This document shows, piece after piece, positions 1-33,709 of a DNA stretch of 33,709 nucleotides (positions within the stretch are counted from its first letter, which is position 1; the number at the start of each line of letters is the position of its first letter). The stretch covers positions 1 to 33,709 of the forward strand of contig JAIPJH010000025.1 in assembly GCA_021734245.1 (NCBI GenBank). The letters run 5' to 3'. The notes beneath the pieces were generated by a model. That model worked only from the letters and a program-made list of their open reading frames with translations, was not told the DNA's origin and did not search any database. The position numbers and the translations under genes are program-made. The DNA comes from Candidatus Cloacimonadota bacterium. GTDB taxonomy: Bacteria; Cloacimonadota; Cloacimonadia; Cloacimonadales; TCS61.

Positions 1-271
1 ATTATTCATTTTCCACCTCCATGGAGCAAGGTGAAAAATGAATTTACGATTTCAAATCGAAAAATATTTTTTATGCCATTTTACCCACTTATAATCTGCG
101 TCTTCACGATTTCATACTGTCTTTAACTGGACAGCAGTGGTAAAATAAATGAAATAACTGCTTCTAAATTTTTTATATTTATTATTTTATGCCGATTTCC
201 TCAATATTTTTGTTGCTTCATATACTAATGATTATAGTTTTGTATGAGTATAAAAGGAGAGGCGTAATATA
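1..271. other. Intergenic leader upstream of the C25 protease, with hairpins
   Basis: No gene is visible. A strong inverted repeat opens the window: arms 5-18 and 29-42 match at 13 of 14 positions around a ccatggagca centre. Smaller palindromes are cgattt-c-aaatcg (48-60) and ctgtc/gacag (about 116-133). The first hairpin probably belongs to the 3' end of a gene left of the window. A possible -10 (tatact, 221-226) precedes the protease gene, but I see no convincing -35. The ribosome binding site is the aaggaga stretch near 254-260. Confidence 0.5.
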
Positions 272-3200
272 ATGAGAAAAATTTTGATAGTACTAATTAT
301 CATTTTTAGTTGTATATTGAATGCTGAAATATTCAATTATGAAGACAGCTGGAATGAAACTGGATTTAGAATTCTTGAAAACACAGATAGTAAAATAAAA
401 TTGAATTATTCAATTCAAAATTTTGAATTATCTGATTTTATTTTAAAAGGTGAGACTACAAAAGTGATTCCACTTCCGGGAGTATTCTTGCCAAATGATG
501 CGGGAATGCCAAACTTGCCGGGGAGCAGTCGTTATCTTGCAATTCCACAGAATTCAAAAGTGGAGATCAGCAATATAAATTTTCGTAAAGAAACTATTTC
601 CAATATAGAAATTGCCCCTGCACCACGCATTCCTCTGGATACAGAAGATGGTCCGCTTGAATATACGAAAAATGAGCAAGTATACAATTCAGATTCATTT
701 TATCCTGAAAGTTTTATTCAAATATCCAAGCCTTCGAAAATTCGTGGGATAGATGTTTTGATGCTGGGAATTACTCCATTTCAATACAATCCCGTAACCA
801 AAGAATTGATAGTTTATCGAGATATCGAAGTTGAAATATCAATAATCGGAGGAAATGGTCAAATTGGAGAAGATCGACTCCGTAGTCGCTGGTGGGATAA
901 CATTCTTTACGATTCTGTTTTGAATTCGGATGTTATTCCAGAAGTGGATTATAATAATAGAGAAGTTTATCGAGATGGTGCCGAATATCTTATCATCTGC
1001 CCCAATGATCCTGATTTTTTAGCCTGGGCAGATTCCATCAAAACCTTCCGCCAGAAACAGGGAATTTCCACGATGATCGTTACTACAACCGAAGTCGGCG
1101 GAAATACTGTTTCGGCAATAGAAAATTACGTGAATAATGCCTATAATAATTGGACAACTCCTCCGGCTGCTGTACTGCTGCTGGGCGATTATGGAACAGT
1201 AGGAAACACTGTAGTTTCTCCTATTTGGAATAGCTACTGTGTTTCAGATAATATTTTTGCAGATGTAAATGGCAATAATATGCCAGATATTGTTTTTGCC
1301 AGGATGACTGCTCAAAATGAAATTCAACTTCAAACAATGATCACAAAATTCCTGAATTACGAAAGAAATCCACCTACCGATCCCAATTTTTATGATCATC
1401 CGATTACTGCTTTAGGTTGGCAAACCGAGCGTTGGTTTCAAATATGCTCAGAAGTTGTTGGAGGTTATTTTAGAGAAGTTCATGGAAAGAATCCTGTTAG
1501 AATCAATGCAATTTATTCTGGAACTCCAGGATCAACATGGTCAACTGCTACAAATACATCAACAGTAGTAAATTATTTTGGACCTTCCGGAGTTGGCTAC
1601 ATTCCAGCGACACCAGCAGAGCTCGGAGGTTGGAGCGGAGGCACAGCTTCAGATGTAGTAAATGCCATCAACAATGGCTCATTCATTTTGCAACATCGAG
1701 ATCATGGATATGAACAAGGATGGGGAGAACCATCATTTAATTCATCAAGTATCGACAACTTAACGAATACTGATTTATCATTTATTTTTTCAATTAACTG
1801 TCTTACTGGAAAATATAACATGTCAGGTGAATGTTTTACTGAGAAATTTCATCGTTATACTTACAATGGAGAAAACTCTGGTGCACTTGGACTTATTGCA
1901 GCCTCCGAAGTATCATATTCTTTTGTGAACGATGTTTACGTTTGGGGCATGTCCGATAATATGTGGCCGGATTTTATGCCGTCTTATGGTACAACTCCAG
2001 ATTCCAGAGATGTACTTCCGGCCTTTGGCAATGCGGCTGGAAAATATTTCTTAGCACAATCTTCCTGGCCATATAATACAAACAATAAAGAAGTAACTTA
2101 CCATCTTTTCCATCATCACGGAGATGCATTTTCCACAGTCTATTCTGAAGTTCCACAGAATATTTCTGTATCACATTATTCTACTATTCCAATAGGATCA
2201 ACATCTTTTAACGTTACAGCCGATGAAGGTTCATTTATAGCTCTTACAATTGATGGTGAGATCTTGGGAACAGCTGATGGTACAGGTTCTCAGGTTTCGA
2301 TTTCTATACCTGCAATTGGCGACAGCGATGTTCTTTTTGTAACTATTACCAAACAAAATTATTATCGGTATGAAGCAGAAATTCAAACAGTAAATCCAGC
2401 TGATATCACAGTCAGTCCAACCTCAATTTCAGAAAATTTGACTCCAGATCAGCAATCACAAAGAACACTTTCCATCAGTAATGACGGACAAGCAGGATCG
2501 ATTCTGTATTATGAAATATTAATCAATAGTGATGCTGAACGTAATATTAAGAATCTATCAAGTCTTACAAAAGTTCAATTATCAAATCCTTTAAATGTCA
2601 ATTCCATTGTACCAGTTAAGCTGGAATCGGTAACTTCTACAGATGCTACAACTCTCAAATATCATGATGGGCTGGCTTATATTGTTGGATTTACTAATCC
2701 TGGAGATATTAATTGTGCTGCAAGATTTACTTCAACAGAATTATCATCTTATTATACTAGTAACGAAATTACTCAAGTTAAAATGGTGATATATACTTCT
2801 GATTTTACAAATTGTACAGTCAAAGTATGGGAAGGAGGACATTCTGGTAATCCGGGACCTTTAGTTTATTCTCAAGATATTACTGGCTCAGTAAACATTG
2901 GTGGATGGACATCACATACATTATCGACTCCGATACAATTAATCTCAGGAAATGAGTATTGGGTTGGTTATTCATTAAATTATTCAGGTTCAGGTAATCC
3001 TTTCGGTGCAGATGATGGTCCTTTAGTTGTTGATAAGGGTGGTTGGTATCAGTACAATATAGGGTCTTGGGCACAAATAACATCTAGTAATCTTAACTGG
3101 TGTATTGAGTTTGTAGTTGAAGAATCCTTTGCTAATCTTACTCTCACCTCTCCCAATGGTGCTGAAGTCTGGGCAGCTGGAACATCACAAAATATTACCT

Positions 3201-3889
3201 GGAATCACAGCGGAGCGGCACTTGCCAATGTGAAGCTGGAATATTCGGTAGATAACGGTACAAGTTACACAGACATAATTTCATCGACTCCAAATGATGG
3301 CAGTTACAGTTGGAATGTAGCTGATGTGAATTCATCTAATTGTCTTATTCGAATCAGCGATCCGAATGATCCTGATATTAATGATGTTTCCAATGCTAAT
3401 TTCAGAATTTATGGCCCGGTAGATTGGTTGACTATAAATAGTTCGAGTGGATCTTTGAATCAGGGAGAAACTGATGGTTTGATCTTGGATTTTGATACAA
3501 CTGGACTGTCAACAGGAACTTACAATGCAAATATTGAAATTTCCAGTAACGATCAGGATGAGCCATTAATCAACGTTCCTGTATCGCTTATAGTTTCACC
3601 TTCTCAGGCTGCAACTCCCACTGGAATTGCTATTTCTATAGATGAGAGCAATTCCATTTTAAGTTGGAATGTTGTCGCAGATGCCCAGGTTTACAAAATT
3701 TATGCAGCAGATTCTCCCGATGGAACCTTCCAGTTAATGGGAACTTCTACAACTATTTCTTATGATATTTCTACTATAACTGATTCCAAAAAATTCTTTT
3801 ATGTAACTGCGGATAATGAAGCTGCCACAGATGTAATAACCACAGATAATGAAAATTTTAAAAAGAAAATAAGGAAAAATAATGAATAA
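272..3889 (+). CDS. Secreted gingipain-type cysteine peptidase (family C25), multidomain
   Basis: A secreted cysteine endopeptidase. Residues 1-18 form a signal peptide. Residues about 20-205 look like the C25 propeptide. The peptidase domain spans about 235-610, with the catalytic dyad very probably His478 (in HRDHG) and Cys510 (in FSINCLTGKY), matching the gingipain pattern of a His-Gly motif followed by Cys after a hydrophobic strand. Then come an Ig-like stretch (about 710-755), a Gly/Trp-rich beta module resembling choice-of-anchor or DUF4082 domains (about 806-946), a Kre9-type module starting LTSPNGAEVW (about 955-1045), a BACON-like repeat (about 1048-1110) and an FN3-like domain (about 1113-1187). 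At 1205 aa it is long for the family because of these modules. The protein ends in a basic tail (KKKIRKNNE) with no recognisable type IX sorting domain. Its last 8 nt overlap gpmI. Family assignment is confident; processing and surface attachment are inferred. Confidence 0.9.
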   Translation: MRKILIVLIIIFSCILNAEIFNYEDSWNETGFRILENTDSKIKLNYSIQNFELSDFILKGETTKVIPLPGVFLPNDAGMPNLPGSSRYLAIPQNSKVEISNINFRKETISNIEIAPAPRIPLDTEDGPLEYTKNEQVYNSDSFYPESFIQISKPSKIRGIDVLMLGITPFQYNPVTKELIVYRDIEVEISIIGGNGQIGEDRLRSRWWDNILYDSVLNSDVIPEVDYNNREVYRDGAEYLIICPNDPDFLAWADSIKTFRQKQGISTMIVTTTEVGGNTVSAIENYVNNAYNNWTTPPAAVLLLGDYGTVGNTVVSPIWNSYCVSDNIFADVNGNNMPDIVFARMTAQNEIQLQTMITKFLNYERNPPTDPNFYDHPITALGWQTERWFQICSEVVGGYFREVHGKNPVRINAIYSGTPGSTWSTATNTSTVVNYFGPSGVGYIPATPAELGGWSGGTASDVVNAINNGSFILQHRDHGYEQGWGEPSFNSSSIDNLTNTDLSFIFSINCLTGKYNMSGECFTEKFHRYTYNGENSGALGLIAASEVSYSFVNDVYVWGMSDNMWPDFMPSYGTTPDSRDVLPAFGNAAGKYFLAQSSWPYNTNNKEVTYHLFHHHGDAFSTVYSEVPQNISVSHYSTIPIGSTSFNVTADEGSFIALTIDGEILGTADGTGSQVSISIPAIGDSDVLFVTITKQNYYRYEAEIQTVNPADITVSPTSISENLTPDQQSQRTLSISNDGQAGSILYYEILINSDAERNIKNLSSLTKVQLSNPLNVNSIVPVKLESVTSTDATTLKYHDGLAYIVGFTNPGDINCAARFTSTELSSYYTSNEITQVKMVIYTSDFTNCTVKVWEGGHSGNPGPLVYSQDITGSVNIGGWTSHTLSTPIQLISGNEYWVGYSLNYSGSGNPFGADDGPLVVDKGGWYQYNIGSWAQITSSNLNWCIEFVVEESFANLTLTSPNGAEVWAAGTSQNITWNHSGAALANVKLEYSVDNGTSYTDIISSTPNDGSYSWNVADVNSSNCLIRISDPNDPDINDVSNANFRIYGPVDWLTINSSSGSLNQGETDGLILDFDTTGLSTGTYNANIEISSNDQDEPLINVPVSLIVSPSQAATPTGIAISIDESNSILSWNVVADAQVYKIYAADSPDGTFQLMGTSTTISYDISTITDSKKFFYVTADNEAATDVITTDNENFKKKIRKNNE

Positions 3890-5411
3890 AGCTCTACTTT
3901 TGATCTTAGATGGATTCGGCATCAACGAATCAGATTACGGCAATGCCATAAAAGCTGCTAAGACACCGAACTACGATACATTTTATGCTGAAAATCCCCA
4001 CAGCCAGCTTAATGCTTCTGGTTTGAATGTTGGTCTTTTGAAAGGCGATATGGGAAATTCGGAAGTTGGACATCTGAACATCGGTGCCGGAAGAGTGGTT
4101 TACCAGCTCAACAGCCTCATCATGAAGTCCATCGAAGATGGAGATTTCTACCAGAATTCTGTTCTGCTTTCAGCTATCGAGCAGGCAAAGAAAAATACCA
4201 GCAAGCTGCATTTGATGGGACTGCTTTCCGATGGCAATGTGCATACAAATATCGATCATCTCTGGGCACTCCTGAAGCTCTGTAAACAGGAAGGAATGGA
4301 TCAGGTTTATTATCATGCTTTCATGGATGGACGCGACACTCTTCCCCATTCCGGAATAGACTTCATGCAGCAGTTTCTGGAAAAATCCACAGAAATTGGA
4401 ATTGGCAGGATCGCGACTATTTCCGGTCGTTATTATGCCATGGATCGTGATAATCGCTGGGACAGGATCGAAAAAGCTTACGATGCAATCGTGAATGGAA
4501 AAGGAGAAGAATATTCCGATCCGATAGAAGCAATTCAAGGTAGTTATGATGAAGAAATTACCGATGAATTTATAATTCCAAAAGTGATGATCGAAAATGG
4601 TGAACCAGTTGCCAGGATCGAAGAAAACGATGCTGTGATCGCTTTTAATTTTCGGGCAGACAGGATGCGTCAAATTACACGAGCTTTGAAGATACCTGAT
4701 TTTGATAAGTTTGAAAGAACAGAATTCAACAATTTAAAATTCGTAAGTATCAGTGAATATGATATAGAATTCAACGATTATATCGATGTGGCTTATCACT
4801 TGAAAAAAATGGATAATATTCTGGGCAAAATTATTTCCGTTAAAGGGCTGAATCAATTGCGCCTGGCGGAAACTGAAAAATATGCTCATGTAACTTTCTT
4901 TTTTAACGGCGGAGTAGAAAAACCATTCCCAAAAGAAGATAGAATTCTGGTTAATTCACCCCAAGTTGCCACTTACGATCTGCAGCCGGAAATGAGTGCA
5001 TACGAAGTGTGTGATAAACTTATTGATGCAATCAGAAGCGAGAAGTATGACTTGATCATCACTAATTTTGCAAACTGCGATATGGTCGGTCACACGGGTG
5101 TTTTTGAAGCTGCAGTAAAAGCTGTGGAAACTGTAGATAAATGTCTGAACAAGATCATTCCAGCCGCCCGGGAAAATGGTTTTAATATTCTACTGACAGC
5201 CGATCATGGCAACGCCGAAAAAATGCTGGATGAAGAAGGCAGAATTTTTACGGCACACAGTAAAAATCCAGTGCCATTCGTGGTACATTCTCAAAAGAAG
5301 AAAATAGAAAAAATTCAAAATGGAATTTTAGCTGATATCGCTCCCACGATTTTAAATTTGATGGAAATCGAAAAACCGAAGGAAATGACCGGCAATAGTT
5401 TGATAGAGTGA
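3882..5411 (+). CDS. gpmI: 2,3-bisphosphoglycerate-independent phosphoglycerate mutase
   Basis: A cytoplasmic glycolytic/gluconeogenic enzyme interconverting 3- and 2-phosphoglycerate through a phosphoserine intermediate and two Mn ions. At 509 aa it has the usual full length. Visible family motifs are the N-terminal metal site LILDGFG (Asp10), the catalytic serine in GNSEVGH (Ser60), FMDGRDTLP, RDNRWDR in the phosphate-binding insertion, NCDMVGHTG and TADHGNAE supplying the remaining metal ligands. The start ATG lies inside the last codons of the upstream protease gene (ATGAATAA, 8-nt overlap) with an aagga element just before it. The two genes are therefore probably translationally coupled despite unrelated roles. 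The stop is followed directly by a palindromic repeat cluster. Confidence 0.96.
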   Translation: MNKALLLILDGFGINESDYGNAIKAAKTPNYDTFYAENPHSQLNASGLNVGLLKGDMGNSEVGHLNIGAGRVVYQLNSLIMKSIEDGDFYQNSVLLSAIEQAKKNTSKLHLMGLLSDGNVHTNIDHLWALLKLCKQEGMDQVYYHAFMDGRDTLPHSGIDFMQQFLEKSTEIGIGRIATISGRYYAMDRDNRWDRIEKAYDAIVNGKGEEYSDPIEAIQGSYDEEITDEFIIPKVMIENGEPVARIEENDAVIAFNFRADRMRQITRALKIPDFDKFERTEFNNLKFVSISEYDIEFNDYIDVAYHLKKMDNILGKIISVKGLNQLRLAETEKYAHVTFFFNGGVEKPFPKEDRILVNSPQVATYDLQPEMSAYEVCDKLIDAIRSEKYDLIITNFANCDMVGHTGVFEAAVKAVETVDKCLNKIIPAARENGFNILLTADHGNAEKMLDEEGRIFTAHSKNPVPFVVHSQKKKIEKIQNGILADIAPTILNLMEIEKPKEMTGNSLIE

Positions 5412-5416
5412 AAAAG

Positions 5417-5537
5417 CCTTGAAAGGATTTCCATCAGAGAAATTCTTTCAATTCGATCCTTTCAAGGGTTAAAAAATTAAGCATAGAACCTTGAAAAGGT
5501 TGAGCGGGAAGAAAAACCTTATAAACCTTTTCAAGGT
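5417..5537. repeat. Composite palindromic repeat, locus 1 (two hairpins)
   Basis: Two inverted repeats lie in tandem right after the gpmI stop. Hairpin A has 12-bp perfect arms (ccttgaaaggat 5417-5428, atcctttcaagg 5456-5467). Hairpin B has 14-bp perfect arms (accttgaaaaggtt 5488-5501, aaccttttcaaggt 5524-5537), with a loop rich in ggaagaaaa. Both arm sequences and parts of the loops recur downstream of ileS; hairpin B recurs again before icd. No T-run follows, so these are not typical intrinsic terminators. A REP-like mobile or mRNA 3'-end element is the likeliest reading. Confidence 0.85.
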
Positions 5538-5556
5538 AAAAGAATGAGGAGTTGAC

Positions 5557-5961
5557 ATGAAAAGTGTTGATCGCATTGATATCAAAAAGAAGTGGCCGAT
5601 CCCGACGTCAGTAAAACTTTTTTTAATGTTGGCAGTAATTCTGGGAATCTGGGGACGCAGCTGCTGGCTCAAAACCAAAGACTCTAATATCAAGATTTCA
5701 AATATTGAAGTTGTGGAAGCCACCAAAGTAACTGCCGATATTGAATTCAATGTGGCAAATCGCGCGACAGTAGCTTTAAAAAAATCTTTTCTTATCAAGA
5801 TCATCGATAAAGAAGATCAGCTTGTAGCCAGCAAAATTGCCCAGATCGAATTACAACCCAAATCCAAAAAACGCTACCTTAAAATTCTGCAGAAATTTAA
5901 CGTTCCACTGATGAACGGTAAAGACGACATTAAAGAAGTTACAGTAGAAGTTTATAAATAA
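5557..5961 (+). CDS. Small membrane-anchored protein, function unknown
   Basis: I do not recognise this 134-residue protein. A short charged N-terminus is followed by one hydrophobic segment (about residues 18-34) that should act as an uncleaved anchor. The remaining ~95 residues alternate polar and hydrophobic positions (NIKISNIEVVEATKVTADIE and onward), suggesting an exported beta-sandwich of the FxLYD, CARDB or LEA14 kind; that is a guess from pattern only. The start is supported by aggag eight bases before the ATG. Repeat hairpins flank the gene on both sides. Confidence 0.7.
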   Translation: MKSVDRIDIKKKWPIPTSVKLFLMLAVILGIWGRSCWLKTKDSNIKISNIEVVEATKVTADIEFNVANRATVALKKSFLIKIIDKEDQLVASKIAQIELQPKSKKRYLKILQKFNVPLMNGKDDIKEVTVEVYK

Positions 5962-5969
5962 AAATATTG

Positions 5970-5995
5970 TCATGGTCAGCGAAGTCGAACCATGA
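5970..5995. repeat. Short palindromic repeat between two genes
   Basis: Arms tcatggt and accatga enclose a loop tcagcgaagtcga, between the small membrane protein and the esterase gene. The core (catggtcagcgaagtcgaaccatg) resembles short dispersed palindromes common in FCB-group genomes; that comparison is from memory. It lies just upstream of the esterase ribosome binding site (gagg), so it would be in the esterase mRNA leader. Confidence 0.5.
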
Positions 5996-6006
5996 AGAGG
6001 TAAACT

Positions 6007-7509
6007 ATGAAAAATATTTTAATGTTTTTTATTTTAATAATTTCCATCAATCTATTTTCCCAAAATTTTGAAGATTTAAATGAGCTTTCTGCAAAAGAAA
6101 CATTTCAATATCTCTCTAATTGGAATGAATTCGATCAACCAGTGAAAACAGGAATTCTGGTAAAAGATTCGATTGCCGTAAATGATACTTTGATTGCGCC
6201 TTTTGCCTACTATATTCCTTCCAACTACAAAGCAACTGAAAGATCTCCGCTTTTCGTTTATCTGCATGGTGGTGTGGGAATTCCGGAATTTTACCCGATT
6301 GAAGATCTTTCTACTGACGATGAATTTGCTGCATTTGCCGAAGAAAATAATATGCTGGCTCTTTTCCCTTCTGCAAACATGTACTGTATGTGGTGGGATG
6401 TGATTGGTGCCGAAAATATTTTGAATCAGATCAAACTAATGAAACGAAAATTCAATGTAGATGATGATAGAGTTTTTGTTTCCGGTATTTCTGATGGAGG
6501 TTCCGGTTCTTTCCATTTGGCAATGACAAGACCCGATGCTTTTGCATCTTTCTATCCAATCATTGGAATGCTGAGTGTAGGTAATCTGGAAAATGGCATG
6601 CACTCATTTCCAACAAATATGAAAAATCGTTTTGTTTCGGCCGTAAATAATAACAATGATGGACTTTATCCAACTAAAAAAATGAGAAAATTGATGAATA
6701 TTGCCCAGGAAGCTGGAGCAGATCTTTTTTACAAAGAAATCTGGGGACCTGGTCATGAAGTACCGTATTTGGAAAATCATCTTAAACTCATGAAATCTCA
6801 AATGCACAAACATCCTCGAGATGCCTTCCAACCGGAACTTTTCTGGGAGGTTGCTGAACCGGAATTCAGCAAAAGCGACTGGCTGGAAATTACCCAGATC
6901 GATACACTACAAGATGTAAAAGAATGGCACGAAATTTACAACGTAAAACTTACCGATAATCGTATGATGTTCGGCTTCAATCATGACCAAGAATATGAAG
7001 GAATGGGAACTAAGATTACAAATATAGTAGAAAATTCTGCTGCCGAAGATGCCGGATTACAAGTTGCTGACATCATCATCGGTATGGATGGAAAAGAAGC
7101 TGCAAATATTGATAGTCTGGTTACCTGGCGTGATGCCAAACAGCGGGGCGATGAATTTTCTTTGACTGTTCTGCGAGACGGAGAGGAAGTTGTGCTGAAA
7201 GGTAGATTTCCCCGTCCGACTGAGTATGATGCTTTCCGTTTTTCTAAAGCATCAGGAGCTGTAAAAGCTCGTTATTACGGAAATATCTTCGAAATTGAAA
7301 CATCACGCGTTAAAGAAATTGCTCTATATTTCCATCCCGAAATGATCAACCTGGAAATTCCGGTGATCGTGAATATAAATGGACAAAAAGTTTTTCATGA
7401 TACAATTGATTTTGATAAAGATTTAATGATCCAGAATTATCAAAAGTGCTTCGATCGTAAAGCACTGTGGATAAATAAATTAACTTTGAATGTTCCAGAG
7501 GAAGTATAA
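6007..7509 (+). CDS. Secreted alpha/beta-hydrolase (esterase) with a C-terminal PDZ domain
   Basis: A signal peptide (about residues 1-19, ending near LFSQ) is followed by an alpha/beta-hydrolase of the feruloyl-esterase / PHB-depolymerase / predicted-peptidase type. The oxyanion strand is FVYLHGG, the nucleophile elbow GISDGG puts Ser162 at the catalytic position, and His250 in GPGHEVPY is the likely catalytic His. Asp218 in NNNNDG is a candidate acid. Residues about 325-400 form a PDZ domain (KITNIVENSAAEDAGL, then ADIIIGMDGKE). The last ~90 residues are beta-rich and unassigned. The start has gagg upstream. Substrate is unknown. A PDZ domain fused to a hydrolase of this kind suggests substrate tethering or self-assembly in the periplasm or outside the cell; this is inference. 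Confidence 0.82.
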   Translation: MKNILMFFILIISINLFSQNFEDLNELSAKETFQYLSNWNEFDQPVKTGILVKDSIAVNDTLIAPFAYYIPSNYKATERSPLFVYLHGGVGIPEFYPIEDLSTDDEFAAFAEENNMLALFPSANMYCMWWDVIGAENILNQIKLMKRKFNVDDDRVFVSGISDGGSGSFHLAMTRPDAFASFYPIIGMLSVGNLENGMHSFPTNMKNRFVSAVNNNNDGLYPTKKMRKLMNIAQEAGADLFYKEIWGPGHEVPYLENHLKLMKSQMHKHPRDAFQPELFWEVAEPEFSKSDWLEITQIDTLQDVKEWHEIYNVKLTDNRMMFGFNHDQEYEGMGTKITNIVENSAAEDAGLQVADIIIGMDGKEAANIDSLVTWRDAKQRGDEFSLTVLRDGEEVVLKGRFPRPTEYDAFRFSKASGAVKARYYGNIFEIETSRVKEIALYFHPEMINLEIPVIVNINGQKVFHDTIDFDKDLMIQNYQKCFDRKALWINKLTLNVPEEV

Positions 7510-7795
7510 TTAAGATTCTTACTAAGAACAACGTGAATGATAAGTCAACCCCTTCGCAAAGCTATGTCTTGGCAGGCCCAGTGGAATTGGAAAAAAACCA
7601 GCAGCAAAGCTGCATTCCACAGGGCAGGCAGAATGACAAATAAAAAAACGCCGTCATCCTGACGTACCTGTTAGCATTACTGAGGAAGGAACTCGTGAAA
7701 GTTCTTGCAGCTTAACTTCACGAATAGCAATTGAGATTCTTCCTGAGAACAACGTGCAAGATACGTCAGAATGACGGTTCAATAAAGGAGACAAA
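7510..7795. repeat. Intergenic composite of nested palindromes and direct repeats
   Basis: No gene. An outer inverted repeat ccgtcatcctgacgta (7651-7666) / tacgtcagaatgacgg (7762-7777) matches at 15 of 16 positions. A near-duplicate of its inner part begins at about 7512 (agattcttactaagaacaac) and 7733 (agattcttcctgagaacaac), so part of the element is present twice as a direct repeat. A third palindrome at about 7575-7625 has arms gcccagtggaat/attccacagggc with an inner gcagc-aaa-gctgc hairpin. It looks like one palindromic element inserted into or next to another. The ribosome binding site of the following gene (aaaggag) starts right after it. Confidence 0.75.
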
Positions 7796-8140
7796 ATGCC
7801 TTCCAAAAAAGTAGATGAATTCAATAAAGAAAGAGAACGATTGAACGAGCTTGTTCTAAAATATTCCGATAAAGAAATTAAACGATTTTTCAGTCTGGAT
7901 GGACAGATTTATCGTGATGATGTTTTATCTTCCAGAACCAAAGAGATGCTGGGCTTGGTTTCATCACTGGTTCTGCGCTGTGATGACTGCATCAAATATC
8001 ATCTCGGCAAATGTCATGAAAAAGGAATTTCAACTGAAGAGATCGAAGAAGTTTTTTCCGTGGGATTGCTCGTGGGCGGATCCATCACGATTCCCCACAT
8101 TCGTCGTGCTTTTGAATATTGGGAAGAATTAAACAAATAG
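7796..8140 (+). CDS. AhpD-like / carboxymuconolactone decarboxylase family protein
   Basis: A 114-residue, all-helical protein of the CMD/AhpD superfamily. It carries the redox motif CDDC followed by KYHLGKCHEKG, i.e. the CxxC-x(3)-H arrangement of AhpD-like alkylhydroperoxidase proteins, then the typical GISTEEIEEVF helix and a Gly-rich segment. Members use the CxxC pair for peroxide or disulfide chemistry, usually as oligomers in the cytoplasm. No peroxiredoxin gene (ahpC) is adjacent, so the physiological partner is unknown. The start is well supported by aaaggag upstream. Confidence 0.85.
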   Translation: MPSKKVDEFNKERERLNELVLKYSDKEIKRFFSLDGQIYRDDVLSSRTKEMLGLVSSLVLRCDDCIKYHLGKCHEKGISTEEIEEVFSVGLLVGGSITIPHIRRAFEYWEELNK

Positions 8141-8182
8141 AACTTTTCAATTAACAACAAATTTTTGCTAACCCATTTAATA

Positions 8183-8188
8183 TTGACA
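8183..8188 (+). promoter_or_regulatory. Candidate -35 box upstream of the zinc-ribbon/ileS pair
   Basis: A consensus ttgaca lies 57 nt before the likely start of the zinc-ribbon gene. The sequence downstream is AT-rich (tatacatatatta), but no tataat-like box sits at 16-18 nt, so this is only a candidate promoter. No T-box or other leader structure is visible in the ~90-nt gap. Confidence 0.25.
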
Positions 8189-8239
8189 CATATACATATA
8201 TTAGAAGTTTTGAGCCAGTTTTAAATAATGAGGAAATTT

Positions 8240-8494
8240 ATGTTTAAATTAGATGAAAAGCATTTAGAAAAAGCTAAGGAGTTTGCGGCACGTAACAGAA
8301 AAAAGAAGTCGTGTGGAAATTGTTACGACCGCGGTTATATTGGAGTTACTCCCGAAAACACATTAGCATTGTGTCATAAATGTGTGGACATGGAAAAAGC
8401 TCTGGAAGACTGGAAAAATTATGTAGCAGAAATTCCGGAATTGAAAGAGCAATACCAGGAACTTTTTGAAGATGAAAATGATAATCAGGAGTAA
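8240..8494 (+). CDS. Small zinc-ribbon-like protein upstream of ileS
   Basis: I do not recognise a named family. The 84-residue protein has a Lys-rich helix, then CGNCYDRGYIG and, about 20 residues on, LCHKCVDME. These two CxxC knuckles (the first resembling half of a DnaJ CxxCxGxG repeat) should bind one Zn or an Fe-S cluster. The C-terminal third is acidic and helical (ELKEQYQELFEDEND). An in-frame ATG also exists at 8228, but only the ATG at 8240 has a proper ribosome binding site (agga, 5 nt before), so I use it. It ends 5 nt before ileS and is surely co-transcribed. A role in nucleic-acid or ribosome binding is possible but not shown. Confidence 0.75.
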   Translation: MFKLDEKHLEKAKEFAARNRKKKSCGNCYDRGYIGVTPENTLALCHKCVDMEKALEDWKNYVAEIPELKEQYQELFEDENDNQE

Positions 8495-8499
8495 CAAAA

Positions 8500-11400
8500 A
8501 TGTATAAAACTATAGATATGAAAGAGAAATCCGCTGATCTGGAAAAACAGGTCAGAGAATATTGGATAAAGAAGAACATAGCGCAGAAAAGCGAAGATTT
8601 CAGGGAAGGCTCAGATAAATTTGTTTTTTTTGAAGGACCTCCTACAGCCAACGGAATGCCGGGAATTCATCACGTGATGAGCCGTACCCAGAAAGATACA
8701 GTCTGCCGCTATAAAACAATGAAAGGTTTTCAGGTAAAACGAAAAGCCGGCTGGGATACACACGGACTGCCAGTGGAAATCGAAGTGGAAAAACAACTTG
8801 GTCTGAAAGATAAAAAAGAAGTCGAAGAATACGGACTTGAGAAATTTAATAAAAAATGCCAAGAATCGGTGTTTTCCTACGAAAAAGAATGGCGTGAAAT
8901 GACCAAAGAAATGGGTTATTGGATAAATCTGGATGATCCTTACATTACGCTGAAAAATGATTATATCGAAACCGTCTGGTGGATTTTGAACGATTTCTAC
9001 AAAAAAGGCCTGATCTATAAAGGGCATAAAATCGTTCCTTACTGCCCCAGTTGTGGAACGCCGCTTTCCAGCCATGAAGTAGCTCAAGGTTACAGGGAAA
9101 CAGAAGATCCTTCTGTGTTTGTTAAATTTAAAGCCAAAGCTTGGGAAAATACCTATTTCCTGGCCTGGACTACAACTCCCTGGACGTTAATTTCAAACGT
9201 AGCTCTGGTAGTTCATCCTACTGAAACTTATGTAAAAGTGAAACATCACGCTGAATTTCTGATTCTGGCAAAAGCACGTTTGGATGTGTTGGATGACGAA
9301 TATGAGATTGTGGAAGAATTTGCCGGAAAAGATTTGGAATATAAAGATTACGAACAGCTTTTTCCATTTGTAAATCCAGATAAGAAAGCTTTCTTCATAG
9401 GATTGGCAGATTACGTGACAATGGAAGATGGAACCGGTGTTGTTCACACAGCTCCGGCATTTGGTCAGGATGACTACGAACTTGGTCAGAAGTATGATCT
9501 TCCCGTAATTCAGCCAGTAGATGAAGCAGGAAAGTTTAAAGATGTAATTTCAGATTGGAAAGGTGAATTCGTGAAAGATGCCGATAAAGGCATCATCAAA
9601 AATATGAATCAGCGCGGCGTGCTTTACAAGCGTAAACAGATCGTGCACAGTTATCCGTTCTGCTGGCGCTGCGACAGTCCGCTCATCTATTACGCTCGTT
9701 CCAGCTGGTACATCAAAACCAGTGAATACAAACAGCAGATGATCGAAAATAATAAGCAGATCAAATGGTATCCGCCATTTGTAGGTGAAAAACGTTTTGG
9801 TGAATGGTTGGAAAACAACGTTGACTGGGCAATTTCCAGAAATCGTTTTTGGGGAACTCCGCTCAATATCTGGGTTTGCCAGGAATGCGGTGAATTCGAA
9901 AGTGCAGGATCTATAGAAGAACTGAGAGAAAAAGGCGTTTTGAAAAATGGTGAGGCTGTTCCCGAAGATATTGAACTTCACCGTCCTTACGTGGATGAGA
10001 TCGAAATGAAATGCAAATGCGGTGGTAAAATGCTGCGTACACCGGAAGTTATTGATTGCTGGTTCGACAGCGGTTCGATGCCGTTCGCTCAGTGGCATTA
10101 TCCGTTTGAAAATAAAGAAAGATTCGAAAAAGAACTTTTCCCGGCAGATTTTATCAGTGAAGGAATCGATCAGACTCGCGGCTGGTTCTATTCACTTCTG
10201 GCAATTTCCACGATGCTGACTGGAAAATCCTCTTACAAAGCTTGCCTTGTAAATGATCTGATCCTGGACAAAAAAGGCCAGAAGATGAGCAAGAGCAAAG
10301 GCAATTCTGTAAATCCGATAAAATTGATGGATGAATTTGGTGCTGATGCAATTCGCTGGTATCTGCTGGCTGTCAGCCCCCCCTGGATTCCCACTAAATT
10401 TGATGAAAACGGCGTTAAAGAGATCGTGAATAAATTCTTCGGCACCCTGAAGAATGTTTATTCCTTTTACGTTACTTATGCCAATATCGACAAATTCGAT
10501 GCTTCCAAATATGAACTTTCAGAGCAGAAGAGTTCCGAGATAGATAAATGGATCATGTCTCGCTTGAATTCTGTAACTAGAGATGTAACAAAGAATTTCG
10601 ATAACTTTGATTTGACCAAAGCTGTGCGATCTATTCAGGGCTTTGTTATCGATGATCTTAGCAACTGGTATGTTCGCCGCAGTCGTCGTCGTTATTGGGA
10701 ATTGGAACTTACAGAAGATAAAATAGATGCTTATCTCACACTTTATCAGGTACTTGTTTCCGTCACGAAATTAATGGCTCCGGTTGCTCCATTTCTGGCA
10801 GAAGAGATTTTCACGAATCTTACCGGAAAAGAAAGTGTTCATCTGGAAGACTTCCCCACTTCCAACCAGAAAGTAGTTTTACCCAAGTTGGAAGAAGAAA
10901 TGCAGACTGTTATTGATCTGGTTTCTCTAGGTCGTGCAGCTCGAAATACCTGTCAGATCAAGGTTCGCCAAACTTTAGGTGCACTTTACATTCCGGCAAA
11001 ATATCATCATCTGGTTCAGAGAATGGAAAGCTTGATCAAAGAAGAAATAAACGTGAAAGAAATAAAATACATCCAGGAAAAAGATGATTTCGTAAAGTAC
11101 GAATTCAAGCCGAACTTTAAGGTGATGGGACCAAAATACGGCAAACATATGAAACGCATCGCTGCTGCTTTACAGGAAATGGATGCAGATCATATCGTGG
11201 AAATTCTGCACCAGGGAAAAGATTACTTCCTGGAAGTAGACGGCAGTTCATTCAAGCTTACTGAAGAAGATTTGATCATTTCCATCAAAGATAAAGAAGG
11301 CTTCGTATTTGAAACAAATAAAGATCTTTACGTTGCTTTGGATACTCATCTTACACCGGAACTGATCCAGGAAGGATTGGCCCGGGAGTTGGTTAATAAA

Positions 11401-11622
11401 ATCCAATATACCCGCAAAGAATCAGGTTTGGAGATCATGGATCGCATCAAGGTTTTCTATTGTGGCGATAATGAAGTCGATGCTGTGTTCTCAAAATTTG
11501 CGGATTACATTCAAAATGAAACTCTTACCAATTCCTGCCATCGAGTTACAGAACGTCATGAAGATGGAACAACCTGGGATGTTAATGGCAAGGAAGTGTG
11601 GCTGGCAGTAACAAAAGATTAA
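8500..11622 (+). CDS. ileS: Isoleucyl-tRNA synthetase, type 2 (eukaryote-like) form
   Basis: Charges tRNA-Ile in the cytoplasm; class I synthetase of 1040 aa. Visible motifs are the HIGH-equivalent GIHH (residues 55-58, after FFEGPPTANGMP), GWDTHGLPVE, the CP1 editing domain with TTTPWTL and GTGVVHTAPAFGQDDY, DWAISRNRFWGTPL, and KMSKS at 595-599. A CxxC pair and a CKC motif in the middle are possible zinc sites. The C-terminus (EGLARELVNKIQYTRKESGL, then DRIKVFY) is of the type 2 kind and lacks the four-cysteine zinc finger that ends classical bacterial IleRS. By family knowledge, type 2 enzymes are often less sensitive to mupirocin. The ribosome binding site (caggag) lies in the end of the preceding gene. 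Confidence 0.96.
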   Translation: MYKTIDMKEKSADLEKQVREYWIKKNIAQKSEDFREGSDKFVFFEGPPTANGMPGIHHVMSRTQKDTVCRYKTMKGFQVKRKAGWDTHGLPVEIEVEKQLGLKDKKEVEEYGLEKFNKKCQESVFSYEKEWREMTKEMGYWINLDDPYITLKNDYIETVWWILNDFYKKGLIYKGHKIVPYCPSCGTPLSSHEVAQGYRETEDPSVFVKFKAKAWENTYFLAWTTTPWTLISNVALVVHPTETYVKVKHHAEFLILAKARLDVLDDEYEIVEEFAGKDLEYKDYEQLFPFVNPDKKAFFIGLADYVTMEDGTGVVHTAPAFGQDDYELGQKYDLPVIQPVDEAGKFKDVISDWKGEFVKDADKGIIKNMNQRGVLYKRKQIVHSYPFCWRCDSPLIYYARSSWYIKTSEYKQQMIENNKQIKWYPPFVGEKRFGEWLENNVDWAISRNRFWGTPLNIWVCQECGEFESAGSIEELREKGVLKNGEAVPEDIELHRPYVDEIEMKCKCGGKMLRTPEVIDCWFDSGSMPFAQWHYPFENKERFEKELFPADFISEGIDQTRGWFYSLLAISTMLTGKSSYKACLVNDLILDKKGQKMSKSKGNSVNPIKLMDEFGADAIRWYLLAVSPPWIPTKFDENGVKEIVNKFFGTLKNVYSFYVTYANIDKFDASKYELSEQKSSEIDKWIMSRLNSVTRDVTKNFDNFDLTKAVRSIQGFVIDDLSNWYVRRSRRRYWELELTEDKIDAYLTLYQVLVSVTKLMAPVAPFLAEEIFTNLTGKESVHLEDFPTSNQKVVLPKLEEEMQTVIDLVSLGRAARNTCQIKVRQTLGALYIPAKYHHLVQRMESLIKEEINVKEIKYIQEKDDFVKYEFKPNFKVMGPKYGKHMKRIAAALQEMDADHIVEILHQGKDYFLEVDGSSFKLTEEDLIISIKDKEGFVFETNKDLYVALDTHLTPELIQEGLARELVNKIQYTRKESGLEIMDRIKVFYCGDNEVDAVFSKFADYIQNETLTNSCHRVTERHEDGTTWDVNGKEVWLAVTKD

Positions 11623-11629
11623 AAAAAAA

Positions 11630-11808
11630 ACCTTGAAAGGATTTCATTCAGAGAAATTTTTTCAGGTCGATCCTTTCAATGGTTGGTGATGTGAAACTCT
11701 GAAAAGCTCTCTTCTGCAAATTCTTGCACTGGAGACTTTCTGAGTTGAATGTAGAAAAACCTTGAAAAGGTTCAGCAGGAAGAAAAGCCTTTTAAACCTA
11801 TTCAAGGT
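11630..11808. repeat. Composite palindromic repeat, locus 2 (three hairpins)
   Basis: Right after the ileS stop, and clearly related to the repeat after gpmI. Hairpin A: ttgaaaggat (11633-11642) pairs with atcctttcaa (11670-11679), and the loop shares the ttcagagaaatt core with locus 1. Hairpin B: accttgaaaaggtt (11759-11772) / aacctattcaaggt (11795-11808), one mismatch, with the same ggaagaaaa loop. Between them is ~80 nt absent from locus 1 containing another imperfect hairpin (aactctgaaaagc... / gagactttctgagtt). The order A-B is conserved, so the composite moves or is copied as a unit. Confidence 0.85.
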
Positions 11809-11855
11809 TAAATAAAAAGAAATAATTAAAAATATAGATCAGGAGAATTTGAAAA

Positions 11856-13097
11856 ATGGCAAAAATCAAAGCTTTCAAAGGTGTGAGACCGGCAGCAGAT
11901 AAAATCAAAGACGTTGCCTCTCCACCTTACGACGTTTTAAATTCGGAAGAAGCCAGAGAGCAAGTGAAAGGCAAACCGTACAGCTTTCTGCATGTGGTAA
12001 AACCGGAAGTTGATCTTCCGTTGGAAACCGATCATTATGACGAATCGGTTTATCAGAAAGGTCGGGAAAATCTCTACAAATTCATCAAAGACGGAGTTTT
12101 GATCCAGGATAAAAAGCCGTGTTTTTATCTTTATCGTCTCATCATGGGAGATATCGATGAGATCGGTTTAGTTGCAGGTGCTTCTATCGAAGATTACGAA
12201 AATGATATTATCAAAAAACATGAACACACCAGGGCTGTAAAAGAAGCAGACCGCATCAAACACGTGGATACTTTAAATGCCAATACCGGTCCTGTTTTCC
12301 TCACCTACAAAGCTCGTGAAGATATGAACAATCTGGTAGCTGAACTCATCAAGAATGACCCGACTTACAACATAGAAACAGATGATGGAATTAAACATAT
12401 TTTCTGGAAAATCGCTTCTGATGAAGTTATCGAAAAGATCACAAAAATTTTCGCAGACATCGATTTTCTGTATGTAGCCGATGGTCATCATCGTTCTGCC
12501 AGCGGCACCAAGGTCGGTCAGCAGCGAAGAGCTGCCAATCCCAATCATACCGGAGAAGAGGAATATAATTACTTCCTGTCTGTGATCTTCCCGCACGATC
12601 AGCTTTACATCATGGATTACAACCGCGTTGTGAAAGATCTGAACGAACTTAGCAGTGAAGATTTCCTGGCAAAAGTAGAAGAGAAGTTCGAAATCGAAAA
12701 GATTGGAGATGAAGAATACAAACCTTCAGAGCTTCACACTTTTGGAATGTACTTGGATGGCAATTGGTACAAACTTACTGCAAAAGAAGGAACTTTTCCC
12801 GCTGGAGATCCGGTAAAATCTCTGGATGTTTCCATTTTGCAGGAAAACCTTTTACATCCTATATTGGCAATCGGCGATCCCCGTAAAGATGAAAGAATAG
12901 ATTTTGTAGGTGGAATTCGCGGTCTGGGCGAACTCAGCCGAAGAGTCGATGCTGGTGAAGCTGTTGCTTTTGCCATGTTCCCAACTTCCATCGAACAGCT
13001 GATGGCAATCGCCGACGCCGGCGAAGTGATGCCGCCCAAATCTACCTGGTTCGAACCTAAACTTCGTTCCGGAATTATCGTCCATTTGCTGGATTAA
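11856..13097 (+). CDS. DUF1015 family protein
   Basis: A 413-residue cytoplasmic protein matching the conserved DUF1015 family from end to end: the N-terminal KAFKGVRPAADKIKDVASPP, then PYDVLN, FLHVVKPE, and the hallmark YVADGHHRSAS with Asp209, His211, His212 and Arg213. The ADGHHR motif recalls the ParB/SerK-type fold in which such residues bind nucleotide and transfer phosphate, so a small-molecule kinase or nucleotide-binding role is plausible but unproven. The start is supported by aggag. It stands alone: a repeat cluster lies upstream and an intrinsic terminator follows its stop by 15 nt. Confidence 0.85.
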   Translation: MAKIKAFKGVRPAADKIKDVASPPYDVLNSEEAREQVKGKPYSFLHVVKPEVDLPLETDHYDESVYQKGRENLYKFIKDGVLIQDKKPCFYLYRLIMGDIDEIGLVAGASIEDYENDIIKKHEHTRAVKEADRIKHVDTLNANTGPVFLTYKAREDMNNLVAELIKNDPTYNIETDDGIKHIFWKIASDEVIEKITKIFADIDFLYVADGHHRSASGTKVGQQRRAANPNHTGEEEYNYFLSVIFPHDQLYIMDYNRVVKDLNELSSEDFLAKVEEKFEIEKIGDEEYKPSELHTFGMYLDGNWYKLTAKEGTFPAGDPVKSLDVSILQENLLHPILAIGDPRKDERIDFVGGIRGLGELSRRVDAGEAVAFAMFPTSIEQLMAIADAGEVMPPKSTWFEPKLRSGIIVHLLD

Positions 13098-13112
13098 TAA
13101 TATTTTTTGCAG

Positions 13113-13143
13113 AAAGGGCGGTTTGAAAAAGTCGCCCTTTTTT
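13113..13143 (+). terminator. Intrinsic terminator of the DUF1015 gene
   Basis: An 8-bp perfect stem aaagggcg (13113-13120) / cgcccttt (13133-13140), loop of 12 nt, followed by a continuing T-run (ctttttta). It lies just after the DUF1015 stop. A long upstream extension of the next reading frame, from a TTG at 13123, would begin inside this hairpin and is therefore unlikely to be translated. Confidence 0.85.
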
Positions 13144-13150
13144 ATATATT

Positions 13151-13199
13151 GCAGCAAGAGCTGCGGAAGTCCGGCGTTACGCAGCAGAAGCTACGTAAC
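13151..13199. repeat. Palindromic element before the surface-repeat gene
   Basis: Two adjacent hairpins: gcag-caagag-ctgc (13151-13164), and cgttacgcagc-agaa-gctacgtaacg (13174-13199) with 10 of 11 arm positions paired. The second sits about 20 nt upstream of the Shine-Dalgarno of the next gene, so it would be in its 5' untranslated leader. Confidence 0.6.
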
Positions 13200-13227
13200 G
13201 AGATTTTATAATTTTGGAGAAAAGAAT

Positions 13228-14397
13228 TTGAAATTTAAGTTCCTGATAATTTTTGTTTTGCTTTTTTCGATTTTATTTTCACAAGAAAATATAACCAACG
13301 CCAAGAAAGAACGTTCAATTTTCAGACCTGTTATTTTTGGTCTTGTTTATCCTCTTTCCACAAACCACTCTAAACATGACAGCACCTATCTGAATTTAGC
13401 CCTGATCCAGAATACAGTGGGAAAAGTGAAAGGTGTAAATTTATGCGGTTTTTCTGCTGTAAGTTCAAAATCCGTAAAAGGAATTCAAGGTTCTCTCCTC
13501 TACTCACAGATTAACGAAAATCTGAAAGGTGTGTCTTTTTCAACTATTAACGTGGTAAATCACAACATTAAAGGAGTTCAATTCGGTACTGCAGCAAATT
13601 TGCTGGGTGGTAGTTTCGTTGGATTTCAGAGTTCTGGAATTGTAAATTTTCTGGGCGGAAATTTTGTGGGATATCAGCAATCGACGGTTTTCAATATTGT
13701 AGGAAAATCATTTGTGGGACTGCAAACTGCCGGAGCCGGCAATGTTGTGGGCGGCAATTTCAAAGGTGTGCAATTTGGATCGTCTTTCAATTTTGTGGGA
13801 AAAGTGATGAAAGGACTACAGTGGTCTGGAGTTAACGTTTGTGCGGAATTAACAGGACTGCAAGTTGGCTGGATAAATATTTCTCAGATCAATCATAAAT
13901 GGCAGATCGGTGTGATGAATCTGGCGGAAGAACAAAAGGGAATTCCGGTTGGATTAATAAACATTTCCGATGATGGAGATATTCAATGGCAGAACTATGT
14001 AAGCAATTTTGCCGGTTTTGTTACAGCAGTCAGGTTTATATCAAATAATTTTGTTTCTAGCGTGGAAATGGGAGCTCCCAATTTAAAATCAGATTACGAT
14101 AGCTCTGCCCTGTTAGGTTTTCATTATGGATATCGCTGGCTAATTCACAAATTTGGATTGGAAACCGACCTGGGATTCTTCCATATAGAAAATTTTGATG
14201 AAGACGGAAACAACGATTATCCAGATAATTTCGCTCTTCAGCTACGTTTCTCTGCAACTTTCAGAATTAACAAATGGCTGGAAATTTATGGCGGTTTTGG
14301 TGGTTCCACAATGAGTGAATATGTTCTGGAAGAAGACGCTGAATCGATCGATAATGAAGATAGTTATCTTTATTTTGCAGGAATTAATCTGTTTTAG
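13228..14397 (+). CDS. Outer-membrane-type protein with 16-residue surface repeats (LA_2272-like)
   Basis: I place the start at TTG 13228. It is preceded by ggag at correct spacing and yields a clean signal peptide (KFKFLIIFVLLFSILFSQ); the frame stays open to 13123 but begins inside a terminator there. The mature part contains tandem repeats. Residues 115-194 hold five units of exactly 16 residues, such as KGVQFGTAANLLGGSF and VGFQSSGIVNFLGGNF, with looser units on both sides (consensus xG[VFLY]Qxxxxx N xxG xx F). This resembles the LA_2272-type surface repeat proteins. The C-terminal ~150 residues look like beta-strands of a barrel and end in Phe (FAGINLF), as outer-membrane proteins do. 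It is followed after 8 nt by a DUF3943 gene, likely in the same operon. Function is unknown. Confidence 0.8.
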   Translation: MKFKFLIIFVLLFSILFSQENITNAKKERSIFRPVIFGLVYPLSTNHSKHDSTYLNLALIQNTVGKVKGVNLCGFSAVSSKSVKGIQGSLLYSQINENLKGVSFSTINVVNHNIKGVQFGTAANLLGGSFVGFQSSGIVNFLGGNFVGYQQSTVFNIVGKSFVGLQTAGAGNVVGGNFKGVQFGSSFNFVGKVMKGLQWSGVNVCAELTGLQVGWINISQINHKWQIGVMNLAEEQKGIPVGLINISDDGDIQWQNYVSNFAGFVTAVRFISNNFVSSVEMGAPNLKSDYDSSALLGFHYGYRWLIHKFGLETDLGFFHIENFDEDGNNDYPDNFALQLRFSATFRINKWLEIYGGFGGSTMSEYVLEEDAESIDNEDSYLYFAGINLF

Positions 14398-14405
14398 GAA
14401 TTCAA

Positions 14406-15755
14406 ATGAAAATATTTTTGATATTTATAATTCTAATAACTTGTTCTGTTCTTCTTTCTGAAGAAACGCAAATTGACAGTCTGTTCAAACCCAATTTCAA
14501 GTTTGCTGCTGTCGAAGCATTCAGTATCAATATTGGTGTTTGGAGTGTAGATCATTACATTGCCAGAGCTGAATGGGCAAATATCAGCATCGAATCGGTG
14601 AAACGCAATCTTGAATCCGGTTTTGTATTTGATGACAGTCAGTTCCTGATGAACCAGTTTCTGCATCCCTATCATGGCAATATGTATTTCAATTCGGCTC
14701 GCAGCAATGGCTTCGATTTCTGGTTGTCTGCGCCTTTCGCACTTTGCGGCAGTTTGATGTGGGAACTTTTCATGGAAATCGAAAAACCTTCCAACAATGA
14801 TCTTTTTACTACAACTCTGGGCGGGATAATGATGGGCGAAATCACCTATCGAGTTTCATCTCTTATTTTGGATGACAACTCAACCGGAACTGAACGAACT
14901 TTCCGGGAAATCGGAGCGGGTTTGATTAATCCAATTCGTGGAATTAATCGCCTCATCAAAGGAAAAACGAAAACTCGTCATAAGTATTATCGTAATGAAA
15001 AACCGGATGTGATCGGTGAGATTTCTCTGGGCGGAAATACGGTCGGTGAAGGGCTGGATCTGCTGAACGGTAAACAGTCTCCCCTTTTAAAAGTACAGTT
15101 TGTTTACGGCACTCCCTTTCTGAATGAAGAACGCAAGCCTTTTGATTATTTTAATATGCATTTAGGATTGAACTTGAAAGGCATTGATACGATAACAAAT
15201 TTTTATGGAGATGCTCTGCTTTGGGGCAGAAATTTCAACTTTGTGGGAAATACCGGAGACATGGTTCAGGACAATCTGGCCGGGGCTTTTCAGCATTTTG
15301 ATTATCTGGCAAATGATGTTTACAAAGTGGCTGCCAGTGGAGTCGGCGGAGGGTTAATTTCCAGGTTCTCTGCTTATGAAGGCATGGAGCTTTTTACTTC
15401 CTGCCACATTTCGGCTGTAATTCTAGGCGGCAGTAATTCTGCTTATGCCCTGGCAGCTGATCGAGATTATAATTTAGGTCCTGGATACAGCAGCAAATTT
15501 GAAGGCTGGCTTGTTAACAGCAAATATGGTGAAATGTATGTGGGTTATCTTCGTTACTGGCTCTACACTCTCAGTGGTGCCGCTGGCCACGAAACAATTG
15601 AAATTACAAATGGAAGAATCGAAACACCGATAAGCAGTCATTTCAAGCTTGGTGTTGAATATCTTTACTATTCACGAAATGGTGTTTATGATGAATATGA
15701 AGATGTGAAAGCAGAAAATAATGAATTAAGAACATTTATTTCTTACAGATTTTGA
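14406..15755 (+). CDS. DUF3943 family outer-membrane-type protein
   Basis: 449 residues with a signal peptide (about 1-18, IFLIFIILITCSVLLS). The N-terminal third carries the DUF3943 core: HPYHGNMYFNSARSNGFDFW followed by a hydrophobic helix (LCGSLMWELFMEIEKPS), then GGIMMGEITYRVSS and NPIRGINRLI. The remainder is repeated amphipathic strands of a beta-barrel, ending FISYRF, again with a terminal Phe. Function is unknown; the family is found mainly in FCB-group and related Gram-negative bacteria. The start has an agga element overlapping the end of the preceding gene. Co-location with the repeat protein suggests a shared surface role; this is inference. Confidence 0.82.
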   Translation: MKIFLIFIILITCSVLLSEETQIDSLFKPNFKFAAVEAFSINIGVWSVDHYIARAEWANISIESVKRNLESGFVFDDSQFLMNQFLHPYHGNMYFNSARSNGFDFWLSAPFALCGSLMWELFMEIEKPSNNDLFTTTLGGIMMGEITYRVSSLILDDNSTGTERTFREIGAGLINPIRGINRLIKGKTKTRHKYYRNEKPDVIGEISLGGNTVGEGLDLLNGKQSPLLKVQFVYGTPFLNEERKPFDYFNMHLGLNLKGIDTITNFYGDALLWGRNFNFVGNTGDMVQDNLAGAFQHFDYLANDVYKVAASGVGGGLISRFSAYEGMELFTSCHISAVILGGSNSAYALAADRDYNLGPGYSSKFEGWLVNSKYGEMYVGYLRYWLYTLSGAAGHETIEITNGRIETPISSHFKLGVEYLYYSRNGVYDEYEDVKAENNELRTFISYRF

Positions 15756-15784
15756 AATGAAAAAAATGGGGAATTCGAGGTTAA

Positions 15785-17068
15785 ATGAAAAAATATTCAA
15801 TCGTTAGTTTGGGCTGTTCCAAGAATTTAGTCGATAGTGAAGTTTTCAGCGCAATCGCTTCTAAAGCTGGGTTTACGTTTACACAAATTTTGGATGATGC
15901 AGAAATTATCGTCGTCAATACTTGCGGATTCATTATTGATGCCAAAGAAGAATCGATAAATACTATCCTGGAAATGGCAGATTATAAAGAAACCGGTAAA
16001 TGCAAAAAGTTGATCGTTACTGGTTGCCTGGTCAAAAGATATTTCAATGATCTGGAAGAATCAATTCCAGAAATTGATGAACTGATCGATTTGAAAGATT
16101 TCGATAAATTTGCCGAGATATTCCAAACTAATAGAACGGAATCCAGGAAGCTCTTGACTCCTTTACATTTTGCTTATCTGCGCATCAGTGACGGCTGCAA
16201 CAATCATTGTAGTTATTGTGCCATTCCATCCATTCGAGGTCAGTTACAAAGTGAACCAATGCAAAAGTTGATTGATGAAGCAAAAAGTTTAGCAGATAGA
16301 GGTGTTAAGGAACTTATCCTTACTGCTCAGGACTCGGCACGCTACGGCTTTGATCTGTATGGAGAAAGCAAACTGGCAGAATTGATGACAAAGCTTCATG
16401 AAATCGAAGAAATAGAATGGATCAGAGTATTATATCTTCACCCCGCTCATATCACCTCCGAGATCATCGATGCTTTTGCGAATTTTCCAAAAGTTTGCAA
16501 ATATTTCGAGATCCCGATCCAACACATAAACAATGAGATCCTGCTGAATATGAATCGTAAAGTAACTCGAAACAGAATTGAAGAGATCATTTCCGAGATC
16601 AGAAATAAAATTCCAGAAGCGGTTGTTAGAACTACCCTGATCGTTGGTTATCCCGGTGAAACAGAAGAAAAATTTCTGGAATTAAAAGAATTTGTAGAAA
16701 AAACAAAGTTCGAAAGATTGGGGGTATTTATCTATTCTGAAGAAGATGGAACACCGTCAGCAAAACTGCTAAATGATGTGGAAGAAGAAATTGCAGAACA
16801 GAGAAAAGATGAAATCATGAGCCTTCAGCAACAGATTTCTGAAGATTTCCTGGCAAGTTTAATTGGCAAGAAGATCAAAGTTATTATTGACCGAAAAGGT
16901 AATGATGGAGAATTTCCCCTGGAAGGAAGAAGCTATTTCGATGCACCGGAGATCGATGGCACTGTATTCATCGAATCGGGTGAAGCTGAAATTGGTGATA
17001 TTGTGGAAGTGGAAATAGAAGATTCCTGGGAGTATGATGTGATTGGAAGGATTTGCTCCCCTTCGTAA
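15785..17068 (+). CDS. rimO: Ribosomal protein uS12 methylthiotransferase
   Basis: A radical-SAM enzyme that adds a methylthio group to an Asp of ribosomal protein S12. The UPF0004 domain has its three cluster cysteines at Cys11 (SLGCSKN), Cys47 (NTCGF) and Cys81 (TGCLVK). The radical-SAM motif CNNHCSYC places Cys138, Cys142 and Cys145. SDGCNNHCSYCAIPSIRG is the RimO-type signature, rather than MiaB. The C-terminal ~65 residues form the TRAM domain. Length (427 aa) is normal. The start has gagg five bases before the ATG. The last codons (Cys-Ser-Pro-Ser-stop) come from a palindromic repeat that overlaps the gene end. Confidence 0.95.
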   Translation: MKKYSIVSLGCSKNLVDSEVFSAIASKAGFTFTQILDDAEIIVVNTCGFIIDAKEESINTILEMADYKETGKCKKLIVTGCLVKRYFNDLEESIPEIDELIDLKDFDKFAEIFQTNRTESRKLLTPLHFAYLRISDGCNNHCSYCAIPSIRGQLQSEPMQKLIDEAKSLADRGVKELILTAQDSARYGFDLYGESKLAELMTKLHEIEEIEWIRVLYLHPAHITSEIIDAFANFPKVCKYFEIPIQHINNEILLNMNRKVTRNRIEEIISEIRNKIPEAVVRTTLIVGYPGETEEKFLELKEFVEKTKFERLGVFIYSEEDGTPSAKLLNDVEEEIAEQRKDEIMSLQQQISEDFLASLIGKKIKVIIDRKGNDGEFPLEGRSYFDAPEIDGTVFIESGEAEIGDIVEVEIEDSWEYDVIGRICSPS

Positions 17069-17155
17069 GGGGAGATTAAGAGGGGTTTTAAATAAATAAT
17101 AAAACTTTAAAAAGAATTGAGTAAACCCCCTTTTATTCCCCTTTCTAAAGGGGGA
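17056..17155. repeat. TCCCC/GGGGA palindromic repeat, locus 1
   Basis: A composite of two hairpins: ctcccctt-cgt-aaggggag (17056-17074) and tccccttt-ct-aaaggggg (17137-17154). Outer flanks can also pair (aggggttt near 17081 with aaaccccc near 17123). The first hairpin contains the rimO stop codon. The same design recurs at about 22.3 kb and, decayed, at about 33.05 kb. Confidence 0.8.
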
Positions 17156-17180
17156 CTTGAAATTTTTTTCGGAGGAATAC

Positions 17181-18179
17181 ATGGCAAAAAAAATTGCATT
17201 AACCGGCATAAAACCAACAGGTTTACCACATATCGGTAATTTTTTCGGAATGTATAAACCGGCTTTGGAACTGGCAGAAGATTACGACACTCGATATTTC
17301 ATAGCAGATTATCATGCACTCAACTCGATGAAGGATCCAAAACTGGTGAAGGAACTTTCCTATGAAGTTGCTGCCACCTGGCTGGCTATGGGTTTGAATC
17401 CCAAGGAATCGATCTTATATAAACAGTCGGCTGTGCAGGGAACTTTTGAACTGACAACTTTTCTGATGGCTTTTACATCAAAAGGTTTGATGAACCGAGC
17501 GCATTCCTACAAGGCTAAGGTGCAGGAAAACACAGAACTCGGTAAAGATCCTGATGATGGTGTAAATATGGGACTTTTCACTTATCCAGTTTTAATGGCA
17601 GCAGATATTCTGCAATTCGACAGTGATGTTGTTCCTGTGGGAAAAGATCAGGCTCAGCACCTGGAAATGGCTGTAGATATTGCTCAATCGATCAATCATA
17701 ATTATGGAAAAGAGTTATTGAAAATACCCAAAGCATTGATCAAAAAAGAAACTGGCTATGTAATAGGCTTGGATGGCAGGAAAATGAGTAAAAGCTACAA
17801 TAATACAATTCCACTTTTCCTTCCTCCCAAAAAACTAAGAAAACTTATCATGAAGATCGTTACGAATTCACAAACGATCGACGAACCAAAAGATCCTGAT
17901 AACTGCAGCATTTTTGCTCTTTATAAGCTCTTCTCAACCAAAGAACAACAAGAAGATTTAAGAAAGAAATATCTGGCTGGTGGAATGGGCTGGGGTCATG
18001 CAAAACAATATTTATTTGAGATTATGAATGAAACACTTACTCCGATTCGAGATAAATACAATCAATTGATCAGCGATAAAGCTTACATAGATGAAGTTTT
18101 GATAGATGGAGCTGAAAGGGCAAATGAGATAGTTTCCCAGAAAATGGATTTTATTCGTAAAGAAATTGGTTTAAGTTAA
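17181..18179 (+). CDS. trpS: Tryptophanyl-tRNA synthetase
   Basis: Charges tRNA-Trp; class I synthetase. I start at ATG 17181, which has a strong ggagg 6 nt upstream and gives the usual short N-terminus (MAKKIALTGIKPTGLPHIGN). A TTG eight codons earlier would put the ribosome binding site inside the coding region. The protein is then 332 aa, normal for the compact bacterial form. The HIGH motif is PHIGN (residues 16-20) and the KMSKS motif sits exactly at residues 201-205 (GRKMSKSYNN). ADYHALNS and PVGKDQAQHLEMA are the ATP/Trp-binding segments. It stands alone between a repeat and the secG promoter region; no T-box is visible upstream. Confidence 0.96.
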   Translation: MAKKIALTGIKPTGLPHIGNFFGMYKPALELAEDYDTRYFIADYHALNSMKDPKLVKELSYEVAATWLAMGLNPKESILYKQSAVQGTFELTTFLMAFTSKGLMNRAHSYKAKVQENTELGKDPDDGVNMGLFTYPVLMAADILQFDSDVVPVGKDQAQHLEMAVDIAQSINHNYGKELLKIPKALIKKETGYVIGLDGRKMSKSYNNTIPLFLPPKKLRKLIMKIVTNSQTIDEPKDPDNCSIFALYKLFSTKEQQEDLRKKYLAGGMGWGHAKQYLFEIMNETLTPIRDKYNQLISDKAYIDEVLIDGAERANEIVSQKMDFIRKEIGLS

Positions 18180-18233
18180 AATCTTGTTCCTTTTTTAGTT
18201 TACAGGAAATTTTGATTAAGCTCTTTTTTCTAA

Positions 18234-18239
18234 TTGACA
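18234..18239 (+). promoter_or_regulatory. Candidate -35 box for secG / tRNA-Leu
   Basis: Consensus ttgaca in the 137-nt trpS-secG gap. The region 16-17 nt downstream is ataaaag, a weak -10. A palindrome (18267-18288) lies between this and the start of secG. Confidence 0.35.
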
Positions 18240-18266
18240 CGAAAAAGGGCATTAAATAAAAGTGAC

Positions 18267-18288
18267 CAGCACTCAAAGTTGAGTGTTG
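18267..18288 (+). promoter_or_regulatory. Palindrome in the secG leader
   Basis: cactcaa (18270-18276) and ttgagtg (18279-18285) form a perfect 7-bp inverted repeat around ag, extendable by three more pairs including one G-T. It lies downstream of the candidate promoter and about 30 nt before secG, so it could be an operator or a leader hairpin. It resembles the half-sites of CIRCE but has the wrong spacing. Confidence 0.4.
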
Positions 18289-18316
18289 ATAATAATATTA
18301 TGAATAAGGTGATAAA

Positions 18317-18682
18317 ATGTTTACTTTTTTAATGATAATCCACGTGATTATTTCTGCAGGTTTGATTTTAGTGATTTTAGCTCAATCCAGTAAAGGCGGT
18401 GCTTTAGATGGAATGGTTGGTGGAACTGCAACCAATTTACTTGGTGGCCAGGGCGCATCAAAATTCCTGAAAAATACTACTCAGATTCTGGCAGTTCTTT
18501 TTATGGTTAATTGCATTCTTTTAGCACTTCAGCTAAAAACTCCTTCTCAAGCTACTTCTACATCGACTAAAGCTGTAGATAAAATGCGCGAGCAGGTTGC
18601 AGATCAACCACAAAATGAAGAACTCCCACTTTTACCGGAAACAGATCAGCCAGTAGAAACAGACACAGAAACAACAGAATAA
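18317..18682 (+). CDS. secG: Preprotein translocase subunit SecG
   Basis: A small inner-membrane subunit of the SecYEG channel. Two transmembrane segments (about residues 3-20 and 54-72) flank the conserved cytoplasmic loop AQSSKGGALDGMVGG, followed by LLGGQGASKFLKNTT. The C-terminal ~45 residues are a Thr/Glu/Pro-rich tail of low complexity, as in other SecG proteins. The ribosome binding site is aaggtga. A tRNA-Leu gene follows 19 nt after the stop, the same order seen in E. coli (secG-leuU), so the two are probably co-transcribed. Confidence 0.93.
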   Translation: MFTFLMIIHVIISAGLILVILAQSSKGGALDGMVGGTATNLLGGQGASKFLKNTTQILAVLFMVNCILLALQLKTPSQATSTSTKAVDKMREQVADQPQNEELPLLPETDQPVETDTETTE

Positions 18683-18701
18683 TCTAATAAAGTGTAATTC
18701 T

Positions 18702-18790
18702 GCAGAAGTGGTGGAATTGGCAGACACGCAAGACTAAGGATCTTGTGCCCTTTTTTGGGTGTGCGGGTTCAAGTCCCGCCTTCTGCACCA
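18702..18790 (+). tRNA. tRNA-Leu, anticodon AAG (reads CUU), CCA encoded
   Basis: A complete class II tRNA. The acceptor stem gcagaag (18702-18708) pairs perfectly with cttctgc (18780-18786), followed by A and an encoded CCA. The D arm has the Leu-type gtggaattggcagacac. The anticodon stem caaga/tcttg (18729-18733, 18741-18745) encloses a 7-nt loop ctaagga, giving U33, anticodon AAG and G37. A long variable arm (tgcccttttttgggtgt) and T arm gcggg-ttcaagt-cccgc complete it. The Leu identity is clear from the variable arm, discriminator A and the general match to E. coli leuU. A34 is unusual in a bacterial Leu tRNA, where GAG is usual. Confidence 0.95.
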
Positions 18791-18796
18791 GATATC

Positions 18797-18830
18797 AAAG
18801 CCCTCATGAAAATGACGGGCTTTATTTTAT
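18797..18830 (+). terminator. Intrinsic terminator after tRNA-Leu
   Basis: aaagccc-tcat / atga-cgggcttt with a gaaa tetraloop and one bulged base (18797-18823), followed by a T-rich tail (attttat). It lies 6 nt after the tRNA CCA end and should close the secG-tRNA transcript. Confidence 0.85.
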
Positions 18831-18845
18831 TATCCAAATTCACTA

Positions 18846-18851
18846 TTGACA
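18846..18851 (+). promoter_or_regulatory. Candidate -35 box for the M20 amidohydrolase
   Basis: Consensus ttgaca right after the tRNA terminator and 47 nt before the amidohydrolase ATG. AT-rich hexamers at 15-17 nt downstream (taaata, aatatt) could act as a -10, but none is strong. Confidence 0.35.
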
Positions 18852-18897
18852 GCGTTAACCGCATATTAAATATTAAATTAAAAAATTTGGAAATATT

Positions 18898-20037
18898 ATG
18901 ATTGATAAAGATTTGAAAAAATTTAGAAAGGAATTACATAGAAATCCAGAGCTTTCTGATAATGAAGATAAAACAGCTTCGAAGATCATTGAAACATTAT
19001 CTAATTATAATCCAGACAAAATAATGACTAATATTGGTGGCAAAGGTTGTGCGGCAGTATTCAATTTTACAAAACCAGGAAAAACCATTGTTTTCAGAGC
19101 GGAATTGGATGCACTGCCAATAACTGAATCCAATGAGTTTGAATATAAAAGTAAAACATCAGGTGTCAGTCATTCTTGTGGTCATGATGGTCATATGACA
19201 ATTCTGATTGGACTAGCCAAGTTATTGGATCAAAATCGAAAAGCACTGTGTGGCAAAGTAATCCTGCTTTTCCAACCAGCTGAAGAAATTGCTGCAGGTG
19301 CAAAACGAATTATTCAAGATAATAAATTTTTGAATTTAAAACCTGATTATATCTTTGCTTTACATAATCTTCCAGGATTTGAATTGAATAAAATTATCTT
19401 GAAAAAAGGAATTTTTGCTTCAACTTCTATCGGACTCAAAATTCATCTTAAAGGCGAAACATCACATGCCGGTCATCCCGAAAATGGCCGAAATCCAGTG
19501 ATGGCATTCACATCTATCGTCAACGATCTTATTGCAATTCCACAGATTTACACTTCATTTCAGCAGGCAGCATTAGTTACCATTATCCATGCGATCTTAG
19601 GAGAGGAAGCTTTTGGCACTTCTCCTGGTAAAGCTACGATCATGGCTACTTTTCGAGCTCATTCTGATGAAGTCCTCATTAAAATGAAAAAGCAGGCAGA
19701 AATTTTGGTTAAGAAATCTGCAGAAGCATCAAATCTTGATTTTTCCATGGAATGGGTGGAATATTTTCCTGCACTTATCAATGATGATAATTGTGTAGAA
19801 AGTATTGAAAATACAGCAAAAAAACTTGGATTTAAGCTGCAATGGCAAACTTCACCATTTTCCTGGACGGAAGACTTTTCTTATTATACTCAAAAAATTC
19901 CAGGAGCATTTTTTGGCCTTGGTTCAGGAAAAGATCATCCGCAACTACACAATTCAAATTATGACTTTCCAAACGAAATCCTATCTACAGGAATAAAAGT
20001 TTTTTACAATTTAATTAAAGAAATTAACAGGAACTAA
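18898..20037 (+). CDS. M20 family metallo-amidohydrolase (M20D, N-acyl-amino-acid hydrolase type)
   Basis: A cytoplasmic zinc/manganese hydrolase of 379 aa, the normal length for the M20D branch (hippurate hydrolase, IAA-amino acid hydrolase, N-acetyl-diaminopimelate deacetylase). Metal-site motifs are visible: SCGHDGH with Cys94, His96 and His99; the catalytic/metal pair Glu129-Glu130 in PAEEIAAGA; ALHNLPG; and a C-terminal His in DHPQLHN. The dimerisation-domain motif is HAGHPENGRNP. Which acyl-amino acid it cleaves cannot be told from sequence. Its stop is 1 nt before the start of an alanine-racemase-like gene, so the two are translationally linked. A joint role in amino-acid or cell-wall precursor supply is inference. 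Confidence 0.88.
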   Translation: MIDKDLKKFRKELHRNPELSDNEDKTASKIIETLSNYNPDKIMTNIGGKGCAAVFNFTKPGKTIVFRAELDALPITESNEFEYKSKTSGVSHSCGHDGHMTILIGLAKLLDQNRKALCGKVILLFQPAEEIAAGAKRIIQDNKFLNLKPDYIFALHNLPGFELNKIILKKGIFASTSIGLKIHLKGETSHAGHPENGRNPVMAFTSIVNDLIAIPQIYTSFQQAALVTIIHAILGEEAFGTSPGKATIMATFRAHSDEVLIKMKKQAEILVKKSAEASNLDFSMEWVEYFPALINDDNCVESIENTAKKLGFKLQWQTSPFSWTEDFSYYTQKIPGAFFGLGSGKDHPQLHNSNYDFPNEILSTGIKVFYNLIKEINRN

Positions 20038-20038
20038 T

Positions 20039-21199
20039 ATGTTTAATTCATCCCTCATCGAACTTGATTACAATGCATTAAAGAAGAATCTGAAATATTT
20101 AAAAAGCCGTTTATCTAAATCCGTAAAATTTTGTTCTGTGATCAAAGGTAACGCTTATGGTCATGGTATCACCTATTTCGTTCCAATGGCAGAATTCTGC
20201 GGGATAGATTATTTTGGAGTTTATGATGCTCATGAAGCAAAAAAGGTTCTTTCTGTAAAAAAAGATGAAACAGACCTGATGATCATGGGAATGATCGACA
20301 ATAACGAATTGGAATGGGCTATAGAAAATAATATTTCATTCTATGTTTTCGAAATGGATCGTTTGGAACATGCTGTAAAAGCAGCAAAAGAAGTAGGAAA
20401 ATCTGCTCGAATACATTTGGAATTGGAAACTGGAATGAATCGAACTGGTTTCGAAGAAAAAGAAGATCTTTCGCAAGCATTGAAATTAATTAAAGAGAAT
20501 AATGAATTTTTGATATTAGAAGGTATCTGTACGCATTTTGCCGGAGCAGAATCGATTCAGAATTATCATAGAATTCAAAAACAACACAAAACTTTCAATA
20601 GATTGATAAATAAATTGAAAAGACAAAGCATGATATCCAGATATGTTCATGCAGCCAGTTCTGCTGCCACTCTGCTTTACCCGGAAACTCATAAGACAAT
20701 GGTAAGAGTTGGAATTGCACAATATGGCTTTTGGCCCACATTAGAAACAAAAATAAAGAATCTCCTGGATGATAAAAATCACTTTGCCAAAGATCCGCTG
20801 CGACAGATTTTAAGCTGGAAAAGCAAAATTATGAGCACAAAAATTGTTGAACCAGGTAATTTTATCAGCTATGGAACGTCTTACTTAACAAGACGTAAAA
20901 CGCGATTTGCTACAATACCTGTAGGTTATTATCATGGTTACAGTCGCAGCCTCAGTAATAGCAGTCATGTATTGATTCATGGTAAAAAAGCACCTGTTAT
21001 CGGTATGATCAACATGAATATGATGCTGGCAGATGTAACTCATATCGGTACTGCCAGAAAAGGCGATGAGGTTGTTCTGATAGGCAAGCAGGGAAAAAAT
21101 AAAATTTCTGTCGCTTCTTTTGCTGAACTTACAAATTATGTTAACTACGAATTACTATCCCGTTTGCCAATGGAGATTCCAAGAGTTATTGTGAAATAA
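20039..21199 (+). CDS. alr: Alanine racemase family PLP enzyme (divergent)
   Basis: A fold-type III PLP racemase of 386 aa, full length. The Schiff-base lysine is Lys36 (SVIKGNAYGHG), the second base is Tyr297 in PVGYYHGYSR, and the pyridine-contacting Arg is in VRVGIAQYG. Several canonical positions differ from standard Alr. The segment that usually reads K-x-D-T-G-M is E128-L-E130-TGM, so both the carbamylated Lys and the Asp are Glu. The usual YADG is YYHG. The usual R-x-(S/C)-M-D-M is M-I-NMNM, with Asn327 in place of Asp. Arg135 is kept. It may be a true alanine racemase making D-Ala for peptidoglycan, or a racemase for another amino acid. The start has agga 8 nt upstream, in the end of the amidohydrolase gene. 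Confidence 0.85.
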   Translation: MFNSSLIELDYNALKKNLKYLKSRLSKSVKFCSVIKGNAYGHGITYFVPMAEFCGIDYFGVYDAHEAKKVLSVKKDETDLMIMGMIDNNELEWAIENNISFYVFEMDRLEHAVKAAKEVGKSARIHLELETGMNRTGFEEKEDLSQALKLIKENNEFLILEGICTHFAGAESIQNYHRIQKQHKTFNRLINKLKRQSMISRYVHAASSAATLLYPETHKTMVRVGIAQYGFWPTLETKIKNLLDDKNHFAKDPLRQILSWKSKIMSTKIVEPGNFISYGTSYLTRRKTRFATIPVGYYHGYSRSLSNSSHVLIHGKKAPVIGMINMNMMLADVTHIGTARKGDEVVLIGKQGKNKISVASFAELTNYVNYELLSRLPMEIPRVIVK

Positions 21200-21233
21200 T
21201 TGTTAAGAAGTCAACTATTTAAAAGGAGGAAAA

Positions 21234-21857
21234 ATGCCTACTAGCGAAACTATTATTGAAGGATTAACCAATATTTCAAACCAGAATATGATCGTTGCCC
21301 TTGCCTGGCATATTTTATTATTTATCTTATTAATTTTCATAGCATCAGGCTGGCGACCATTCCAAAAAGTTACGGGATTATTCTTTTCACTGCCACTTCT
21401 TTCTGTAAGCCTGTTTGCTCTTTTGTCACAAAATCCATTTAATTTCATGATGTTCTTAATCTTGTCGATATTGCTTATAATCTATGCCTTAAGATTACCA
21501 AAACATAAGGTTATTTTTCTACCTGGTTTCATAACAATCACGGGAATAATAATGATCGTTTATGGCTGGATTTATCCTCATTTTCTGATAGATGTAAATC
21601 CTCTGATTTACGTTGTGGCATCTCCAATTGGTTTGGTTCCCTGCCCTACTTTGTCGATTGTAATTGGTTTTAGCTTACTTTTCAGGAATTTCAATTCCAA
21701 AAAATGGGGAATTACTTTAAGTGTTTTCGGACTTTTCTATGGAATAATTGGAATTTTACGATTAGGTGTGATCCTGGATATTGGTTTGCTTGCAGGTGCA
21801 ATCATTCTGCTGATATTTAGTCTAAAACAACCCGGAATTGTGAATTTAGCTGAATAG
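21234..21857 (+). CDS. Multi-pass membrane protein, possibly DUF6064
   Basis: 207 residues with about seven hydrophobic segments (for example WHILLFILLIFIASGW, LILSILLIIYAL, ITITGIIMIVYGWIYP, LLAGAIILLIFSL). The segment IYVVASPIGLVPCPTLS, with its Gly-x-x-Pro-Cys-Pro-Thr, resembles the conserved core of the DUF6064 membrane family; I hold this at low confidence. No catalytic motif is visible. The start is strongly supported by aaggagg before the ATG. It ends 10 nt from a convergent gene, with only a weak 5-bp hairpin (21850-21863) between them. Confidence 0.75.
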   Translation: MPTSETIIEGLTNISNQNMIVALAWHILLFILLIFIASGWRPFQKVTGLFFSLPLLSVSLFALLSQNPFNFMMFLILSILLIIYALRLPKHKVIFLPGFITITGIIMIVYGWIYPHFLIDVNPLIYVVASPIGLVPCPTLSIVIGFSLLFRNFNSKKWGITLSVFGLFYGIIGILRLGVILDIGLLAGAIILLIFSLKQPGIVNLAE

Positions 21858-21866
21858 CTTCAGAAA

Positions 21867-22295
21867 TCAAAACTCAGAGAATTCATTTCCGCAGATCATC
21901 CAACCATCAAAACTTTTATAGAAATAGGAGAGATCGCCATATTCTACAGAAGGTTCTGAAGAAGTTTCATCGCCCAGTTGCATTGTAAAACTAACGGTTG
22001 CAAAATCACCACTGAAATCAAATTCCAAAGCTGAAAAATCGAAGCTGTCAAAATCGTTCAACCTGATCTGCCAGATGATTTCTTCGTCATCCCAATCGTT
22101 GGAATTATGTATAAAATCAGGATGATATTGAGACATAATTTTATTCAGATCATTGAAGTTAAACCCTGTTTTAATTTCATCGAAAATATTTTTTATCTGA
22201 GTTTTATCAACATCGCTCGGTGATGAAAGATCGCAGGATGAAAGAAACAGAAAAATTGTAATCAAAAAAACTATATATAAAAATGTATTTTTCAT
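21867..22295 (-). CDS. Small lipoprotein with an NTF2-like domain
   Basis: 142 residues. The N-terminus is a lipoprotein signal (about 20 residues, ending FLSSC with the lipidated Cys at 21). The remainder (residues about 32-140) has the pattern of an NTF2/SnoaL-like alpha-beta cone: an amphipathic helix IKNIFDEIKTGFNFNDLNKI, the H-x-D-F motif HPDFIH, and alternating strands ending in FDGWMICGNEF. No catalytic residues can be assigned, so it may simply bind a small ligand or partner. It is convergent with the preceding membrane-protein gene, and a palindromic repeat lies directly upstream. Confidence 0.7.
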   Translation of the reverse strand: MKNTFLYIVFLITIFLFLSSCDLSSPSDVDKTQIKNIFDEIKTGFNFNDLNKIMSQYHPDFIHNSNDWDDEEIIWQIRLNDFDSFDFSALEFDFSGDFATVSFTMQLGDETSSEPSVEYGDLSYFYKSFDGWMICGNEFSEF

Positions 22296-22296
22296 A

Positions 22297-22440
22297 AACC
22301 CTCAGTCAGCTTCGCTTGACAGCTCCCTTCTTAAGGGAGCAAAATTGGAAACTATCAGTTTTTATTTCTTTATTCTCCCCCTTGATAAGGGGGATGAAAA
22401 TTTATCCCGTGGAATCCTATGGTTATTCTACTGGGAGGGG
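22297..22440. repeat. TCCCC/GGGGA palindromic repeat, locus 2
   Basis: Two perfect 8-bp hairpins, gctccctt-ctt-aagggagc (22322-22340) and tccccctt-gat-aaggggga (22376-22394). The first is preceded by cagtcagcttcgcttgaca, itself an imperfect hairpin, and the element ends in gggaggggg at about 22433-22441. The design matches the rimO-trpS repeat. The cagtcagcttcgc...cagctccctt head resembles palindromic elements I recall from other phyla. It lies between the lipoprotein start and the rlmD stop. Confidence 0.78.
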
Positions 22441-22463
22441 GTTTTATTTTCATTTAAAATGCT

Positions 22464-23780
22464 TCACCTTTCCAAAACCATCACGTTTTCTATGTGAAAC
22501 GTGTGCGGAAACATATCAAAAGACTGCATCAAATTAACCTTGAAACCTTTTTGTAAAATCATTTTTACATCTCGTTTCTGAGTATTGGGATCGCAACTAA
22601 TATAAACAATCTTGATAATTGAATCATCCAGTTTCTCTATTATCGATCTTTCCAAACCTTTTCTGGGAGGATCAAAAATAACTGTATCGATTTTATGATC
22701 TATTTTTTCCAGTTCTTCTTCCACATTACCACAGATAAAGTTTGCATCCATAATATTATTTAACTTCGCATTTTCTTCTGCATCCAGAATTGCATTTTCG
22801 TTATTCTCGATTCCCCAGAGCTTCTGCCCCACACTTTTTACATATATCCCAATAGAACCGACTCCGCAATAAGCATCCACTATATTTTGTGAATTGACAA
22901 GCTGTTGTTTTACAAATTCATACATCTCTGCTGCAATTTCTGAATTCACCTGAAAAAATGATTTATAATTCAATTTGAATTTCTTACCATTAACTTCTTC
23001 AAAAATATAATCTCGACCAAAAAGTATTTTTTCACCATCATCCAAAATTACATTTGTTCTGTTCGGATTAATATTAAGAACCACTCCTACTAAATTTGAG
23101 AAATTTTCTTTTAGAACTCGAACCAGCTGATTTGTGAAGGGAACTTTCCTGTTTTTGGAAACAACAACAACGATCAATTCATCAGTTTTCTGTGAATACC
23201 GCATTCCCAGATGACGCAAACTTCCCTTTCCGGTTTTTTCATCATATATCTTTATTTTGGAAGCAGTTACATATTCCATGAAGACCTTGCTCACATCATC
23301 AAAAAGTTTAGGATGCAATTTACAATTTTCATGTGGAATTACTTCATGAGATCTTTTGGCAAACATGCCAATAACTGGTTTTCCAGTTTGGCTGGCAACA
23401 GGAAAGAAACTTTTATTCCGATAATAATTTATCTTCTTACTGCCAATGATCGGTAATTTTTTTTTAATTGGAACATTATAAAATATTTCATCGATTATCT
23501 GCTGTTTAAAATGTAACTGTTTTGAATATTCTAAATTCAGCCAGTCACAACCACCACAGGTTCCAAACACTTCACAATCTGCATTCCTGCGAAATGGAGA
23601 AGGTTTTATGATTTCTTTAACTGAAGCAAATAAATTTTTTCCTTTTTTGAATTCAGTCTTCACATTCAGAATATCTTCAGGAAGGCCGCAGGTAACAAAA
23701 ACAGGTTGAGAATCATTGAATCCCAACCCATAACCTTTATAAACCAGTTTTTCAATTTTCAGATTTTTGAGCTCATTCAT
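22464..23780 (-). CDS. rlmD: 23S rRNA (uracil-5)-methyltransferase, RlmD/RumA family
   Basis: A SAM-dependent methyltransferase making 5-methyluridine in 23S rRNA. An N-terminal TRAM domain (IEKLVYKGYGLG) is followed by the [4Fe-4S] cysteine cluster (DCEVFGTCGGCDWLN plus a later Cys), the SAM site DAYCGVGSIGIY, FDPPRKGLE with the catalytic-site Asp-Pro-Pro, and the nucleophile region YISCDPNTQKRD. The frame is open 15 codons further, to 23825. I choose the ATG at 23780 because it forms a classical ATGA overlap with the upstream glycosyltransferase stop and gives a normal N-terminus. The upstream choice has a possible gggaa site and cannot be excluded. Family members differ in target (U747, U1939 or both), so the exact uridine is unknown. 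Confidence 0.9.
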   Translation of the reverse strand: MNELKNLKIEKLVYKGYGLGFNDSQPVFVTCGLPEDILNVKTEFKKGKNLFASVKEIIKPSPFRRNADCEVFGTCGGCDWLNLEYSKQLHFKQQIIDEIFYNVPIKKKLPIIGSKKINYYRNKSFFPVASQTGKPVIGMFAKRSHEVIPHENCKLHPKLFDDVSKVFMEYVTASKIKIYDEKTGKGSLRHLGMRYSQKTDELIVVVVSKNRKVPFTNQLVRVLKENFSNLVGVVLNINPNRTNVILDDGEKILFGRDYIFEEVNGKKFKLNYKSFFQVNSEIAAEMYEFVKQQLVNSQNIVDAYCGVGSIGIYVKSVGQKLWGIENNENAILDAEENAKLNNIMDANFICGNVEEELEKIDHKIDTVIFDPPRKGLERSIIEKLDDSIIKIVYISCDPNTQKRDVKMILQKGFKVNLMQSFDMFPHTFHIENVMVLER

Positions 23781-24490
23781 AATTTGTTTTGAAGCGACAT
23801 TAGTTTTAACTTCCAAACCATCCAAATCGCTTCCCTTACAATTTTTTTACTCATCTTGGATTGCCCGCTGCGGCGATCTGTAAAAACAATAGGAATCTCC
23901 TTTATCTTAAAACCCTGTTTCCAGGTGCGGAAGTTCATTTCCACCTGAAATGAATAACCATCGGAAAGAATAGAATCAAGATCTATCTTCTCCAGAACTT
24001 CTCTTCTAAAACATTTGAATCCACCGGTAGGATCTTTTACGGGTAAACCGGTAACAAACTGTACATAATGAGCAGCAAAAAAGCTAAGCAGTAAGCGGCG
24101 CATCGGCCAGTTTACTACGTTTATTCCTTCAATGTATCGCGAACCTATCACCAGATCATTTTGCTTGATTTCCTCCAGCATTACCGGTAGTTCTGCAGGA
24201 TCGTGAGAGAAATCTGCATCCATCTCGAATATGTAATCGTATTTCTGCTCGATGGCATATTTGAAACCTGCTACGTATGCCGGACCTAAACCTTTTTTTT
24301 CTTCTCTTTCCAGAATATGAATGCGATCATTAGACTTCATTAAAGCTTTTACAATTTTTCCAGTGCCGTCAGGAGAATTATCGTCTACAATCAGAACTTG
24401 AAGGTTTTTATCCTGCCTCAATACTTCAGAAATGATCGAACTAATATTTTCTGCTTCATTATATGTGGGAATTATAACTAATGCTTTCAT
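23777..24490 (-). CDS. Polyprenol-phosphate mannosyltransferase-like glycosyltransferase (GT2)
   Basis: 237 residues, a soluble GT-A glycosyltransferase of the dolichol-phosphate-mannose synthase type. The N-terminus IIPTYNEAENI and VDDNSPDGTG bind the nucleotide sugar; the DxD motif is Asp91-Ala-Asp93 (EMDADFSHDP). DPTGGFKCFRREVLE and DGYSFQVEMNFR are typical of Dpm1/Ppm1-like enzymes, as is FTDRRSGQSKMS. No C-terminal membrane helices follow, as in the short catalytic form. It would transfer a hexose to a polyprenyl phosphate at the inner membrane for later envelope glycan building. It overlaps the upstream acyltransferase gene by 4 nt and rlmD by 4 nt. Confidence 0.88.
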   Translation of the reverse strand: MKALVIIPTYNEAENISSIISEVLRQDKNLQVLIVDDNSPDGTGKIVKALMKSNDRIHILEREEKKGLGPAYVAGFKYAIEQKYDYIFEMDADFSHDPAELPVMLEEIKQNDLVIGSRYIEGINVVNWPMRRLLLSFFAAHYVQFVTGLPVKDPTGGFKCFRREVLEKIDLDSILSDGYSFQVEMNFRTWKQGFKIKEIPIVFTDRRSGQSKMSKKIVREAIWMVWKLKLMSLQNKL

Positions 24491-25242
24491 TTTTCATCCA
24501 AGTTATTTTTTAATAATTGTTTTTCTTTTACTCTGGCTTTTGGTTTTGCCGGTGAACCAAGCCAGACTTCTTCTTTCTTTACATCTTTGGAAACTACACT
24601 TCCGCCTGCAACCATGCCGTCTTCTTCGATTGTTTTTCCTGGCAGGATGGTTGCATTCACACCAATTCTGCCGCCTTTTCTTATTGTTACGCCTTTGAAA
24701 TGATTGAAGCGTTCTTTATCTCGCCCCATAAAATTATCATTACTGGTAGCTACAGCAGGAGCTACAAAGCAATAATCTTCGATTGTAGAGTATGCAGTAA
24801 TATAAGCATTTGTCTCAATTTTATTGCGGTTTCCAACCTTACAGAAATTCTCAATCGTTACGTTCCTGCCGATAATATTCAAATCACCGATCTCCACATT
24901 TTCTCGAATGGTTGCCAGATCGGCAATAAGACAATTATTTCCTACTTTTGCCTGACAGTAAATTACAACATTCGCCCCTATCTGGCATAGATCTCCAATT
25001 TCTGCAGGACGCAAATCTTTTTTCACTTTGAAAATGCTGCGAGGAGATGATAGAGGTTTCTTGCCGATGATTGTGTTATCTTCGATACGAACTCCGTTGC
25101 CAATGGTAGTTCCTTCGTAAATTATAACATTATGTCCAATTAAACAATCCTTACCGATCTGGACATTATCCATGATGATGCAGTTAAAACCCCATTTGGA
25201 ATTTCTTCCGATAACTGCTGATTCAGCAATATGCTGGCTCAT
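24487..25242 (-). CDS. Left-handed beta-helix (hexapeptide) acyl/acetyltransferase
   Basis: 251 residues dominated by hexapeptide repeats (IGRNSKWG, VQIGKDCLIGHNVIIYEGTTIGNG, then IGANVVI, VGNNCLI, VEIGDLNIIGRN), the LpxA-type left-handed beta-helix. The C-terminal part has NATILPGKTIEEDGMVAGGSVV and GSPAKP, the signature of WbbJ/NeuD-type sugar O- or N-acetyltransferases using acetyl-CoA, probably as trimers. The neighbouring glycosyltransferase suggests a role in surface polysaccharide or lipid-linked sugar modification; the acceptor is unknown. Start and stop fit the tightly packed minus-strand operon (4-nt overlap with the next gene). Confidence 0.85.
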   Translation of the reverse strand: MSQHIAESAVIGRNSKWGFNCIIMDNVQIGKDCLIGHNVIIYEGTTIGNGVRIEDNTIIGKKPLSSPRSIFKVKKDLRPAEIGDLCQIGANVVIYCQAKVGNNCLIADLATIRENVEIGDLNIIGRNVTIENFCKVGNRNKIETNAYITAYSTIEDYCFVAPAVATSNDNFMGRDKERFNHFKGVTIRKGGRIGVNATILPGKTIEEDGMVAGGSVVSKDVKKEEVWLGSPAKPKARVKEKQLLKNNLDEK

Positions 25243-25288
25243 CTATTCTCCCGATTTACCTTTTTAACTCTCTTACTATCTATTTAAC

Positions 25289-26392
25289 TTAGAAATTAAA
25301 CTCGAAGTCCTTTTCATCTTTAACCGGTTCGCTGTAAGAAATGCTGTCGCCTTCTGCTAAACCTTCGATTATCTCTACCTGCTGGAAATTGTTAATTCCG
25401 GTTTTCACAACAACGCTGTTGGCAATTGTATCGTTTTGCACTTTATAAACAATATCCTGATTATCATCACTGCTGAAAATCGTGCGGATTGGAACGACCA
25501 GAATATCTTTCCTCTGTTCACCAATAATTGTAATATTGGCTGTCATTCCAGGCCTTAATCTCTCATCAACGTTCAATATTTCAATCTCTACAGGAAAAAC
25601 CTTCACATTGTTGTAACTGATTGCCATGGCAGCAATTTTGGTGATCTCTCCCTGGTATTTTTCATACGGATATGCATCCACCTGGATTTCTACTTTCTGA
25701 TTTTTGCTGACTTTAGAAATATCAACTTCATTGATGCGGGAATTTACTACCATTCTTTCTAAGTCTGCTAAAACCACGATAACAGTTCCAGCTGTATAAG
25801 ATCCGGTATTGGAAACAACCATCTCACCTTCTTCCACCGATTTTTGAATAACCGTTCCAGAAGCTGTGGAAATAATTTTTGAAACATTATCTTCTGTTTC
25901 AATTTCCTTTATAATATCGTATTGCTGAATGGCAGATTTGTAGTTTATACGAGCTTCAGCAACCACATCTTTATAGGAATCAAGTTCCTGAGAAGAAATA
26001 AAATTCTGATCAAAAAGCTTTTGTTTATCCTGCAGATCCTTCTCAGCATTTCGCAATCTTAGTTCCGATAACTCTAAAGTACTTTTTACACGTGTTATCA
26101 TTTCTGCCTGGTTGTAGTCCGGTTCAATCTCGGCAATGATATCACCTTTATTTACAAAATCTCCTTCTTCTACGAAGAATTTCGTTATTTTTCCACTGAT
26201 TTTCGATTTGATCTCGATTTCTTTAATTGGTTGGATCTCGCCAGTTTCTTCCAGTTTAACTGTGATCTCACCTTTTTCTACCACGTAAGATTTTACGCTG
26301 CCAGCCTGAGATTTTGCATCTTTCTGAACTGCTACTTTACCGCACCCAAAAATCGTTAACACCACAATTATTATCAAAAATATTTTTTTCAT
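25289..26392 (-). CDS. HlyD/RND-type periplasmic adaptor lipoprotein
   Basis: 367 residues. A lipoprotein signal ends in IFGC (Cys17). Then come the adaptor's biotinyl/lipoyl half-motif (EIEIKSKISGKITKFFVEEG), an alpha-helical hairpin (about residues 100-165, with LELSELRLRNAEKDLQDKQK), the second lipoyl half (GTVIQKSVEEGEMV), a beta-barrel domain and a membrane-proximal domain (RPGMTANITI). This is the MacA/AcrA-type membrane fusion architecture that links an inner-membrane pump to an outer-membrane channel. No pump or TolC-like gene is in the window. It starts 15 nt after an HtrA-type protease gene, which is unusual company and hints at an envelope-stress operon (inference). Confidence 0.88.
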   Translation of the reverse strand: MKKIFLIIIVVLTIFGCGKVAVQKDAKSQAGSVKSYVVEKGEITVKLEETGEIQPIKEIEIKSKISGKITKFFVEEGDFVNKGDIIAEIEPDYNQAEMITRVKSTLELSELRLRNAEKDLQDKQKLFDQNFISSQELDSYKDVVAEARINYKSAIQQYDIIKEIETEDNVSKIISTASGTVIQKSVEEGEMVVSNTGSYTAGTVIVVLADLERMVVNSRINEVDISKVSKNQKVEIQVDAYPYEKYQGEITKIAAMAISYNNVKVFPVEIEILNVDERLRPGMTANITIIGEQRKDILVVPIRTIFSSDDNQDIVYKVQNDTIANSVVVKTGINNFQQVEIIEGLAEGDSISYSEPVKDEKDFEFNF

Positions 26393-26407
26393 TTTAACTC
26401 CAGAATT

Positions 26408-27583
26408 TTATTTATACTCAACTGCATCTATCAAAATATCAATCTCTTTTCCATTTCGAATTGCTATAATTTTAATTTTATCTCCCACTGAAATATCGGT
26501 AACAGAAAGTTCAGCTTCTTCGGTATTCGTGATCTTCTGTCCATTTATGTCGATGATAATATCACCTTTTCGTAATCCAGCCTTATATGACGGTGCTCCT
26601 TCTTCTACAAAATTTACCAGTACACCATCCATTGTATCCAGTTTAAAATGTTGTGCCAGCATCGGGTTTATATCCTGAACTTTAAAACCAAACCAGATAT
26701 CACGAATTTTACCATATTTTATCAATTCCGTGGTAATCTTTTTAACTCTGTCTATTGGAATGGAAAAACCGATTCCAATGCTGCCGCCACTTTCGGAAAG
26801 AATAAATGTATTCAAGCCAATTACTTCGCCGAAAATGTTTACCAGCGGACCACCGCTGTTTCCCTGATTGATAGCTGTATCAGTTTGGATCATGCGGCGA
26901 TAAACTTTACCTTCCTTGTTTTCTGCAAAATCCCGATTTACTGCCGATATAACACCAACCGAAACGCTTGGTTTGCTGTCTTTTATCACAAATCCATACG
27001 GATTGCCTACGGCAATTGCCCATTCTCCAATTATAAGATCGCTGGAAGTTCCCAGTGTTGCAAAGGGAAGATTCTCTCCCTCGATCTTTACCACGGCAAC
27101 ATCATGAACGCTATCTACACCGATAAGTTCTCCATCAAATTGCCTGTCATCGGTCAAGATAACTTTAATTTCGGTAGCTCCTTCCACCACGTGTGCATTG
27201 GTTAGAATGTAACCGTCTTTAGAAAATAAAACACCTGAGCCAAGACTTTTTACATTATAGGGAACATCATTGTAATAACCAAAAAAGAATCCCATTCTTC
27301 TGCGTACAATTTTGGTTTTAATTACATTTACACTAACCACAGCAGGTTCGATAAGTTCAACAGCCTTGGTGATGGAATTTTGACGTGAAACTCTGATCTC
27401 ATCCGCCATTTGCTGTCGTTCTTCAGGACTGCTCTTTTCCGGTTGCTGCTTGGGTTCTTGTTCAAAAAACTCGGTATTCAACTGCTCGGGAACGTAAAGA
27501 TTATCACGCTTTTCAAATTTTGAATAAATAAACAAAGCAATAATTATTATCGCAATTATTAATACAATATCATTCTTTTTCAT
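26408..27583 (-). CDS. HtrA/DegS-like membrane-anchored serine protease with one PDZ domain
   Basis: 391 residues. A single N-terminal transmembrane helix (about 6-20) anchors the protein; there is no signal-peptidase site. The trypsin-like domain shows the full triad His131 (LTNAHVV), Asp161 (HDVAVV) and Ser243 (NQGNSGGPL). One C-terminal PDZ domain (about residues 295-388) includes GAPSYKAGLRKGDIIIDING. One PDZ and a membrane anchor make it DegS/HhoA-like rather than DegP-like. Such proteases handle misfolded envelope proteins or trigger stress responses. It lies 7 nt downstream of the DUF445-like gene and 15 nt upstream of the HlyD-type adaptor. Family call is firm; the physiological role is inferred. 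Confidence 0.93.
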   Translation of the reverse strand: MKKNDIVLIIAIIIIALFIYSKFEKRDNLYVPEQLNTEFFEQEPKQQPEKSSPEERQQMADEIRVSRQNSITKAVELIEPAVVSVNVIKTKIVRRRMGFFFGYYNDVPYNVKSLGSGVLFSKDGYILTNAHVVEGATEIKVILTDDRQFDGELIGVDSVHDVAVVKIEGENLPFATLGTSSDLIIGEWAIAVGNPYGFVIKDSKPSVSVGVISAVNRDFAENKEGKVYRRMIQTDTAINQGNSGGPLVNIFGEVIGLNTFILSESGGSIGIGFSIPIDRVKKITTELIKYGKIRDIWFGFKVQDINPMLAQHFKLDTMDGVLVNFVEEGAPSYKAGLRKGDIIIDINGQKITNTEEAELSVTDISVGDKIKIIAIRNGKEIDILIDAVEYK

Positions 27584-27590
27584 AACTCAC

Positions 27591-28175
27591 CTATTTTACA
27601 ATTAAATAAATTATCACATTCCATAAACCAACCACGAAACCTATAGCTAAAACAACGTACATCACATAGCGATATATGTAGCGTTCGTAATAATGCTTAA
27701 TAATATCCATATCTATTTTCTTATCGATAAGTTCAATGTATTTTTCAACTTCATAATGCTCCATCAGGTAAGGTACAAAACTGCGTAAAAACTGCTTCGT
27801 AAGCTGATATATAATCGATGCAAAAAAGAAACGAATGTTCTCTTTCCATTTGTGTGGTAGAATTTTTATATTTTCGATAGGTTCAAACTTATTCCAGGCT
27901 TTATGGAACATATCATTTTCCCACTTGCTGATGCGGGATTCGGAATCATTATTTCTGGAATCGTTGATGAAATCCTGAACCAATCTGGTTATTCTATGTA
28001 TCAGATAATTCTTGGCTTTATAAGCAAAACCAGGAGTAAGAGGAACTTTCTTTCCATTGGGAAAACGTTTCTCTTTATCTGGGAAAAAAAGAGCCTGTTT
28101 TATAAGATATGTTACCAGAAAACCCGGCAGCATATTCCATAAAATGATAAATACAGGCTTCAAAAATGCCATCAT
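27591..28175 (-). CDS. Membrane protein, short DUF445-like
   Basis: 194 residues with a hydrophobic N-terminal segment (about 4-27) and a C-terminal one (about 170-192). After the first segment, GKKVPLTPGF followed by a helical KAKNYLIHRITRLVQDFI resembles the entry motif of the DUF445 family (KIPFTPGxxPxxR). The C-terminal helix with IGFVVGLWNVII is also in the style of that family. At 194 aa it is much shorter than typical DUF445 proteins, so it is either a compact form or a distant relative. It overlaps the DUF6485 gene by 4 nt (ATGA) and runs into the HtrA-type gene after 7 nt. Confidence 0.7.
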   Translation of the reverse strand: MMAFLKPVFIILWNMLPGFLVTYLIKQALFFPDKEKRFPNGKKVPLTPGFAYKAKNYLIHRITRLVQDFINDSRNNDSESRISKWENDMFHKAWNKFEPIENIKILPHKWKENIRFFFASIIYQLTKQFLRSFVPYLMEHYEVEKYIELIDKKIDMDIIKHYYERYIYRYVMYVVLAIGFVVGLWNVIIYLIVK

Positions 28176-28375
28176 ATTTTGCCTTGATTGAATAGCTCTA
28201 CAAAATGTTTATAAGATCTGTTGAAGGTTTTTTCGGCATCTGCTGGGAAAAAACAGGCAGGAAGTTGGCGCATTTTGCGATGATAATGCAGACATTCGCA
28301 GCAGGTTCCTTTCTTTCCACAAGAATATGTGCAGTTACAATATTCCAGATTTTTTTGTTTATTTTCACAATTCAT
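28172..28375 (-). CDS. DUF6485-type cysteine-rich small protein
   Basis: 67 residues, eight of them Cys in the first half: CNCTYSCGKKGTCCECLHYH, then LPACFFP and a C-terminal helix containing FNRSYKHFVEL. This matches the pattern I know as DUF6485, a small family with a probable metal- or Fe-S-binding cysteine cluster. Function is unknown. A clear gagg lies 5 nt before the ATG. It appears to be the first gene of the minus-strand chain that runs to rlmD, with a 4-nt overlap to the next gene. Confidence 0.75.
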   Translation of the reverse strand: MNCENKQKNLEYCNCTYSCGKKGTCCECLHYHRKMRQLPACFFPADAEKTFNRSYKHFVELFNQGKI

Positions 28376-28647
28376 AATTACCTCATAAATCTAAAGAAAT
28401 CACATATATTCATAATAAATTAATGAATAGAAGTAAAGAAAATTGCAGGGCTTTTTTGTCAATTACTTGTTGCAAGTTTCTGGAGCTGGATTCTTGTTGC
28501 TGGCAAGTCACGGCGTAGCTTTTTTTTTACTTCTCTTGCATCAGCGAAGCCGGATTGCTGGTTGCTGGTTGTCATGGTTGTCATGGTTTTACACTCTGAT
28601 TTCTTAACTCCCACTTCTCATCTTCCCAAAGTCTCAAAGTCTCAAAG
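28376..28647. other. Intergenic region with short tandem repeats
   Basis: No gene. It holds degenerate short direct repeats: gctggttgctggttg (28557-28571), gttgtcatggttgtcatgg (28568-28586), and aaagtctc in about 2.5 copies (28628-28650) running into the last codons of trmL. About 60 AT-rich bases (28376-28440) upstream of the DUF6485 gene probably contain the promoter of that operon, but no clear -35/-10 pair stands out. Confidence 0.45.
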
Positions 28648-29121
28648 TCACTCAAGCTCAAAACCAATCTGTTTCCAGGCTTCATACATTATCACTGCAA
28701 CGCTGTTGGAAAGATTCAAAGAGCGAATTTTATCTGTCATTGGAATTTTGATCGTATTTTGCCAGTGCTTGTGCAGAATCGCTTCTGGAATGCCACGAGA
28801 TTCGGGGCCGAAGATGAAGATATCACCTTTTCTGTAATCAACATCAGTAAACAAATTATCACTTTTGGTGGTGCACCAGAACATTCTTGAGTTAGGATTT
28901 TTGTTCAAAAAAGCTTCCAAATTTTCATGAACTTCATATTTTAATTTGTGCCAGTAATCCAAACCGGCACGTTTTAGATGTTTATCAGTTATCAGAAATT
29001 TCATGGGTTTTATTAGATGCAATTCTGCATTCATGCCAAGGCACAATCTGCCTATGTTTCCTGTATTGCCAGGAATTTCTGGTTCGTACAGCACAATTTT
29101 GAAATTGGTTTTTGCAGCCAT
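28648..29121 (-). CDS. trmL: tRNA (cytidine/uridine-34-2'-O)-methyltransferase
   Basis: A compact SPOUT-class methyltransferase of 157 aa, the normal TrmL length, which 2'-O-methylates the wobble nucleotide of tRNA-Leu CAA and UAA isoacceptors. Visible motifs are motif 1 EPEIPGNTGNIGRLC, the SAM knot segments FIFGPESRGIPE and IPMTDKIRSLNLSNSVAV, and the terminal helix MYEAWKQIG. No RNA-binding extension is present, which separates it from TrmH and RlmB. The start codon shares one base with the stop of the upstream binding-protein gene. It ends a four-gene chain beginning at dnaB. Confidence 0.93.
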   Translation of the reverse strand: MAAKTNFKIVLYEPEIPGNTGNIGRLCLGMNAELHLIKPMKFLITDKHLKRAGLDYWHKLKYEVHENLEAFLNKNPNSRMFWCTTKSDNLFTDVDYRKGDIFIFGPESRGIPEAILHKHWQNTIKIPMTDKIRSLNLSNSVAVIMYEAWKQIGFELE

Positions 29122-30152
29122 TACTTCAGCATTATCGATTCCCAGCGTTTCAGCCAGGCGGAGATGTTTCGATTGATCGAACGATCAGAAAATGTTTTTG
29201 AATAATCTTTTGTAGATTTCGGTAATAATTCATATTTTGGTCCCAATTCAATTTGTTTATTTACAGGATACATCCACATGCGTTTGGGAATGTAAGTTTG
29301 AAAATCTTCTGAAAGAATGAATTCAATGAATTTCTGAGACATTTCCAAATTATGAGTAGAACGATGAATTCCTGCAGTAAGATAATAATTGTAGCTGCCT
29401 TCTGAAGGAATCGTTGTTTTATATTTCTGCGAATTCTCCATGATCTGATGATAAACCGGTGTTGTATTGTAGCCAATTACCAAAGGCGCTTGTGCAGCTA
29501 AAAACATGTTATATGCATCGTCATTATTATCGGCAACTGTGTAGATATTTTCTTTTACACTTCGCCAGAAATGCCCATAGCCATTACTACCGAAAGCTGC
29601 TACCGACCAGATAAGCATTGCTCTTCCCAAACTGGAAGTGCGAGGATTCATTAGAATTATCTTCTCTTTAAAAATACCATCCTGCATTTCTCCAAAGGTC
29701 GAGGGAACTTTTTCTATCTGATAGTTATTGTAAATGAATCCTATCTGACAAAAACTGACAGGTGTTGTTTGAAAAGTTGGATCGATCAAATTTTTTTTTT
29801 CTACAAAGCGTAAGTTCTTTGCTTCGTATGCAATTAAAAGACTATCCTTGTAAATATCAGGATAGACAACATTATCTAAGCCAAAAATAATATCGATGTT
29901 CTGCAAGCTATCAGGAATGTTCTTCAAAGAATCTAATATTGCAAAAACATCGGGAAAAATTTTTGTGTCAACTTCACAATTGAAAATGTTTTCAAATAAT
30001 GGAAACATTTCACTGTAAAAATCCTCATTCAGAAAAATTTCTGTGGCATAAACGTGCAATGTATCTGAATGAAAATCGACAATCTCTTCCTTTTGCCAAA
30101 AGCAACCATAAAAGCATAATCCAATTATAATGAATATTACTGCGTTTCTCAT
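29121..30152 (-). CDS. ThiB-like extracellular solute-binding lipoprotein
   Basis: 343 residues. The N-terminus is a lipoprotein-like signal ending CFYGC, with Cys17 the likely lipidated residue; the lipobox is weak. The body is a periplasmic binding protein of the iron/thiamine type: DTLHVYATEIF, then NPRTSSLGRAMLIWSVAAFG, ENIYTVADNNDDAYNMF, VIGYNTTPVYH and a terminal helix-rich lobe. These stretches parallel ThiB/TbpA (DPRTSSPG...LLW, then a TV..., then SYTTSPAYH). Thiamine or a phosphate ester is therefore plausible but not certain. No ThiPQ-type permease or ATPase is adjacent; instead it overlaps a MlaE-type permease gene by 4 nt. No TPP riboswitch can lie between them. Confidence 0.82.
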   Translation of the reverse strand: MRNAVIFIIIGLCFYGCFWQKEEIVDFHSDTLHVYATEIFLNEDFYSEMFPLFENIFNCEVDTKIFPDVFAILDSLKNIPDSLQNIDIIFGLDNVVYPDIYKDSLLIAYEAKNLRFVEKKNLIDPTFQTTPVSFCQIGFIYNNYQIEKVPSTFGEMQDGIFKEKIILMNPRTSSLGRAMLIWSVAAFGSNGYGHFWRSVKENIYTVADNNDDAYNMFLAAQAPLVIGYNTTPVYHQIMENSQKYKTTIPSEGSYNYYLTAGIHRSTHNLEMSQKFIEFILSEDFQTYIPKRMWMYPVNKQIELGPKYELLPKSTKDYSKTFSDRSINRNISAWLKRWESIMLK

Positions 30153-30901
30153 ACCATTCCTCCGAACAAAATCGAGGCCACAATAAAATCCATTATCAAT
30201 ATGCAGATAGCTGAATATACAACCGTTAAAGTGGCAACTTTTCCAACTCCCTCTGCCCCGCCAGAAGCTTTACTTCCTGTAAAACAGCCGATACTGGTAA
30301 TGATCAAACCAAAAAATACAGATTTAACCAAACCTCCCCAGAGATCGGATGGCAGGAAGAAATCACGCATATTGGAAAAAAAACTAAATGCATTTACCTG
30401 GTATTTTCCCACAGAAAGCAGAAAAGCTGCAAAGATACCTACGAAATTTGAAAATATCGTCAGGATCGGAAACATTAAAATTCCTGCCAGAATTCGCGGC
30501 ATGTAAATATAATCGATAGGATCGATAGCCATTGTTTTGAGTGCATCCAGTTGTTCACTCACTTTCATCGTTCCTATTTCGGCTGCAATGGAAGCTCCAA
30601 CTTTTCCGGTTAGAACTAATCCCGTAAGAACTGGAGCTAATTCTATCATGGTAGACTTTCCCACCAGAACACCAATCAGATTTTCTGGAATATATCCGCT
30701 GGTTTGATAGGAAGCTTGAACGGAAGTTACTAAACCTGTAAAACCGGAGGTGATGGAAATCAGCAGGAGCGAATCAAAACCGATTCGTTTCATTTGAATG
30801 GTAATCTCAGGTAAACGTTTCTTGATCTTAGTCAGATGCAGAAAAACCGCTATCTGGAATCTTACGTATTCGCCAAAGATCGTTATAAGATTTTTAATCA
30901 T
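30149..30901 (-). CDS. mlaE: MlaE/YrbE-type ABC transporter permease
   Basis: A 250-residue inner-membrane permease of the MlaE family, which in the Mla/MCE systems moves phospholipids or other lipids between the two membranes. Family features are an amphipathic N-terminus and IGFDSLLLISITSGFTGLV, then ELAPVLTGLVLTGKVGASIAAEIGTM (the conserved family core), VSEQLDALKTMAIDPIDYIYMPR, and hydrophobic segments to the end. Partners MlaF (ATPase) and MlaD (MCE protein), normally next to mlaE, are absent within the window. It overlaps dnaB upstream (8 nt) and the ThiB-like gene downstream (4 nt). Family call is firm; the true partners are unknown. Confidence 0.93.
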   Translation of the reverse strand: MIKNLITIFGEYVRFQIAVFLHLTKIKKRLPEITIQMKRIGFDSLLLISITSGFTGLVTSVQASYQTSGYIPENLIGVLVGKSTMIELAPVLTGLVLTGKVGASIAAEIGTMKVSEQLDALKTMAIDPIDYIYMPRILAGILMFPILTIFSNFVGIFAAFLLSVGKYQVNAFSFFSNMRDFFLPSDLWGGLVKSVFFGLIITSIGCFTGSKASGGAEGVGKVATLTVVYSAICILIMDFIVASILFGGMV

Positions 30902-32231
30902 ATTGATTTAAATCTCGGAAGGCAGTAAATGGCGCATCAAATTTCATCTCAATTTTTCCGATTGCACCATGACGATTTTTTCCTATGATTACTTCTGCAA
31001 TGCCAGGGAATTCAGTATCTTCGTTGTATACTTCATCACGATAGATGAACATCACAATATCAGCATCCTGCTCTATTGCTCCCGATTCACGGAGGTCAGA
31101 AAGTTTGGGACGTTTATCATCTCTGTTTTCCAATCCGCGATTTAGCTGTGAAAGTGCAATAATTGGAATGTTTATCTCTTTTGCCAGAACTTTTAGATTT
31201 CTTGATATCTCAGAAATTTCCTGCTGACGATTTTCTCTGTTTCTTTTGCTGCTCATCAGTTGGAGATAGTCAATTATAATAAGATCCAGGCCTTTTATTT
31301 CTGCTTGTAAACGTCGGGTTTTGGCACGAATATCCAAAATAGTATTGGAACCGCTGTCATCTATATAAATACTTTTCTCTGCCAAAACCTCTGCTGCTCC
31401 GGCGATTCGCAGAAGTTTCTTCTCGTTCATGCCATAGCCTTTCAGCATGTTTTCCATTTCCACTTCCGAAGCTGAACTCAGAATTCTCATCAATAATTCT
31501 TCCGCTTCCATCTCCATTGTGTAGATCCCAACTTTTTTATCGTATCGAACAGCTGTATTGGATGCGATATTCAGAGCCAACGAAGTTTTTCCCATGGCAG
31601 GCCTGGCAGCAAGTACGATCAGCTGACCAGGACGAAAACCACCAATTTTTCGATCCAATTCCAGAAAACCGGAAGGAACACCATGCACATTTTTCTTGGT
31701 CGTGGCTGTTTCTTCTATATTTTTAATGGTTCCGGGAATTACTTTGGCAATGCTTTGGAAGGCTTTTCTATTTGGTCTTTCGGCGATCTTAAAGATCATC
31801 TGCTCTGCATCATCGACTATGTCTTCTACAGGTGCGTCGGAGTTGTAACTTATCTCGATGATCTTATTGGAAGCAGATATCAATTGCCTTAAGAGAGCTT
31901 TTTCTAAAACTATATTAATATGGAATTCGGCGTTTGCACCACTTAAAACCACATCCGAAAGCTCATTGATAAAAGATTCTCCTCCAACCTTTTCCAATTC
32001 ACTATTTGTTTTTAAATGATCGATAAGAGTAATAATATCGATCTCGGTATTCTGTTCGAATAATTCTGTTATATTTCGAAAAATGATCTCATGAGATTTT
32101 CGGTAAAAATGTTCCGGATCCAGATTTTCGATTGCTTTTGCTACTACGAAATTATCTATCATCATGGCAGAAAGTACCGCTGCTTCTGCATTTATATCGT
32201 TTGGTAGTTGCCTTTCTGTGCGACTTGCCAT
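30894..32231 (-). CDS. dnaB: Replicative DNA helicase
   Basis: The hexameric 5'-3' helicase of the replication fork. N-terminal domain (NDINAEAAVLSAMMIDN, then DHFYR-like DPEHFYRKSHEIIF) binds primase. The RecA-like C-terminal domain has Walker A ARPAMGKTS, Walker B LIIIDYLQLM, and the DnaB motif DLRESGAIEQDADIVMFI with the Arg-finger region IIGKNRHGAIG. Length ~445 aa is normal and no intein is present. I prefer the ATG at 32231 (MASRTERQLP) with ggggatgg upstream; the frame remains open to a TTG at 32246. It heads the dnaB > mlaE > ThiB-like > trmL chain. Confidence 0.95.
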   Translation of the reverse strand: MASRTERQLPNDINAEAAVLSAMMIDNFVVAKAIENLDPEHFYRKSHEIIFRNITELFEQNTEIDIITLIDHLKTNSELEKVGGESFINELSDVVLSGANAEFHINIVLEKALLRQLISASNKIIEISYNSDAPVEDIVDDAEQMIFKIAERPNRKAFQSIAKVIPGTIKNIEETATTKKNVHGVPSGFLELDRKIGGFRPGQLIVLAARPAMGKTSLALNIASNTAVRYDKKVGIYTMEMEAEELLMRILSSASEVEMENMLKGYGMNEKKLLRIAGAAEVLAEKSIYIDDSGSNTILDIRAKTRRLQAEIKGLDLIIIDYLQLMSSKRNRENRQQEISEISRNLKVLAKEINIPIIALSQLNRGLENRDDKRPKLSDLRESGAIEQDADIVMFIYRDEVYNEDTEFPGIAEVIIGKNRHGAIGKIEMKFDAPFTAFRDLNQYD

Positions 32232-32935
32232 ATTAACCATCCCCAATATTTTTTAGAATATTCACTTTTAAAAACAGAGTTTATTTTTGCAACAAAAAAT
32301 AAAAAAAGTTGTTATTATATTGATTTACAAGATGTAAAAAAAAGTTTAAATAGCTCCGTGATTTATCTCGGGGTGATAATTTTTGAAAACAAAAACGGGC
32401 TTCAGCCCAAATGGAGGGTTAAAATTTAATTTTTTTTTATTTTTTCTTCCACGAGCTAAAGCACGTGGCAATTCAAAATCGTGGACTGGACTTCAGAACA
32501 CAAAGATTAGATTCGTTCTCAACACCAATCTCGCTTTGCTCTTCCAAACTCGAGCTCGAAAAAGAGCTTTCCGACAGCTTCTGTAAGAATCTGCGAAAGA
32601 AGCTGTCGGAAAGGGATGCAGAACCATTGCGGAGGTCTAACGACCATCCGCAAGGTATCGAGGTTGGTTCAATCGTCTCGATTGAACTTATTGTTTTTAC
32701 TGATCGTCCACGATCAGATATGTGGAATTTTCAAGACGAAAAAATTGTAAATGCTCAGACTCCACGAGACGTGAAGCCCAACAAGTAATCCGTGTTCATC
32801 AGCGGCAAAAGAGATCCTTCATACCTGTGTCGGCGAAGTTACACGAAGCCGTAAGAACAACGAATTTAACTCACCTCATACCGAAAGTATTCGAAGCACC
32901 ATTCTCAAAAGAGGATATTTTTTTTTGCTGTAAGA

Positions 32936-32988
32936 AACCTTGAAAAGGTTTATTAAAAAGTATCATCCTCGTAAACCTTTTCAAGGTT
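32936..32988. repeat. Composite palindromic repeat, locus 3 (hairpin B only)
   Basis: The best-preserved copy of the family seen after gpmI and ileS: 17-bp perfect arms aaccttgaaaaggttta (32936-32952) / taaaccttttcaaggtt (32972-32988). Hairpin A is absent here. On the minus strand it lies just past the terminator of icd. Confidence 0.85.
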
Positions 32989-32991
32989 AAC

Positions 32992-33016
32992 AAAAAAAAA
33001 CCCCGAAACTCGAGGG
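32992..33016 (-). terminator. Intrinsic terminator downstream of icd
   Basis: On the minus strand a 6-bp stem cctcga / tcgggg (one T-G pair) with a gtt loop, formed within 33001-33016, is followed by nine T residues (complement of the a-run 32992-33000). It sits about 90 nt after the isocitrate dehydrogenase stop. Confidence 0.65.
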
Positions 33017-33107
33017 CTTTTAATTTGCTTTTTCTTTTTCCTCCCCCCTGTAAAGGGTGAATCAAAAAGGGGTTTGATTTTATAAACTTAAAAAATCAAT
33101 CACTATT

Positions 33108-33709
<602 letters not shown>

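Follow-up and report, generated by a model that had tools for sequence, protein, structure and literature searches.

Palindromic Hairpins in the Window

The window analyzed here, a 33,709-nt stretch of contig JAIPJH010000025.1 of a Candidatus Cloacimonadota bacterium, carries three loci with palindromic repeats. A search of the window with a covariance model derived from 35 genome copies of the hairpin returned exactly six hairpins at E ≤ 1. The first locus consists of an A-type hairpin in plus orientation (5415–5469; 54.3 bits with model R1, to which all of the scores given below also refer), located 3 nt past the stop codon of a gpmI-like gene (3882–5411), and of a B-type hairpin in the minus orientation of its type (5487–5538; 53.8 bits), located 18 nt ahead of the next gene. 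At the second locus, an A-type hairpin in plus orientation (11629–11683; 48.2 bits) is found 6 nt past the stop codon of an ileS-like gene (8500–11622), and it opens an A+ C− B− mosaic with a C-type hairpin in the middle (11695–11746, minus; 39.8 bits) and a B-type hairpin at the end (11758–11809, minus; 47.4 bits). The third locus belongs to an icd-like gene on the minus strand with a stop codon at 33108; the gene is followed by a terminator-like stem with a T-run, and then by a B-type hairpin in minus orientation (32936–32988; 67.0 bits).

An earlier note on this DNA, made from the sequence alone, had described composite palindromes at 5417–5537, 11630–11808, and 32936–32988, two of them close behind stop codons and the third beyond the icd terminator. 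All three loci are real, and their positions relative to the genes were described correctly, but they comprise six hairpins, not five. At 11630–11808, the A and B units are indeed present, but the third member, the C hairpin, which belongs to the same superfamily and has a C arm, had been left undescribed. The predicted folds are far better than those of shuffled sequences, with z-scores of −5.8 at 5405–5545 and −6.7 at 32930–32995, and none of the 200 shuffles was equally good in either case. The hairpin loci also constitute the top direct-repeat family within the window. In an Rfam search of the window for known RNA families, the threshold was reached by one tRNA only and by none of the hairpins.

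The surroundings of the third locus recur elsewhere in the genome. A 208-nt segment of the window (32813–33020), in which the terminator-like stem and this B hairpin are both included, shares 91% identity with the sequence that follows a gdhA-like gene on contig C12, and parts of this segment are also found on contigs C1 and C45. The terminator and the B hairpin of this segment may have been copied together.

Repeat Family across the Genome

The arm AACCTTGAAAAGGTT, searched with at most one mismatch, has 65 matches in the 3.11-Mb genome, compared with one match for the reversed control, and a genome-wide BLASTN search with the 121-nt unit gave 86 matches. The covariance model yielded at least about 98 genome matches, a figure in which some of the palindromes appear twice, once per strand, and it also has matches in 24 other genomes. 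In the genome stretches examined, 66 well-formed hairpins sort into four subtypes, designated A, B, C, and R. The unit is AT-rich and about 53 nt long, and is built of inverted arms of about 15 bp and a variable loop. The arm is self-palindromic in the symmetric types only, not in R or C; the latter two types retain a GT/CT mismatch at arm positions 11–12. Stem pairing is retained through double changes, which were counted in 51 cells versus 14.7 in shuffles. At many loci, the subtypes are arranged in fixed mosaics, A+ C− B− and C− R+, with the 5415–5538 locus being without C, and tandem arrays of 122 and 83 nt are found on contig C73.

The tags that define the known REP superfamilies were also looked for. 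GTAG or its complement was located within 8 nt of the hairpin foot in about five of the 66 copies, thus forming no conserved tag, and CGTC was located there in none of them. Since neither tag is conserved, the family was not filed in the GTAG- or CGTC-tagged REP superfamilies.

The same searches bear on the possibility, raised in the earlier note as one that would speak against a mobile repeat, that the genome holds no further copies, or only what has been vertically inherited from one segmental duplication. The placement of the 32936 copy inside the segment shared with the gdhA-like locus is what such an event would leave behind; nevertheless, dozens of unrelated flanks, the division into four subtypes, the empty sites in relatives described below, and the matches in other genomes make a single duplication hardly credible. 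It was rejected on the grounds of copy number, unrelated flanks, and empty sites.

Placement Relative to Genes

For the placement counts, genes were called by a simple codon-usage script. The hairpins form 39 clusters, 37 of which overlap no called gene, while the remaining two overlap ORF ends only. With regard to the neighboring genes, 24 clusters are situated in co-directional gaps, 10 in convergent and three in divergent gaps, and two at contig ends. A gene 3′ end adjoins 34 of the clusters; for 19 of these, the stop codon is no more than 20 nt away, versus 8.4 expected under uniform placement in the same gap. In eight clusters, the gene terminates at a TGA that belongs to the hairpin arm. 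The mosaics are oriented relative to transcription as well: in co-directional gaps, A+ was observed in 8/8, C− in 13/14, R+ in 8/9, and B− in 7/8 clusters.

A role as intrinsic terminators was considered and rejected. As was stated in the earlier note for the loci of the window, the hairpins lack a T-run on their downstream side in the sense direction; at least six T in the next 10 nt were found for only one of 23 co-directional clusters.

The preference for stop codons, the single orientation relative to transcription (A+ and C− clusters above all), the retention of the stem through double changes, and a compensated change at a B site shared with a congener (see below) would also be expected if the hairpins were RNA elements at mRNA 3′ ends, which block exonucleases or end transcription and are kept by selection with no spread by a transposase. 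This explanation is improbable: the T-run is absent, the orthologous sites of congeners mostly lack a hairpin or carry one of another type, and it does not account for nine genomes having a transposase gene flanked by these hairpins. Protection of mRNA 3′ ends, which the earlier note had offered as an alternative, may still be a secondary use of the hairpins.

RAYT-Like Transposase and Its Flanking Hairpins

The earlier note had proposed a REP/MITE-like element moved by a RAYT-type enzyme encoded elsewhere, and a search for such a gene was successful. Nine Y1_Tnp matches were found in the genome. The gene of a RAYT-like Y1 transposase of 198 aa (P0001; C73:13250–13846) has an R hairpin on either side, the two of them identical, as well as arrays of C hairpins, i.e., it is flanked on both sides by the hairpin family of the window. 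The flanks of this gene are of types C and R, and types A and B, as found in the window, do not occur there; in genome G008, A and B hairpins follow a RAYT gene at a plus-strand locus. The Pfam Y1_Tnp match of P0001 exceeds the cut-off. The best and only NCBIfam model, NF047646 (REP-associated tyrosine transposase), scored 76.8 bits, which is below its curated cut-off of 80. In the PDB, only E. coli TnpA_REP (4er8) was matched, and Y116 of P0001 aligns with the tyrosine of the YIYINP motif of 4er8. The HUH residues H56/H58 are found in 24/24 relatives, and Tyr116 in 23/24. The reading frame of the transposase enters a C hairpin (13789–13846, locus L087), and thus the last ~20 residues are encoded by the repeat.

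Analysis of the ten most similar RAYT loci, which come from nine genomes, revealed that all of them have an R-type hairpin in plus orientation upstream of the gene and another one downstream. The distance from the end of the upstream R hairpin to the RAYT start codon is 15–19 nt in nine of these loci, and in the tenth (genome G010) the start codon is uncertain. In the same ten loci, the sequences of the flanking hairpins change together with the RAYT. In RAYTs of lower similarity, among them the second RAYT of this genome, comparable positions are taken by other palindromes. A scan of genome contigs yielded only distant RAYT loci.

The hairpins might also be miniature elements of some other transposon, such as an ordinary IS200/IS605 insertion sequence or an IS of the DDE type, among which the RAYT had inserted as a passenger. 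Two IS200-type Y1 genes are indeed present elsewhere in the genome, on contigs C27 and C31, but neither is adjoined by these hairpins, and both the fixed spacing between the R hairpin and the RAYT start and the co-divergence of hairpins and RAYT oppose the passenger scenario, which makes this explanation very unlikely.

The second RAYT-like gene of the genome (P0002) is found on the minus strand at C7:58228–58776 (1229–1777 of locus L096), and the palindromes on its flanks, ACTTTCCGAAA..., have a similar layout but belong to an unrelated family. With its own family of palindromes next to it, several RAYT–repeat pairs seem to coexist in this genome.

Comparison with Related Genomes

Over 59 genomes, hairpin counts, which are lower bounds, correlate with the score of the best RAYT match (Spearman 0.75, kinship ignored), and the correlation within the family is 0.80 (kinship likewise ignored). 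The exceptions are two genomes with 12 and 19 hairpin matches but no RAYT match, and one genome with a RAYT but zero hairpin matches. Together with the empty sites in relatives, the tracking of similar RAYTs by copy number further supports the REP/MITE-like reading.

A clean pair of a filled and an empty site was found in an operon at C73:3901–4014, where the 151 nt with a C–R pair in this genome correspond to 6 nt in the congener G002. Most orthologous sites in the congeners are likewise empty or occupied by another type. In G001 and G002, the counterpart of the gene that precedes the RAYT here has no RAYT after it, and the RAYT loci of G000 and G002 have nothing in common beyond the RAYT with its hairpins and a single match of 27 bp.

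The junctions occupied in the window were compared as well. In most other genera, the junction between ileS and the DUF1015 gene is 11–45 nt long and free of hairpins, while two have longer gaps with other sequence. This genome carries the A–C–B set at this junction, the congener G001 carries a C hairpin and a decayed R-like unit, and the congener G002 has another palindrome family, which resembles that of the second RAYT of G002. In the window, the junction spans 11623–11855; with three palindrome sets in three sister species, it appears as an insertion hot spot. The gpmI junction is 6–63 nt long and hairpin-free in other genomes, except for G002, which carries a diverged copy of the 5487–5538 B hairpin, the arms of the two copies differing by a compensated change. 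Since this diverged B copy with its compensated change is shared with G002, the B hairpin is older than the A hairpin at the gpmI junction.

Proposed Origin and Relation to Known Systems

The features listed above, namely short, high-copy, dispersed extragenic palindromes, oriented mosaics of several types, and a RAYT gene flanked by the same repeats, are those by which REP/BIME elements are recognized. Thus, in all likelihood, the three loci of the window are extragenic palindromes of the REP/BIME type, untagged and spread by a cognate RAYT, and the hairpins have very probably been copied around the genome by a RAYT whose gene lies between them; in both statements, movement is inferred. By analogy with TnpA_REP, for which hairpin recognition, cutting, and single-strand copying have been proposed (PMC8266576), the RAYT would recognize the folded single-stranded hairpin, cut beside it, and spread it in trans by a single-strand route. 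The copies would persist where they are least harmful, i.e., between genes and just behind stop codons, which is proposed to give rise to their 3′-end pattern, and any effects on mRNA ends would be secondary. A more specific version of this model is put forward only tentatively. The mobile unit might be the C− R+ composite, with parts resembling left and right ends, and the RAYT would be placed between two such composites, its start codon about 15 nt past the end of R. The internal GT/CT mismatch, together with the loop, might be recognized in place of a GTAG foot. Newly made copies might be inserted directly behind stop codons, always with the same orientation relative to transcription.

Several published systems show similarities to this family. 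The best-matching one is the untagged TIRtron/TIRYT group, in which the palindromic repeats on either side of a RAYT-like gene have no relation to GTAG REPs; four TIRYT groups have been described (Di Nocera et al. 2013, PMC3733652), and in S. maltophilia the TIRtron repeats are also reported to be dispersed through the genome, as dimers and clusters. As in TIRtrons, a RAYT-like gene is located here between untagged palindromes, and the same repeats are dispersed genome-wide, including dimers and clusters. In contrast to TIRtrons, the present family has another sequence and at least four subtypes that interlock in fixed mosaics, one hairpin is placed uniformly about 15 nt before the RAYT start, and the GGGGWSAS motif was not seen in the consensus. 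With the E. coli REP/BIME and TnpA_REP system (PMC8266576, PMC3733652), the family shares high-copy extragenic palindromes near gene 3′ ends, multi-type mosaics, a cognate HUH Y1 transposase, stop codons supplied by repeat arms, and a conserved 2 × 2 stem mismatch, which is found here in types R and C and is AA/GC in E. coli. It differs in being AT-rich, in its length (about 53 nt versus 20–40 nt), and in the absence of the GTAG/CGTC foot. The REPINs of P. fluorescens consist of two inverted copies of a conserved 15-mer with a variable spacer (Bertels and Rainey 2011, PMC3116915); here too, inverted arms and a variable spacer make up one hairpin linked to a specific RAYT, but the unit is shorter, and the arms may not be REPs in their own right, those of R and C not being self-palindromic.

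In the literature search, no earlier report of repetitive extragenic palindromic repeats was found for Cloacimonadota. The RAYT–REP partnership is thereby extended to a lineage for which none had been found, where a genome encodes several RAYTs and hairpin families that diverge from one another coexist. Junctions of the ileS type, at which each of three sister species has a hairpin set of its own and most other genera have no hairpins, could make the gain, loss, and RAYT–repeat specificity of such elements accessible by comparison alone.

Other Repeats

Two further observations concern repeats of other kinds. On contig C96 (around 10402–10638, locus L098), a Y1-like gene is present whose C-terminal frame holds palindromes of another dispersed kind, TTCCCAAACTCC...GGAGTTTGGGAA. 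In the window, a 40-nt direct repeat with 85% identity is found at 7508–7547 and 7729–7768, 221 nt apart, at and beyond the 3′ end of the gene located at 6007–7509.
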